DNA from: Pseudomonas sp. BN102
GTDB lineage: Bacteria > Pseudomonadota > Gammaproteobacteria > Pseudomonadales > Pseudomonadaceae
Assembly: GCF_029871245.1 (NCBI RefSeq)
Contig: NZ_SSON01000028.1
Coordinates: 1 to 60,305 of the forward strand
Reading direction: 5' to 3'
DNA length: 60,305 nucleotides
The position numbers and the translations under genes were made by a program. The notes beneath the pieces are model-generated. The model ran no database searches and was not told the origin of the DNA. It saw only the letters and a program-made list of their open reading frames with translations. How positions within the stretch are numbered: position 1 is the stretch's first letter; each line of letters starts with the position of its first letter. Of the stretch, positions 1 through 60,305 are shown in pieces.

Positions 1-648
1 CCGGAAACCGCTGCGGCTTCCGGTTCCGGCAATGAAGACTCCGCCGGCATTCCGGTCGCCCTCGCCGGCAGCGATGTCGACGGCAGCGTCGCCAACTTCG
101 TCATCAAGTCCCTGCCAGCCAACGGCACCCTGCTGCTGAATGGTGTGGCGCTGGCCATCGGCGATAGCGTGCCGGCCAGCGGCAATGGCGCGGCCATCAC
201 CTTCGTGCCCAATGCCAACTGGAACGGCACTACGACCTTTCAATACGCCTCGGTGGATAACCAGGGCCTGGAAGATAGCAGCCCGGCCACCGGCACCATC
301 ACCGTGGCTTCGGTTAACGATGCCCCGGAAACCGCTGCAACTTCGGGCTCCGGCAACGAAGATTCCGCCGGCACTCCGGTCGCCCTCAGCGGCTCGGACC
401 TCGATGGCACGGTCGATCACTTCATCATCAAATCCCTGCCGGCCAATGGCACCCTGCTGCTGAATGGCGTGGCGCTGGCCATAGGCTCCGAAGTACCAGC
501 CTCCGCCAACGGCGCCAGCATCACCTTCGTCCCCAACGCCAACTGGAATGGCACTACGACCTTCCAGTACGCCTCGGTGGATAACCAAGGCCTGGAAGAC
601 AGCAGCCCGGCAACTGGCACCATCACCGTGGTTTCGGCCAACGATGCA
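1..648 (+). repeat. Two tandem 324-bp coding repeats in the adhesin
   Basis: Bases 1-324 and 325-648 are in-frame copies of one 108-codon unit. Both begin PETAA, contain SLPANGTLLLNGVALAIG and VPNANWNG, and end at NDAP. They differ at scattered positions, such as GDSVPASGN against GSEVPASAN. The array probably continues upstream beyond the window edge. Confidence 0.95.
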
Positions 649-2799
649 CCGGTCGCCATGGACAGCAATGCCAGCACCGAGGAAAACACCGTACTGCAGA
701 GTGCAGTCCCCGCTGCCAGCGACACCGACGGCACCATCAGCAGTTACGCGCTGGTCAGCGGCCCCGGTGCTGGCAATGGCACGCTGACCTTCAACGGCAA
801 CGGCTCCTACACGTTCAACCCGGGCAGCGACTTCGACCATCTTGCCGCGGGTGAAAGCCGCACCTTGAACTTCACCTACACCGCGACCGACAACGATGGC
901 GCAACCAGCGCTCCGGCAACCATCACCATCACGGTCACGGGGACCAATGACGGTCCGGTGTTCGCTGCCGTGAATCTGACCGCCAACGTCTCGGAGGAAG
1001 GTCTGGTCAATGGTTTGCCGGACACCACCGGTTCGCCAACTGATGTCAGCAACGCACTGGTCGCCAGCGGCACCTTCGCAATCAGCGATGTCGACAGCCA
1101 GAGCCTTTCAGTGACCCTTACGGCGCCGACGACCAATCTGACGTCGAATGGAATCCCCCTCACCTGGTCGGGCAGTGGCACTTCAATGCTGAGCGCAAGT
1201 GCCGGCAGCAATCCAATCATGACCGTCAGCATCACCAGTACGGGGGCCTACCTGGTGACCCTGCTCGGTCAGGTGGATCATTTGCAGGCGAATGCGGAGG
1301 ATGTGCTCAACTTCTCGGTGGGAGTGACGGCAAGCGATGGCCTGACTTCCATCAGCTCGGCCCTGCAAGTGAGGATCGAAGACGACGCCCCGCTCCTTGC
1401 AACCCCGATGCAAGCCATCCTGCTCGACAGTTCGGGAGCGACGGCCATAGGCGATCTCAACCTGTCGACAGGTGCCGACATCAACGGCGCTTCCGTGCAG
1501 TTCAGCACGACGACAGGTGTTTCCGTCGACGCCAGCGGCAATATCCTGAGTACGACCTTGAACAAAGACGGAAGCGTGAGCAGCTCGTCAAGTTACATCA
1601 CCTACCAGGGCAGCAAGCTGCACTACGTGGCGGGAGCCAACTCCTTGACCGCGGTCAGCGCGGACGGCACAGAAGTGTTCAAGATCACTGCCGATCCGGC
1701 CAGTGGCCAGTATCAGATCACCAACTTCGTCAGCCTGGACTCGCCCTCTTCGACCTTCACCAGCTTCGACCTCTCCGGCGGCAACTCCGGCTCCTATGAT
1801 CTGGGCACCGGAAGCCGCTTTTCCCTCCAGGCCACGGCAACCAGCAACGGTGTAGCCGACACGGTGAACACCAGCAACAACAGCTTCGGTGTCGGCTCCA
1901 GCCAATCGATCGATACTGGAGACCTGCTCTCCTTCACCTTCATCGACAAGAGCACCAACCAGGCCACCGACCTGACCGCCATCTCGGTGACCACCGACAA
2001 GCTCGGCACCGGCGAGAATCTCACCTGGACCGCCTTCGACATCGCCGGCAATGCCGTCGGCAGCGGCACGGTGAACGGCGTGTCGGGCGGCACCACCTCC
2101 TTCACCATCGATGACAGTAAGCTCAACAGCGGCGAATACGAGTTCAGCACGATCCGCTTCGGTGCCGGCGCCAGTACCTCCTACAAGCTGCTCATCAGTT
2201 CCATCACCGGGCAAACCGAAGCGTACGACCAGCGGATCAGCCTCGGCGTCAAGGCAACCGACGGGGACGGCGACACCACCACCACCCAGTCGCTGCAGAT
2301 CACCTTCGACTCGGACGACACCATCCAGTCAGGGTCCAACGATTCTGCCCTGGGCGGCGGTAACGGTGCCAACAACCTGCTCGGAGGTGTCGGTGATGAC
2401 ATCCTCACCGGCGGCAAGGGCAGCGATACCCTGACCGGCGGCAGCGGCGCCGACAGCTTCGTCTGGAAGGCCGGCGATGCCGGCTCGGCGGGCAGCCCGG
2501 ACCAGGATGTCGTGAAGGACTTCAATACCAGCCAGGACGATCGCCTGAACCTGAGCGACCTGCTGCAGGGGGAAACCACCAGCACCATCGACAACTTCCT
2601 CAAGCTGATCGTCGACTCGGGCACCGGCAACGCCACCCTCCTGGTGAGCAAGGACGGCCATCTGAACGATGGTGGCAGCGCCGCCAGCCACGCCGACCTG
2701 AGCATCACCCTGGAAGGGGCGGCCGCGCAGCTCAGCGGGTCCTCCATCAATTCGCTGATCGCCGGCGCTGACCCGACCATCAAGGTCGACCACAGCTGA
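1..2799 (+). CDS. Large RTX/VCBS-type adhesin, C-terminal part (5' end outside window)
   Basis: The frame is open from the first base, so this is the last 932 codons of a larger gene. The product would be a giant surface adhesin exported by a type I system and involved in attachment and biofilm. Visible parts in order are two near-identical 108-residue Ig/cadherin-like modules (1-648), a VCBS-type module (about 650-960, ending TNDGPVF), further Asp/Thr/Ser-rich beta modules, calcium-binding RTX nonapeptides of the GGxGxD kind (about 2350-2460), and a C-terminal type I secretion target domain with DSFVW, KDF and LNLSDLLQGE motifs (about 2450-2799). LapA-type adhesins have this layout. No lapB/C/E secretion genes are in the window, and the N-terminal retention module cannot be seen, so the LapA name is inference. 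Confidence 0.9.
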   Translation, partial: PETAAASGSGNEDSAGIPVALAGSDVDGSVANFVIKSLPANGTLLLNGVALAIGDSVPASGNGAAITFVPNANWNGTTTFQYASVDNQGLEDSSPATGTITVASVNDAPETAATSGSGNEDSAGTPVALSGSDLDGTVDHFIIKSLPANGTLLLNGVALAIGSEVPASANGASITFVPNANWNGTTTFQYASVDNQGLEDSSPATGTITVVSANDAPVAMDSNASTEENTVLQSAVPAASDTDGTISSYALVSGPGAGNGTLTFNGNGSYTFNPGSDFDHLAAGESRTLNFTYTATDNDGATSAPATITITVTGTNDGPVFAAVNLTANVSEEGLVNGLPDTTGSPTDVSNALVASGTFAISDVDSQSLSVTLTAPTTNLTSNGIPLTWSGSGTSMLSASAGSNPIMTVSITSTGAYLVTLLGQVDHLQANAEDVLNFSVGVTASDGLTSISSALQVRIEDDAPLLATPMQAILLDSSGATAIGDLNLSTGADINGASVQFSTTTGVSVDASGNILSTTLNKDGSVSSSSSYITYQGSKLHYVAGANSLTAVSADGTEVFKITADPASGQYQITNFVSLDSPSSTFTSFDLSGGNSGSYDLGTGSRFSLQATATSNGVADTVNTSNNSFGVGSSQSIDTGDLLSFTFIDKSTNQATDLTAISVTTDKLGTGENLTWTAFDIAGNAVGSGTVNGVSGGTTSFTIDDSKLNSGEYEFSTIRFGAGASTSYKLLISSITGQTEAYDQRISLGVKATDGDGDTTTTQSLQITFDSDDTIQSGSNDSALGGGNGANNLLGGVGDDILTGGKGSDTLTGGSGADSFVWKAGDAGSAGSPDQDVVKDFNTSQDDRLNLSDLLQGETTSTIDNFLKLIVDSGTGNATLLVSKDGHLNDGGSAASHADLSITLEGAAAQLSGSSINSLIAGADPTIKVDHS

Positions 2800-2805
2800 T
2801 GATTA

Positions 2806-2841
2806 CCCTGTCCGCAATCGCTCCGGTGATTGCGGACAGGG
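2806..2841 (+). terminator. Strong hairpin after the adhesin gene
   Basis: A perfect 14-bp inverted repeat (2806-2819 and 2828-2841) with an 8-base loop starts 7 bases after the adhesin stop codon. It lacks a clear U-tract, so it may be a weak intrinsic terminator or an mRNA-stabilising 3' hairpin. Confidence 0.6.
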
Positions 2842-2886
2842 GTCGTCTGCCCTCATGCTCGCGACAGTCCTGAAGGGAGGCTCCCC

Positions 2887-3237
2887 ATGCTCTACATCCA
2901 GCGCGACGAAGAAGGAAGACTGGTTCGCGTCGAAGCGGCCGGGTTCGATGAAATGACCGGAACCCTGCCCGCCGACGACCAGGAGATCCAGGCCTGGTAC
3001 GCCAACCTGGCGATGCAGAGCAGCCTGCTGCAGCTCAAGCAGAGCGACCTGGACATGATCCGCGTGCTCGACGACCTGATCACGGTGCTGATGACCAAGG
3101 GCGTCATCCGCATCACTGACCTGCCGCCGGCGGCGCAGTCCAAGCTGCTCAGCCGGAACCAGGCGCGCGAGGCCCTGGGCGGTATCTCGCGGCTGATAGT
3201 CGAGGAAGAGGACGAAGCAGGCTCCGGGTTGATCTGA
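2887..3237 (+). CDS. Conserved Pseudomonas small protein (often misnamed tryptophan synthase beta-like)
   Basis: A 116-aa acidic, soluble protein without signal peptide or membrane segment. It begins MLYIQRDEEGRL and has a helical centre rich in Leu, Gln and Asp (SSLLQLKQSDLDMIRVLDDL). The ATG at 2887 is chosen because an AGGGAGG ribosome site lies just upstream; the frame is open further upstream but has no comparable site. Pseudomonas homologues of this length are often labelled tryptophan synthase subunit beta-like, but nothing here resembles the 400-residue TrpB enzyme or its PLP lysine motif. Function unknown. It lies just after the adhesin and its hairpin. Confidence 0.8.
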   Translation: MLYIQRDEEGRLVRVEAAGFDEMTGTLPADDQEIQAWYANLAMQSSLLQLKQSDLDMIRVLDDLITVLMTKGVIRITDLPPAAQSKLLSRNQAREALGGISRLIVEEEDEAGSGLI

Positions 3238-3273
3238 ATCTCACTCAACCGCATTTTTCTTGTGGGGGCGAAT

Positions 3274-3490
3274 TCATTCGCTATTTAGGCCGCAGGCCTG
3301 CCGGGCAAATCCCTGGGGCCCTGGCGCACCGACCAACTGCCCCTGCACGCCCTGGATGCCCATCTCCCGCAGCACGCCCAGTTCACCTTCGGTTTCCACA
3401 CGCTCGGCGATCAGCGGCAGGTCGATGCTGCGGGCCGCACGCTGCATGGCTTCAGCGAAGCGCGGCCCAAGGTCGGTGTTCGACCTGGGC
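3274..3490 (-). pseudogene. C-terminal remnant of an EAL-domain (c-di-GMP phosphodiesterase-like) protein
   Basis: This stretch between two genes has no complete gene. On the minus strand about 70 codons read as the end of an EAL domain: RFAEAMQRAA, then LPLIAERVETEGEL, LREMGIQGVQGQ and a stop at 3274-3276. The IAExVET and GxxxVQG motifs are the usual last EAL strands and helices. The EAL signature and most of the domain are absent, and a REP-like palindrome lies immediately upstream, so this is a decayed fragment. LapD-type regulators of LapA adhesins have such C-terminal domains; linking this remnant to the adhesin next door is inference. Confidence 0.6.
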
Positions 3491-3494
3491 CACG

Positions 3495-3586
3495 GATCGT
3501 TGGGCTTCGCCGAGTTCAGCCCAACCTACGGGTTGGCTCGGCGTAAGGTGGGCCGGGCGGCGCTCCGCTTCAGCCCACCAATGGAC
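3495..3586. repeat. REP-like palindromic element
   Basis: It contains GTTGGGCTTCGC, CAGCCCAACCTACG and a second GTGGGC/GCCCAC pair (about 3550-3583). Related GTAGGTTGG/GAAGCCCAAC sequences recur at 7732-7797 and about 48536-48567. Confidence 0.6.
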
Positions 3587-3832
3587 TCAGCGCAGACCGC
3601 GCAGGTGGAGGAAGCCGAACAGCAGGACCTGGAACCGCTCCAGCCAGGGGAACGGCCGTGTCTTCAATCTGCCGTTGAACAGCGCCGCTTCACCCACATG
3701 GACCAGCAACATCGCCGCCGAAGCCCAGAGCAGGCCACGGTGCAGGGGTTCGCCGAAGGGGTAGGTGAGATTGAGCAGGGCCACCAGCCAGAACATCGCC
3801 AAGGCGCCCTTGGCAAACGAGAGGACATGCAT
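3587..3832 (-). CDS. DUF1145 family small membrane protein
   Basis: An 81-aa hydrophobic protein. Two membrane helices are predictable (about residues 7-26 and 33-52), with NLTYPFGEP between them and a conserved HVGEAALFN segment, then a basic stretch and FQVLLFGFLHL at the end. This matches DUF1145, a family of inner-membrane proteins of unknown function in Pseudomonas. It stands alone on the minus strand; the next gene on the same strand is 121 bp upstream, so an operon is not obvious. Confidence 0.75.
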   Translation of the reverse strand: MHVLSFAKGALAMFWLVALLNLTYPFGEPLHRGLLWASAAMLLVHVGEAALFNGRLKTRPFPWLERFQVLLFGFLHLRGLR

Positions 3833-3953
3833 CGGGGGGTCTCCAGTCGAGGGATGAGCCCCGCAGTGTGCCGCCCCTACCCGCGGCTGCCTTCCGCACT
3901 TTTGGCTGGAAAGCAGCCTCAGGCGCTCGTTTGGAAGGCAGCCGGTGCGCGGA

Positions 3954-5741
3954 TCACCGCAGGGTCAGGGCGATGGGCGCCTCGTCGAAGTCGAAGCAGG
4001 CGAGGAAGGTCTTGATGTCCAGCAGGTTGCCATCCACCTTCACGTCGCCCAGCAGGGCACCCTTCAGCAGACCGTTCTCGCCGCTGATGACGGTGTCGAG
4101 GTAGGTCTTGTCGAAGGTCAGCTTGAGCGCGGTGCCCTCGGGTATGCCCTTGTGCAGCTGGGCCACGCCGCGACGCACTTCCAGGGCCCATTGTTCATCG
4201 ATATCGGGGAAGACGAAGCCCAGGGTCAGGTTGACGTCGGCACTCTTTTCCGGATCGATGCGGGTCACCCAGTTCTGCAGGAAGATGCGTGCTGGCAGGT
4301 TCTTCAACATGTCCGGGGAAAGGAAGGCGTTGCGCATGCCCTGGGACAGTTGCAGGGCGGCGTCGCCATCGAGCTTGCCCTCCAGCTCCATGGCGCTCAT
4401 CAGGTACCAGTTGCGCCAGTTGATGTTCATGCTGGCGTAACCCAGGCGGCGGAAGCTGCGCGCCTTGATCTCGCGCGCCAGCGTGTCCCCGTGGTCGATG
4501 CGGATGGCATAGCTGGCCAGCTCGGCAGCCCACTGGTAGTCGCCCTTGAGGTAGGCGTCGCCGGCGGCCATCAGCACCTTGTCGCGGCCGCCCATCATGG
4601 CCACCAGGCGCTTGGCCTTATCCACCGGCGGCGTCGGATCGAGGTCCACCGGGTCGCCCTGGAACCAGCCCAGGTAGCCCTGGTAGATCTGCCGCACGCT
4701 GTGCTTCACCGTGCCGTAGTACTCGCGCAGGTAGGGCGTGTAGCCCGCCAGGTAGGCCGGCAGCTTGACCTTTTCCACCAGTTCGTCCGGGGTCAGGCCC
4801 TTGTTCATCCACCGCACGGTCTGGTCGTGGACGTAGGCGATGGCGTCGCGGGTCATGCGCAGCACCTCCTCCACCTTGTCCTTGCCGGACACCGGCTGGC
4901 CGTGCAGCGGCACCATGTAGTCGGCCTTGAAGGCACGCAGCTTGTCGAGGCTGTTCACCCAGACCACCGGGTCGCGGAACTTGGTGCCGCGCAGGGTGTG
5001 GATGTTCGGCAAGGTCGGGCCCTGGGTCACCTCGGCGCTGATCAGCACCTTGTTGTCCGGCAGGAACAGCACGATCTCGTCCGGCGCCTCGCTGGGCACA
5101 TGGAGGAACTGCACCGGCAGCCCGGCGATGGTGGTGTCGAGCCTGTCCTTGAAGGTGATGGTGGGCGCGATGAAGGTGGACGAGGCCTCATGGGCCAGCG
5201 GGCCGAGGCCGGCATTCATGTCCTTCTTGTCGCTGTCCGGCAGGGCGGCGCCGAAACTGTAGCCCGAGCGCATGCCGAGGATGGGACCGACCAGGGCGCC
5301 CTGGGTCACCACGTTCTCCAGCAGGGTGTCCTGGGCGTAGATCTGCACGTCGCCCTGCTTCACCTGCTCTTCGCTGATGAAGCCCTTCACGCCGTTGATG
5401 TGGTCGGGGTGGAAGTGGGTATAGACGATGGCCTTGATCGGCTTGTCGCTGATCTTGCGGAACTCCGCCAGCACCTTGCGCGACTGGTCCGCCGACTCGC
5501 CGGTGTCGACGATGATCAGCCCTTCCGGCGCCTCGATCATCACACTGTTGGCGAGGTTCCAGCCTACCGCCGAATAGACGTTGTCGGCGATCTTGTAGAC
5601 CTTCTCGCTGAAGTGCCTGGTGTGCTCGGCCAGTTCGGCATTGATGCTGGGCTCGATTGCCTCTTCCGGCAGGGCGGCGTCGGCGCCCAGGGGCAGTGTG
5701 GCGGCCAGCAGCAGGCCGCTGAAACGGGTAGTGATGCGCAT
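3954..5741 (-). CDS. Periplasmic alkylsulfatase-like metallo-beta-lactamase
   Basis: A 595-aa protein with a signal peptide (residues 1-22, ending GADA). The metallo-beta-lactamase fold follows, with the zinc motif HFHPDH (residues 109-114), GESADQSRK, and LPNIHTLRG and ELASYAIRIDHGDT in the alkylsulfatase dimerisation region. The last 110 residues resemble an SCP2-like C-terminal domain (LTFDKTYLDTVISGE). Known relatives are SdsA1/BDS1 enzymes that release sulfate from alkyl sulfates; this protein is somewhat shorter than the roughly 650-aa SdsA1, so the exact substrate is uncertain. A LysR regulator is encoded divergently 98 bp away and probably controls it. Confidence 0.85.
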   Translation of the reverse strand: MRITTRFSGLLLAATLPLGADAALPEEAIEPSINAELAEHTRHFSEKVYKIADNVYSAVGWNLANSVMIEAPEGLIIVDTGESADQSRKVLAEFRKISDKPIKAIVYTHFHPDHINGVKGFISEEQVKQGDVQIYAQDTLLENVVTQGALVGPILGMRSGYSFGAALPDSDKKDMNAGLGPLAHEASSTFIAPTITFKDRLDTTIAGLPVQFLHVPSEAPDEIVLFLPDNKVLISAEVTQGPTLPNIHTLRGTKFRDPVVWVNSLDKLRAFKADYMVPLHGQPVSGKDKVEEVLRMTRDAIAYVHDQTVRWMNKGLTPDELVEKVKLPAYLAGYTPYLREYYGTVKHSVRQIYQGYLGWFQGDPVDLDPTPPVDKAKRLVAMMGGRDKVLMAAGDAYLKGDYQWAAELASYAIRIDHGDTLAREIKARSFRRLGYASMNINWRNWYLMSAMELEGKLDGDAALQLSQGMRNAFLSPDMLKNLPARIFLQNWVTRIDPEKSADVNLTLGFVFPDIDEQWALEVRRGVAQLHKGIPEGTALKLTFDKTYLDTVISGENGLLKGALLGDVKVDGNLLDIKTFLACFDFDEAPIALTLR

Positions 5742-5839
5742 GGTTCGCTCGGGGATTGTTGTTATGGGCGCAGACAGGCTGGCAGGGGCCTGTTAATAAT
5801 TCCAATGCATTCTTTTCCCGATAACGATGCAGATCACGC

Positions 5840-6742
5840 ATGAATGACTTACGCCAGCTCCGCCACTTCGTCGCCCTCGCCGAATACGGTCACTTCGCCC
5901 GCGCGGCGGAGGCGGTCAACCTCAGCCAGCCAGCGCTCAGCCGCAGCATCCAGGCCCTGGAAGCCAGCCTGGGCTGCTCCCTGCTCGACCGTGGCCCGCG
6001 ACAGATCAGCCTGACCGCCCATGGCCGGTTGGTGCTGGAACATGCAAGGCGCCTGCTGGATGGCGGCCGAGCCTTGCGCAGCGCGGTGACCCAGCTGGAC
6101 AACCTCGACAGCGGCGAGCTCCGCCTGGGCGCCGGGCCCTACCCCGCCGCGCGGCTGGTCCCCCGCGCCCTGGGGCGCTTCGCCAGTAGCCATCCGGGGG
6201 TGCAGGTGCAGCTCAGCATCGAGAACTGGCACAGCCTGCGCCAACGCCTGCTGGACGACGCCATCGAGCTGTTCGTCGCCGACGTCCGCGAGTTCGAGGG
6301 CGATCCCCAGCTCGACATCATTCCGCTGCGCCGCCACGCCGGCACCCTGTTCTGCCGGCCCGGCCACCCGCTGCTGGAACGCGGCCCACTGGCACTCGCC
6401 GACCTGGCCGACTACGCGCTGGCCGGCACCCAGCTACCCGTCGAAGTGGCCAGGGCCATAGGCGAGCTCAGCGGCAGCGCGAAGCCGCTGGGCATCGAGT
6501 GCGACAACTTCATGGTGCTCAAAGCGGTGGTGGCCGAGAGCGACGTGATCAGCATGGCGCCCTGGGACGTGGTGGCCGAAGACGTCGCCAGCGGCCGCCT
6601 GGCTGTGCTCGATCCCTTGCGCAACACCCGGACCTCATCCGCCTACGGCGTGGTCAGCCGTGCCACGCGCAGCCTGTCTCCGGCTGCGCGGGCGATGCGG
6701 GATCTGTTGCTGGAGGAAGACCGGGAATTCCCTGCCGTCTAG
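5840..6742 (+). CDS. LysR-family transcriptional regulator divergent from the alkylsulfatase
   Basis: A 300-aa protein of normal LysR length. The N-terminal winged helix-turn-helix shows AEYGHFARAAEAVNLSQPAL and a recognition helix SRSIQALEASLG; a substrate-binding domain follows (about residues 90-300). The gene is divergent from the alkylsulfatase-like gene, the usual arrangement for a LysR activator of its neighbour, and the 98-bp gap holds both promoters. The effector is not known but may be a sulfate ester or its product. The stop codon shares the palindrome CTAG (6739-6742) with the convergent lipoprotein gene, so the two genes overlap by four bases. Confidence 0.9.
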   Translation: MNDLRQLRHFVALAEYGHFARAAEAVNLSQPALSRSIQALEASLGCSLLDRGPRQISLTAHGRLVLEHARRLLDGGRALRSAVTQLDNLDSGELRLGAGPYPAARLVPRALGRFASSHPGVQVQLSIENWHSLRQRLLDDAIELFVADVREFEGDPQLDIIPLRRHAGTLFCRPGHPLLERGPLALADLADYALAGTQLPVEVARAIGELSGSAKPLGIECDNFMVLKAVVAESDVISMAPWDVVAEDVASGRLAVLDPLRNTRTSSAYGVVSRATRSLSPAARAMRDLLLEEDREFPAV

Positions 6743-7251
6743 CGGCGGTTACCCATCGACCAATCGCTGCGGTTGTTGTGGCGTGGGTTGTAATGCGGGC
6801 GAGCTTCATAGCCGGGCTGCACCCGGTAATGTTGCCGGTTGTTGGGCTGGACGTCGTTCCGGCCCCAGGTCCGCAGGCGCGGCGTGTAGTCGTGGCGGCG
6901 TTCCTGGTAGTTTTCGTAGCGCTGGTCGTGGAAGCGCCGATCATGGTGGAACTTACGGTCATCGAAGCGCCGGTCGAAACGGTGCTTGTGCATCCGGAAG
7001 TCGTTCCGCCGCCCATCGAAACGCCGGTCATGGCGGAAATTGTCATTGCGGAACTTGTCGTGACGGAAGCCATCGTGGCGGCGATGGTCGACGATGTAGT
7101 AAGTGGCGTCCGGCCGGTTGTAGTGGTTGTACACCCGATAGTCGTCGTCATCGTAGTAGCGGCGACCGTAGTAGTCGTTGTCGTAGTCGTAAACGGCACA
7201 GCCACCGAGGGCCAGGCTAAGCACTGCGAGGAAGAATGATCGGTAGGACAT
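6739..7251 (-). CDS. His/Arg/Asp-rich lipoprotein with imperfect repeats
   Basis: A 170-aa protein. The ATG at 7251 is preceded by AAGGAGG and is preferred over an ATG 36 bases upstream. The first residues form a lipoprotein signal ending LALGGCAVYD, so Cys17 should be lipidated. The mature protein starts with Asp/Tyr runs and continues with short repeats such as FRHD, FRND, FRHDRRFD and FHHDRRFHD (about residues 50-115). Enzyme motifs are absent. The repeated His/Asp pattern could bind metal or be a low-complexity surface layer, which is speculation. The complementary strand gives a long Val-rich frame that is only a shadow of the repeats. Confidence 0.75.
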   Translation of the reverse strand: MSYRSFFLAVLSLALGGCAVYDYDNDYYGRRYYDDDDYRVYNHYNRPDATYYIVDHRRHDGFRHDKFRNDNFRHDRRFDGRRNDFRMHKHRFDRRFDDRKFHHDRRFHDQRYENYQERRHDYTPRLRTWGRNDVQPNNRQHYRVQPGYEARPHYNPRHNNRSDWSMGNRR

Positions 7252-7491
7252 GGCGGCCTCCTTCGACCGCTGGGACGGCGCGGACAAATGTCCGCGACTG
7301 GGATTGCTCCCACTGCGTTGGACAACGGGTCCTACCTATCAACGCGCGTTGCCTGTCGGAAAAATCCTTTTCCAGTTGTTGCAGCGTACCAAGTTGACGC
7401 TGGACGCCCCACGAACTGGCAACCCACTCCTTCCTGCCTCACCTGCCGATTGCCGAAAAGCCCGTACCAGAGACGTCGGGCCGACGACCGG

Positions 7492-7713
7492 GCGCAGCTG
7501 TCTGCCACCCGCCTGTTCCACACCCCTGCCGATGCCCTGGCCTTCGTCACCAGTCCCAAGCTGCCGGAGACCATGGACAAGGTCGGCAGCTTCAGCATCC
7601 GCCACGGGCTGCTGGGCGAAGGCGCCAAGGACGTGGTCACCGGTGACAAGGGCAACGTGAAGCTGCGCTTCGATCCCACCTACGTGCGGATGGCCGCCGA
7701 AGGAAAGCTCTGA
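7492..7713 (+). pseudogene. C-terminal fragment resembling an NMT1/SsuA-type ABC substrate-binding protein
   Basis: About 70 codons read as the end of a periplasmic solute-binding protein: TRLFHTPADALAF, SFSIRHGLLGEGAKD, GNVKLRFDPTYVRMAAEGKL and stop. I recall this ending from Pseudomonas nitrate/sulfonate-type binding proteins. The upstream part of the open frame (7288-7490) is basic, Pro-rich and has no signal peptide, so the gene lacks its 5' end. The fragment next door looks like the start of the matching permease, which supports a collapsed transporter operon. Confidence 0.5.
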
Positions 7714-7731
7714 GCACCGGCACCCGACCGT

Positions 7732-7797
7732 AGGTTGGCGCAGAGCGCAGCGAAGCCCAACACCGCAATGTTGGGCCTCGTGCCTCGGACCAACCTA
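7732..7797. repeat. REP-like palindromic element
   Basis: GTAGGTTGGCGCAGAGCG at the left and CCAACCTACG at the right bracket a GAAGCCCAAC/GTTGGGC stem. It is the same family as the elements at 3495 and 48536. Confidence 0.6.
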
Positions 7798-7825
7798 CGC
7801 CGCCCCTCCGAACCGAGTAACCGCC

Positions 7826-7966
7826 ATGCGCCTGATCAACCGCCAACCGGACCGCGCCGGCCGCCTGATCCTGATCCTGCTGCCGTTCGCCCTGCTGCTG
7901 TTCGCCTACTTCACCGGCTCGGCGGCGCGCGCCGGCCAGCGGGTGGTGGTGATGGAGGAGGCCTGA
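7826..7966 (+). pseudogene. Truncated ABC transporter permease (46 codons)
   Basis: ATG at 7826 opens a 46-codon frame: MRLINRQPDRAGR, a hydrophobic segment LILILLPFALLLFAYFTGSA, then AARAGQRVVVMEEA and stop. The first 34 residues look like the N-terminus and first membrane helix of an SsuC-type permease, normally about 250 aa. The rest is missing, either lost or removed by an internal deletion. Together with the binding-protein fragment just upstream it is read as the remains of an ABC transporter operon. A real 46-aa membrane peptide cannot be excluded. Confidence 0.5.
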
Positions 7967-7991
7967 GGGGGCTCTCGGGGCAGACCCATCG

Positions 7992-8087
7992 GTAGGGGCG
8001 AATTCATTCGCCAAGGGCGACGCAGCTGCCCCTTTGGAACTCAATGGGCAGGCCTTCGGCCTGCTTGGCGATTGAAATCGCCCCTGC
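7992..8087. repeat. Long REP-type palindrome
   Basis: Starts GTAGGGGCGAATTCATTCGCC and ends with the imperfect complement TTGGCGATTGAAATCGCCCC; an inner GGCAGGCCTTCGGCCTGC stem is included. It is the same family as 36539-36636. Confidence 0.7.
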
Positions 8088-8167
8088 AGGTTCACCTGCC
8101 CACCTGCTCGCTCCTCGGGTCCTTAACCGCTAGAGTTCAAACGGCACAGCACGCACAAGGACCCGCA

Positions 8168-9244
8168 ATGCCGCCGCTCAGCCGCGACCAGGCGCAACAT
8201 CGCGCCGATGATATCCAGGCTTTCTACCGTGAGGTGCAGCGCCTCCAGGAGGAGCAGGCGCTGCTGCTCGCCCCGGAGCAGCACGAACGCATCTGCGAGC
8301 ACCATCGCCAGCTGCTGGCCGGATACCACAGCACCTACGACATCGACCCGGACGCCCAGGCGCGCCGTCTTTCCCTCGGCATGCGCATCGCCTCCCTGCT
8401 GGGCGCCCTGGCGCTGGCCGCCAGCCTGCTGTTCTTCTTCTACCAGTTCTGGGGCCTGTTCCCCGAAGCCGCCCAGGTGGGCATCCTCGCCGGCTTCTCC
8501 CTGGGCGGCCTGCTGCTGACCCTGCTGCTGCGCCAGCGCGATCAGTCCGGCTACTTCAGCAAGCTGGTGGCGATACTGGCCTTCGCCTGCTTCGTGCTGA
8601 ACGTCGTGATGCTTGGGCAGATCTTCAACATCACCCCCAGCGACAACGCCCTGCTGCCTTGGGCCGCCTATGCCCTGCTGCTGGCTTATGCCTGCGAGGT
8701 GCGACTGCTGTTGGGCGCCGGCCTGCTCTGCATCCTGGCCCTGTTCGCCACCAGGCTGGCGAGTTGGACCGGGCTTTATTGGCTGGACTGCGCCGAACGC
8801 CCGGAACACCTGCTGCCCGCCGGGCTGCTGATCTTCCTGGTGCCGCAGCTCGTCTCCCAGGCGCGCTACAGCGGCTTCGCCGCCCTCTACCGGGTGATGG
8901 GCCTGCTCGGCCTCTTCGTGCCCGTACTGGTGCTGGCAAACTGGAGCGCCGGCAGCTACCTGCCCTGGCCGAGCGACCTGGTGGAAGGCTTCTACCAGCT
9001 GCTCGGCTTCGCCGGCGCGGCGCTGATCATCTGGCTCGGCAACCGCCGCGACTGGCCGGAGGTGGTGCACACGGGCCTGCTGTTCTTCGTGGTCTTCCTC
9101 TACATCAAGCTGTTCGACTGGTGGTGGGAGGTGATGCCCAAGTACCTGTTCTTCCTAGTCCTCGGCCTCACCGCCGTGCTTATCCTGCTGGTGCTCGGCC
9201 GCCTGCGGCGGGCTCAGGCACACAAGGGAGGACAGGCCGCATGA
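8168..9244 (+). CDS. DUF2157 domain multi-pass membrane protein
   Basis: A 358-aa protein. The ATG at 8168 follows AAGGA; the frame is open upstream to 8072 but that part is REP sequence. Residues 1-75 form a soluble helical N-terminal domain (QAFYREVQRLQEEQALLL), then about ten hydrophobic helices fill the rest, including LLFFFYQFWGLFPEAAQ and a late DWWWEVMPKYLFFL. This is the DUF2157 architecture, of unknown function. The stop overlaps the next start (ATGA at 9241-9244), so the two proteins are translationally coupled and probably act together. Confidence 0.8.
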   Translation: MPPLSRDQAQHRADDIQAFYREVQRLQEEQALLLAPEQHERICEHHRQLLAGYHSTYDIDPDAQARRLSLGMRIASLLGALALAASLLFFFYQFWGLFPEAAQVGILAGFSLGGLLLTLLLRQRDQSGYFSKLVAILAFACFVLNVVMLGQIFNITPSDNALLPWAAYALLLAYACEVRLLLGAGLLCILALFATRLASWTGLYWLDCAERPEHLLPAGLLIFLVPQLVSQARYSGFAALYRVMGLLGLFVPVLVLANWSAGSYLPWPSDLVEGFYQLLGFAGAALIIWLGNRRDWPEVVHTGLLFFVVFLYIKLFDWWWEVMPKYLFFLVLGLTAVLILLVLGRLRRAQAHKGGQAA

Positions 9245-10098
9245 AATCCCGCAATGCCTTGCTCGCCGGCCTGGCGCTGATCGGGCTGACCAATGCCATC
9301 GCCCTGGCGGGCGTCTGGTACAACCGCAGCGGCGAGGCGGACAGCCGCCTGCTGCTGTCGGGGCGCGAACTCCAGCGCAGCTACGACTGGTCGCAGCATG
9401 AGAACAGCGGCCTGGCCCTGCGCCTGGACTGGCGCCTGCCGAGCGACACGGACAGCGACGAGCGCTACCGGTCGCGAATGCTGGATGAAGCCAAGCTGCT
9501 CAGCCTGGGCTTCGAGCTGCCCGACACTGAGGGCAAGCACCGCTACCGGGGACACAACCGCGAAGTGCTGGTGGTGCTGGAAATGGACGGCCCTGCGCGC
9601 AAGGCCGAGCGGGAGCGCGAACGCCAGCGCCGGGAAAAGGCCCGTGCCGCCCTCGCCGCCGAACCCGGTGACAAGAAGCTTCAGGATGCCGACCGAGCCG
9701 CCCGCGAATACCTGGAACAGGAAGAGCGACACAGGAGCCGTCTGTTCGCCGTGGATGTCGGGCTGGACCGCGAGGCCCTGCGCGCCCGCTATCCCGATCG
9801 CAGCCGCTATGCCCTGGTGCCCGGCAACCTCCACGCCTGGGTACAGGACAAGCGCCTGACCGGGCAGATCGGCCAACTGCGCATTGCCGAGATCAATGTG
9901 CCCCATGCCTGGCGCGAAAACCTGGGCAAAGAGTTGGCGCGTGACTCCCACGGCAAGCGACCGCCCCGCTTTCAAATGGAGGTCAGTTTCGGACGGCGCC
10001 TGGAACCCTGGATCAGCGCAGCGCCGGAGTTTCCGGACCCTGTCGATAAAGTGCGGAACAGCGCCGCCGATAGCCTGGCGTCAAGGACCCGTCCGTGA
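9241..10098 (+). CDS. DUF4824 family protein, partner of the DUF2157 protein
   Basis: A 285-aa protein with an N-terminal membrane anchor or signal (NALLAGLALIGLTNAIALAGV) and a periplasmic domain. Early motifs are GRELQRSYDWSQHENSGLAL and DEAKLLSLGFELP; a charged coiled-coil-like segment rich in Arg/Glu lies near residues 118-165, and FAVDVGLDREALRARYPD follows. This is the DUF4824 pattern, usually found next to DUF2157 genes. The start overlaps the upstream stop by four bases. No catalytic motif is visible; a role in the cell envelope is inference from the pairing and topology. Confidence 0.8.
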   Translation: MKSRNALLAGLALIGLTNAIALAGVWYNRSGEADSRLLLSGRELQRSYDWSQHENSGLALRLDWRLPSDTDSDERYRSRMLDEAKLLSLGFELPDTEGKHRYRGHNREVLVVLEMDGPARKAERERERQRREKARAALAAEPGDKKLQDADRAAREYLEQEERHRSRLFAVDVGLDREALRARYPDRSRYALVPGNLHAWVQDKRLTGQIGQLRIAEINVPHAWRENLGKELARDSHGKRPPRFQMEVSFGRRLEPWISAAPEFPDPVDKVRNSAADSLASRTRP

Positions 10099-10135
10099 CG
10101 CCGGCCAGGCTGCACGCTAGCATTGCGCCATCACC

Positions 10136-11647
10136 ATGAGGTCGCGTTTCCCGATGCCGTTACGAGAACACACCAAGCAAAGCCACCGCCTGTTGGTCCT
10201 CACGTTGGTACTGCTGCTTGGCTGCGGCTTCCTGGCCACCTCGCTGGTCAGCTACCAGGCATCGCTCAAGTCCATTCGCGCCAGCATCGTCAACACAGAA
10301 CTGCCGCTGACCTCGGACAATGTCTACTCCGAGATCCAGAAGGACCTGGTGCGGCCCATCCTGATCTCCTCGATGATGAGCCGCGACACCTTCGTCCGCG
10401 ACTGGGTGTTGAAGGGCGAGAAAGACGTCGACCAGATGACCCGCTACCTGCGCGAGGTGCAGGAGCACTACGGGGCCTTCACCAGCTTCTTCATCTCCGA
10501 CCGCACCCTCACCTACTACCAGACCAAGGGCGTGCTCAAGCAGGTGCGCCGCGACGAGCCGAGGGACATCTGGTACTTCCGCGTGCGCGACCTGAAGGAG
10601 CCATACGAGATCAATGTCGATATCGACCTGGCCAACCAGGATCGACTGACGATCTTCATCAACTACAAGGTGTTCGACTACGACGGCAAGTTCCTCGGTG
10701 CCACCGGCGTCGGTCTGACGGTGGACGCGGTCATCAAGCTGATAGACGAGTACCAGCGCCGGTACGAGCGCAGCGTCTACTTCGTCGACAGGGCCGGCCG
10801 CATTGTCCTGACGGGCGCGGACGGCGGGCCCATGGGTGCGCGGGCCGGCCAGTCGCTGGCCGAGGTCAAGGGCCTGGAAGCATTGCAGGCCAGGCTGACC
10901 CGCCCGCAGACCGGCAAGTTCGAGTACCAGGAAGACGGCCGCGACCATTTCCTCAACGTGCGCTATATCCCCGAGCTGGACTGGTACCTCTTCGTCGACA
11001 AGCACGAAAACGGATTGCTCTCGGGTATCCGCAACACCCTTTACCTGAACCTGTTGATCTGCCTGCTGGTGACCGCCGTGGTATTGGTCCTGGTGAGCCG
11101 CCTGATGCGCCGCTACCAGTCGAGCATCGCCGCCCTGGCCACCACCGATAGCCTCACTGGCCTGCCCAACCGACGCGGCTTCGAGTTGCTCGCCGGGCAG
11201 GCGCTGCAGGAGGCACGCCGCGACCGCCGGCCGCTCGCCGCCCTGCTGCTGGACCTCGACCACTTCAAGCAGCTCAACGACACCTACGGCCACCAGGCCG
11301 GCGACCTGGTGCTGCAAGGCTTCGCCCAAGACCTGCGCGATGGCTTGCGCCAGTCGGACATCATCTGCCGCTGGGGTGGGGAGGAATTCATCATCCTGCT
11401 CAAGGAAACCAGCAACTCCACGGCCCACCATCTGGCGGAGAAGGTCCGCAATGACGTGGCTGTCCGGCGTTATCCCTACAAGGGCGTGAACCTGCACGTC
11501 ACCACCAGCATCGGCCTGGCCGAGATGCACCCGGACGACTCCCTGGACAGCCTGATCGGCCGCGCCGACCGCGGCCTCTACCGCGCCAAGCAGTCCGGCC
11601 GCGATTGCGTGTGCGTGGAGCCGTCGGGCAATGCCGACGTGCTGTAG
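10136..11647 (+). CDS. Membrane diguanylate cyclase with periplasmic sensor
   Basis: Makes c-di-GMP from two GTP. About 503 aa: membrane helix 1 (residues 18-42), a roughly 270-residue periplasmic Cache-type sensor (SFFISDRTLTYYQTKG, later SVYFVDRAGRIVLTG), helix 2 (about 306-325), and a C-terminal GGDEF domain. The active site reads WGGEEF, with the metal site LDLDHFKQLND, and the inhibitory RxxD motif (RQSD) lies five residues before GGEEF, so product inhibition is expected. The start could also be the ATG at 10154. It follows the DUF4824 gene by 37 bp on the same strand. The sensed ligand is unknown. Confidence 0.9.
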   Translation: MRSRFPMPLREHTKQSHRLLVLTLVLLLGCGFLATSLVSYQASLKSIRASIVNTELPLTSDNVYSEIQKDLVRPILISSMMSRDTFVRDWVLKGEKDVDQMTRYLREVQEHYGAFTSFFISDRTLTYYQTKGVLKQVRRDEPRDIWYFRVRDLKEPYEINVDIDLANQDRLTIFINYKVFDYDGKFLGATGVGLTVDAVIKLIDEYQRRYERSVYFVDRAGRIVLTGADGGPMGARAGQSLAEVKGLEALQARLTRPQTGKFEYQEDGRDHFLNVRYIPELDWYLFVDKHENGLLSGIRNTLYLNLLICLLVTAVVLVLVSRLMRRYQSSIAALATTDSLTGLPNRRGFELLAGQALQEARRDRRPLAALLLDLDHFKQLNDTYGHQAGDLVLQGFAQDLRDGLRQSDIICRWGGEEFIILLKETSNSTAHHLAEKVRNDVAVRRYPYKGVNLHVTTSIGLAEMHPDDSLDSLIGRADRGLYRAKQSGRDCVCVEPSGNADVL

Positions 11648-11704
11648 TCGCGGATTCATCGACACGCAGGACGCCGGCCGTGAAACCCCCACAAATGCCA
11701 GTTC

Positions 11705-12790
11705 TCAGGCCAGCAAGGCCACCGACTTGATCTGCGCCCAGATCGACTGTCCGGGGTAGAGCCCCAACTGGTCGCGGGAAAAACGCGTGATGCGAGCCAG
11801 CATGGCTGTGCCGTCCACGTCGAGGCGGACCAGCACGTGGGCCGGATTGGCCGCTGGCATTTCTTCCACCACCCGCGCCGGCAACAAGTTGAGGATGCTG
11901 CTGTCGCGCTGTTTCTCCAGGCTCAGGCTGACGTCCCGCGCCAATACCCGGAAGCGCAGGGTGCGCCCCTCGGCGACTGGTGAATGGGCCACCCGCATGC
12001 CGAGGGAGCTCCCCGGCAACGCCAGGGCCAATAGCTGGTAGCGGGCATCGAAGCTCTGCACCCGGCCCTCGATCACCACGCCCGCTTCGTCCTCCTGGGC
12101 CGTGGGCAGGTCCAGCCGCGCCAGGGTCTGCTCCAGGGGTCCGCTGGCCAGCACCTTGCCGTCGTCCAGCAGCACCAGGTAGTCGGCCAGGCGCGCCACC
12201 TCGTCCGGCGAATGGCTGACGTAGAGCACCGGGATATCAAGCTCGTCGTGCAGGCGCTCCAGGTAAGGCAGGATCTCGCCCTTGCGCTTGAGGTCCAGGG
12301 CCGCCAGGGGTTCGTCCATCAACAACAGGCGCGGACTGGCCAGCAAGGCGCGGGCGATGCCCACGCGCTGCCGTTCGCCGCCGGACAGTCCGCCCGGCAT
12401 GCGTTCCAGCAGGTGACCGATACCGAGCAGTTCCACCGCCTGTTCCAGCTGCACGCGCCTCTCTCGAGCCAGGATGCGCCGCAGGCCGAATTCGAGATTG
12501 CGCCGCACCGAGAGATGTTCGAACAGGCTGGCTTCCTGGAACACATATCCCAGCGGACGTTTGTGGGTGGGCAGGAAGTGGCCGCGGGTGCTGTCCTGCC
12601 AGACCTCGCCGTTGATTTCCAGGTAACCCTCGGCGGCCCGCTCCAGGCCGGCGATGCAGCGCAACAGGCTGGTCTTGCCGGAACCCGAATGGCCGAACAG
12701 GGCACTGACGCCGCGTCCGGGCAATTCGAGGTCGGCTTCCAGGGTGAAGCTCGGGTGGCGCAGGCGGAAACGCGCGCGAATCTGTTGCAT
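11705..12790 (-). CDS. modC: Molybdate ABC transporter ATP-binding protein ModC
   Basis: A 361-aa ATPase for molybdate import at the inner membrane. Walker A is GHSGSGKTS, the ABC signature LSGGERQR, Walker [13 protein letters not shown], and the switch His lies in YVSHSPDEV. The C-terminal 110 residues form the MOP/TOBE oxyanion-binding domain ([21 protein letters not shown]), typical of ModC. It begins three bases after the modB stop, so modBC form one operon. The molybdopterin oxidoreductase at 21852-23960 is one possible consumer of the metal. Confidence 0.95.
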
Positions 12791-12793
12791 GAC

Positions 12794-13480
12794 TCAGGTC
12801 CAGCCGGGTTTGAGGCGCCGGCTGGTGTTCAGCGCCAACAGGATGAGGAAGGAGAACAACAGCATGCCGCCGGCCAGCCAGTGGGCCTGGGCGTATTCCA
12901 TGGATTCTACGTGGTCGAAGATCTGCACCGAGACCACGCGGGTCTTCTCCGGGATGTTGCCGCCGATCATCAGCACCACGCCGAACTCACCCACCGTGTG
13001 GGCGAAGCCGAGGATGGAGGCGGTGACGAAGCCCGGCCGCGCCAGCGGCAGCACCACCGAGAAGAAGGTGTCCCAGGGGCCGGCACGCAGGGTGGCGGCC
13101 ACTTCCAGCGGACGCGCGCCTATGGCGGTGAAGGCGTTCTGCAGTGGCTGCACCACGAAGGGCATGGAGTAGATCACCGAGCCCACCACCAGGCCGGCAA
13201 AGGTGAACGGCAGGGTGCCGAGGCCGAGGCCCTGGGTGAACTGGCCGATGAAACCGTGGGGCCCCATGCTCACCAGCAAGTAGAAGCCGATGACGGTGGG
13301 TGGCAGTACCAGCGGCAAGGCGACGACCGCTGCCACCGGACCCTTGAGCCGCGAGGAGGTGCGCGCCAGCCACCAGGCGATCGGCGTACCTATCACCAGG
13401 AGGAGCAAGGTGGTGAGGGTCGCCAGCTCCAGGGTCAGCCAGATGGCGGCCAGGTCGGTGCGATCGAGGGGAAAGGTCAT
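12794..13480 (-). CDS. modB: Molybdate ABC transporter permease ModB
   Basis: A 228-aa inner-membrane permease with about five to six helices, including [21 protein letters not shown] near the start. The ATPase-contact loop shows [25 protein letters not shown] (EAA motif). Length and motifs fit ModB. The periplasmic molybdate-binding gene modA, normally directly upstream, is not there; a GAF/degenerate-GGDEF gene occupies that position. ModA must be encoded elsewhere or the permease must use another binding protein. Confidence 0.93.
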
Positions 13481-13501
13481 GGATTGGCCGAATGATCAGG
13501 T

Positions 13502-13529
13502 TTCGCTGTGTGGTGAACTATATAGCGAA
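13502..13529 (-). promoter_or_regulatory. Possible ModE-like operator/promoter before modB
   Basis: TTCGCT at 13502-13507 and AGCGAA at 13524-13529 form an inverted repeat. On the minus strand the first half continues as TTCGCTATATAG, close to the left half of the classical ModE site (ATCGCTATATA). The second half matches poorly. It lies 22 bases upstream of the modB start codon, where molybdate-dependent repression would be expected. Confidence 0.4.
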
Positions 13530-13548
13530 GCCCCGCAACCAGCCAGAA

Positions 13549-14601
13549 TCAGGCGCTGTCACCGGCCCTGCCCTGCCCTCTCCGGCGCAATGCGTTGTCC
13601 GCTTCCAGCAGCAACTGTTCGAGGTTCTGGCCGGGGTTCGCCTCGGCCAGGCCGATTCGCAGGGTCAGGCCCTGCTGCGCCGCGCGGTTGTGAGCGCCCA
13701 GGCTGGCACGCAGGCGCTGCACCAGGGCGTCCGGATCCTCATGGCCGCTGGTCAGCACCAGGAACTCGGCTCCGCCCAGTCGCGCCAGCACGTCGCCCCG
13801 CCGGAATTGCGTCCGCAGCAAGCGCGCGGCGGCCAGCGGCAGGCTCTCGCCCTGGCCGCCATTGGTGCTCTCCAGCACCAGGTAAAGCAGCAGGCAGGGG
13901 CTGTTGCGCTGCCGCGCGGCCTCCAGTGCCTCGGCGGCCCGGTGCAGGAAGCCGAGGCGGTTGTCGAGGCCGGTGAGCTCGTCGGTCATGGCGAAGCGCT
14001 GGATCTCCTGCTCGACCTGCTCGCGCTCGCAGGCTTCGTCGTAGAGCAGGCGGTTGGCGGCCGCCAGTTCCTGGGTGCGGGCGGCCACCCGCTGCTCCAG
14101 TTCGTTGTAGAGCTGGACGCTGTCCATGGCTACCGAGGTGGAGTCCGCCAGGGCCTGCAGCAGCCCCACCTCACGCTCGTCGGCGCGGCGCCCGGTCGCC
14201 CAATAGGTGCCGATGGCGCCCACCGGAGCGAGGCTGCGGATCGGCACCATGACCAGGCTCTGAACGAAGGTGGGCCGGTAGGCGTCGTGGGGAATGCGCG
14301 GGTCGCAGTAGATGTCTTCGATCACTGCGGGTTCGCGGTTGAGCATGGCCCAACCGCTGATGCAGGTTTCCATGGGGAAACGCAGGCCCTTCCAGAGCGG
14401 CGAGATGGCGTCTTCGTCCTTGTAGAAGCAGAGGTCGCCGTCACGCAGGACGAAGGTGGCGCCGTCGGCCCCCACCAGTTCCCGTGCGGCGCTGCGCACG
14501 ATCTCGGCGATGCGGTCGAGGTCGCGGGCCAGGGACAGTTCCTGGATGGCCCTCACCAGGCATTCGAGATTGCGTTCGTAGCTGACAGCGGAACCTTCCA
14601 T
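13549..14601 (-). CDS. GAF protein with a catalytically degenerate GGDEF domain
   Basis: A 350-aa soluble protein. Residues about 10-165 form a GAF domain (ARELVGADGATFVLRDGD, CISGWAMLNREPAVIED), residues 165-210 a coiled coil (LEQRVAARTQELAAANRLL), and residues 210-340 a GGDEF fold starting MTDELTGLDNRLGFLHR. The signature is GGAEF instead of GGDEF/GGEEF, and the first metal-binding Asp motif is replaced (LLYLVLESTNGG), so cyclase activity is unlikely. The inhibitory c-di-GMP site RxxD (RRGD, five residues before GGAEF) remains, so a c-di-GMP receptor role is possible. The gene ends 68 bp before modB, in the place where modA would be expected. Confidence 0.85.
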   Translation of the reverse strand: MEGSAVSYERNLECLVRAIQELSLARDLDRIAEIVRSAARELVGADGATFVLRDGDLCFYKDEDAISPLWKGLRFPMETCISGWAMLNREPAVIEDIYCDPRIPHDAYRPTFVQSLVMVPIRSLAPVGAIGTYWATGRRADEREVGLLQALADSTSVAMDSVQLYNELEQRVAARTQELAAANRLLYDEACEREQVEQEIQRFAMTDELTGLDNRLGFLHRAAEALEAARQRNSPCLLLYLVLESTNGGQGESLPLAAARLLRTQFRRGDVLARLGGAEFLVLTSGHEDPDALVQRLRASLGAHNRAAQQGLTLRIGLAEANPGQNLEQLLLEADNALRRRGQGRAGDSA

Positions 14602-14659
14602 AGCGCCACGCCTCCGGGCCGGGACGAAGTCCGCCCCGGATTCATCTCAGCACATCGGC

Positions 14660-15052
14660 TCAGTCTTTGCGCGATGGCGAAAGCAGTTCGATCTTGTAGC
14701 CATCCGGGTCTTCGACGAAAGCCAGGATGCTCGTGCCATGCTTCATCGGGCCCGGCTCGCGGGTGATCTTGCCGCCGCGCGCGCGGATGTCCTCGCAGGC
14801 CTTGTAGACGTCGCCCACTTCCAGGGCGATGTGGCCGTAGCCGCTGCCCAGCTCGTAGTTATCCACACCCCAGTTGTAGGTCAGCTCGATCACGCTGTTG
14901 TGGGCTTCGTCGCCGTAGCCGACGAAGGCCAGGGTGAACTGGCCGTCCGGATAATCCTTGCGGCGAAGCAGGGTCATGCCGAGCACTTCGGTATAGAAGG
15001 CGATGGATTTGTCCAGGTCGCCGACTCGCAGCATGGTATGCAGCAGTCTCAT
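14660..15052 (-). CDS. gloA: Lactoylglutathione lyase (glyoxalase I)
   Basis: A 130-aa single-domain metalloenzyme that isomerises the methylglyoxal-glutathione hemithioacetal to S-lactoylglutathione in the cytoplasm. It starts [26 protein letters not shown], with metal ligands expected at His5, Glu57 ([10 protein letters not shown]), His75 (GYGHIALEV) and Glu123 (YKIELL). The length matches GloA1 of Pseudomonas, which also sits next to argG. A strong hairpin separates it from argG upstream, so it is probably transcribed from its own promoter in the 15053-15096 gap. Confidence 0.95.
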
Positions 15053-15096
15053 CGTTGGTTCCTCATCGGTTGCCCGTTATCCCGGACTCTAAACAC

Positions 15097-15121
15097 AAAC
15101 CCCGGCTCGTGGCCGGGGTTT
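15097..15121 (-). terminator. Intrinsic terminator of argG
   Basis: AAACCCCGGC (15097-15106) pairs with GCCGGGGTTT (15112-15121) around a 5-base loop. On the minus strand the stem is followed by GTGTTTAG, and it sits 23 bases past the argG stop. Confidence 0.85.
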
Positions 15122-15144
15122 GTGGGCTCGCACTGACAAGCTTA

Positions 15145-16362
<1,218 letters not shown>

Positions 16363-16492
16363 GCCATCAACTCCACGGGGGTTGTACGAAAAACCCGTGA
16401 TTCTACTGACCCTGGCGGCCAAATTACAGTGGCGCGACAGCTTATGACGACGAGGCGACAGATTCTGTCGACCGCGCGACGAACGGCGGGGG

Positions 16493-17464
16493 TCAGGAGC
16501 CTGGCCTGACCGCTTCGCGCTTGGCGGCTGGGGTGGCCGGCTCTGCAGCGGCGGTAGAGGTCCCCGCCGGCGTCTCGGCCGGCGCGGGAGCGGCTGCCGG
16601 CGCCTCAACGGGCAGCTCCACCCGCGACAGCAGTACGGTGGTGCGGCGATTCTTCGCCCGGTTGGCCGGGCTGTTGTTCGGCACCAGCGGGTAACGCTCG
16701 CCATGGAAACGCATGACCATCTGCGACTCGGGGAAGCCGCGGGCCTTGAAGTAATCGAATACCGCCAGGGCGCGGCGGCGCGACAGGTCGCGGTTGGTCA
16801 GGCGGTTGCCGCTGTTGTCGGAATGACCGTCGATCTCGATGTGGTTCACGCTGGGATCGGCCTTGATGAAGTCGAGGATGATCTCCAGCCTTGCCCGTGC
16901 CCTCTCGTCCAGCTCGCTGCCACCCGGGAAGCCGACCTGCGCGCGTTTGACCTGGTCGAAGTTCACCGGCAGCAACTTGGCCGTGCAAGCCAGGTAGTCC
17001 TGGTAGGCGTGATTGAACTTCACCGGCAGCAGGCGCACCTCCAGGGCATCCCCACCCTGCTGGGTGCGGTGGCGCACCACCGGGCTGCGGCCCTCCAGCA
17101 GTCCGGCGAGCAGGCGCCCGGCCTGCTGCTGGGAACTGTTGAAGGGCACCGCGCCACCTGCGACGCTGACCACCCCCAGATTGATATCGCCGCGCCCCGG
17201 CTGCCAGGGCGCGGCCGCCGCCAGCAGGGTCGCGGAGCCGGCCCCCATCCAGCGTTCGCGCGCGTTCAGGCGGAAGGTGGCCTGCTCGCCGGCACGGCGC
17301 ACGAATTCCCCCGAACCGAAATCGGTGATGGGTTGCGACAGGCGGCACTCGAACTTGTCGCCCTCCACCTTCCATTCCACCTTCTCCAGGCGCGTCTGAA
17401 AGGTCACGGCCATGGCCGGCAAGCTGGCGAACAAGCTCAGGAGGATGAGGTAGCGCTGGCGCAC
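16493..17464 (-). CDS. motY: Flagellar T-ring/stator protein MotY (OmpA family)
   Basis: A 323-aa periplasmic protein that helps anchor the flagellar stator. The GTG at 17464 (reads VRQRYLILL) is preferred to the GTG 12 bases upstream because GGAG lies 7-8 bases before it and the protein then matches family length. A signal peptide ends at SLPAMA; the N-terminal MotY domain has [18 protein letters not shown] and [13 protein letters not shown]; the C-terminal OmpA peptidoglycan-binding domain (about 190-300) has [20 protein letters not shown] and NRAKNRRT. It is divergent from pyrC, as in P. aeruginosa. The last 30 residues are a Pro/Ala-rich tail. Confidence 0.93.
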
Positions 17465-17630
17465 GGCGGGCTCCACGGGGTTTTACGGTACTCCTGCTGG
17501 GTATCGGTGCCGCACGGAAAAACTTGAGCCTCGATTTGCCCCTGAACCGCGCCTGGCACAAGCCCCGCGTGCCCCTGGAGGGCTTTTCCGGTAGCATGTT
17601 CGGCCAGTTCTGCCCGCCTGGAAGCCCCCC

Positions 17631-18677
17631 ATGTCCGACCGTTTGACCCTGCTGCGTCCCGACGACTGGCACATCCACCTGCGCGATGGCGCCGTCCTGG
17701 CCCATACCGTCGCCGATGCCGCCCGCACCTTTGGCCGCGCCATCATCATGCCCAACCTGGTGCCCCCGGTTCGCAATGCCGAGGAGGCCGATGCCTACCG
17801 CCAGCGCATCCTGGCCGCGCGCCCGGCTGGCAGCTGCTTCGAGCCGCTGATGGTGCTCTACCTCACCGACCGCACCAGCCCCGAGGACATCCGCGCGGCC
17901 AAGGCTTCCGGTTTCGTCCACGCCGCCAAACTCTACCCGGCCGGCGCCACCACCAACTCGGATTCCGGCGTCACCAGCATCGACAAGATCTTCCCGGCCC
18001 TGGAAGCCATGGCCGAAGTGGGCATGCTGCTGTTGGTCCACGGTGAAGTGACCCGTGGCGAGATCGACGTGTTCGATCGCGAGAAGGTGTTCATCGACGA
18101 ACACCTGCGCCGTGTGGTCGAGCGCTTCCCGACCCTGAAGGTGGTCTTCGAGCACATCACCACCGGCGACGCCGTGCAGTTCGTGCAGTCGGCCCCAGCC
18201 AACGTGGCAGCCACCATCACCGCCCATCACCTGCTGTACAACCGCAACCACATGCTGGTGGGCGGCATCCGCCCGCACTTCTATTGCCTGCCGATCCTCA
18301 AGCGCAATACGCACCAGGAAGCCCTGCTGGACGCCGCCACCGACGGCAGCGCCAAGTTCTTCCTCGGCACCGATTCGGCGCCCCACGCCAAGCACGCCAA
18401 GGAAGCCGCCTGCGGTTGCGCCGGCTGCTACACGGCCTTTGCTGCCATCGAGCTCTACGCCGAGGCCTTCGAGCAGCGCAACGCGCTGGACAAACTGGAA
18501 GCCTTCGCCAGCTTCAACGGCCCGGACTTCTACGGCCTGCCGCGCAATACCGACCGCATCACCCTGGTGCGCGAGGAATGGACCGCCCCCGCAACCCTGC
18601 CGCTGGGCGAGCAGACCGTGGTACCGCTGCGTGCCGGCGAGAAGCTGCGCTGGCGCCTGCTGGAGGAGCAAGCGTGA
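17631..18677 (+). CDS. pyrC: Dihydroorotase
   Basis: A 348-aa zinc enzyme that cyclises carbamoyl-aspartate to dihydroorotate in pyrimidine synthesis. The metal motif DWHIHLRDG lies near the N-terminus. [18 protein letters not shown] holds the lysine that is carbamylated in the family, LLVHGEV and FEHITT carry further ligands, and [15 protein letters not shown] the catalytic Asp. The length and the absence of an allantoinase-like extension place it in the short E. coli PyrC class. Its stop overlaps the GTG start of rnt (GTGA), so the two are co-translated. Confidence 0.97.
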
Positions 18678-19348
18678 GCGAAGACTTCTACGACGACGAA
18701 CTGGAAGGCAGCCTGCCGTCCGGCCCGCGCCACCCGATGGCGGCTCGCTTCCGTGGCTACTTGCCGGTGGTGGTGGACGTGGAAACCGGCGGCTTCAACG
18801 CCGCCACCGACGCCCTGCTGGAAATCGCCGCGACCACCATCGCCATGGACGAGCAGGGTTTCCTCTATCCGGACCACACCCACTTCTTCCGGGTCGAGCC
18901 GTTCGAAGGCGCCAACATCGAACAGGCCGCGCTGGAGTTCACCGGGATCAAGCTGGACCACCCGCTGCGCATGGCGGTGAGCGAGGAGCACGCGCTGACG
19001 GAAATCTTCCGCGGCCTGCGCAAGTCGATCAAGGCCAATGGCTGCAAGCGCGCCATCCTGGTCGGCCACAACAGCAGTTTCGACCTCGGCTTCCTGAATG
19101 CCGCGGTCAACCGCACCGGCCTCAAGCGCAACCCCTTCCACCCCTTCTCCAGCTTCGATACCGCGACCCTGGCCGGCCTCGCCTACGGCCAGACCGTGCT
19201 GGCCAAGGCCTGCCAGGCCGCCGGCATCGAGTTCGACGGCCGCGAGGCGCATTCGGCGCGCTACGACACCGAAAAGACCGCCGAACTGTTCTGCGGCATC
19301 GTCAACCGCTGGAAGGAAATGGGCGGCTGGATCGACGACGAGGACTGA
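18674..19348 (+). CDS. rnt: Ribonuclease T
   Basis: A 224-aa 3'-5' exoribonuclease of the DEDDh family, trimming tRNA CCA ends and maturing 5S and other stable RNAs. Motifs are Exo [12 protein letters not shown], Exo [14 protein letters not shown] and Exo [14 protein letters not shown]. The start is GTG at 18674, overlapping the pyrC stop and preceded by GGAGGAG; the length equals the known Pseudomonas protein. A REP element and a bidirectional terminator follow. Confidence 0.95.
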
Positions 19349-19362
19349 CTCGATCGCGTCCT

Positions 19363-19414
19363 CCTGTAGGAGCCAGCTTGCTGGCGAACATTCGCGAGCA
19401 AGCTCGCTCCCACG
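19363..19414. repeat. Pseudomonas REP element (TGTAGGAGC type)
   Basis: The left arm TGTAGGAGCCAGCTTGCTGG is followed by GCGAACATTCGCGAGCAAGCTCGCTCCCAC, an imperfect palindrome typical of extragenic Pseudomonas repeats. It lies between rnt and the convergent peroxiredoxin gene. Confidence 0.8.
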
Positions 19415-19429
19415 AAGAGCCCAGACATG

Positions 19430-19457
19430 AAAAAGCCCGGCAGATGCCGGGCTTTTT
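19430..19457. terminator. Bidirectional intrinsic terminator between rnt and the peroxiredoxin gene
   Basis: AAAAAGCCCGGC (19430-19441) pairs with GCCGGGCTTTTT (19446-19457) over a 4-base loop. T-runs on both strands allow it to end both convergent transcripts. Confidence 0.92.
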
Positions 19458-19473
19458 CTTTGCCTGGTAACGC

Positions 19474-20076
19474 TTACAGAGAAGAAGCGTTCTCGGACAG
19501 GTACCGGGCAACGCCTTCCGGCGAAGCGGTCATACCCTTGTCGCCTTTCTTCCAGTTGGCCGGGCACACTTCGCCGTGCTCTTCGGTGAACTGCAGGGCG
19601 TCAACCAGGCGCAGCAGCTCGTCCATGTTGCGGCCCAGCGGCAGGTCGTTGACGATCTGGGAGCGCACAACGCCGTTCTTGTCGATCAGGAAGGCGCCAC
19701 GGTAGGCCACGCCGTCTTCGGACTCGACGTCGTAGGCCTTGGCGATTTCGTGCTTCATGTCAGCAGCCAGGGTGTACTTGACCGGGCCGATGCCGCCCTT
19801 GTCTACCGGGGTGTTGCGCCAGGCGTTGTGGGTGAAGTGGGAGTCGATCGACACGCCGATCACTTCCACGCCGCGGGCCTGGAATTCGGGGATGCGGCGG
19901 TCCAGGGCGATCAGCTCGGACGGGCAAACGAAGGTGAAGTCCAGCGGGTAGAAGAACACCAGACCGTATTTGCCTTTGATGGCCGAGGACAGAGTGAAGC
20001 TGTCGACGATTTCGCCATTGCCCAGAACGGCGGCAACGGTGAAGTCCGGAGCCTGCTTGCCTACGAGTACGCTCAT
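19474..20076 (-). CDS. 2-Cys peroxiredoxin (AhpC/TSA family)
   Basis: A 200-aa cytoplasmic thiol peroxidase that reduces hydrogen and organic peroxides. The peroxidatic Cys is in DFTFVCPSE (about residue 51) and the resolving Cys in GEVCPANW (about residue 171); the tail after it is long enough for a typical 2-Cys enzyme. The position between rnt and bfd matches the probable peroxidase PA3529 of P. aeruginosa. It is divergent from the iron-regulated bfd gene with a 285-bp gap, linking it by location to iron and oxidative stress handling. Confidence 0.93.
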   Translation of the reverse strand: MSVLVGKQAPDFTVAAVLGNGEIVDSFTLSSAIKGKYGLVFFYPLDFTFVCPSELIALDRRIPEFQARGVEVIGVSIDSHFTHNAWRNTPVDKGGIGPVKYTLAADMKHEIAKAYDVESEDGVAYRGAFLIDKNGVVRSQIVNDLPLGRNMDELLRLVDALQFTEEHGEVCPANWKKGDKGMTASPEGVARYLSENASSL

Positions 20077-20296
20077 TCCATGTCTCCTGTTGTCATGGGT
20101 AAATCAATTGGAGTCCGGGGCCACAGCATGGCCGGCCATTGTGGCGGCGCCATGACGCCCGCTTCCGCAAGGGCCGACCATCATACACTCGGCCCAACGA
20201 CTGCGCACTTCGCTTTCGACTCGCAGGTCAGCCCCGGCGAATGACCATCGGACACCGCGGGAAGGCCTCTGGTCCGGGCCTTTCAACCATATCTTT

Positions 20297-20315
20297 GACA
20301 ATCATTCTCATTACT
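20297..20315 (+). promoter_or_regulatory. Fur box upstream of bfd
   Basis: Read on the minus strand, this 19-mer agrees with the Fur consensus GATAATGATAATCATTATC at about 14 of 19 positions. It lies 47 bases before the bfd start, in an AT-rich promoter, so bfd should be derepressed during iron starvation. Confidence 0.75.
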
Positions 20316-20361
20316 ATTAGTATCCCTTCCATCCAATCACTGCCCCGAGCTTTGAGTCGCC

Positions 20362-20580
20362 ATGTACGTCTGTCTCTGTCTAGGTGTCACTGACGGTCAA
20401 ATTCGCGAAGCCATCTATGAAGGCTGCTGCAGCTATCGCGAAGTACGCAACACCCTCGAAGTGGGCACCCAGTGCGGCAAGTGCGCCTGCCTGGCCAAAC
20501 AGGTCGTCAAGGAGACCCTGGCCGAGGTACAGAGCAGCCAGGCCGCCCTCGCCTACCCAGCGGCATATGCCGTGGCCTGA
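20362..20580 (+). CDS. bfd: Bacterioferritin-associated ferredoxin
   Basis: A 72-aa [2Fe-2S] protein that docks on bacterioferritin and donates electrons to release stored iron. The cluster ligands are CLC at residues 4-6 and CGKC near residues 38-41, with the usual order CxC-x31-CxxC. It lies directly upstream of bfrB, its partner, but is separated from it by a terminator, so each gene has its own control: bfd by Fur, bfrB probably by a different promoter. Confidence 0.96.
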   Translation: MYVCLCLGVTDGQIREAIYEGCCSYREVRNTLEVGTQCGKCACLAKQVVKETLAEVQSSQAALAYPAAYAVA

Positions 20581-20601
20581 CCGCCCCGCACGACATAAAA
20601 G

Positions 20602-20628
20602 AACCGGACCTCAGTGTCCGGTTTTTTT
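20602..20628 (+). terminator. Intrinsic terminator of bfd
   Basis: AACCGGAC pairs with GTCCGGTT, followed by a run of T residues; 21 bases after the bfd stop. Confidence 0.9.
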
Positions 20629-20784
20629 GTGCCTATTTTTCAGATGTTTAGGCTTCAAATGTAGAAGTTAAACATTCTTATTTATATTCAAATTTACTTG
20701 CAATTCAATAACTTAGATTTGACACAACAACTTATGGAGATCAAAATTCATTAATCATCCATTCTTCACATGGCAGGACTCCAT

Positions 20785-21255
20785 ATGAAAGGCGACAAGA
20801 AAGTCATTCAGCATCTCAACAAGATCCTCGGCAACGAACTTGTTGCGATCAACCAGTACTTCCTGCACGCCCGCATGTATGAAGACTGGGGCCTGAAGAA
20901 GCTGGGCGACCACGAGTACCACGAGTCCATCGACGAGATGAAGCATGCGGACACGCTGATCAAGCGCATCCTCTTCCTCGAAGGCCTCCCCAACCTGCAG
21001 GACCTTGGCAAGCTGATGATCGGCGAGAACACCAAGGAAATGCTGTCCAGCGACCTGAAGCTGGAGCAGCAAGCCGTACCAGACCTCAAGGCCGCCATCG
21101 CCTACTGCGAAAGCGTCGGCGACTATGGCAGCCGGGAGCTGCTGGAAGATATCCTCGAATCCGAGGAAGAGCACATCGACTGGCTGGAAACCCAGCTGGG
21201 CCTGATCGAGAAAGTCGGCCTGGAAAACTACCTGCAATCGCAGATGGACGAATAA
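20785..21255 (+). CDS. bfrB: Bacterioferritin
   Basis: A 156-aa haem-containing ferritin subunit that builds a 24-mer iron store. The start is the ATG at 20785 ([19 protein letters not shown]), as in P. aeruginosa BfrB; an ATG 15 bases upstream is less likely because it adds residues the family lacks. Ferroxidase ligands are visible: Glu18 ([10 protein letters not shown]), Glu51 and His54 (DEMKHAD), Glu127 and His130 ([10 protein letters not shown]). Met52 is the expected haem ligand. An AT-rich 150-bp promoter region precedes it. Confidence 0.96.
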
Positions 21256-21268
21256 CCCGTCTCAAACT

Positions 21269-21294
21269 AAAAGCCCCGCAAATGCGGGGCTTTT
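21269..21294 (+). terminator. Intrinsic terminator of bfrB
   Basis: AAAAGCCCCGCA (21269-21280) and TGCGGGGCTTTT (21283-21294) form a perfect hairpin with T-runs on both strands. Confidence 0.92.
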
Positions 21295-21392
21295 CATTTA
21301 TGGCTGCAGGAAATTACAACTTGCCAAGTAAGACCAGTTCAAATTAGCTAATAGCACTACCGATATATATGAATAACCAGATGCCATAAAAA

Positions 21393-21413
21393 AGCCCCGC
21401 ACTTGGCGGGGCT
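21393..21413 (-). terminator. Intrinsic terminator of grxD
   Basis: AGCCCCGC (21393-21400) and GCGGGGCT (21406-21413). On the minus strand a run of T follows, 19 bases after the grxD stop. Confidence 0.88.
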
Positions 21414-21431
21414 CTTTCATTCAAGGATCGA

Positions 21432-21758
21432 TCAGGCGCTGGCCTTGCTCACGGCATCCTTGACCAGGGTCTGCAGCTCACCCTTCTCGAACATCTCGGT
21501 CATGATGTCGCTGCCGCCAACCAGTTCGCCAGCTACCCAGAGCTGCGGGAAGGTCGGCCAGTTGGCGTACTTCGGCAGGTTGGCGCGGATTTCCGGGTTC
21601 TGCAGGATGTCGACGTAGGCGAATTTCTCGCCGCAGGCCATCAGCACCTGCGAGGCGCGGGCCGAGAAGCCGCACTGCGGAGCGTTCGGCGAGCCTTTCA
21701 TGTACAGCAGGACAGTGTTGTTGGCGATCTGCTCTTTGATGGTTTCGATGATATCCAT
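21432..21758 (-). CDS. grxD: Monothiol glutaredoxin (Grx4)
   Basis: A 108-aa iron-sulfur cluster carrier. The active-site motif CGFS is present (PQCGFSARA), with MKGSPNAPQCGF and PTFPQLWVAGELVGGSDI for glutathione binding. The ATG at 21758 (MDIIETIKEQI) gives the family length; upstream codons in the frame are not conserved. It lies convergent to bfrB, consistent with the iron theme of this block. Confidence 0.96.
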   Translation of the reverse strand: MDIIETIKEQIANNTVLLYMKGSPNAPQCGFSARASQVLMACGEKFAYVDILQNPEIRANLPKYANWPTFPQLWVAGELVGGSDIMTEMFEKGELQTLVKDAVSKASA

Positions 21759-21851
21759 TGCGCACCTCGGCTGAACTTTCCGACTGGCGAGTCGGCGGGA
21801 TGGCCGCATTGTAGCGGAAAGCCGAGCGATACGCTCGGCCTTCCCTTACCT

Positions 21852-23960
21852 TCAAGCGGCCACCACTTCCACGGGAACGCCATTGAGCGCAGCGTTACCG
21901 GAAACCGCGTCGAGCTGGCGCTCATCGGTCAGGTCATTGGCGCTGGCACCGGGCTGTTCACTGGCGATGCCCATGCGCACACCGGGGCGTGCATGACCCC
22001 AGCCGTGGGGCAGGCTGACCACGCCCGGCATCATGTCTTCGCTGGCGCCGACTTCCACCTCGATCACCCCCACTCGCGAGCGAACCCTCACCCGCTGCCC
22101 GTCCACCAGCCCGCGCGCCTCCAGGTCACGGGGGTGCATCAGCAACTGATGGCGTGGCTTGCCCTTCACTAGCCGGTGGTAGTTGTGCATCCAGGAATTG
22201 TTGCTGCGCACATGGCGCCGCCCGATCAGCACCAGCTCGCCCTCCTTCGGCACCGCTTGCGCGGCGAAGCGCTCGAGGTCGGCGAGGAGGATGGCCGGCG
22301 CGGCCTCCACCCTGCCGCTGGACGTCTTGAGACGGCCGGCCAGGTTGGGCTTGAGCGGCCCGAGGTCAACGCCATGGGGATGCTCGCGCAGGCGCGCGAC
22401 CGAGAGCTTGTGCTCGGAGCGGTCGCCATAGGCGCCGGCGCGCAGGCCCAGGTCGATCATCTGCTCCGGCGCCAAGGTGGGTTTCAGTTCGATACCGGTG
22501 CGTGCCGCAAACGCCTTGGCCAGGCCCACGAAGATCTCCCAGTCATGCAGCGCGCCGACCGGCTTGGCCAGCACCGCCTCGTTGAAGCGGGTGACGTTGC
22601 GCACGGCGAATACGTTGAAGGTGGTGTCGTAGTGCTCGTGCTCCAGCGGCGCGGTGGGCGGCAGGATCAGGTCGGCGTAGCGGGTCGTCTCGTTGATGTA
22701 GAGGTCGATGCTGAGCATGAACTCCAGGCCGTCCAGCGCCTGCTCCAACTGACGGCCATTGGGCGTGGACAGGACGGGGTTGCCGGCCACCGTCACCAAC
22801 GCCCGCACCTGCCCTTCCCCGGGTGTCAGCATTTCTTCGGCCAGGGCCGCCACCGGCAGTTCGCCGCCATACTCGGGCAGGCTGGACACCCGGCTCTGCC
22901 AGCGGTTGAAATGTCCGCCCGACGTGGCAGCCACCAGGTCCACCGCGGGCTCGGTGCAAAGCACGCCACCGACTCGGTCGAGGTTGCCGGTGACCAGGTT
23001 GATCAGCTGGATCAGCCATTGGCAGAGACTGCCGAAAGCCTGGGTGGAAACTCCCATGCGGCCGTAGCAGACCGCGCTCTCGGCTGCGGCGAAGTCCCGC
23101 GCCAACTGGCGAATCTGCTCCGCTGGAATGCCGCAACGCGGGCTCATGGCCTCGGCGCTGAAACGGGCGATGGCATCGCGCACCTGCTCCAACCCTTCGA
23201 CCTGGAGGTGGCTGACGCTCCCCAGCCCTTCCTCGAACAGGGTATTGAGCAGGCCGAACAGTAGTGCTGCATCCTGTCCGGGACGCACGAACAGATGCTG
23301 GTCGGCCATGGCCGCGGTTTCGCTGCGGCGCGGGTCCACCACCACCAGCCTGCCGCCCCGTGCCTGCAGCGCCTTCAAGCGTTTTTCCACATCCGGCACC
23401 GTCATGATGCTGCCGTTGGAGGCCAGCGGGTTGCCGCCAAGAATCAGCATGAATTGGGTGTGGTCGATGTCAGGAATGGGGATCAGCAGGCCATGGCCGT
23501 ACATCTGCTGGCTGATCAGGTGATGGGGCAACTGGTCCACCGACGTGGCGGAGAAGCGCCCGCGGGTCTTGAGCAGGCCGAGGAAGTAGTTGCTGTGGGT
23601 CATCAGCCCGTAGTTGTGGACGCTCGGATTGCCCTGGTACACGGCCACCGCGTTGTTGCCGTGTCGCGCCTGGATCTCCGCCAGGCGCTCGGCGACCAGG
23701 GCGAAGGCTTCGTCCCACTCGATAGGCAGCCATTCGCTGCCGGCGCGGCGCATGGGCTGGCGAATGCGGTCAGGGTCGCTCTGGATGTCCTGCAGGGCCA
23801 CCGCCTTGGGGCAGATGTGGCCGCGACTGAAGCTGTCCTGGCCGTCGCCCTTGATGGAGAGGATGCGGCGGCTGCCATCTTCCTGGTCTTCGGTCTCGAT
23901 GGTCAGGCCGCAGATGGCCTCACAGAGATGGCACGCACGGTGGTGGAGGGTCTTGGTCAT
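21852..23960 (-). CDS. Molybdopterin-dependent oxidoreductase
   Basis: A 702-aa protein of the DMSO-reductase superfamily. The N-terminal [4Fe-4S] ligands are CHLCEAIC near residues 10-17 and HICPKA near 48-53; pterin-binding segments include LILGGNPLASNGS, VVDPRRSETAAMAD, VTGNLDRVGG and the C-terminal SLPHGWGHARPGV. It has no signal peptide, so it is cytoplasmic. The residue after GNPSVHNYG does not allow me to say whether Ser, Cys or SeCys binds Mo. The substrate is unknown; many Pseudomonas genomes encode a similar unassigned protein. It ends 94 bp upstream of the grxD start, on the same strand. In P. aeruginosa other genes follow grxD, so this is a local difference. Confidence 0.88.
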   Translation of the reverse strand: MTKTLHHRACHLCEAICGLTIETEDQEDGSRRILSIKGDGQDSFSRGHICPKAVALQDIQSDPDRIRQPMRRAGSEWLPIEWDEAFALVAERLAEIQARHGNNAVAVYQGNPSVHNYGLMTHSNYFLGLLKTRGRFSATSVDQLPHHLISQQMYGHGLLIPIPDIDHTQFMLILGGNPLASNGSIMTVPDVEKRLKALQARGGRLVVVDPRRSETAAMADQHLFVRPGQDAALLFGLLNTLFEEGLGSVSHLQVEGLEQVRDAIARFSAEAMSPRCGIPAEQIRQLARDFAAAESAVCYGRMGVSTQAFGSLCQWLIQLINLVTGNLDRVGGVLCTEPAVDLVAATSGGHFNRWQSRVSSLPEYGGELPVAALAEEMLTPGEGQVRALVTVAGNPVLSTPNGRQLEQALDGLEFMLSIDLYINETTRYADLILPPTAPLEHEHYDTTFNVFAVRNVTRFNEAVLAKPVGALHDWEIFVGLAKAFAARTGIELKPTLAPEQMIDLGLRAGAYGDRSEHKLSVARLREHPHGVDLGPLKPNLAGRLKTSSGRVEAAPAILLADLERFAAQAVPKEGELVLIGRRHVRSNNSWMHNYHRLVKGKPRHQLLMHPRDLEARGLVDGQRVRVRSRVGVIEVEVGASEDMMPGVVSLPHGWGHARPGVRMGIASEQPGASANDLTDERQLDAVSGNAALNGVPVEVVAA

Positions 23961-24096
23961 CGCCTGGCCTCATGTTCTTGTACGAGACGACCGGTCGGGT
24001 CGCGAATGCAAGACTATGGAGCCAGAACCGCCACTCGGCCAGCAGCGTCAGCGCCATGAATCGGCAGGCATCAGGCGTGCCGATACGAGCGCGCGG

Positions 24097-25626
24097 TCAA
24101 GCCATCGGCTCGGCCAGGCATACCCGGTTGCGTCCGTCGCTCTTGGCCCGGTAGAGCGCAGCATCGGCCAGTTCCACGAGGTGATCGGGATGATCAATGT
24201 CCTGGGGCACCAGGCTGTGCACGCCGACGCTCACGGTCACCACGCCGACCGGATTGCCGGCATGGGCCAGGCCTTGTTCGTACACTGCCTGGCGGATCCG
24301 CTCGGCCACCAGCCGCGCGCCGGCCAGGTCGGTGTGCGGCAGCAGCACGGCGAACTCCTCGCCGCCATAGCGCGCCACGGTGTCACTGGCGCGTACCTTG
24401 AAGCGACGCAGCACTTCACCCACCGCCTTGAGGCAGACGTCCCCGGCCTGGTGGCCGTATCGGTCGTTAAAGGCCTTGAAGAAGTCCACATCGATCATCA
24501 CTAGGGCCAGCGCCGTGCCTGCTGAAGCGGCGCGACGGAATTCGACCTGCAGGGACTGATCGAACTGCCGCCGGTTGGAAATGCCAGTGAGGCTGTCGCG
24601 GTTGGCCAGGCGGGACAGCTCGCGGTTCTCGCGGGCGATGGACTGGGCCACGACCATACGCTGGCGCATCCGCACTACCAGGCCTCCACCGGCGAGGATC
24701 AGCGCCAGCACCAGCACGGCCACCAGGGCCCCCACCATCGCCGCCTTGCGCCCCCATTCGGCCAGCACTTCCTGGCGCGACAGGGACACTGCCACCACCA
24801 GCGGAAAGTGATCCAGGGCGCGATAGGCGTAGACCCGGTCCACCCCATCCAGCCCCGAAACGCTCGCTCCCAGGCCCACCGGCGCGCGCTTGAGATCGGA
24901 CTGGAACAGGTAGCCTCCAGCCATGCTGTCGCCGGTCGCGCCCGCCTGTTCCGGGCGCCGGTAGATGATGGTTCCATTGTTCATCGCGATCAGGATGGAG
25001 CCGTCGTGGCCGATATCGAATTGCTTGTAGAACTCGGCGAAGTGATCGATGCGAATGGTCGCCAGCACCACGCCGGCGAAGCGGCCTTCCCTGTCGTTGA
25101 AGCGGCGCGAAACCGGCAGGACCCACTCCCCGGTGGAACGGCTGCGGATCGGGTTGCTCACCTCGGTGTCGCGGCTGACCGATTGCCGGTGAAACTGGAA
25201 ATAGTCGCGATCCGAGTTGCTGGCATCGGGTGTCGGCGGTGCGTTGGTATGGAAGCGCCAGCGTCCCTCGGCGTCGTAGACGAACACGCCGGCCAGCTGC
25301 GAGGCGCGCTGCTTGTAGGTCTGCAGCAGCTCGTTGATCGCCGCGGGGCTGTTTTCGCCACGCTCCAGCAGGGCCAGCAGGCCGCTGAGGACGATATCGG
25401 CTTCCTTGAGGGACTCCTGGGCATGCTGGGCGATGGAATAGGCCAGGTTGGCGTTGGCCTTGTCCGCTTCCCGCAGGTAGAGCTCCTTGGAATCCAGGAC
25501 CTGCAGCAGGTTGACCAGGATGGCGCCGAGCCCGGCCATCAGGATCAGGGCATACGCGAGCCACAGGGAACGTCGCGCTCCCGGAAATCTCGGAACAGGT
25601 TCCGGCCTGGTCCCTCCCATCCTCAT
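24097..25626 (-). CDS. Membrane diguanylate cyclase with dCache-type sensor
   Basis: A 509-aa protein making c-di-GMP. The ATG at 25626 is preferred because AGGGAG lies 8-9 bases before it; an ATG at 25650 has no such site. Helix 1 (WLAYALILMAGLGAIL), a periplasmic double-Cache sensor (VFVYDAEGRWRFHTNAPPTP, SVSRDTEVSNPIRSRSTGEW), helix 2 (AAMVGALVAVLVLALIL), then GGDEF with metal site MIDVDFFKAFND and active site YGGEEF. The RxxD inhibitory site (RASD) is five residues before GGEEF. The gene stands between the molybdopterin enzyme and the divergent argF region. Confidence 0.92.
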   Translation of the reverse strand: MRMGGTRPEPVPRFPGARRSLWLAYALILMAGLGAILVNLLQVLDSKELYLREADKANANLAYSIAQHAQESLKEADIVLSGLLALLERGENSPAAINELLQTYKQRASQLAGVFVYDAEGRWRFHTNAPPTPDASNSDRDYFQFHRQSVSRDTEVSNPIRSRSTGEWVLPVSRRFNDREGRFAGVVLATIRIDHFAEFYKQFDIGHDGSILIAMNNGTIIYRRPEQAGATGDSMAGGYLFQSDLKRAPVGLGASVSGLDGVDRVYAYRALDHFPLVVAVSLSRQEVLAEWGRKAAMVGALVAVLVLALILAGGGLVVRMRQRMVVAQSIARENRELSRLANRDSLTGISNRRQFDQSLQVEFRRAASAGTALALVMIDVDFFKAFNDRYGHQAGDVCLKAVGEVLRRFKVRASDTVARYGGEEFAVLLPHTDLAGARLVAERIRQAVYEQGLAHAGNPVGVVTVSVGVHSLVPQDIDHPDHLVELADAALYRAKSDGRNRVCLAEPMA

Positions 25627-25841
25627 GCTCCTCACTCCCTGCTTCGGCACACCTTAGACAACGCAATTGGCCGAAACAATCTGGACCTGCGCCCGATTGC
25701 CAAGCCATCCAGCGCCGTTGTACAACGTGTGTCCCGTCCGGACAGGCAAGCTAGAGCGGCCCGCCGGAAGGTGCCGGGATACCCCGGCCAACGCCGGCCC
25801 GTCAGGCGCATAGCCGCGAACGACGCGGCTTCCGGCACATA

Positions 25842-25857
25842 TTGGAAAACGGCGACA
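25842..25857 (-). promoter_or_regulatory. ArgR operator upstream of argF
   Basis: On the minus strand the sequence is TGTCGC, eight bases, AA, an exact match to the P. aeruginosa ArgR half-site consensus TGTCGCN8AA. Another TGTCGC on the plus strand at 25890-25895 may start a second, weaker half-site. The site overlaps the proposed -35 region, which fits arginine-dependent repression. Confidence 0.7.
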
Positions 25858-25869
25858 TTTCCTTATAAG
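25842..25869 (+). promoter_or_regulatory. Putative sigma-70 promoter of argF
   Basis: TTGGAA at 25842-25847 and TATAAG at 25864-25869 with a 16-base spacer, about 120 bases before the argF start and overlapped by the ArgR site. Confidence 0.5.
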
Positions 25870-25989
25870 ATCGCGCCTTCCCCCTAAATTGTCGCCACGT
25901 GCGGCTTTAACCGCCCGTCCCGCCTGCATTGTTCCCGCAAGACCCGGCCAGGACACGCGGCCAGTGGCAAAAGAAGAAAGGTAGTAACC

Positions 25990-26907
25990 ATGAGCGCTAG
26001 GCATTTTCTCTCCCTGATGGACTGTACTCCCCAGGAGCTGAACAGCCTGATCCGTCGAGGCACCGAGCTGAAGGATCTGCGCAACCGAGGCGTGCGTTAC
26101 GAACCCCTGAGGAGCCGCGTGCTGGGGATGATTTTCGAAAAGGCCTCCACCCGTACCCGCCTCTCCTTCGAAGCCGGGATGATCCAGCTCGGCGGCCAGG
26201 CCATCTTCCTGTCCCCGCGCGACACCCAGCTCGGCCGTGGCGAGCCGATCAGCGACAGCGCCATCGTCATGTCGAGCATGCTCGATGCGGTGATGATCCG
26301 CACCTTCGCCCACAGCACGCTCACCGAGTTCGCCGCCCACTCGCGGGTGCCGGTGATCAATGGCCTGTCCGATGACCTGCACCCCTGCCAGCTTTTGGCC
26401 GACATGCAGACCTTCCTCGAGCATCGCGGCAGCATCCAGGGCAAGACCGTGGCCTGGATCGGCGACGGCAACAACATGTGCAACACCTATATAGAAGCGG
26501 CCATCCAGTTCGACTTCCAGCTGCGGGTTGCCTGCCCCGCGGGCTACGAGCCCAATGCCGAATTCCTCGCCAAGGCCGGCGATCGCGTCAAGGTGGTGCG
26601 CGACCCGCGCGAAGCGGTAGCCGGCGCCCACCTGGTCAGTACCGACGTCTGGACCTCCATGGGCCAGGAAGAAGAAACCGCCAGGCGCCTGGCACTGTTC
26701 GCCCCCTACCAGGTGAACAAGGCACTCCTCGACCTGGCCGCGGATGACGTGATCTTCATGCACTGCCTGCCGGCCCACCGCGGCGAAGAGATCAGCGTCG
26801 ACCTGCTCGACGATCCGCGCTCGGTCGCCTGGGACCAGGCGGAGAACCGCCTCCACGCCCAGAAGGCCCTGCTCGAAATGCTGGTCGAACACGCCCATCA
26901 CGCATGA
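25990..26907 (+). CDS. argF: Ornithine carbamoyltransferase, anabolic
   Basis: A 305-aa enzyme making citrulline from ornithine and carbamoyl phosphate. The carbamoyl-phosphate loop is [13 protein letters not shown] binds the substrate, and [10 protein letters not shown] is the ornithine/catalytic Cys motif. The short length and an N-terminus beginning [17 protein letters not shown] fit the anabolic ArgF of Pseudomonas and not the catabolic ArcB. AGAAAGG upstream supplies the ribosome site. Its stop overlaps the start of the next gene (ATGA), and ArgR probably controls it. Confidence 0.97.
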
Positions 26908-28013
26908 ATCGCGAACTGATCCTCAGCCTGCGCAACCTCAGCTGCGGTTACCACGAGCAGCAGGTTGTGCGGGGCCTGAACCTCCATCTCAATGCCGGAG
27001 ACATCGGCTGCCTGCTCGGCCCCTCGGGCTGTGGCAAGACCACTACCCTGCGCGCCATCGCCGGCTTCGAACCGGTGCTGGAGGGCGAGATCCAGCTAGC
27101 CGACGAAGTCATCTCCAGCGCCGGCTACACCCTGGCGCCGGAGAAGCGGCGGATCGGCATGGTGTTCCAAGACTACGCACTGTTCCCGCACCTGACGGTG
27201 GCCGACAATGTCGCCTTCGGTATCCGCAAGGACCCCAACTGCGATCACCAGGTCGGCGAACTGCTCGAACTGGTCAAGTTGGGCCACCTGGCCAAGCGCT
27301 ATCCCCACGAGCTTTCCGGTGGCCAGCAGCAGCGGGTGTCACTGGCCCGCGCGCTGGCGCCGGAACCGCGCCTGCTGCTGCTCGATGAGCCCTTCTCCAA
27401 CCTCGACGGCGAGTTGCGCCGGCGCCTCAGCCAGGAAGTCCGCGAAATCCTCAAGGCGCGCGGTACCAGCGCCATCCTCGTCACCCATGACCAGGAAGAA
27501 GCCTTCGCCGTCAGCGACCATGTCGGCGTCTTCAGAGATGGTCTGCTGGAGCAGTGGGACACGCCGTACAACCTGTACCACGAGCCCTTGACGCCCTTCG
27601 TCGCCAGCTTCGTCGGCCAGGGCTATTTCATTCGCGGTCAGCTGATTTCTGCCGATTCGGTGAACACCGAACTGGGCACCATTCGCGGCAACCGCGCCTA
27701 TACTTGGCCCCAGGGTTCGGCGGTGGACGTGCTGCTGCGCCCGGACGACATAGTCCATGCGCCGGAAAGCGAGCTGCGCGCCACGGTCATCGCCAAGACC
27801 TTCCTTGGCGCCGCCACCCTCTATCGCCTGCAACTGTCCACGGGCAGCCAGCTGGAATCGATCTTCCCCAGCCATGCCGACCATCAACCCGGGCAGGAAG
27901 TCGGTATCCGTGTGGCCGCCGACCACCTGGTGGTATTCCCCGCCCAGGGCAGCGTGGCCGCCCACTTCACCCCGCAGGAATCCGGGGTGCGCCGGATCAG
28001 CGGCGCGCTCTGA
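26904..28013 (+). CDS. ABC transporter ATP-binding protein (iron/polyamine-type importer)
   Basis: A 369-aa ATPase with Walker [10 protein letters not shown], signature LSGGQQQRV, Walker [13 protein letters not shown] and switch VTHDQEEA, then a C-terminal TOBE-type regulatory region (about 240-350). The layout is that of FbpC/PotA import ATPases, but no permease or binding-protein gene is adjacent. The same argF-ATPase pair exists in P. aeruginosa (PA3537-PA3538, from memory). The start overlaps the argF stop, so it is translated with argF and may respond to ArgR. Its transport partner and substrate are unknown. Confidence 0.9.
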
Positions 28014-28018
28014 AACAG

Positions 28019-28047
28019 AAAAGGGGCCGCTATTGCGCCCCCTTTTT
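28019..28047 (+). terminator. Intrinsic terminator after the ABC ATPase gene
   Basis: AAAAGGGGC and GCGCCCCCTTTTT form a GC stem with a T-tract, 6 bases after the stop codon. Confidence 0.85.
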
Positions 28048-28054
28048 CGTTTGC

Positions 28055-28083
28055 CCCTTTCGCGAATGAATTCGCTTCCACAA
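28055..28083. repeat. Half REP element
   Basis: CGCGAATGAATTCGCTTCCAC matches one arm of the palindromes at 7992 and 36539. The other arm is absent. Confidence 0.55.
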
Positions 28084-28097
28084 GGCCGAGGGACGCG

Positions 28098-28880
28098 CTA
28101 AACCCAGAACCGTCCGCTCGCCACCAGTACCGAGTGCCCGGCGATGCTCACCCGGTCGCCATCCAGGCGGCACCAGAGTTCGCCGCTACGGGCGGAACAT
28201 TGCTCAGCACGCAGCACGCGCTTGCCCAGACGATTCGCCCAGTAGGGGATCAGCGCGCAATGGGCGGCGCCGGTAACCGGGTCTTCGTCGATGCCGATCA
28301 CCGGGGCGAAGAAACGCGAGACGAAGTCGAGCTTCATTCCCGGCGCGGTGACTATCACGCCGGACCAGGGCAGCTTGGCCAGAGCCTTGAAGTCCGGCGT
28401 GCATTCGCGAACCGCCTGTTCCGACTCCAGCACGACCAGGAGGAAGTTGGCCCCTAGCGCATCTACCGGGGCAACCCCCAGGGCCTGCTCCAGCTCCAGG
28501 GTCACCCCCGCCTCCTGCGGCACCTGCGCCGGGAAGTCCAGGGCCAGCCGCCCCTCTTCCTCGCGCGTCACCCGCAGCTCGCCGGACTTGCTGATGAACT
28601 CCAGGCGGTCGCCCGGTTCCTGGTAGAGCTCGAACAGCACATGGGCGCTGGCCAGGGTGGCATGGCCGCTGAGGGGCACCTCGGCCTTGGGCGTGAACCA
28701 ACGGATATGCCAGGCGCTGCCTTCCTTCACCAGGAACGCGGTTTCCGACAGGTTGTGCTCGGCGGCGATGCGTTGCATGAGCTGATCGTCGAGCCAGGCA
28801 TCGAGGCGATAGACCATCGCCGGGTTGCCGCCAAATGGACGTTGAGTGAAGGCATCGACCTGATGGAAGTCCAGCTGCAT
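28098..28880 (-). CDS. PhzF-family isomerase-like protein
   Basis: A 260-aa protein of the diaminopimelate epimerase-like fold. It starts MQLDFHQVDAFTQRPFGGNPA, and the catalytic Glu is in EHNLSETAFL (near residue 46). IRWFTPKAEVPLSGHATLA and DEDPVTGAAHCALIPYW are hallmark PhzF signatures. Relatives isomerise small metabolites, but most bacterial members such as this have no assigned substrate, and no phenazine genes are nearby. It is a single gene on the minus strand, 152 bp downstream of glpK. Confidence 0.9.
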   Translation of the reverse strand: MQLDFHQVDAFTQRPFGGNPAMVYRLDAWLDDQLMQRIAAEHNLSETAFLVKEGSAWHIRWFTPKAEVPLSGHATLASAHVLFELYQEPGDRLEFISKSGELRVTREEEGRLALDFPAQVPQEAGVTLELEQALGVAPVDALGANFLLVVLESEQAVRECTPDFKALAKLPWSGVIVTAPGMKLDFVSRFFAPVIGIDEDPVTGAAHCALIPYWANRLGKRVLRAEQCSARSGELWCRLDGDRVSIAGHSVLVASGRFWV

Positions 28881-29032
28881 GACAAGCTCCTGGGAAGGTG
28901 GGAAACGGGGGAATCCAGCATGCCAGCCAAAGGCGCCCCGTGCGCCGTACAGTAGCCAGCCTTGATCGGAGGTACAGCCTGCTCAGTCTAGCGGAGGGCG
29001 GACATGGCGCCCGGCGCGCCGGCGTGGCGCCG

Positions 29033-30520
<1,488 letters not shown>

Positions 30521-30550
30521 GGCGATGCTTCCTTGTTCTTGTCGGGAGGG

Positions 30551-31021
30551 TCAGGGACGACCGATGTCGGCGAACTGGCCCTGGGTATGGGTGGCCAGGG
30601 TGTCCGCGCTGAGTTCCACTTCCAGGCCGCGCCGGCCGGCGCTGACGTGGATGCTGGGGAACGCCCTGGCGGAGCTGTCGATGAAGGTGCGCAGGCGCTT
30701 CTTCTGCCCCAGCGGGCTGATGCCGCCCACCAGGTAACCGGTGGCGCGCTGGGCCTGGTTGGGATCGGCCATTTCGGCTTTCTTCGCGCCGGCGGCATGG
30801 GCCAGGGACTTGAGGTCCAGGCTGCCCGCCACCGGCACCACGGCCACCAGCAGCTCGCCCTTCTCGGTTGCCGCAAGCAGGGTCTTGAACACCCGCGCCG
30901 GGTCCAGGTTGAGCTTTTCCGCGGCTTCCAGTCCGTAGGAAGGCGCCTTGGGATCATGAGTGTAGGCGTGCACCTTGTGCTCGGCCTTGGCTTTCTTCAG
31001 CAGATCGATGGCGGGGGTCAT
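30551..31021 (-). CDS. ybaK: Cys-tRNA(Pro)/Cys-tRNA(Cys) deacylase YbaK
   Basis: A 156-aa proofreading enzyme that removes Cys from mischarged tRNA(Pro). The start at 31021 (MTPAIDLLKKA) gives family length; the frame stays open upstream without homology. Characteristic elements are the invariant Lys in VFKTLLA, the GYLVGGISPLGQKK loop and a C-terminal VSAGRRGLEVEL. It is likely co-transcribed with glpK, and a possible GlpR operator covers its start codon, which would place this housekeeping gene under glycerol control. Confidence 0.93.
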   Translation of the reverse strand: MTPAIDLLKKAKAEHKVHAYTHDPKAPSYGLEAAEKLNLDPARVFKTLLAATEKGELLVAVVPVAGSLDLKSLAHAAGAKKAEMADPNQAQRATGYLVGGISPLGQKKRLRTFIDSSARAFPSIHVSAGRRGLEVELSADTLATHTQGQFADIGRP

Positions 31022-31038
31022 GTTCGATTGTGAAAATC
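31019..31038 (-). promoter_or_regulatory. Possible GlpR operator over the ybaK start
   Basis: The 20-mer agrees with the GlpR consensus WATGTTCGWTAWCGAACATW at about 14 positions; its left half ATGTTCGAT is perfect. It lies between the divergent ybaK-glpK and glpR genes. Confidence 0.45.
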
Positions 31039-31093
31039 CTGCGACAGATTCGGCGTACTTTAGTGGAAAAGCCGCCGTTCGGCAGCTCATCGC

Positions 31094-31099
31094 TATAAT
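31094..31099 (+). promoter_or_regulatory. -10 box of the glpR promoter
   Basis: A perfect TATAAT is 23 bases before the glpR start codon. The -35 region (near TTCGGC at 31078) is weak. Confidence 0.5.
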
Positions 31100-31122
31100 G
31101 CCGCGCAAAACAAGGAGCCAGC

Positions 31123-31881
31123 ATGAACCTGGGCCCACGGCAGCAAGACATCCTCGACCTCACCCGCGAGCGTGGTTACGTCAGTATCGACGAACTGGCC
31201 CAGGCCTTCGCCGTGACACCGCAGACCATCCGCCGCGACATCAACCAGCTGGCCGAACACGGCCTGCTGAGGCGCACCCATGGCGGCGCCGCCAGTGAAG
31301 CCTCGAGCATCCAGAACACGGCCTACGCCATGCGCGCCGGGCAGAACCGTGACGAAAAGCAGCGCATCGCCGAGGCCGTGGCCGAGCACATTCCCGACCA
31401 CGCATCGCTGTTCATCAACATCGGCACCACCACCGAAGCCATAGCCCGCGCTCTGATGGGCCACAAGGGCCTGAAGGTGATCACCAACAACCTGCACGTG
31501 GCCGCCCAACTGGCCGACAAGCCGGACTTCGAAGTCCTGGTGGCCGGCGGCACGGTCCGCAGCGACGGCGGCATAGTCGGCCAGGCGGCGGTGGATTTCA
31601 TCCAGCAGTTCAAGGTGGACTATGCCCTGGTGGGCATCAGCGGCATCGACGAAGACGGCAGTCTGCTGGACTTCGACTACCAGGAAGTGCGCGTCTCCCA
31701 GGCCATCATCGACAACGCCCGCCAGGTGTTCCTCGCTGCCGACTCCAGCAAGTTCGGTCGCAATGCCGTGGTGCGCCTGGGCTCCATCACCCTGGTCGAC
31801 CGCCTGTTCACCGACCACCAGCCCTCCCTTGCCCTGGCGCGCCTGCTGGCCGAGCACAAGGTCCACCTGGACAAGGTCTGA
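31123..31881 (+). CDS. glpR: Glycerol-3-phosphate regulon repressor
   Basis: A 252-aa DeoR-family repressor. The N-terminal helix-turn-helix reads [20 protein letters not shown] with a wing LLRRTHGG. The effector domain has [21 protein letters not shown] and [20 protein letters not shown]. It should bind glycerol 3-phosphate and repress glpD, glpK and itself. AAGGAG precedes the ATG. It is divergent from ybaK-glpK and is followed by glpD, with 126 bp between them carrying operator sequences. Confidence 0.95.
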
Positions 31882-31956
31882 ACCGATGAATTTCCCCTGA
31901 CCACCCGGCGCGAAATCGCGCCATGGGCTGGTCATTTCGCACGCACTCGACTAGCC

Positions 31957-31976
31957 TATTTTCGAAAATGAACATT
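31957..31976 (+). promoter_or_regulatory. GlpR operator 1 upstream of glpD
   Basis: The sequence matches the E. coli-type GlpR consensus WATGTTCGWTAWCGAACATW at about 17 of 20 positions and is nearly palindromic (TTCGAAAATGAACATT). It lies about 32 bases before the glpD start. Confidence 0.75.
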
Positions 31977-31977
31977 G

Positions 31978-31997
31978 AAAGTTCGATTTCGACTTTG
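31978..31997 (+). promoter_or_regulatory. GlpR operator 2 upstream of glpD
   Basis: A second site, GTTCGATTTCGACTTT, agrees at about 15 of 20 positions and directly follows operator 1, suggesting cooperative binding. Confidence 0.55.
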
Positions 31998-32007
31998 GTG
32001 CCTGCCC

Positions 32008-33537
32008 ATGAATCACCACCACTCCCCCATCGCGGAAGTCTATGACCTCGCAGTCGTCGGCGGCGGAATCAACGGTGTCGGCATTGCCGCCGATGCGGCT
32101 GGACGGGGCTTGTCGGTATTTCTCTGCGAGAAGGACGACCTCGCCCAACACACCTCTTCGGCCAGCAGCAAGCTGATCCATGGCGGTCTGCGCTACCTGG
32201 AGCACCACGAGTTCCGCCTGGTGCGCGAAGCCCTGGCCGAGCGCGAGGTACTGCTCGCCAAGGCGCCGCATATTGTCAAGCCACTGCGCTTCATCCTCCC
32301 GCACCGGCCGCACCTGCGCCCGGCCTGGATGATCCGCGCCGGCCTGTTCCTCTACGACCACCTCGGCAAACGCAAGCGCCTACCCGGCTCCCGCAGCCTG
32401 CGCTTTGGCGCCGGCAGCCCGCTGCAGGCCCAGATCACCCGTGGCTTCGAATATTCCGACTGCTGTGTGGACGACGCCCGCCTGGTGGTGCTCAACGCCA
32501 TGGCCGCACGGGAGCGCGGCGCCCATGTGCATACCCGCACCCGTTGCGTCAGCGCCCGGCGCAGCAAGGGGCTGTGGCACATCCACCTGGAGCGCGCTGA
32601 CGGCAGCCTGCTGTCGATCCGCGCCCGTGCCCTGATCAATGCCGCAGGCCCCTGGGTGGCCCGCTTCATCGAGCATGACCTCAAGCAACAGGCGCCCTAT
32701 GGCATTCGCCTGATCCAGGGCAGCCACATCATCGTTCCGCGGCTGCATGACGGCGAGCAGGCCTACATCCTGCAGAACGAGGACCGCCGGGTCGTCTTCG
32801 CCATTCCCTATCTGGAACGCTTCACCCTGATCGGCACCACCGACCGCGAGTATCACGGCGACCCAGCCGAGGTGGCAATCACGCCCGAGGAAACCCGCTA
32901 CCTGCTGGATGTGGTCAATCGCCACTTCAAACGCCAGCTGGACGAGCAGGACATTCTCCACAGCTTTGCCGGCGTGCGCCCGCTCTGCGACGACGAGTCG
33001 GCCGACCCGTCAGCGGTGACCCGCGACTACACCCTGGCCCTAGCCGCGCACCCCGGCGATGCACCGCTGCTCTCGGTGTTCGGCGGCAAGCTGACCACCT
33101 ACCGCAAACTGGCCGAAACCGCCCTGCAACAGCTGACTCCCTACTTCCCCTTCGCCAAGGGTCCCTGGACCGCCACCTCGCCCCTGCCCGGCGGCGAGCA
33201 GATGGAAAGCCGCAGCGCCCTGGTGGAAGCCCTCTGCTCCAGCTTCGGCTGGCTGCCCACCAGCATCGCCCGGCGCTGGGCCAACCTCTACGGCAGCCGC
33301 AGCTGGAAACTGCTGCTCGGCGTGCGCGAGCTGGACGACCTCGGCGAGCACCTGGGTGCCGGCCTCTATGCCAGGGAAGTGGATTACCTCTGCCAGGAAG
33401 AATGGGCGGTCAGCGCCGAAGACATCCTCTGGCGCCGCACCAAGCTCGGCCTGTTCATGTCCGCCAGCCAGCAGGCCCGGCTGGCGCATTACCTGAAGCA
33501 CGAGCATCCGCGCCGGCCACGGGCGGATGCCGCCTGA
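32008..33537 (+). CDS. glpD: Aerobic glycerol-3-phosphate dehydrogenase
   Basis: A 509-aa membrane-associated flavoprotein that oxidises glycerol 3-phosphate to dihydroxyacetone phosphate and feeds quinones. The FAD motif VVGGGINGVGIAADAAGRG is near the N-terminus, and FLCEKDDLAQHTSSASSKLI and SVFGGKLTTYRKLAE are GlpD signatures. The ATG at 32008 (MNHHHSPIAEVYDL) matches the Pseudomonas length; a start 33 bases upstream would lie inside operator 1. It is controlled by GlpR through the two operators. An autotransporter gene follows where I would expect glpM. Confidence 0.95.
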   Translation: MNHHHSPIAEVYDLAVVGGGINGVGIAADAAGRGLSVFLCEKDDLAQHTSSASSKLIHGGLRYLEHHEFRLVREALAEREVLLAKAPHIVKPLRFILPHRPHLRPAWMIRAGLFLYDHLGKRKRLPGSRSLRFGAGSPLQAQITRGFEYSDCCVDDARLVVLNAMAARERGAHVHTRTRCVSARRSKGLWHIHLERADGSLLSIRARALINAAGPWVARFIEHDLKQQAPYGIRLIQGSHIIVPRLHDGEQAYILQNEDRRVVFAIPYLERFTLIGTTDREYHGDPAEVAITPEETRYLLDVVNRHFKRQLDEQDILHSFAGVRPLCDDESADPSAVTRDYTLALAAHPGDAPLLSVFGGKLTTYRKLAETALQQLTPYFPFAKGPWTATSPLPGGEQMESRSALVEALCSSFGWLPTSIARRWANLYGSRSWKLLLGVRELDDLGEHLGAGLYAREVDYLCQEEWAVSAEDILWRRTKLGLFMSASQQARLAHYLKHEHPRRPRADAA

Positions 33538-33697
33538 AGGCCAAAAAGTGATGGATGTAACCAATCTTCATGCGAGCCCTTGCGTGATGGCTTATAGACA
33601 TTAGGATGGCACCCCGGCAGGAAGCCCGGCGCTCAATCCCATGGAAACAATGAACGCTCCTTGCTGCCACATTTCCAGCCGGCCCAAGGAACTGACC

Positions 33698-36334
33698 GTG
33701 ACCCTCCCGCTTTTCCGCAAATCCCTCCTCGCCTTCGCGATTGCCGCTTCACAACCGCTTCTGGCGGAAACCATCCAGCTCAGCGGCCAGCCTGTGGAGT
33801 TGAGCTCGCGGTTGCATTCAGGCGACCTGATCCTGCAAGGCCAGGCGACAGGTGACGCCTATGCCGTGGCGCTGCGCCCCTATCCCCGGACCTACTTTCG
33901 TTCCCTGGTCAATCAGGCCAGCTTGAATGCATCAGGGGATGGTTCTCGGACGCTGACGCTCGATGGTTTCGGCGTTCAGTACCCGATGTCCGTGGACATA
34001 ACGATGGGTGACCTCAGCAACGAAGGGCAGATCAATGCAACTGGCGAGAGCGCCAGCGGGATTTATCTCGGCGATCGGGCACTGGTCCTCGGCAACCTGA
34101 ACAATTCGGGCACTGTTGTAAGCAACGGCGCCGATAGCGCGGCAATTCACCTGAGTAACCTGAGTCAGGTCTTTTCGGACCTGGACAACAGCGGGACCAT
34201 CAGCGCGAGTGGAACAGGAGCGGCCGGAATACGCCTATCGAAGAATGCCAATGTTTGGGGGATCCTGAGCAACAGCGGCGCCATTCGCGTGGATGGCACA
34301 AGTGCCAAGGGCATTGCCGTAGAAGTCAGTACGCGCGTTTCACTGCAGAACGACGATACCGGTCTAATTCGCGCCATGGGAAACAACAGTCGAGCCCTTT
34401 CGTTTGAATCCAACCACGCTTACCAGCCCTCCTATTTGCGCAACTCCGGCTCCATTCAGGCCGAAGGCACCAACAGTACTGCGGTCTACGCAATAAATCC
34501 CTTTAGCCTAACCAGGATCGACAACGAAGGACGTATTGAGGCTCAAGGTTCAGGCAGTCGCGCCATCTACCTGGGAGCCTCCCCACAGCCCTATAACTAC
34601 GTTCAGTCGATCTCCAACGAGGGAGAAATCATTGCAGACGGCATAGCCATCGATATAGCCGAATCTTCTGATACGGCACCTGAGCCTCAATTGCGGGCGC
34701 TGGTCTTTCAATGGGGCGGGCTGATCGAAGGCAGCGAAGCGGCGATTCGTGGCCAGGGCCAAGTCGTGCTCAATCTTTGGGGTGGCGAAGTTCGAGGCAA
34801 TTTGATCGGCCTGGCAGAAATGTACTCGGGCAATGACTCACTATTCACGGGCCGACTGATCGAAGCACGGCTGTTGGACGTTCAATCTCTAGAACTGAGC
34901 CAGCCTCATGTCCAACTGGATGGGAACCTCATGCTCTCGGGGGGAGGCAATTTAGACCTGAACCTGCATCCGAATACAGATTCGACACGCCCAATGCTGG
35001 ATGTCAGCGGCCAGACGGTCCTGGGCTGGAACAGCCAGATCCGCCTCAAGCCTGCCACCGAGGATTTCCAGGGGCTGCCTCTGCGCAAGTTCATCCTCCT
35101 TTCCGCTGACCAGATCGAAGACGTGGGCGCCACCGAAGGCTACGGCCTGAGCGTAACCAGCCTGTCCGACCTGCTGCAGATCCGCGATTACCAGATCACC
35201 GATACCCAGATCACCGCGACCGTCAGCAGCCTGACCACCGACCAGGTTGGCGACTATCTCCTGGCCCATGGAGCCCAGAGTCATGTGCTGCCTGCCTTCA
35301 CGGCGTTCTACGGTTCGGTGCTGGGCGGCCTGGATGAACAGGACCCGCTGTTCCAGGCCATGCTCGCCAGCAACGACCAGAATCTGGTGAACCTGGCCCA
35401 ACAACTGGCACCGGAAGTGAACGGCGCCGCCTACCGCACCCTTGTGGATAACCAGCATCTGATCGCCAGCGCCCTCCAGGAACGAAGCGCCAGCCTGCGC
35501 CATCAACCCTCGTTCGAACCGAGGGAAACCGGTGCCTGGGTGCAAGTGCTGAACAGCGACGTCGATCAGGGCGAGCGCAGCGGCATCCCGGGTTACGACG
35601 CGGACAGCGACGGCATCGCAGTGGGCGCCGATGGCCAACTGGACCCGAATACCAGGCTGGGTGTCGCCTACAGCTACCTGACCAGCGACGTGCGCAGCCA
35701 GGGTGGCAACAAGACCGACATCCAGGGACACGGCTTGAGCCTCTATGTCTCGTACGAACGAGATGCCTGGTTCGTCGACGCGGGCGTTACCTACGGGCGC
35801 TACGACAACGAGGGCAAGCGGCACATTGCCGGCACGACCGCCAAGGGTGACTACGACAGCGATGTCTGGGGCGCGGACCTGCTCGGCGGCTATGGCCTGC
35901 AACTGAGCCAGAAGGTTCTGCTGGAGCCCCGCGTAGCCGCGCGCTACAGCAATGTGCGAATCGACAGCTACAACGAGCGCGGCTCCGCAGCCGCCCTCGC
36001 GGTGGGCAGCCAGCGCTACGAAGTCGGGCAACTGGGTGCGGGCATACGCCTCGCCGGAAATCTCGAGGCCGGCCAAGGGCGGCTGGAACCGGAAGCCATC
36101 CTGATGGCCTACCACGACTTCATCGCCGATCAGGTCAGCAGCACCAGCAGTTTCCTGGCGGGCGGAGGGACCTTCGTCACCGAGGGCACCCGCCCCTCTC
36201 GCGACAGCTACCAGGCAACGCTCGGCATGGCTTACCGTCTGGGATCGATGAAGGTTGGTCTCGGCTACGACTACCTTTCCGGCGTGGACTACTCGTCCGA
36301 TTCCCTGAGCGGGCGAGTCAGCTACGAGTTCTGA
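33698..36334 (+). CDS. Classical (type Va) autotransporter
   Basis: About 878 aa. The GTG at 33698 is chosen because AAGGAA lies 7 bases before it and a signal peptide follows immediately (LLAFAIAASQPLLAET); an ATG at 33641 is possible. The passenger (about 25-600) contains beta-helix-like repeats with NSGTI, NSGAIR and NEGRIEAQG turns, as in pertactin-like proteins. The barrel (about 610-878) has WVQVLNSD, GLSLYVSYERDAWFVDAG and ends GRVSYEF with terminal Phe, as outer-membrane barrels require. Protease or lipase motifs are absent, so it is probably an adhesin or of unknown function. The passenger DNA looks lower in GC than its neighbours, suggesting a different history. Confidence 0.88.
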   Translation: MTLPLFRKSLLAFAIAASQPLLAETIQLSGQPVELSSRLHSGDLILQGQATGDAYAVALRPYPRTYFRSLVNQASLNASGDGSRTLTLDGFGVQYPMSVDITMGDLSNEGQINATGESASGIYLGDRALVLGNLNNSGTVVSNGADSAAIHLSNLSQVFSDLDNSGTISASGTGAAGIRLSKNANVWGILSNSGAIRVDGTSAKGIAVEVSTRVSLQNDDTGLIRAMGNNSRALSFESNHAYQPSYLRNSGSIQAEGTNSTAVYAINPFSLTRIDNEGRIEAQGSGSRAIYLGASPQPYNYVQSISNEGEIIADGIAIDIAESSDTAPEPQLRALVFQWGGLIEGSEAAIRGQGQVVLNLWGGEVRGNLIGLAEMYSGNDSLFTGRLIEARLLDVQSLELSQPHVQLDGNLMLSGGGNLDLNLHPNTDSTRPMLDVSGQTVLGWNSQIRLKPATEDFQGLPLRKFILLSADQIEDVGATEGYGLSVTSLSDLLQIRDYQITDTQITATVSSLTTDQVGDYLLAHGAQSHVLPAFTAFYGSVLGGLDEQDPLFQAMLASNDQNLVNLAQQLAPEVNGAAYRTLVDNQHLIASALQERSASLRHQPSFEPRETGAWVQVLNSDVDQGERSGIPGYDADSDGIAVGADGQLDPNTRLGVAYSYLTSDVRSQGGNKTDIQGHGLSLYVSYERDAWFVDAGVTYGRYDNEGKRHIAGTTAKGDYDSDVWGADLLGGYGLQLSQKVLLEPRVAARYSNVRIDSYNERGSAAALAVGSQRYEVGQLGAGIRLAGNLEAGQGRLEPEAILMAYHDFIADQVSSTSSFLAGGGTFVTEGTRPSRDSYQATLGMAYRLGSMKVGLGYDYLSGVDYSSDSLSGRVSYEF

Positions 36335-36433
36335 CGTCTGCCCGGCCCCGCAAGGCGCGCTCCAGCAGAAGAACCAACTGCTGGAGCCTCCCGCCGATCC
36401 GGTTAGCGAAATGAATTCCCCTACAGACAGACC

Positions 36434-36493
36434 GTAGCCTGGATTAAATCCGGGAGCCGCGACCGGGCTTGCCCCGGATTGCATCCGGGCTGC
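36434..36493. repeat. Extragenic repeat (TAGCCTGGAT type)
   Basis: GTAGCCTGGATTAAATCCGG and CCCCGGATTGCATCCGGGCT form overlapping imperfect stems, a repeat common between Pseudomonas genes. Confidence 0.6.
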
Positions 36494-36538
36494 CACTGCG
36501 CTCGCCGCCGCGGAGAAACGAAGCGGGTCAAGGCACTT

Positions 36539-36636
36539 GTAGGGGCGAATTCATTCGCCAAGGGATGCGCAGCGCCCCCTTATGAAATCGTGGGCCGAAC
36601 CTTCGGTCCGGTTGGCGAATGAATTCGCCCCCACAG
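36539..36636. repeat. Long REP-type palindrome, best copy in the window
   Basis: The left arm TGTAGGGGCGAATTCATTCG and right arm CGAATGAATTCGCCCCCACA are near-perfect inverted repeats about 98 bp end to end, with an inner CCGAACCTTCGGTCCGG stem. Partial copies occur at 3261, 7992, 28055, 48499 and 48668. Confidence 0.85.
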
Positions 36637-36652
36637 ATAAAAACCGCCCTGA

Positions 36653-37645
36653 TTACAGTTGCGCCACATGCCCCTCGGCCCGGCGATGGGCCATCAGGTG
36701 CGGCAACACCGCCGACAGCAACGGCTCTTTGAACGCTTCCTGGAAGCGATGGGCAAGGCCGGGAATCAGCTTCAGTTCCGAACCCTTGATATGCGCCGCG
36801 ACGTGCACGCCGTGCATCACCGGCAGCAGCGGATCGGCGGTGCCATGCACCACCAGGGTCGGCACCTGCAAGCGGTTGAGCAGATCGACTCGGCTGGGCT
36901 CGGCAAGGATGGCCAGTATCTGCCGCTGTACGCCTTCGGGGTTGAAGGAGCGGTCATAGGCCCTGGCCGCCTGTTCCAGCAGTTGTCCGCGATCATCGCT
37001 GACGTCGGGACTGCCTAGGGCGGCCAGCAGGTCGGCCTGTTGCTGGATGGCCACGTTCCGGCTCGGCGCCTCGCGCCTGGCCAGCAGCTCCAGCAACGCA
37101 GGGCTCGGCGCCGGCAAGCCCTCGGCGCCGGAACTGGTCATCACCAGGGTCAGACTGAGCACCCGCTGCGGCGCCAGGTCCGCCAGGTGCTGGGCGATCA
37201 TCCCGCCCATGCTGGCGCCCAAGACATGGGCCTGGCGAATCCCCAGGGCGTCCAGCAGGCGCAGCGAATCGCCGGCCATGTCACGCAGGCCATAGGGCGC
37301 CGACACCGGTAGGCCCAGGCGATAACGCACTACCTCGACGGGCAGGTTCACCGAGGGTTCGGTGCCTGTCCAGGCGGACAGGCCGACATCGCGATTGTCG
37401 AAGCGGATCACCCGGAAGCCATTCTCGCAGAGCCGTTCCACCACTTCGTCCGGCCAATGGATCAGCTGCCCGCCCAGGCCCATGATCAGCAGCAACGCCG
37501 GGTCCCGTTCCCGCCCCACGCTCTGGTACGCCAGGCGCACCTCGCCCAGGTCGACGGTCTCCGTCGGCACGGCCACATCGCAGCGGGCGAAAGCAAAGGA
37601 AGGCACGCCGCAAATGAGCGCGGCGAGCAGGATCAGCACACGCAT
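36653..37645 (-). CDS. Exported alpha/beta hydrolase
   Basis: A 330-aa protein with a signal peptide ending SFAFA (about residue 20). The oxyanion region is [19 protein letters not shown], the nucleophile elbow GASMGGM holds the catalytic Ser, the Asp is expected in [11 protein letters not shown] and the His in IPGLAHRF. This is the general esterase/haloperoxidase-like fold, so substrate cannot be inferred. No operon partner is seen; the next gene on the strand is 158 bp upstream. Confidence 0.88.
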
Positions 37646-37803
37646 GTCGGAAATCCAGAACGCAAAACCCCAGTTGAACGCGATTCTGATGAATTCCAGT
37701 GATTCGCACTGCCACAGAACCGTGACAGTTTGATGAAGGGCGCCGAACGGTCATTGCCAGGATCGGGAAGGCAGCCGGCGCGGCCGCCTCCCCGGCGCCT
37801 GAC

Positions 37804-39489
37804 TCAGACGCGGACCTGGCGCTGCGGGGCGCTGCTGCGCTGAGCGGTTTCCCAGTTGGCGGCCAGGCCCACCGGCAGGTCCTCGGGTGCCAGCGTCCGG
37901 CGGCCGCGCACCAGGTCCGAGGCGCGCTCGGCAAGCATGATGGTCGGCGCGTTGAGGTTGCCATTGGGCTCGGTGGGGAAGACCGACGAATCGATCACCC
38001 GCAGGCCCTGGATGCCGCGCACCCGCAGCTCGGAGTCCACCACCGCCATGTCGTCCTCGCCCATGCGGCAGGAACCGCAGGGGTGCATGGTGCTTTCCAT
38101 GTTGGCGCGCACGAAGGCGTCTATCTCCTCGTCCGTCTGCACATGGGCGCCGGGTGCCAATTCCTCGCCCCGGTAACGATCCATGGCCGGCTGGCCGATG
38201 ATCTCGCGGGTCAGGCGCACGCAGCGGCGGAAGCCCTCGCGGTCCTCCTCGCTCTCCAGATAGTTGAAGCGGATTTCCGGATGCTGGTAGGGATCGGCCG
38301 ACAGCGCGTGGACGTGGCCACGACTCTTCGGCTTGTTGGGGCCGGTCAGCACCATGAAGCCATGGCCCTTGAACGGCTTGTCGCCGTCGTAGCGCATCGC
38401 CGCCGGCAGGAAATGGAACTGGATGTCCGGCCAGCGCAGCCCCTGCTCGGAACGGATGAAGCCGCCAGCCTCGAAGTGGTTGCTGGCGCCCAGGCCATCC
38501 TTGAACAGCAACCAGCGCAGGCCGATCAGGGCCTTGGCGAACAGGCCCATCTTGCTGTTCAGCGTCACCGGCTCCTTGCATTCGTACTGGATGTAGATTT
38601 CCGAGTGATCCTGCAGGTTCTCGCCCACCCCCGGCAGGTCATGCCTGACCTCGATGCCGGCCTTCTTTAGTACCGCCGCCGGACCGATACCGGAGCGCTG
38701 CAGCAGGTGCGGCGATCCGATGGGGCCGGAAGACACCAGCACCTCGCGGTTGCAGTGGACAGTGTGGGTCTGGCCGCCCTGGTCGTACTCCACGCCGACG
38801 ACGCGCTTGCCATCGAGGAGGATGCGGCGGGTCATGGCATGGGTGACCACCGTCAGGTTGGGCCGCTCCATGGCCGGCCGCAGGTAGGCGTTGGCGGTGG
38901 ACCAGCGCACGCCATCCTTCACCGTCATGTGCATGGCGCCGAAGCCTTCCTGCATGTAGCCGTTGCAGTCGTCGGTCTTGATGTAGCCGGCCTCGGCGCC
39001 GGCCTCCACCCAAGCGCCGTAGAGCGGGTTCTGCATGTTGTTGCCGTTGTTGGTGGACAGCGGGCCGCTGCCGCCCCGGTAGTCGTCGCCGCCGAACTTG
39101 TAGTTCTCGGCGCGCTTGAAGTACGGCAGGCAGTTGCGGTAGCCCCAGTTCTTCGCGCCCAGGGACTCCCATTCGTCGAAGTCGTAGGCGTGGCCACGGA
39201 TGTAGACCAGGCCGTTGATGGAGGAAGAACCGCCGAGCACCTTGCCGCGCGGGCAGTGCAGGCGACGGCCGTCTAGGTGCGGCTCGGCTGCCGTCTCGTA
39301 GCGCCAGTTGTACTTCTTGGTGTTCATCGGGATGGAAAAGGCACTGGGCATCTGGATGAGCACGCTGCGGTCGCTGCCGCCGAACTCCAGGACCAGCACC
39401 GAGGTGCCGGCATCCTCGGTCAAGCGGTTGGCCAGGACGCAACCGGCGGAGCCCGCGCCGATGATGATGTAGTCGTATCGCTTATTCAT
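37804..39489 (-). CDS. GMC-family alcohol dehydrogenase (choline dehydrogenase-like)
   Basis: A 561-aa FAD enzyme. The start at 39489 ([16 protein letters not shown]) is preferred since AAAGGG precedes it and the GxGxxG motif follows at once. GMC signatures are [15 protein letters not shown] and [20 protein letters not shown]; the C-terminal catalytic pair lies in [10 protein letters not shown] and [10 protein letters not shown]. It resembles BetA, but betB, betI and betT are not here, so another alcohol may be the substrate. The start overlaps the permease stop by 8 bases. The set permease, oxidoreductase and aldehyde dehydrogenase suggests uptake and stepwise oxidation of an alcohol to an acid. 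Confidence 0.88.
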
Positions 39490-40963
39490 TGCTGTAACCC
39501 TTTGCATTGAGGCCCAGAGCCTCGGTCTTGCGATCGTCGCCCTTTGGGTAGGCGCCCCAGCCCAGGCGGGCGGCCAACACGCGGGTCAGCGCGTAGTGGA
39601 CCAGCCCGGCCAGCAGGCAGGACGGCAGGGATGCGGTGGCAAAGCTGAAGAAGGTGGTGTTGGCCAGGGTCTGCGGGTTGAACACCACCACGTAGATGGC
39701 GAAGCCGGCCACCAGCGCCGCCAGTGCCGCCGGGTTGAAGCCCCGCCAGAAACGGAATGGCGACTGCGCTTCGGCGGCGTAGAGGTGGCGCAGGTTCACG
39801 CGCTGGCGGCGGAGGAAGAAGTAGTCGGCGATGCCGATGCCAGCCAGGGCGCTGTTCAGGGCCGACGTCCAGACCAGGAAGATGAAGAAGCCGTCATAGA
39901 TACCCGGCGCGAACAGTACGATCAGTCCCGGCACCACGCAGAACAGCACCACCAGCCATTCCCAGCTCATGGCCCTCAGCGTCTGCCCGGCCAACTGGCG
40001 CAGGCCGACGATGGAGGTGTAGAGGATATTCACCATGCTGGTGACGTTGGCGAAGGCCACGAAGCCCAGGGCGATGACGCCGAAGGTCAGGCCGCCGATC
40101 CGGGTCATCCACACCGTGGGGTCGCTGTCGCCCAGCGCAGCGGCAGCCAGCAGGCCCACCACTTCACCGAGGGAGGCAGCGCCGAAGATGCCGATGATGT
40201 TCGGCCAGAAGGCTGTCCGCTGGCTCTTCGACAGGCGCGCCAGGTTGCCCACGTAGGGCCACCAGGAGAACCCCGCGGCCATGTTCACCTCCACCGCGAT
40301 CATGAAGTTCACCCGCGGATCGTCGAAGGGGGCATCCAGCGCCGGCATGGCCATCAACTCGGCGAAGGAGTGCTGGCTGAGGATCATGTAGAACATCACC
40401 CCCATGATCAGCACCAGGGCCGGCGCCACTATGGTGTTGAATACCTTGATCGAGGTAGGCCCCTTGGCGACCACGAAGCCGGTCAGAACGATGGCGAAGA
40501 ATCCCGACGCCAGCACCAGCCATCCATTGGCATCGGTCTTGTGCTCGGACACCAGGCCGGTGAGGCCGTCGATGGAGCGGCCGAACATCAGCCCCAGCAC
40601 CGCCAGCCAGCCCATGGTCAGGAATACCACCGCCAGTACGTACACCAGCCGGCTGCCATTGCCGCCGAACATGCTGCGCAGGAAGGTGAACTGCTCGGTG
40701 CCGTACTTGCCGCAGGGCACGCAGGTGGCGAAGGTGGTCAGCAGCACGCCGAGGATGTTGCCGATGACGATGGCCGCGATGCCCTGCATCGGGCCAACGA
40801 ACAAGGCCGTGGCGCCGCCGATGAGGAAGGCCCAGGTGGCGATGGCCAGGGCCGAGTTGGCATAGGTGAACTCCCAGAAGCCCCACATGCGTTCGTTGGG
40901 CAGCAGCGGCGTGTCGCCTCGCTCCGCTTCCAGGCTGTGATTGACGCGTTCCTGATTGGCCAT
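39482..40963 (-). CDS. NCS1-family (cytosine permease-like) transporter
   Basis: A 493-aa inner-membrane protein with about 12 helices. NCS1 features include [20 protein letters not shown] at the start, [20 protein letters not shown] in the middle, and [20 protein letters not shown] late. Known members take up cytosine, purines, hydantoins or thiamine-like compounds, so an N-containing alcohol or aldehyde precursor is possible for this cassette. It is followed by the overlapping GMC gene and preceded by a 57-aa membrane protein ending 3 bases upstream, so these three are one operon. Confidence 0.9.
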
Positions 40964-40966
40964 GGC

Positions 40967-41140
40967 TCAGTACCCCCAGAGGTAGAAGCCGACGACCAGG
41001 ACCAGCGTCATCAGGGTTATTGCGATGTAGTCGACGGCGTTCAGCGCCCCCGGCCAGCTCTTGCTCTCCTCCAGTTGTTCGTAGACGCGGATGCGTCTTT
41101 CCAGTTCTTGCGCACGTTCGATGTCCGCTTGGCTGTTCAT
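40967..41140 (-). CDS. 57-aa single-pass membrane protein linked to the NCS1 transporter
   Basis: Start ATG at 41140 with GAGGTGAT upstream; the frame upstream of it is not supported. The N-terminal two thirds are charged and helical (ADIERAQELERRIRVYEQLEE), followed by one C-terminal membrane helix (AVDYIAITLMTLVLVVGFYLW). It ends 3 bases before the transporter start, implying translational coupling. It resembles in form the small accessory subunits of other transporters, but a link with NCS1 proteins is inference. Family not recognised. Confidence 0.7.
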   Translation of the reverse strand: MNSQADIERAQELERRIRVYEQLEESKSWPGALNAVDYIAITLMTLVLVVGFYLWGY

Positions 41141-41239
41141 CTGGGCATCACCTCTAGGGGTTCTTGTTCTTGAAATTCGATGCATCCCGATCGATCAGCG
41201 CCGCCGCCTGCAAGCGGTGGCGCTACTCCGCCCAGCTCC

Positions 41240-42748
41240 TCAGGGCAGTGTGATCCACACGGCTTTGGTTTCCAGCAGGTAATCCAGTTGTTCCGACCCA
41301 AGGTCCTTGCCATAGCCCGACTGCTTGTAGCCGCCGAAGGGCATGGAGGGATCGAGGGTGCTGTGGGCGTTGACGTAGACGGTGCCCGCACGCAGACGCG
41401 GGATGAGGCTGTGGACCCGCCCGAGGTCGTTGGAGTAGAGCGCGGCAGCCAGGCCAAAGGCGGAGTCATTGGCCAGGGCCAGGGCCTCCTCCTCGTCATC
41501 GAAGGGCGCGGTCACCAGCACCGGACCGAAGATTTCCTCCTGGACGATGCGCATGTCATTGCGGCAGTTGGCGAAGATGGTCGGCTGGACGTAGAAGCCG
41601 GGGCCCTCGACGGGTTCGCCGCCGTAATAAAGCTCCGCGCCCTCGGCCTTGCCGGTCTCGATGTACTCCAGCACCCGCTGCTGTTGCTGACGCGACACCA
41701 TCGGGCTGATGAAGCAGTCCTGGTCCAGACCGGGGGCGATCTTCAGGGTCGCCGTGTAGTCCGCCAGCTCCCGCAGGAACTCGGCGTAGACGCTGCGGTG
41801 TACATAGGCGCGGGTGCCGGCATCGCAGACCTGCCCGGAGTTGAAGAACACGCCGTTGGCCACCGCCTGGGCAGCGGCCTTGATATCGGCGTCGGCAAAG
41901 ACGATCACCGGCGACTTGCCGCCCAGCTCCAGGGTCAGACGCTTCATCTGGTCCATGGCCGCCTTGCCCACATTGCAGCCAACCGGTGTCGAGCCGGTGA
42001 AGCTCAGCTTGTCGATGCCCGGATGGCTGGCCATGGCCGCGCCGACCACGCTGCCACGGCCGGTGACGATGTTCACCACGCCGTCGGGAATGCCGGCTTC
42101 CTGCACCAGCTCGGCGAAGCGCAAGGCGGAAAGAGAGGTCAGCTCGGCCGGCTTGACCACCACAGTGCAGCCCACCGCCAGGGCGGCGCCGAGCTTCCAG
42201 GCCATGGTCTGCAGCGGGAAGTTCCAGGGCACGATGACGCCCACCACGCCCACCGGCTCCTTGCGCGTATAGGCCAGGTAGTTGCCAGGCAGCGAGGGCT
42301 CCACGGTGCGCCCGTGGATCTTGCTGGCCCAGCCGGCAAAGTAGCGGAAGGTGTCGATGGTGCCCTGGATGTCCACGGCGCGCGCCTGGGCCACCGACTT
42401 GCCCATGTCGATGGATTCGATCTCCGCCAGCTCATCGGCATTGGCCTCGATCAGGTCGGCCAGGCGATGCAGCAGGCGCTCGCGCTCCAGGGGCTTGAGC
42501 TGGCTCCAGGCGCCACCGTCGAACTGCGCGCGGGCAGCCTGCACGGCGCGGTCCAGGTCGTCCGCGGTGCCCATGGGGATGCGGCACAGCGCCCCCTCGC
42601 TGGAGGGTTCGATCACTTCGGCGCTGGCGCCATCCGAGGCATCCCGCCAGGCGCCGCCAATGAAGAGTTGCTTCGGTTTGGAGAGGAAGCGCTGGGTCGC
42701 TTCGGAAACGCCGTATTGCTGCAGGTAGTTTTTTGTTCTGGTGTCCAT
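41240..42748 (-). CDS. NAD-dependent aldehyde dehydrogenase
   Basis: A 502-aa ALDH-superfamily enzyme. GVVGVIVPWNFPLQ is the cofactor/active-site Asn segment, FTGSTPVG the Rossmann turn, LELGGKSP holds the general-base Glu and NSGQVCDAGTR the catalytic Cys. An ATG 18 bases upstream (42766) is an alternative start. It is 99 bp upstream of the 57-aa protein on the same strand and probably oxidises the aldehyde made by the GMC enzyme. It resembles betaine-aldehyde and aminoaldehyde dehydrogenases, but I cannot assign the substrate. Confidence 0.92.
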   Translation of the reverse strand: MDTRTKNYLQQYGVSEATQRFLSKPKQLFIGGAWRDASDGASAEVIEPSSEGALCRIPMGTADDLDRAVQAARAQFDGGAWSQLKPLERERLLHRLADLIEANADELAEIESIDMGKSVAQARAVDIQGTIDTFRYFAGWASKIHGRTVEPSLPGNYLAYTRKEPVGVVGVIVPWNFPLQTMAWKLGAALAVGCTVVVKPAELTSLSALRFAELVQEAGIPDGVVNIVTGRGSVVGAAMASHPGIDKLSFTGSTPVGCNVGKAAMDQMKRLTLELGGKSPVIVFADADIKAAAQAVANGVFFNSGQVCDAGTRAYVHRSVYAEFLRELADYTATLKIAPGLDQDCFISPMVSRQQQQRVLEYIETGKAEGAELYYGGEPVEGPGFYVQPTIFANCRNDMRIVQEEIFGPVLVTAPFDDEEEALALANDSAFGLAAALYSNDLGRVHSLIPRLRAGTVYVNAHSTLDPSMPFGGYKQSGYGKDLGSEQLDYLLETKAVWITLP

Positions 42749-42860
42749 CGTCGTTCTCGTCGTCATGCGCAGGGCGCGTGGTCGGGAAGACGGCGAGCAG
42801 GCCTTGCCACGGATCGCCGTTGAGCCGACTATGGCCCCGGCTTCACATTGGTAAAATGCA

Positions 42861-42897
42861 AAAGATCAGATACAAGAATCGGAAAAATACGATCTTT
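42861..42897. promoter_or_regulatory. Inverted repeat in the ALDH/LysR divergent promoter
   Basis: AAAGATC (42861-42867) and GATCTTT (42891-42897), 23 bases apart, lie in an AT-rich segment between the divergent genes; a LysR operator is plausible. Confidence 0.4.
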
Positions 42898-42916
42898 AGA
42901 AAGGCGGGAGGTTGCG

Positions 42917-43819
42917 GTGATCCAGCTCTATGACGTCGACCTGAAACTGCTGCGGGTTTTCGAGGCCATAGTTCGCTGTGGCGGCTTCTCCGCCGCCCAG
43001 GCCGCCCTGAATGTCGGGCAGTCCACCATCAGCGAACAGATGACCCAGCTGGAGGCGCGCCTCGGGGTCAAGCTCTGCCAGCGCGGGCGCAGCGGCTTCC
43101 GCCTCACCGAGCAGGGCGTGGCCATCCACGAAGCGACCCAGCGCCTGTTGTCGGCGGTGGAAGCCTTCTGCATGGATGCCGACGTGCTCAAGCAGCACAT
43201 CAGCGGCACCCTCAATCTCGGCAGCATCGACACCACCATCACCGACCCGGACTCGCCCCTGCCGGCCACCACCCAGCGCTTCGTCGCGCGCGGGCACGAC
43301 GTCCACCTCAACGTCTACGTCGGCACGCCATCCGAGCTGGAGGAGCGCGTGCTGGACGGCCGCCTGCACCTGGCCATCGGCCATTTCCCCTTCCGCGTAC
43401 CCGGCCTGCACTACCGGACGCTCTACCAGGAAGTGCTCGGCCTCTACTGCGGCCGCCACCACCCGCTCTACCTGAGCAAGGCGGCGGGCGAGGCTCTGCA
43501 GCAGCAGATCGCCGCCTCGCGCCTGGTGGCCCGGGGTTTCATGCAGCAGAACGATATGGAGCTGGTGGGCGCCAGCAAGGCCGCGGCCACCGTGGATAAC
43601 ATCGAGGCGGCGGCTATCCTGATCATCTCCGGCGCCTACCTGGGCTTCCTGCCCCGCCACTTCGCCGCCCGCTGGGTGGAATCCGGCGAGATGCGCGAGC
43701 TGCTGCCCGAGCGCCTGCGCCCCCTCGCCGCTTTCGACGCCATCACTCGCCGCGGTCTGGCGCCGCCGCCGATCCTGCAAGCGTTTCTCGATGATCTGGC
43801 GGGGAATACGCAGACATGA
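42917..43819 (+). CDS. LysR-family regulator of the oxidation cassette
   Basis: A 300-aa regulator. The GTG at 42917 (reads VIQLYDVDLKLLRVFEAI) has GGGAGG five bases before it and gives normal LysR length; the ATG at 42848 would add a basic extension. The HTH reads GGFSAAQAALNVGQSTISEQ. The effector domain begins near residue 90 (SGTLNLGSIDTTI). It is divergent from the aldehyde dehydrogenase and very likely controls the ALDH/57-aa/NCS1/GMC operon. Confidence 0.9.
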   Translation: MIQLYDVDLKLLRVFEAIVRCGGFSAAQAALNVGQSTISEQMTQLEARLGVKLCQRGRSGFRLTEQGVAIHEATQRLLSAVEAFCMDADVLKQHISGTLNLGSIDTTITDPDSPLPATTQRFVARGHDVHLNVYVGTPSELEERVLDGRLHLAIGHFPFRVPGLHYRTLYQEVLGLYCGRHHPLYLSKAAGEALQQQIAASRLVARGFMQQNDMELVGASKAAATVDNIEAAAILIISGAYLGFLPRHFAARWVESGEMRELLPERLRPLAAFDAITRRGLAPPPILQAFLDDLAGNTQT

Positions 43820-43849
43820 TTTCTGGCCCGGATGCGCCCGGGCCAGACT

Positions 43850-46162
43850 TCAGCGGCAGTTGAACTCCGCCCGCAGCGTCCTCGCCGCCGCCACCATATT
43901 CACCAGTGCCGCCTCGGTTTCCGGCCAGGCGCGGGTCTTCAGGCCGCAGTCCGGGTTGACCCAGAGCCGCTCGGCGGGGATGCGTTCGGCGGCTTTGCGC
44001 AGCAGATTGGCCATCTCGGCGCTGTCCGGAACCCGTGGCGAGTGGATGTCGTAGACCCCCGGGCCGATCTCGTTTGGATAGGCGAAGGCTTCGAAGGCGT
44101 CCAGCAGCTCCATGTCCGAGCGCGAGGTCTCGATGGTGATGACGTCGGCATCCATCGCGGCGATGGATTCGATCACGTCGTTGAACTCGCTGTAGCACAT
44201 GTGGGTGTGGATCTGGGTTTCGTCCTTCACCCCGCTGGCGGTCAGGCGGAAGGCCTCCGTAGCCCAGTCCAGATACGCTTGCCAGCCCGACGTGCGTAGC
44301 GGCAGGCCCTCGCGGAAGGCTGCCTCGTCGATCTGCACGATGCGGATCCCGGCCGCTTCCAGGTCCACCACTTCGTCGCGAATCGCCAGCGCCAGTTGCT
44401 TGGCCTGCACCTCGCGGGAGACGTCTTCGCGGGGGAAGGACCACATCAACATGGTCACCGGGCCGGTCAGCATGCCCTTCATCCACTTGACGGTCAGGTC
44501 CTGGGCGTAGCGGATCCACTCAACGGTCATGGCCTTGGGCCGGCTCAGGTCGCCGTAGATCACCGCCGGCTTCACGCAGCGGGAACCGTAGCTCTGCACC
44601 CAGCCGAAACGGGTGAAGGCATAGCCGTCCAGCTGTTCGGCGAAGTACTCGACCATGTCATTGCGCTCCGCCTCGCCGTGCACCAGCACATCCAGGTCCA
44701 GGCGTTCCTGTACCTCCACCGCGTGGCGGATTTCGCTGTGCATGGCCTCGGTGTATTCGGCCTGCGACAGCTTGCCCCGCTTGAAGGCCTGGCGCGCCAA
44801 CCGGATAGCTGAGGTCTGCGGGAAGGAGCCGATGGTGGTGGTCGGAAAGGCCGGCAGGTCGAGCCGTTCGCGCTGCTTGACGATGCGCTCGGCAAACGGA
44901 GATGGACGCTGGCTGTCCTCCGGCCGCAGGGCCGCAACACGAGCCTGAACGGCCGGCTTGTGGATGCGCGGCGAAGCGGCCCGGCTGTCCTGCACGGCAC
45001 GGCTCCGGGCCAGGGCCTCCAGCACCGCCGGGGCTTCCGGCTCGTTCAGGGCACGGGCAAGCAGGGCAACTTCCTCGCACTTCTGCACGGCGAAGGCCAG
45101 CCAGCTCTTCAGCTCGGCATGCAGCTGGTCTTCGCGGGCCAGGTCCACCGGGCTATGCAGCAGCGAGCAGGACGGTGCCACCCAGAGTCGCTCGCCCAGC
45201 CGCTCATGGGCGTGACGCAGCACCGCCAGCGCCTTGTCCAGGTCGCAGCGCCAGACGTTGCGGCCGTTGACCAGGCCGAGGGACAGCACCTTGTAAGCCG
45301 GCAGGCGGTCGAGAATGGTCGGGTACTGCTCGGGGGCTCGCACCAGGTCGATATGCAGGCCATCCAGGGGGAGGCTGGCGGCCAGGCCGAGGCTGTCTTC
45401 CAGGCCGCCGAAATAGGTGGCGATCAGCTTCTTCAGCGGCTCGCGCTGGAGAATGTTGTAGGCACGCTCGAAGGCGCTCTTCCATTCCTGCGGCAGGTCC
45501 AGCACCAGGATCGGCTCGTCGATCTGCACCCACTCCACGCCCAGGGCGTCCAGGCGCTGGAGGATTTCGCCATAGACCGGCAACAGGCGCTCCAGCAGGT
45601 CGAGCTTGTCGAAGCCCTCGGTTTCAGCGGCAGCGCCCTTGACCTTGCCCAGCCAGAGGTAGGTCAGCGGGCCAATCAGCACCGGCTTGACGTTGTGGCC
45701 CAGGGCCTTGGCCTCCTCCACTTCCTCGAAGAGCTGTTCCCAGCTCAGGGCGAACTGCTGGTCGGCGCTGAATTCGGGGACCAGGTAGTGGTAGTTGGTG
45801 TCGAACCATTTGGTCATCTCCTGGGCATGGGCGCCGCCGCAGCAGCTGTCACTCACACCACGCGCCATGCCGAACAGGGTCTGCAAGGTCGGTTTGGCGT
45901 TGCCATGTCCTCGGAAGCGCTCGGGGATGACGCCAAAGGTCAGGGAATGGGTCAGCACCTGGTCGTACCAGGCGAAGTCGCCCACCGGCAGCAGCTCGAT
46001 GCCGGCATTCTTCTGCAATTGCCAATGCTCGGCGCGCAGCTGCCGGCCAACGGCGCGCAGGCCGGCTTCGTCCAGCTCGCCCTTCCAGAAGGCTTCCTGG
46101 GCCTTCTTCAGTTCACGGTCGCGGCCGATGCGCGGGAAGCCGAGGGAATGGGACAGGGCCAT
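43850..46162 (-). CDS. metE: Cobalamin-independent methionine synthase
   Basis: A 770-aa zinc enzyme transferring a methyl group from 5-methyltetrahydropteroyl-triglutamate to homocysteine. The ATG at 46162 ([21 protein letters not shown]) follows GGAGAT; upstream codons in the frame cover the metR regulatory region. The two halves are typical, with the folate motif IGSFPQT in the C-terminal half. The zinc ligands are in [11 protein letters not shown] and NPDCGLKTR. It is divergent from metR, with a MetR box between them. Confidence 0.97.
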
Positions 46163-46213
46163 GTGGTGAATCTCCATGCAAGTGATGGAGCCATTGTCGA
46201 CAGTCATGGTCAC

Positions 46214-46228
46214 TTGAGACAAACTCAA
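46214..46228. promoter_or_regulatory. MetR box in the metE/metR promoter
   Basis: TTGAG-ACAAA-CTCAA is a perfect 5+5 inverted repeat containing TGAN7TCA, near the MetR consensus TGAAN5TTCA. It lies 52 bases upstream of metE and 45 upstream of metR. Confidence 0.65.
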
Positions 46229-46272
46229 CAAATTCGTGTTGATCTCAAATTTTGCTCATGGAGTGCCATCCC

Positions 46273-47190
46273 ATGCTCGAGTTGCGCCACCTCAAGACCC
46301 TGCACGCCCTGCGTGAAGCCGACAGCCTGGTGGAAGCCGCCGAGCGCCTGCACCTGACCCAGTCCGCCCTGTCCCACCAGTTCAAGGAACTGGAGGAGCG
46401 CCTCGGCATGCCGTTGTTCGTGCGCAAGACCAAGCCGGTGCGCTTCACCAGCGCCGGCCTGCGACTGCTGCAGCTGGCCGATAGCGTGCTGCCGCAATTG
46501 CGCAGCGCCGAGCGCGACATGTCGCGGCTGGCCGGCGGCACCGCCGGCCGGCTGCACATGGCTATCGAATGCCACAGTTGCTTCCAGTGGCTGATGCCCA
46601 CCATCGACCAGTTCCGCGACGCCTGGCCCGAGGTGGAGCTGGACCTGGCCTCGGGATTCTCCTTCGCCCCCCTGCCGGCCCTCGCCCGCGGCGACCTGGA
46701 CCTGGTGGTGACCGCCGACCCCATCGACCTCGCCGGCATCACCTATGTGCCGCTCTTCACCTATGAGGCCTTGCTGGCTGTGGATAACCAGCACGCCCTG
46801 GCCGGCAAGCCCTACATAGTCCCCGAGGATCTTGCCAGCCTGACCCTGATCACCTACCCGGTGGAGCGCGATCGCCTGGACATCTTCACGCGCTTCCTCG
46901 AGCCGGCCGATGTGGAGCCGGCGCAAGTGCGCACCTCGGAGCTCACGGTGATGATGATGCAGCTGGTGGCCAGCGGCCGGGGCGTCTGCTGCCTGCCCAA
47001 CTGGGCACTGCACGAGTACAGCTCGCGCGGCTATGTCACCGCCAAGCGCCTCGGTGACAAGGGGCTGTACTGCACGCTGTTCGCGGCGATCCGTGCCGAT
47101 ATGCTGGATGCCCCCTTCATGCGCGACTTCCTGCTGACCGCCAAGGACACGTCGTTTGCCACGCTCGAAGGTGTCAGCGCCGCGCGATGA
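46273..47190 (+). CDS. metR: LysR-family methionine regulator
   Basis: A 305-aa activator of metE that uses homocysteine as coeffector. The ATG at 46273 gives MLELRHLKTLHALREADSL, which aligns with the E. coli MetR start; GGAG is 9 bases upstream. The HTH is AERLHLTQSALSHQFKELEE, and AIECHSCFQWLMP is a MetR hallmark. It is divergent from metE. Confidence 0.93.
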   Translation: MLELRHLKTLHALREADSLVEAAERLHLTQSALSHQFKELEERLGMPLFVRKTKPVRFTSAGLRLLQLADSVLPQLRSAERDMSRLAGGTAGRLHMAIECHSCFQWLMPTIDQFRDAWPEVELDLASGFSFAPLPALARGDLDLVVTADPIDLAGITYVPLFTYEALLAVDNQHALAGKPYIVPEDLASLTLITYPVERDRLDIFTRFLEPADVEPAQVRTSELTVMMMQLVASGRGVCCLPNWALHEYSSRGYVTAKRLGDKGLYCTLFAAIRADMLDAPFMRDFLLTAKDTSFATLEGVSAAR

Positions 47191-47235
47191 GCCCCTGCCC
47201 ACGAGCAACAGATTCTTCGCGAAAAAACCGGGAAG

Positions 47236-47517
47236 CTACTGAGGCACATCGGATTGGCAATCCGCTGTGGGGGCGTCGAACCTGGGGACCCGCTCATTGC
47301 CGAGGATGTCCTGCTCACCGTCGGCGAGCCGCCGCGCCGCCCTGCTCAACCGCCGTACCCGCGCATAGCGCATCACCGGCCAGCCCGTAGCGACGACGAA
47401 GTCCCTAGCCAGGCGAAAGCGCGATACGCCGCAGGCGTCGGCGATGGCCTGGAGATCGAGGTTGCCACCGAGATCGCTTTCGATCAGCCAGAGGGCCTTG
47501 CCGATAGAGCCTTGCAT
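47236..47517 (-). pseudogene. Truncated AraC-family regulator
   Basis: About 93 codons. The ATG at 47517 has AAGGA upstream. Residues 1-70 are a normal first AraC helix-turn-helix (LDLQAIADACGVSRFRLARDF, then RYARVRRLSRAARRLADGE). The frame then runs into unrelated residues and stops; the second HTH and the usual C-terminal effector domain (often GyrI-like in this group) are missing. A deletion or frameshift shortly after ADGEQDIL is likely. It might still make a short DNA-binding protein, but that is unproven. Confidence 0.65.
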
Positions 47518-47729
47518 GGTCATTCCTTACGAGGTGCGCAGGAAGTGTGCCGCGGGCGTGAGGGCGGCACTTGATCGTCCTTGCGCGGATCGCCGAGAGC
47601 GAGGGTGGATAGATTGCACACCCAATCTGCAACTTCCCACAAGCCGACGGCCGGGCGGGGAGCGCGCAACCAATCCCTGCCGCCGCTGTCCATAATGGCG
47701 CGCTCCGTCAGCGCCTCCGGGAGGCCCAT

Positions 47730-48338
47730 TTGTTCGCTGTATCCCCTCGCACGCTCCTTCGCCAGACCATCCTCGCCCTTTCCTTCGTTTCCACCGCCGT
47801 CCTCGCCTGCCCGGCCGGGCAATCAGAGGTCTGCGTGGTGACCTGCTTCTGCGCGCCGGGGAATCCGGGGGAGATGGCGCCGCTGCTGGAGGGCGTCAAC
47901 GAGATGGCCGCCACCAGCCTGCAGCAATGGATCGTGCAGTCGCGCAGCAACATGGCCGCCAGCCAGTTGCAGCCGATTCCGCTGCATATCCGCGCGCAGC
48001 TGGAGCCCTACTATGACCTGCGGGTGCTGGACACCGCGCGCTACAAGGTGGGCGATAACGGCGAGATGAATGCCGCCCATACGCTGATGCAGAACCCCGA
48101 TGTGAAAGCCGTGACCCTGGTGGACGTGATCGTCTTCCGCAGCGAGGAAGACGCGCAGAACGACGTTGCGCTCTGGGCCCACGAACTCCATCACGTGAAG
48201 CAGTACCTGGATTGGGGCGTGGAGGACTTCGCCCGGCGCTACACCCGCGACTTCAACAGCGTGGAAGCGCCGGCCTACAAGATCCAGGGCGAGGTGGCGC
48301 GGGCCATCAAGCCAAGCGTGGCGAGCAGCGCCAAGTAG
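47730..48338 (+). CDS. DUF4157 (zincin-like) exported protein
   Basis: A 202-aa protein. It starts at TTG 47730 with GGGAGG five bases upstream; there is no in-frame ATG. A signal peptide (LALSFVSTAVLACPAG) leads to a Cys-rich N-terminus (CPAGQSEVCVVTCFCAPG). The DUF4157 core includes a zinc-protease-like HELHHVKQY (about residue 150) and WGVEDFARRY. In other settings DUF4157 domains belong to contractile injection or toxin loci; here it stands alone between metR and the chemosensory operon, so only a possible metal-binding envelope role can be suggested. Rare start codon and no operon partner. Confidence 0.75.
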   Translation: MFAVSPRTLLRQTILALSFVSTAVLACPAGQSEVCVVTCFCAPGNPGEMAPLLEGVNEMAATSLQQWIVQSRSNMAASQLQPIPLHIRAQLEPYYDLRVLDTARYKVGDNGEMNAAHTLMQNPDVKAVTLVDVIVFRSEEDAQNDVALWAHELHHVKQYLDWGVEDFARRYTRDFNSVEAPAYKIQGEVARAIKPSVASSAK

Positions 48339-48722
48339 GCTTCAGCCCTGTTGGCAGGCCTGTGGCCTGCTCAGCGACTGAAGTCGCCCCCACAAGGCAT
48401 GGCCAATCTCATGTGTAGCGCGGGCTTTCGCTCCCACAAGGACACATTGCCCAGCACACAAGACACGACCAGGCGCTGAGCGGTGCCTGCCTTTCCTTTA
48501 AGCGAATTCATTCGCGAAGGGCAGCGAAGCGGCCCCGTAGGTTGGGCAGAGCGCAGCGAAGCCCAACGAGCCCAGGCACCGAGCAGGCTCTGGCTCCCCT
48601 CACCCCAGCCCTCTCCCGCAAGCGGGAGAGGGAGCTGTCCGTGCGAGCCATCAGCCCTGGCACGTCCCTGTAGGGACGAATTCATTCGCGAAAGGGCCGC
48701 GCAGCGGCCCCACCACATCCCG
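48339..48722. other. 384-bp gene-free region packed with extragenic repeats
   Basis: No gene is seen. It holds GGCAGGCCTGTGGCCTGCTCAGCGACTGAAGTCGCCCCCAC-like sequence (48352-48394), a TTCATTCGCGAAGGGCAGCGAAGCGGCCCC element (about 48499-48537), a GTAGGTTGGGCAGAGCG element (48536-48567), a CCCTCTCCCGCAAGCGGGAGAGGG hairpin (about 48610-48634) and another TTCATTCGCGAAAGGGCCGC element (48668-48713). The hairpin may end the DUF4157 or chemosensory transcripts. Confidence 0.7.
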
Positions 48723-51700
48723 CTACCGCCCCGGCGCCCGCCCCAGCTGCTGACGCATGCGTTTTACCTCGCAATGCAGGTCGCGCTGCTGGAAGGCATC
48801 ACGCAGCTGATTGCGCAGGTCGTCCGGATCCCAGGGGCGGGTGACGAAGCGGTAGATCACTCCCTCGTTCACCGCCTTGAGGATGCTGCCCACCTCGGTG
48901 GCGCCGCAGAGGGCCATGCGGATGGCTTCCGGGTAGATCACCTTGATCCGCCGCAGGAATTCAACACCGTCCATGTCGGTCAGGCTGAGGCCGGTCAGAA
49001 CCACGTCCACCCGTTGCGTGGCCATCAGGTTGAGCGCCGCATCGCTGGAATCGGCGATCAGCATCCGGTAACTCTCCAGGCGCAATGTCCGCCGCAGCGC
49101 GTCGAAGGTGTCGGGGTCGCCATCGACCACCAGCAGGAAACGCTCGTCTCCGTCGAGGATGTTGGCCGGCAAGGTCAGCGCCGAGCCTTCCTGGAGGAAC
49201 TGCAGGCAGGCCTGGGGCGGCAATGGTGGCGAGTAGTAGTAGCCCTGCAGCTCGTCGCAGCCGGCGGCACGCAGGAAGCCCAACTGCCCTACGTTCTCCA
49301 CGCCTTCGGCGATGACCCGGATGCCGAGGTTGTGGCCGATGGTGATCATCGAGCGCACCAGGGAGGCGCTATCGGGTTCGGTGATCACATCGGTGATGAA
49401 GCTGCGGTCGATCTTCAGCTGGCTGAAGGGGAAGCGCTTGAGGTAGCCGATCGACGAATAGCCGGTGCCGAAGTCGTCGATGGAGAAGCGGATGCCCTCT
49501 GCCTTGAGGACGCGCATTTTCACCAGGGCATCGTCGGCATTGGTCATCAGGATGTTTTCGGTCAGCTCGATCTTGACCCAGTGCGGCGGGATGCCATGGA
49601 CCTTCAGCAGACCCAGCACGCGCTCGATGAAGTCGGTCTCGGTGAAGCTGATGGCGGAGAAGTTCACCGCCACCCTGAGGCCCTGGTTGAACACCTCGCG
49701 CCAGATGTTGAGCTGGCGGCAAACCATCTCGAACACATAGAAGTCGATGGAGACGATCCAGCCGGTTTCCTCGGCCAGGGGAATGAACTCATCCGGGCTG
49801 ACCATCTTGCCGCTGCGGTTCCAGCGCACCAGCGCCTCGAAGCCGCACAGGCGCCCGCTCTGCAGGTCCAGCTGCGGCTGGTAGACCACCATGAACTCCT
49901 GGTTCTGCAGGCCCAGGCGGGTTTCCCGCTCCATGGACAGGCGCTTCTGCACCTGGTCGTTCATCTCCGACATGAAGGCGCAGATACGGTTTCGCCCCTG
50001 GTGCTTGGCCTGGTACATGGCGGTGTCGGCATTGCGCAGCAGAGTGATGGCGTCGCGTCCGTCGCTGGGGTAGCAGCAGAAGCCGATGCTGCAGCTCACC
50101 GCCACTTCCTGCTCGTCCAGCATCACCGGCAGGGCGATGCTCTGCTTGAGGCGTTCCAGCCAGGCCACCTGCTCGCCCAACTGGTCGGTTTCCATCAGCA
50201 GCACGATGAATTCGTCGCCCCCCAGGCGCGCCACGGTGTCGATCTCGCGCACCCGCGACCGCAGGCGATTGGCGACCTGGATCAGCAACTGGTCGCCGGC
50301 GTTGTGGCCGAGGCTGTCGTTGACCACCTTGAAGCGGTCGATGTCCATGAAGGCCAGGGTGAAGCGGCTGTGGTTGCGCGCGGCCAAGGCAATGGCCTGG
50401 CTGATGCGGTCGCTGAGCAGGTTGCGGTTGGGCAGGCCGGTGAGGCTGTCGTGGTTGGCCTGGTGCTCCAGTTCCTCCTGGTAGCGCTTGGCTTCGGTGA
50501 TGTCGTGGAGTATGCCGACGAAGTGGCTGACCTTGCCGCGGTCGTTCACCACCGGCGACACCTTGAGGTCGTTCCAGAATTCCGAGCCGTCCTTGCGGAA
50601 GTTGCGCAGCAGCGCCCCGCCCTCCTCCTGGGCCGTCAGAAGCCGGCGGATGTTGCCCAGGTTCGGCTGATCGCGTTCCTCGCCCTGGAGAAAGCGGCAG
50701 TTGCGCCCCAGCACTTCCTCGGCCGAGTAGCCGGTGATGCGTTCGAAAGCCGGGTTGACGTAGACGATCGGCTGGTCGGGCTGCTCGTTGTCGGTGATCA
50801 CCACCGCGTTGACGCTGGCTTCCACCGCCCGCGTGCGGGTACGCATCTCGAGGTCGCGGCGCCGCTGTTCGGTGATGTCCTGGAACACCACGATGGCGCC
50901 CTGGATCACCTCGTTATTGTCGAAGAAGGGTACCGCCGAGTTGAGGATGGTCTTGTGCCCGTCCTTGAAGGTCTGGATGTCGATGACTTCGTTGCGCGAT
51001 ACCTGCCCCTGCCGCACCGCGCGCATCACTGACCAGTCGCTCGCCGTCACCGGCTCGCCGCTGTCGGCCCACCAGCCGCGGTACTGGCTGTAGCCTTCCG
51101 CAGCGCTGGGATGCGGCCCGCCCCAGATCAGGCTGCTCTCCGGATTGCTCATGATCAGCCGGCCCTGCCGGTCGGTCACCAGGACGCCCACCGGCAGGCT
51201 GTCGAGCACGTTGCGCAGCAGCGCTTCGCTCTGCGCCAGGGCCTCGGTACGCTGCTCCACCAGCTGTTCCATGCTCTCGAACAGGCGCACCCGGCCCAGG
51301 GCCATGGCCAGCTGCCGGCCAATGGAGGCCAGGGCGTTGAGGGCTTCCTCGGGCCAGGCCTGGGCATCGCGCTGCACCACGTTGAGCATGCCGATGATCT
51401 CGCCGCCCAGGAGCAGCGGGATGCTCGCGTGTACCGGCTTGCCTGGCAGGCTGGCCAGCGCCGGGCAGCCCTGGATATTGCAGGGCGCGCTCAGGCCGTC
51501 GCTGACCCAGGCGTGCCGGCACGGGCAATCGCGAACGCACCTGATGAGGGCGTCCAGGCCATAGTCGCGGCCGCGCGCACGGGAGCCGGCCAGGCGCACC
51601 GAGCTTTCCGGATCCCGCGAGTCGGCCATCAGCAGCCAGGCGCCGCCAGCGTCGGGAAATTCGAGGATGCGCCGCAGCGCCGCGTCTATCACGTTCTGCT

Positions 51701-52307
51701 CGTTGCGGGCGTCGGTCAGGCCGCTGGTGAAGTGGAACAGGCAGTTGAGCAGCGAGTTGCTGCGGGCCAGTTCATCGTGCTTGACCTGCAGCTCGTGGTT
51801 CAGCCGCACGCCCTGCTCATAAGTGGAGATCAGCAGGTCGAGGATCTGCTGGCGGCCGGCGGTGATGAAATGCCGTTCGCCCTCCAGCACCACCTCCACG
51901 CCCATCTGCACCCGTTCGTGGGTGCGCAGTTCCAGGTTCACCAGGAAGTAGCGGATGCGCGACATCAGGTACTTCTCGTCGAACGGCTTGACGATGAAGT
52001 TGTCGGCGCCCGAGGCGAGCCCATGCACCACGTCGCGGGCATCGGCCAGGGAGGTGACCAGGATCACCGGGATGCTCTGAGTCTGGGCCGAGCCCTTGAC
52101 CTGCCGGCACAGCTCATAGCCGTCCATTTCCGGCATCACGATATCGCTGATGACGATTGTCGGTCGCCGTTCGGCAATCATCCCCAGCGCCTCGACGCCG
52201 TTGCGGGCGACACGCACCCGGCAGCCGACCGCTTCGAGCATGTACTGCAGCTCGGTGGCCTGGGTCGGGCTGTCCTCCACTACGAGGATTTCAGCATCCG
52301 TGTACAT
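48723..52307 (-). CDS. Chemosensory output: REC-GAF-PAS-LOV-GGDEF-EAL-REC c-di-GMP enzyme
   Basis: A 1194-aa protein. The start at 52307 has GGGAGAG upstream; an ATG at 52325 overlapping the cheB stop is an alternative. REC1 has phosphoacceptor Asp55 (VISDIVMPEMDG) and Lys107. GAF (about 185-345) carries five Cys between 257 and 281. PAS spans about 360-480. The next PAS (about 500-605) has the LOV motif GRNCRFLQG with Cys537, Asn569 and Asn579, but Leu600 where LOV domains have Gln. GGDEF is intact (696-700, RxxD at 687-690), EAL is intact (824-826, DDFGTGYSS). REC2 (about 1055-1175) has Gly1106 instead of Asp. It probably both makes and breaks c-di-GMP, controlled by phosphorylation from the CheA at 53421. 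Confidence 0.92.
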   Translation of the reverse strand: MYTDAEILVVEDSPTQATELQYMLEAVGCRVRVARNGVEALGMIAERRPTIVISDIVMPEMDGYELCRQVKGSAQTQSIPVILVTSLADARDVVHGLASGADNFIVKPFDEKYLMSRIRYFLVNLELRTHERVQMGVEVVLEGERHFITAGRQQILDLLISTYEQGVRLNHELQVKHDELARSNSLLNCLFHFTSGLTDARNEQNVIDAALRRILEFPDAGGAWLLMADSRDPESSVRLAGSRARGRDYGLDALIRCVRDCPCRHAWVSDGLSAPCNIQGCPALASLPGKPVHASIPLLLGGEIIGMLNVVQRDAQAWPEEALNALASIGRQLAMALGRVRLFESMEQLVEQRTEALAQSEALLRNVLDSLPVGVLVTDRQGRLIMSNPESSLIWGGPHPSAAEGYSQYRGWWADSGEPVTASDWSVMRAVRQGQVSRNEVIDIQTFKDGHKTILNSAVPFFDNNEVIQGAIVVFQDITEQRRRDLEMRTRTRAVEASVNAVVITDNEQPDQPIVYVNPAFERITGYSAEEVLGRNCRFLQGEERDQPNLGNIRRLLTAQEEGGALLRNFRKDGSEFWNDLKVSPVVNDRGKVSHFVGILHDITEAKRYQEELEHQANHDSLTGLPNRNLLSDRISQAIALAARNHSRFTLAFMDIDRFKVVNDSLGHNAGDQLLIQVANRLRSRVREIDTVARLGGDEFIVLLMETDQLGEQVAWLERLKQSIALPVMLDEQEVAVSCSIGFCCYPSDGRDAITLLRNADTAMYQAKHQGRNRICAFMSEMNDQVQKRLSMERETRLGLQNQEFMVVYQPQLDLQSGRLCGFEALVRWNRSGKMVSPDEFIPLAEETGWIVSIDFYVFEMVCRQLNIWREVFNQGLRVAVNFSAISFTETDFIERVLGLLKVHGIPPHWVKIELTENILMTNADDALVKMRVLKAEGIRFSIDDFGTGYSSIGYLKRFPFSQLKIDRSFITDVITEPDSASLVRSMITIGHNLGIRVIAEGVENVGQLGFLRAAGCDELQGYYYSPPLPPQACLQFLQEGSALTLPANILDGDERFLLVVDGDPDTFDALRRTLRLESYRMLIADSSDAALNLMATQRVDVVLTGLSLTDMDGVEFLRRIKVIYPEAIRMALCGATEVGSILKAVNEGVIYRFVTRPWDPDDLRNQLRDAFQQRDLHCEVKRMRQQLGRAPGR

Positions 52308-52321
52308 GGTGTCTCTCCCAT

Positions 52322-53377
52322 TCATGCATCTTTTGCGGCCAGGCGTTCGGCAATCAGGTTGAGCAAGGCGGCCATGCCGTCCGGCGTCAACACCTGTCGG
52401 ACGGCGTCCAGGCCAATGGCGGCCTGGGGCATGGAATCGATCATGGCGCTGGAAGGCTCCTGCGCCAGCGTCAGCGCACCGCTGCGGCGCAACATTGCCA
52501 ATCCCTCCGCGCCATCGCGGCCCATGCCCGAGAGCTGGATGCCAATGGCCCGCTCGCGGAAATGCTGTGCTGCGGAGCGGAACATGTAGTTGGCCGAGGG
52601 CCGCACCAGTTCCTCTGGCGGGCCACCGTCCAGGGCGACCCGACGTTTGCCGGCGAAGCCCAGGTGATAGCCATCCGGCGCGAGGTAGAGGCACCCCGGC
52701 GCCAGCTCCCGGCCGTCCTCGGCAATCAGCACCGGCAGATGGGTGAGCGTCGCCAGCCAGTCGCGAAAGCTCGGCAGGAAGCCCGTGGCTATGTGCTGCA
52801 CCAGCACCAGCGGCCAGGGCTGCGGCCGCTGCAGGCGCTCCAGCAGGCTCTTGAGCGCCGCCGGTCCGCCCGCCGAGGCGGCGATGGCCACCAGCTGCGG
52901 CGGCGCCTGCACGCATTGCGCCACCAGCTCGGCGAGCGTCTGCTGGCGCGCGGGCTCGCCATTGGCCTTGCGCGGGCGCCGCACTATCTTCACCTGGGAC
53001 ATGCTGCGCACGGTACGCAACAGCTCACCGACCCGCTCGTTGAAATCCTCGGAGTCCGGGCCGCCGGGCTTGTCCAGCACCGCCAGGGCGCCGGCCTCGA
53101 GGGCGCGCATGGCGGTGGCCGAGGCATAGGCGTTGGCGCTGGCGGTGAGCACCACCACCGGTAGCGGGTAGCGCTCGAGGATGTGCTCGGTGGTTTCGTA
53201 GCCATCCATGCCGGGCATGTGCACATCCATGGTGATGATGTCGGGGGTGAAGCGCAGCAGCAGCTTGAGCGCTTCCTCCCCGGTGCCCGCTTCTTTGACC
53301 AGGAATCCCTCACCCTCGAAAATCGCACGCAGCAGCAGGCGGGCAACCGGCGAATCATCCACTATCAGTACGCGCAT
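52322..53377 (-). CDS. Chemosensory methylesterase CheB (WspF-like)
   Basis: A 351-aa protein that removes methyl groups from the receptor for adaptation. The receiver domain (1-125) has DDSPVAR and Asp in ITMDVHMPGMDG. The methylesterase domain (about 160-345) has the catalytic Ser in AIAASAGGPA, His in VQHIATGF and Asp in GMGRDGAEGL. In Wsp systems loss of this protein locks the pathway on; here the same role is inferred. It lies 43 bases after cheA and just before the c-di-GMP enzyme, in the WspE-F-R order. Confidence 0.93.
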   Translation of the reverse strand: MRVLIVDDSPVARLLLRAIFEGEGFLVKEAGTGEEALKLLLRFTPDIITMDVHMPGMDGYETTEHILERYPLPVVVLTASANAYASATAMRALEAGALAVLDKPGGPDSEDFNERVGELLRTVRSMSQVKIVRRPRKANGEPARQQTLAELVAQCVQAPPQLVAIAASAGGPAALKSLLERLQRPQPWPLVLVQHIATGFLPSFRDWLATLTHLPVLIAEDGRELAPGCLYLAPDGYHLGFAGKRRVALDGGPPEELVRPSANYMFRSAAQHFRERAIGIQLSGMGRDGAEGLAMLRRSGALTLAQEPSSAMIDSMPQAAIGLDAVRQVLTPDGMAALLNLIAERLAAKDA

Positions 53378-53420
53378 GGCCTGCCTCTCCTTGGCGCCGA
53401 TCCCCTGATCGACGCTCCCC

Positions 53421-55622
53421 TCAGATCAACCGGCGGATGGCGTCCAGCAGGCTGTCCTGCTCGAAGCCACTCTTCACCAGGTAAGCATTGGCGCCGGCCT
53501 CCAGGCCACGGGCGCGGTCCTCGGCCGAGTGCAGCGCCGTCACCAGCACCACCGGCAACCCGGCCATCTCGCGGTCGGCGCGAATCCGGCGGGTCAACGT
53601 GAAACCGTCCAGCCTGGGCATTTCCACATCCGACACCAGCAGGTCGAACTGCCCTTGTTTCAGTGCATTCCAGGCCTCCAGGCCATCGTTGGCGGTGGTC
53701 ACCTGGTAACCCGCGCCTTCAAGGATCGCCTTCAGCAGACCGCGCGAGGTAAACGAGTCCTCGGCTATCAGCAGGCGCTGGCGCGCGCTGCCGGGGCGCG
53801 CCTGGTCTTGCTGGGCGAAGCTCGAACCCTGGGTTTCCAGGGCGCTGCGATAGAGGTCCCCCGGGTGCAGGATGGGCACCAGCTGGCCGTCCCCCAGCAC
53901 GGTGGCGCCCAGCAGGTTGCGCACCCGTACCAACTGCCGGCCAAGGCCCTTGACGATGATCTCCTGGTCCCCCAGCAACTCCTCCACCAGCAGCACGAAG
54001 CGCTCGCCACGCACCTTCAACAGCAACAGGGTGAGGTCGCCCTCGCCCGGCTCCAGGTGGCCGAGGCCGAGCACTTCGGCCAGGGTCCAGAGCGGCAGCA
54101 CTTCGCCGTCCACGGTCACCGAAGGCCGGTTCTCCAGGGTCTTCATGGCGTCCAGCGGCAGCCGCAGGCAACGCTCCACCGCCAGTGCCGGAACCGCGAA
54201 GACCCGCTCGGCATCGCGCACTATCACGGCGCGAAAGGTAGACAGACTGAGCGGCAGGTGCAGGTGGAAGCAGGTGCCCTTGCCGGCACGGGACTCCACC
54301 TCGATGCGCCCGCCCAGCCGCTCCACCGTCTCCTGCACTATGGCCATGCCCAGGCCGCGCCCGGAGAGGTCGGTGATGATCTGGCTGGTGGACAGCCCCG
54401 AAGCGAAGATCAGCTTGCCGGCCTCGGGGTCCGCCAGGGTCTGGGCCTGTTCCGGGCCGAGCAGGCCGCTGGACACCGCCCTGGCCTTGAGCCGCTCCAG
54501 GTCGATGCCGCCGCCGTCGTCGCTGACCCGCAGCTCGAAGCGGTCCGCCGACTCCTGGATCAGCTCCAGATCCAGGCGGCCCGTCGGCTCCTTGCCGATG
54601 CGGCTGCGCACCTCGGGCTTCTCCAGGCCATGGTCGATGGCATTGCGCAGCAAGTGGGTGAGCACAATGCGCAGCTCGTCGAGGATGCGCTTGTCCACCT
54701 GCAGGCTCGCACCCTTCACCTCCAGGTCGACACGCTTTCCGGCCTGGCTGGCGAGATCCTGGACCATGGCCGGCAAGCCCTCCACCAGGGCGCTGCCGGA
54801 GAGCAGCAGGACTCGCTGTAGTTCGTCGTTGAGGCTGCCGGAGAGTTGCTCCAGGCCCTGCGCCAGGTGGTTACCGGCCCTCGCCAGGCGACTGGCGTTG
54901 AAGTGCAGGCGGTCCAGCTGCAGCAGGCTCCAGTCCAGGTAGTCGAGCACACCTTTGAGGGCATCCGACGTGCCCGGCGGCAGCTCGTCCAGGCCCTCGC
55001 GCAACTGGCGCAGCACCCCGCCGCTGAGCAGGCGCTTGGTGCGCTGCGGCTCGAAGGCGGCCATATGGGCCTGCAGGCTCCGCGCATGGGCCTGGGCCTC
55101 CAACTTGTGCTGGAGCAGTGCCTCGCTCTGGAACAGCAGGGCGTCCAGGCGCTGGGCCGATACCCGCACGGTCGCCGGGTCCGCCGGGAGCGACTCCACG
55201 GCCGGAGGCAGTTCCCCCGGCAGTTCGATCGCATCGCCATCTGCGGCGGCTTCCAGGTTCTCGATCAAGCGCTGCTGGTCATGCTCATCCAGGGCTTGGC
55301 CACCATGCAGCCGTTGCACGGCCTTGAGAGTATGGCGGCACAGCTCCACCCGCTCCGGCGTCAGGCTCAGGCGGCCGTGGCGTACCGCCGCCAACAGGCT
55401 TTCCCAGGCATGGCAGAGCTGCTCGATGGCCGCTAGCCCGGCCGCGCGCGCGGCGCCTTTGAGGCTGTGCACCTCGCGAAACAACGACTCGATGGAATCC
55501 ACCGAAGCCGTAGCCTCGCGCCAGTTGGCCAGACCATCGGCCAGTACGCCGAGGCGCTCTTCCGCCTCGCTGCGGAAACTGGCCAGCAGGCGCTGTCTGA
55601 GGGCTTCCCGATCCAGGCTCAT
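53421..55622 (-). CDS. Hybrid CheA histidine kinase with receiver (WspE-like)
   Basis: A 733-aa kinase. Hpt domain with phospho-His52 (VHSLKGAARAAG), a long helical linker and dimerisation region, HATPase (LLRNAIDHGLEKP, VSDDGGGID, GRGLGMAIV), a CheW-like domain (about 470-600), and a C-terminal receiver (LLIAEDSFTS, Asp in LLVSDVEMPRLDG). A single Hpt domain and one fused receiver are as in WspE of about 755 aa, which phosphorylates the receiver of its output protein. It starts 7 bases after the MCP gene. Confidence 0.94.
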   Translation of the reverse strand: MSLDREALRQRLLASFRSEAEERLGVLADGLANWREATASVDSIESLFREVHSLKGAARAAGLAAIEQLCHAWESLLAAVRHGRLSLTPERVELCRHTLKAVQRLHGGQALDEHDQQRLIENLEAAADGDAIELPGELPPAVESLPADPATVRVSAQRLDALLFQSEALLQHKLEAQAHARSLQAHMAAFEPQRTKRLLSGGVLRQLREGLDELPPGTSDALKGVLDYLDWSLLQLDRLHFNASRLARAGNHLAQGLEQLSGSLNDELQRVLLLSGSALVEGLPAMVQDLASQAGKRVDLEVKGASLQVDKRILDELRIVLTHLLRNAIDHGLEKPEVRSRIGKEPTGRLDLELIQESADRFELRVSDDGGGIDLERLKARAVSSGLLGPEQAQTLADPEAGKLIFASGLSTSQIITDLSGRGLGMAIVQETVERLGGRIEVESRAGKGTCFHLHLPLSLSTFRAVIVRDAERVFAVPALAVERCLRLPLDAMKTLENRPSVTVDGEVLPLWTLAEVLGLGHLEPGEGDLTLLLLKVRGERFVLLVEELLGDQEIIVKGLGRQLVRVRNLLGATVLGDGQLVPILHPGDLYRSALETQGSSFAQQDQARPGSARQRLLIAEDSFTSRGLLKAILEGAGYQVTTANDGLEAWNALKQGQFDLLVSDVEMPRLDGFTLTRRIRADREMAGLPVVLVTALHSAEDRARGLEAGANAYLVKSGFEQDSLLDAIRRLI

Positions 55623-55629
55623 GGCAATC

Positions 55630-57261
55630 TCACAACTTGAACTGGGCTGCCAGTCCCTTGAGTTTCAGACCCAGCTGGTGCAAGTTGCGCGCCGCCAGGT
55701 CGACCTGCCGGGTCCCGCCGACGTTGTCCTGGCTGGCCTGGCGGATGTTCTCCATCGCCGTGCCGATCTGGTCCATGCCGATCATCTGCTGCTGGCTGGT
55801 GACGGCGATCTGCAGGGCCATCTCGCTGGATTCCTCGACGCTGCTGCTGAGGGTGCGGATCGCTTCGCCGCTGACCTGCGCCCGTTCATAACCACTTTCC
55901 ACCGACTTGCTGCCCTCTTCGGCCTGCAGCACCGCCTTGGTCATGGCCTTCTGGATGTCACCGAGGATGCCGCGCACCTGGGCCGTGGCCTGCTTGGACT
56001 GCTCGGCCAGGGTCTTCACCTCCTGCGCCACCACGGAGAAGCCCTTGCCGGCCTCACCGGCCTTCACCGCTTCGATCGAGGCGTTGACCCCGAGCAGGTT
56101 GGATTGCTCGGCCAGGTCGTTCACCGAGGCGACGATTTCGCCGATGGTCTGACTTTGTTCGCCGAGGCGCATCACGCTCTCGGCCACCGCCTGCATCTGC
56201 GCGCGGATCTGGCTCATGCCCTTGAGGGTTTCCTCCACCGACTGGCGCCCGGCCTGGGCGACCTGGCGGGTGCGCTCGGCGCTTGCGGTGACCGCCTGGG
56301 ACTTGTTGCCGGAGAGCACGGCGGTCTGCTTCACCTCTTCCACCGTGGTGGCGATCTCGCTGATGGCGGTGGCGGTTTCCTGGGTACCCGAGGCGACCTG
56401 GGTGGTGACCGCGAGGATCTCTTCGCTGGCGGTGGCCAGCACCGAGATGCCCTCGTTCAACTCCTGTACCAGCTCGCGCAGGTAGCGGCTCATGTTGACG
56501 AAGGCCAGGGCCAGGCGGCCCACCTCGTCCTGGCGGGTGGTGTTGGGAATCTCCCGGGGGATTTCGCCACGGCCGATCTGCTCGGCCCAGCCGGTCAGGC
56601 GCGCCAGGGGCTGGGCGATATGGCGGCTGAGCAGCCAGGCCAACAGCCCGGTGACCAGCACCAGGACCAGGCTGTAGTAGAAGGTCCGCTCTCGCAGGGC
56701 CTCCAGCATGAGAGCCGACTGTTCCATGCCGGCGGTAATGCGCTTGTCGGTGATGGTCACCAGCTCCTGGCCGAGGTCGTAGATCTTCTCCACCCGCTGG
56801 CGCTGCGGTCCACCGATCAGGTTGCGCGCCTCCTCCTGGCGGCCGCTGGCGATCAGCGGCAGCACCTCCTCGTCGCGAACGCGCAGGTAGTCGGCGCGCA
56901 GGGCCTTCATCCGGTCCAGCAGCTCCACGGTCTGCTGGTCATCCACCACCGCCTCACGCAGGCGGTCCAGCAGCTTGTCGTTGGCCTCCGTATTGCGCTG
57001 CAGGTTGTCGTCGCGGCCCTGGATCGAGCCGTCGTTCAGTGCCTGCAGCAGCTCCACCCGTTGCAGTGTGAGGTTGAGCAGCAGCTCCTTCACGTCGGAG
57101 ATCCGCACGTAACGCCGTTTGAACTGCGCCGCCTCCTGCGCCTGCAGACTGGAGAAGCTTTCCAGCGTGTTGAACAGCAGGAAACCGAACGCCAGGATCA
57201 GGGCCGCGAAGGCCAGCATCAGCTTGTTGCCGATCCGCAGGTTCATGAGATTGCCCAGCAT
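55630..57261 (-). CDS. Methyl-accepting chemosensory receptor with a divergent signalling tip
   Basis: A 543-aa receptor. Helix 1 is residues about 13-33, the periplasmic four-helix-bundle-like sensor 34-194, helix 2 195-215, HAMP 213-265, and the long cytoplasmic coiled-coil hairpin follows. The tip (about 383-404) reads AEQSNLLGVNASIEAVKAGE where most receptors have QTNLLALNAAIEAARAGE. It has no C-terminal CheR-tethering pentapeptide. AAGGAG precedes the ATG. Like WspA it is encoded inside its own pathway operon, but after both cheW genes and cheR; the signal (surface contact, small molecule) is unknown. Confidence 0.93.
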   Translation of the reverse strand: MLGNLMNLRIGNKLMLAFAALILAFGFLLFNTLESFSSLQAQEAAQFKRRYVRISDVKELLLNLTLQRVELLQALNDGSIQGRDDNLQRNTEANDKLLDRLREAVVDDQQTVELLDRMKALRADYLRVRDEEVLPLIASGRQEEARNLIGGPQRQRVEKIYDLGQELVTITDKRITAGMEQSALMLEALRERTFYYSLVLVLVTGLLAWLLSRHIAQPLARLTGWAEQIGRGEIPREIPNTTRQDEVGRLALAFVNMSRYLRELVQELNEGISVLATASEEILAVTTQVASGTQETATAISEIATTVEEVKQTAVLSGNKSQAVTASAERTRQVAQAGRQSVEETLKGMSQIRAQMQAVAESVMRLGEQSQTIGEIVASVNDLAEQSNLLGVNASIEAVKAGEAGKGFSVVAQEVKTLAEQSKQATAQVRGILGDIQKAMTKAVLQAEEGSKSVESGYERAQVSGEAIRTLSSSVEESSEMALQIAVTSQQQMIGMDQIGTAMENIRQASQDNVGGTRQVDLAARNLHQLGLKLKGLAAQFKL

Positions 57262-57279
57262 GGTTCTTTCTCCTTGTGC

Positions 57280-57882
57280 CTAATCGGCTGCATCGATGCG
57301 CAGGCTGGAGTCCCCCAGCAGGCGCGCACCGTCCAACACCGTCCATTGATCCGGGGTGACCCCCAGCAAATAGTTCGCCCTGATCCCTGTCAGGTTTGCC
57401 AGGCCGCTCTGCAGGCTGTCGCGCTGGATGCGCGTGATGCCTTGCACCCGATCGATCAGCAGGCCGAACTCCATCTCCCGCCCGCGCAATACCGCCAGGA
57501 AGTTCTTGTCGGAAATGCCCTCCATGGGCAGCTCGAAAAACACCCGCAGATCCAGCACCGAGACAATGTGCCCGCGCACGTTGACTATCCCCAGGACGAA
57601 GGGCGGCGTACCCGGCAGCGGGGTGAACTGCGGCAGCGGCAGGACCGCCGAGACATGCTGCGCCTCCACCGCGTAGACCTCCTGGCCGAGATTGAAGCAG
57701 AGCACCTCCAGCCAGGCGTCCGGCTGTTCCTGCGCGGTACTGCGCGCCCATTCGCGGCTACGCGCGGCCAGCCGCTCCTCGCGGGCCTCGGGGCTGATGG
57801 CGAAGCCGCTGTCGATGCGCCGCTCGAACTCCGCCAGGCGTTCGTGGATTTGGGCCCAATCACCTTCCCGGGTCTCGCCCAT
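57280..57882 (-). CDS. CheW coupling protein 2 (WspD-like)
   Basis: A 200-aa coupling protein with a 55-residue helical N-terminal extension (RLAEFERRIDSGFAISPEAREERLAARSREWA region) followed by the CheW fold (LCFNLGQEVYAVEAQHVSAV, VLGIVNVRGHIVSVLDLR). The extended N-terminus matches WspD. The start shares a TGATG overlap with the CheR stop, so it is translationally coupled. It should link the receptor to the CheA kinase. Confidence 0.93.
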   Translation of the reverse strand: MGETREGDWAQIHERLAEFERRIDSGFAISPEAREERLAARSREWARSTAQEQPDAWLEVLCFNLGQEVYAVEAQHVSAVLPLPQFTPLPGTPPFVLGIVNVRGHIVSVLDLRVFFELPMEGISDKNFLAVLRGREMEFGLLIDRVQGITRIQRDSLQSGLANLTGIRANYLLGVTPDQWTVLDGARLLGDSSLRIDAAD

Positions 57883-59393
57883 CAGGGTTTCGCCTCCATC
57901 AGTTGTTCACAGAGCCGCAGCAACTGCACACAGCTCAGGCCATCGCCCTCGGGCACCGGGGCCTCGGGCGGCAGCCGGCCGAGCAGCTCGCGGCAATTGC
58001 GCAGTGCCTTGTCACTGGCTGGCTGCTGCCCGCGCGCGCGCAGCAGCCGGGCCAGGTGGAAGTGGGCGAGGATGAATTCGGGGTCCAGGTACAGCACCTT
58101 CTGCAGGGCCACCAGGGTGGCCGGCTCATCGCCGGCCTGTTGCGCCAACATGGCCGCCAGCCAGTGGGCAGTGGCCGAGGTGGGGTCCAGCGCCAGGGCA
58201 CGCTGCAGCCAGGAATCGGCGTCGTCTCCGCGCTGCTCGTCGGCCCAACTGCGCACCATCAGCAGGCAGGCCTGGTGCCTTTCAGCCTGGGTCAGTCCGG
58301 AGCTGGCCAGGTACTCCAGCAGGATTTTCCGGCTTTGTGGATGGCGCCCCTGTTCCAACGCCTGCCGGGCCCGCTGCCAGAGCGAGTCGCAGCCGCGTTG
58401 CTGGGGAAGCTCCGGGGCACTCGGCGGCGGCGTCGCTTCTGACCACTTCGCCTGCGGCGCGGACACTGGCTGCCAAAGGAAAGGTTGCTCCACCCGTGGC
58501 AGCGGCGGCGTCACGGCCGGCCGATGTGGCAGACGGCTTCCGGCCCGCAGGGCGCAGTTGCTACCGGCCCAGAAGCCATTGAACCCGGCCTGGGTGGCCA
58601 GTCCCGCCTCCACCGCGCTCAGCAGCAGCAGGCCCTCGGCGGTGAGGCAACTCAACAGGCGGCGCAGGGCGCCGGCGGACTGCTCCGGGGAGAAGTACAT
58701 CAGCACGTTGCGGCAGAGGATCAGGTCCAGCTCCGCCAGCCCCTTTTCGGCGTTGGGCAGGCGGCCCTGCACCAGGTTGTGACGGAAGAAACGGATGCGC
58801 CCGCGCCATGCCGGCTTGACCCGCCAGTACCTGCCCTCGGCCTGGAAGTAACGTTGGCGGAACTCGTCCTCGTTGCGGCGGAAGGCGTTTTGGCCGTAGC
58901 GGCCCTGTTCCGCACGATCCAGGAAACCCTGGTTGAGGTCACTGGCAAAAAGCTCGATCGACCAGCTGGAGCGATCCTTGCCCAGCAGGTCATCGAGTAG
59001 AAACAGAAGGCTGTAGGCCTCTTCGCCCGTGCAGCAGGCCGCGCTCCAGATTCGCAGGTGCCGATAGCCCTGCTCGCGGCGCCGCGTGATCAGCGGTCCC
59101 AGATGCTGGCGGGCCAGCCAGTCGAAAGCCTCGGCATCGCGACGAAAATAGGTTTCGCCCACGGTGAAGACCGGCGTCAGCGCCTGCACCTGGGCCTCGT
59201 CCCACTCGGCGAAGGCCAGTGCCTCCAGCCAAGTCGGCAAGTCGGCCTGGCCCTGTTCCAAGGCCAGCAGCCTGAAGCGGCGTAGCAGCTCGCTGCGCCG
59301 CGCACCGGAAAAATCCAGCCCCAGGTGCTGGTGGACTTTGTGCAATAGCACCTCGAGTACCCGTGCCGAGCAGATGGGCTCAATCAGGTCCAT
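57882..59393 (-). CDS. CheR methyltransferase with C-terminal TPR domain (WspC-like)
   Basis: A 503-aa protein. The start at 59393 (MDLIEPICSARV) overlaps the CheW stop by 14 bases. Residues 1-80 are the CheR N-terminal helix domain; the catalytic part has the SAM site IWSAACCTGEEAYSL, FASDLNQGFLDRAEQG and LDLILCRNVLMYF. After a Pro-rich linker (about 295-340) come tetratricopeptide-like helices (about 345-480, ALALDPTSATAHWLAAMLA). This CheR-TPR form methylates the cognate receptor in Wsp-type pathways. Confidence 0.93.
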   Translation of the reverse strand: MDLIEPICSARVLEVLLHKVHQHLGLDFSGARRSELLRRFRLLALEQGQADLPTWLEALAFAEWDEAQVQALTPVFTVGETYFRRDAEAFDWLARQHLGPLITRRREQGYRHLRIWSAACCTGEEAYSLLFLLDDLLGKDRSSWSIELFASDLNQGFLDRAEQGRYGQNAFRRNEDEFRQRYFQAEGRYWRVKPAWRGRIRFFRHNLVQGRLPNAEKGLAELDLILCRNVLMYFSPEQSAGALRRLLSCLTAEGLLLLSAVEAGLATQAGFNGFWAGSNCALRAGSRLPHRPAVTPPLPRVEQPFLWQPVSAPQAKWSEATPPPSAPELPQQRGCDSLWQRARQALEQGRHPQSRKILLEYLASSGLTQAERHQACLLMVRSWADEQRGDDADSWLQRALALDPTSATAHWLAAMLAQQAGDEPATLVALQKVLYLDPEFILAHFHLARLLRARGQQPASDKALRNCRELLGRLPPEAPVPEGDGLSCVQLLRLCEQLMEAKP

Positions 59394-59856
59394 GGTCGCC
59401 CCTTGCAAGCACCATGGCTTCGGCCAGACGCTCCTCGTCCGCATCGGAAAGCACCTGCTCCACATCCTGGATCAGCAGCAGCCCTTCGGCCGTGCGAACT
59501 ACACCCTTGAGCAGCGCCGAGGGCACCTGCGGATGGGGAGCGGGGGCAAAGTCTTCGGCGGCGCAGCTGGCGGCGGCCTCCACCGCCTCCACGGGCACCA
59601 GCAACTCCCGCTGCTGCGTCTTCAACCAGAGGAAGGGCTGCCAGAGAGCCGGCGTGGCCGAAGGCCAAGCGAAGCGCCGGGCCAGGTCCACCACCGGCAA
59701 CACCTGCCCGCGAACGTTGACCAGTCCGAACACCGTATCAGGAGCGCCGGGGAGCGGCGTCCACAGCAAAGCGGGGAGCACACGGACGACCGAGTCCAGG
59801 CTCACCGCCAAGTGCTGCCCCGCCAGCCAGAACGGCAGCACGAAATATCTATCCAT
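59380..59856 (-). CDS. CheW coupling protein 1 (WspB-like), first gene of the operon
   Basis: A 158-aa single-domain CheW protein with VLPFWLAGQHLAVSLDSVVRV near the start and FGLVNVRGQVLPVVDLA in the second half. It heads the seven-gene operon, whose members all overlap or are less than 50 bases apart. It lies 281 bp before the 5S rRNA terminator, so the operon promoter should lie in 59857-60137, but I see no clear sigma-70 or sigma-54 box there. Confidence 0.9.
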   Translation of the reverse strand: MDRYFVLPFWLAGQHLAVSLDSVVRVLPALLWTPLPGAPDTVFGLVNVRGQVLPVVDLARRFAWPSATPALWQPFLWLKTQQRELLVPVEAVEAAASCAAEDFAPAPHPQVPSALLKGVVRTAEGLLLIQDVEQVLSDADEERLAEAMVLARGDHGPD

Positions 59857-60137
59857 AGAGGCATCCTGCTGCCGCTAGCTCTAGTCATAGAAGGTAGCTC
59901 AGGGCCAGCATGCGTCCAGAAAAAGCATGGGGATCCATGGATAACTTCGTACGGTCTGAACGGCAGAGACCTACGCAGCAGCGGACAGTAGTCGTGTTTC
60001 GGAAAGACCAGGCACGATCAGGCTAACCGTGGCCATGAATTGCCGGCTCTGCCCGTGCGACTGATAGATGGAGGCCGGCAGGTTTGCAGGCTGCGCCGGG
60101 GGATTCACCTGAGCCGACATTTCCCGCGCGCAAAGAC

Positions 60138-60171
60138 AAACCCCCGACACGCCTGGGCGTATCGGGGGTTT
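60138..60171 (-). terminator. rrn operon terminator
   Basis: AAACCCCCGA (60138-60147) pairs with TCGGGGGTTT (60162-60171) and the loop holds an inner ACGC/GCGT pair. On the minus strand it follows the 5S rRNA and leads to TGTCTTTG. Confidence 0.85.
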
Positions 60172-60180
60172 GGGATAGGA

Positions 60181-60298
60181 GCTTGACGATGACCTACTCT
60201 CACATGGAGAAGCTCCACACTACCATCGGCGATGCGTCGTTTCACTACTGAGTTCGGGATGGGATCAGGTGGTTCCAACGCTCTATGATCGTCAAGCA
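60181..60298 (-). rRNA. rrf: 5S ribosomal RNA
   Basis: On the minus strand the RNA starts TGCTTGACGATCATAGAGCG, contains CCACCTGATCCCATCCCGAA, CTCAGTAGTGAAACGACGC and CGATGGTAGTGTGG, and ends GTCAAGC, complementary to its 5' end. The sequence fits the 5S of Pseudomonas. The rest of the rrn operon would lie beyond the right edge. Confidence 0.96.
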
Positions 60299-60305
60299 AT
60301 TCGGT

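Follow-up and report, generated by a model that had tools for sequence, protein, structure and literature searches.

The locus analyzed here raises the question of whether a chemosensory pathway of Pseudomonas sp. BN102 ends in an enzyme that also responds to blue light, through a LOV domain in which the usual signalling Gln is replaced. The window (the whole stretch of 60,305 nucleotides that was analyzed) encodes, on the minus strand like all features given below unless stated otherwise, a response regulator of 1194 aa (48723..52307; stop codon 48723-48725), for which the open reading frame, its translation and Pfam matches yield the domain architecture REC-GAF-PAS-LOV-GGDEF-EAL-REC. Residues are numbered, as in the original prediction that placed the LOV domain at 500-605, from the ATG at 52307; this start is supported by the orthologs, and a possible alternative start is located at 52325.

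The N-terminal receiver, REC1 (51942..52295; Pfam Response_reg), contains the phospho-acceptor Asp55 along with E11, D12, T85 and K107, all of which are identical in 12/12 aligned rows, and is followed by a GAF domain (51288..51707; Pfam GAF_2) and the first PAS domain (50862..51224; the second stretch matched by Pfam PAS/PAS_4). The GGDEF, I-site and EAL motifs have well-established roles in c-di-GMP enzymes. Pfam matches and the residue table show an intact GGDEF motif (696-700) and RxxD I-site (R687, D690) in the GGDEF domain (49977..50459), and EAL (824-826) with the listed acidic and Lys positions intact in the EAL domain (49215..49919), so that the protein is predicted to be a bifunctional c-di-GMP enzyme. 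One ortholog, L057, has SGDEF in place of GGDEF. The C-terminal receiver, REC2 (48783..49139; the second Response_reg stretch), is degenerate, with Gly1106 at the phospho-acceptor position, and appears to be decaying: among the 12 rows (the window, L031-L034 and L052-L058), this position holds Gly in two (the window and L034), Glu in two more (L031 and L053) and Asp in the other eight, and the conserved Lys is replaced by Arg, Thr or Ser in six. The gene is overlapped by an antisense open frame of 849 codons (48483-51032, plus strand), probably a by-product of high GC.

The domain preceding GGDEF (50493..50831, residues 493-605; Pfam PAS_9) is a LOV domain. Searched alone against NCBIfam, it scored 147 bits with the YtvA family model, 136 with the LOV histidine kinase model and 131 and 121 with two histidine-kinase subfamily models, compared to 94 (S-box), 80 (DibA), 74 (NifL), 40 (DosP) and 25 bits (FixL) for PAS models outside the LOV class; a better fit to a non-photoactive PAS family, named beforehand as the result that would overturn the original prediction, is thereby ruled out. 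Flavin-contact roles are assigned to specific Asn, Arg and Gln positions of LOV domains, and in the window every such column that was examined agrees with LOV (column string NCRQRNN), including Asn569 and Asn579; in one ortholog, L050, the Gln of the FLQ motif is replaced by Leu. The translation places Cys537, the adduct-forming position, within GRNCRFLQG (50697..50699) and Leu600, where the last strand usually has Gln, within FVGIL (50508..50510), so that the Cys, the two Asn and the Leu are all where they had been predicted. A PDB sequence search with this domain produced 166 distinct matches (best E 2.5e-34), the leading ones being LOV structures by entry title. The 50 rows listed from a Foldseek search with the AlphaFold2 model of the domain (pLDDT 82.3) were all LOV or LOV-derived chains; ranked by Z, however, the redox PAS domain of MmoS ties with LOV chains. 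We therefore base the assignment on sequence and do not use the fold to distinguish LOV from redox PAS.

Approximately 350 natural LOV receptors without the Gln, which is replaced predominantly by Leu and Ile, were published in 2022 (PMC9098866). The window domain conforms to the definition of this LOV-dQ class (LOV-conserved residues kept, Gln replaced, mostly by Leu or Ile), with Leu among the commonest natural substitutes, and we assign it to this class rather than to canonical LOV because the signalling Gln is documented as dispensable (PMC9098866). The window family may already be among the published receptors.

The replacement is not peculiar to BN102. Full-length orthologs were detected in 5/18 genomes of the genus; a query with the N-terminal half of the protein identified orthologs in 17 of the 398 genomes sampled from the family, across 5/19 genera; and a search for related loci added seven more, from Pseudomonas sp. 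GD04019, P. subflava, Stutzerimonas stutzeri NT0128, Pseudomonas sp. F(2018), Pseudomonas sp. PDM15, a Pseudomonas MAG and P. tumuqii. Seven further loci that we read contained no LOV ortholog (weak matches to non-LOV PAS in L060 and L070, and no match in five). Altogether, there are 24 ortholog loci, the window included, of which three repeat genomes already counted; the loci thus represent 21 genomes, with 19 distinct LOV sequences among them and identity to the window reaching down to 69%. Both Cys and Leu are retained in 24/24 loci, which rules out Leu600 as a sequencing error or a single-strain oddity. In 11/11 ortholog rows, the identity of the LOV domain is equal to or greater than that of GGDEF and EAL, and greater than that of the first PAS and GAF domains, which, together with REC2, are the least conserved in the table of per-domain identities; in S. 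stutzeri NT0128, for example, the identities are 78 (REC1), 77 (LOV), 68 (GGDEF), 66 (EAL), 54 (GAF), 50 (PAS) and 51 (REC2).

As originally predicted, the protein with the LOV domain is the response regulator that serves as output of a chemosensory operon, as attested by the Pfam matches of the gene itself and, apart from the CheW-like gene that comes first, of the che genes upstream. In the order of transcription, these upstream genes encode a putative second CheW-like protein (59380..59856; an ORF supported by gene order and by tblastn cross-matches to the first CheW in relatives), CheR (57882..59393; Pfam CheR), the first CheW (57280..57882), a methyl-accepting receptor (55630..57261; 4HB_MCP_1, HAMP and MCPsignal), a CheA-type kinase with Hpt, ATPase and CheW domains and a C-terminal REC (53421..55622) and CheB (52322..53377; REC and methylesterase). 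In the 11 loci covered by this count, a subset of the genomes with orthologs, both CheW genes, cheR, cheA and cheB invariably precede the response regulator gene, which adjoins cheB and ends the operon. The receptor occupies its slot in 10/11 loci: L053 (P. subflava) lacks it, and L032 and L057 have it twice. What feeds the pathway therefore varies while its output is kept.

The ACF class was described as clusters with CheR-TPR and with response regulators containing GGDEF, EAL, PAS and GAF domains (PMC3447774). The window operon combines, as ACF systems do, a che cluster with a multidomain response regulator, and the TPR matches at the C-terminal end of its CheR, a frequent ACF feature, are below the curated Pfam cut-off. 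Wsp (WspA-F, WspR) is similarly an ACF-type che operon that ends in a c-di-GMP response regulator and includes a CheA with REC and a 4HB receptor. In the wsp gene order, however, the receptor comes first and the output is REC-GGDEF, whereas in the window operon the receptor is fourth and the output is REC-GAF-PAS-LOV-GGDEF-EAL-REC. BN102, which has five CheB methylesterase genes, carries a separate run in Wsp-like order on another contig, C73 (receptor-CheW-CheR-CheA-REC-CheB-REC-GGDEF). The low identity of its CheA (only 31%) and receptor (only 28%) to those of the window indicates that the window operon is a second, separate pathway; output, gene order and the presence of this other locus with its REC-GGDEF protein rule out Wsp. 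The outputs described for Wsp in the part of the literature source used here are WspR (REC-GGDEF) or WspH (a hybrid kinase) only (PMC8552884).

To place the family among other LOV domains, we searched with the LOV domain only in overlapping samples from the class (369 genomes) and the phylum (398 genomes), taking matches at E 1e-25 or better; the resulting places are thus those most similar to the query rather than all LOVs. After removal of three orthologs (L137, L167, L168) from 164 places, 161 remained: 113 with both Cys and Gln, 16 with Cys but without Gln, eight with Gln but without Cys and 24 with neither. The Cys is missing in 24/40 Gln-less places versus 8/121 Gln-bearing ones, so that loss of the Gln tends to accompany loss of the Cys. 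The Fisher test (p 1e-11) ignores relatedness and, in phylogenetically independent pairs (n=9), on average 2.9 differed in the same direction, 0.1 in the opposite direction and 6.0 not at all (median p 0.25); these pairs are too few to confirm the association, and we do not take coevolution of Cys and Gln as proven. The nearest relatives outside the ortholog family, L138 (about 60%), L143, L147, L171 and L172, lack both residues, and it may be that the Gln-less lineage uses another chemistry.

Examination of trees constructed without the Cys and Gln columns (L167 and L168 dropped as repeats) suggests, with weak branch support, that the family belongs to an almost entirely Gln-less LOV lineage. 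In the full tree, the 19 rows of the ortholog family form a clade (100/99) within a 33-row set (83/79; bootstrap not settled) that includes a single Gln row, L277, a long branch without the Cys. Eight long-branch rows were dropped from the later trees, including those with non-LOV PAS. In the tree built without the last strand and linker as well, the family falls within a 32-row set (SH-aLRT 87) with no Gln, where the Cys is missing in 10/13 non-orthologs; a Gln-less set of 27 rows persists (77) when 13 non-LOV PAS rows are added. These 13 rows did not cluster together, and SH-aLRT was 38-57 on the deeper branches, so the polarity of Gln loss could not be read from the outgroup. The location of the family in the Gln-less set, with Gln-type LOVs elsewhere once non-LOV PAS are added, allows an order of acquisition with Cys before Gln, at support too low to decide. 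Within about 9 kb of the six non-ortholog relatives inspected, genes for the CheA core, CheW, CheR and receptors were found in 0/6; the chemosensory link therefore appears to be particular to the Pseudomonadaceae family. In a similar REC-GAF-PAS-GGDEF-EAL protein (L143/L305, genome G732), Pro stands in place of the Cys and Ile in place of the Gln, and its gene has no che genes in the vicinity.

On balance, we consider it somewhat probable that the window domain is a flavin-binding (most likely FMN) LOV-dQ blue-light photosensor in the output of a second, non-Wsp ACF-type pathway. In this mechanism, the receptor/CheA pathway would phosphorylate Asp55 of REC1; blue light would induce formation of the Cys537-flavin adduct with protonation of flavin N5; and, without Gln, water and the beta sheet would pass the change on to Asp602 in the DIT motif, from which the signal would run along the coiled-coil linker into the GGDEF-EAL module, where both inputs would set one c-di-GMP activity. 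By alignment to the AsLOV2 sequence, the equivalent of AsLOV2 Asn414 is presumably Ala501, in which case a relay through water would require a different partner. The D-to-D spacing of the LOV-to-GGDEF linker, 18 residues, is equal to that in three Gln-type LOV-GGDEF-EAL paralogs checked in the genus. As for the sign of the output, our guess, by analogy, is that light lowers c-di-GMP because light is associated with phosphodiesterase activity or lower c-di-GMP for both SL2 and RmcA (PMC8846402).

Other readings of the domain have to be weighed against a blue-light photosensor. PAS domains next to GGDEF are abundant (the BN102 genome alone contains 53 PAS_9 matches), and Leu or Phe is common at the LOV-Gln position in non-LOV PAS, both of which could speak for a PAS outside the LOV class with a chance Cys that binds another ligand or none; given the full set of LOV positions, the scores with LOV-specific models and the invariance over 19 distinct sequences, we regard this as very improbable. 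A flavin sensor of redox state or oxygen, in which FMN or FAD is bound, flavin reduction is the signal and the Cys has a tuning or secondary role, deserves more attention but is still unlikely: Cys537 is invariant in those 19 sequences while variable in the sister rows, and NifL-type models score half as high as LOV models.

The domain could also be photochemically competent but uncoupled, such that the adduct forms and, with Leu, nothing is relayed to GGDEF-EAL, the domain serving as a dimerisation spacer. This would be compatible with the effect of Q513L in AsLOV2, where the CD amplitude was halved, and with an earlier simulation that reported attenuated propagation (PMC9098866). Against it, the same source reports signalling largely unimpaired by Leu in YF1 and an approximately 17-fold response with Leu in NmPAL versus 10-fold in the wild type; it also leads one to expect that Leu, compared to Gln, would slow recovery and shift the band by about 10 nm to the blue (PMC9098866). 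Moreover, a spacer is not expected to be more conserved than its neighbours, as this domain is relative to the first PAS and GAF; an uncoupled domain thus seems improbable. The weak light sensing that the original prediction read from the Leu is accordingly not implied. We favour a functional blue-light input because Gln-less LOV receptors are established and Leu supports signalling.

Several characterized or related proteins resemble the window protein in part. In Mesorhizobium loti, the LOV-GGDEF-EAL protein WP_140774521.1 likewise has a Cys-bearing Gln-less LOV directly before GGDEF-EAL, and its LOV-GGDEF fragment, in a study that used an E. coli csgB-lacZ c-di-GMP reporter strain, gave 145 Miller units in the dark versus 30 under blue light, that is, a blue-light-repressed cyclase (PMC9098866); it differs by Met at the Gln position, and the available sections of the report mention neither receivers nor a chemosensory operon. 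SL2 of Synechococcus elongatus also joins LOV to GGDEF-EAL but, as described in the part of the source at hand, this LOV is canonical and the protein is not called a chemosensory receiver protein (PMC8846402). PASd of P. aeruginosa RmcA, a LOV-like domain feeding GGDEF-EAL in Pseudomonas with a reported light effect, lacks the Cys, whereas the window domain has the Cys and lacks the Gln. Within BN102, a Gln-type LOV-GGDEF-EAL paralog on contig C31 (a 1938-codon open frame) shares a Cys-bearing LOV and the linker spacing but has the Gln (FIGVQ) and lies outside the window operon. Besides the domain of the window, the genome encodes two LOV domains with both Cys and Gln, at C31:39295-39693 (L195) and C65:116782-117135 (L203), on the strength of which blue-light sensing may be general in BN102, and a LOV-like domain that keeps the Gln but has Trp in place of the Cys, at C70:149599-149964 (L204).

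LOV-dQ receptors as a class, proteins with LOV-GGDEF-EAL and ACF pathways whose c-di-GMP outputs contain PAS/GAF were already known. In the open-access literature, we found no description of LOV, or of its Leu type with an invariant Cys, as a conserved chemosensory-operon output, nor of joint chemosensory and photoreceptor input on one c-di-GMP enzyme. Judged by that literature, what is new here is the family in which Cys and Leu are both fixed, together with its tie to a chemosensory array. As a rather doubtful evolutionary conjecture, the family would be a surviving remnant of LOV evolution: a Cys-bearing lineage that never had the signalling Gln, or lost it very early, would still function as a photosensor, with selection acting on both Cys and Leu, and would have been coupled to a chemosensory array, so that one c-di-GMP enzyme answers jointly to phosphorylation through the receptor and to blue light. 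Until now, Gln-less LOV receptors were known from searches of sequences and from a single fragment that was tested. The present natural family is coherent, with Cys and Leu constant over five genera, beside Cys-less relatives, so that the role of the Gln and the question of a Leu-type photoreceptor become testable in one protein. If the light input works, a chemosensory pathway and a photoreceptor would converge on a single c-di-GMP enzyme.
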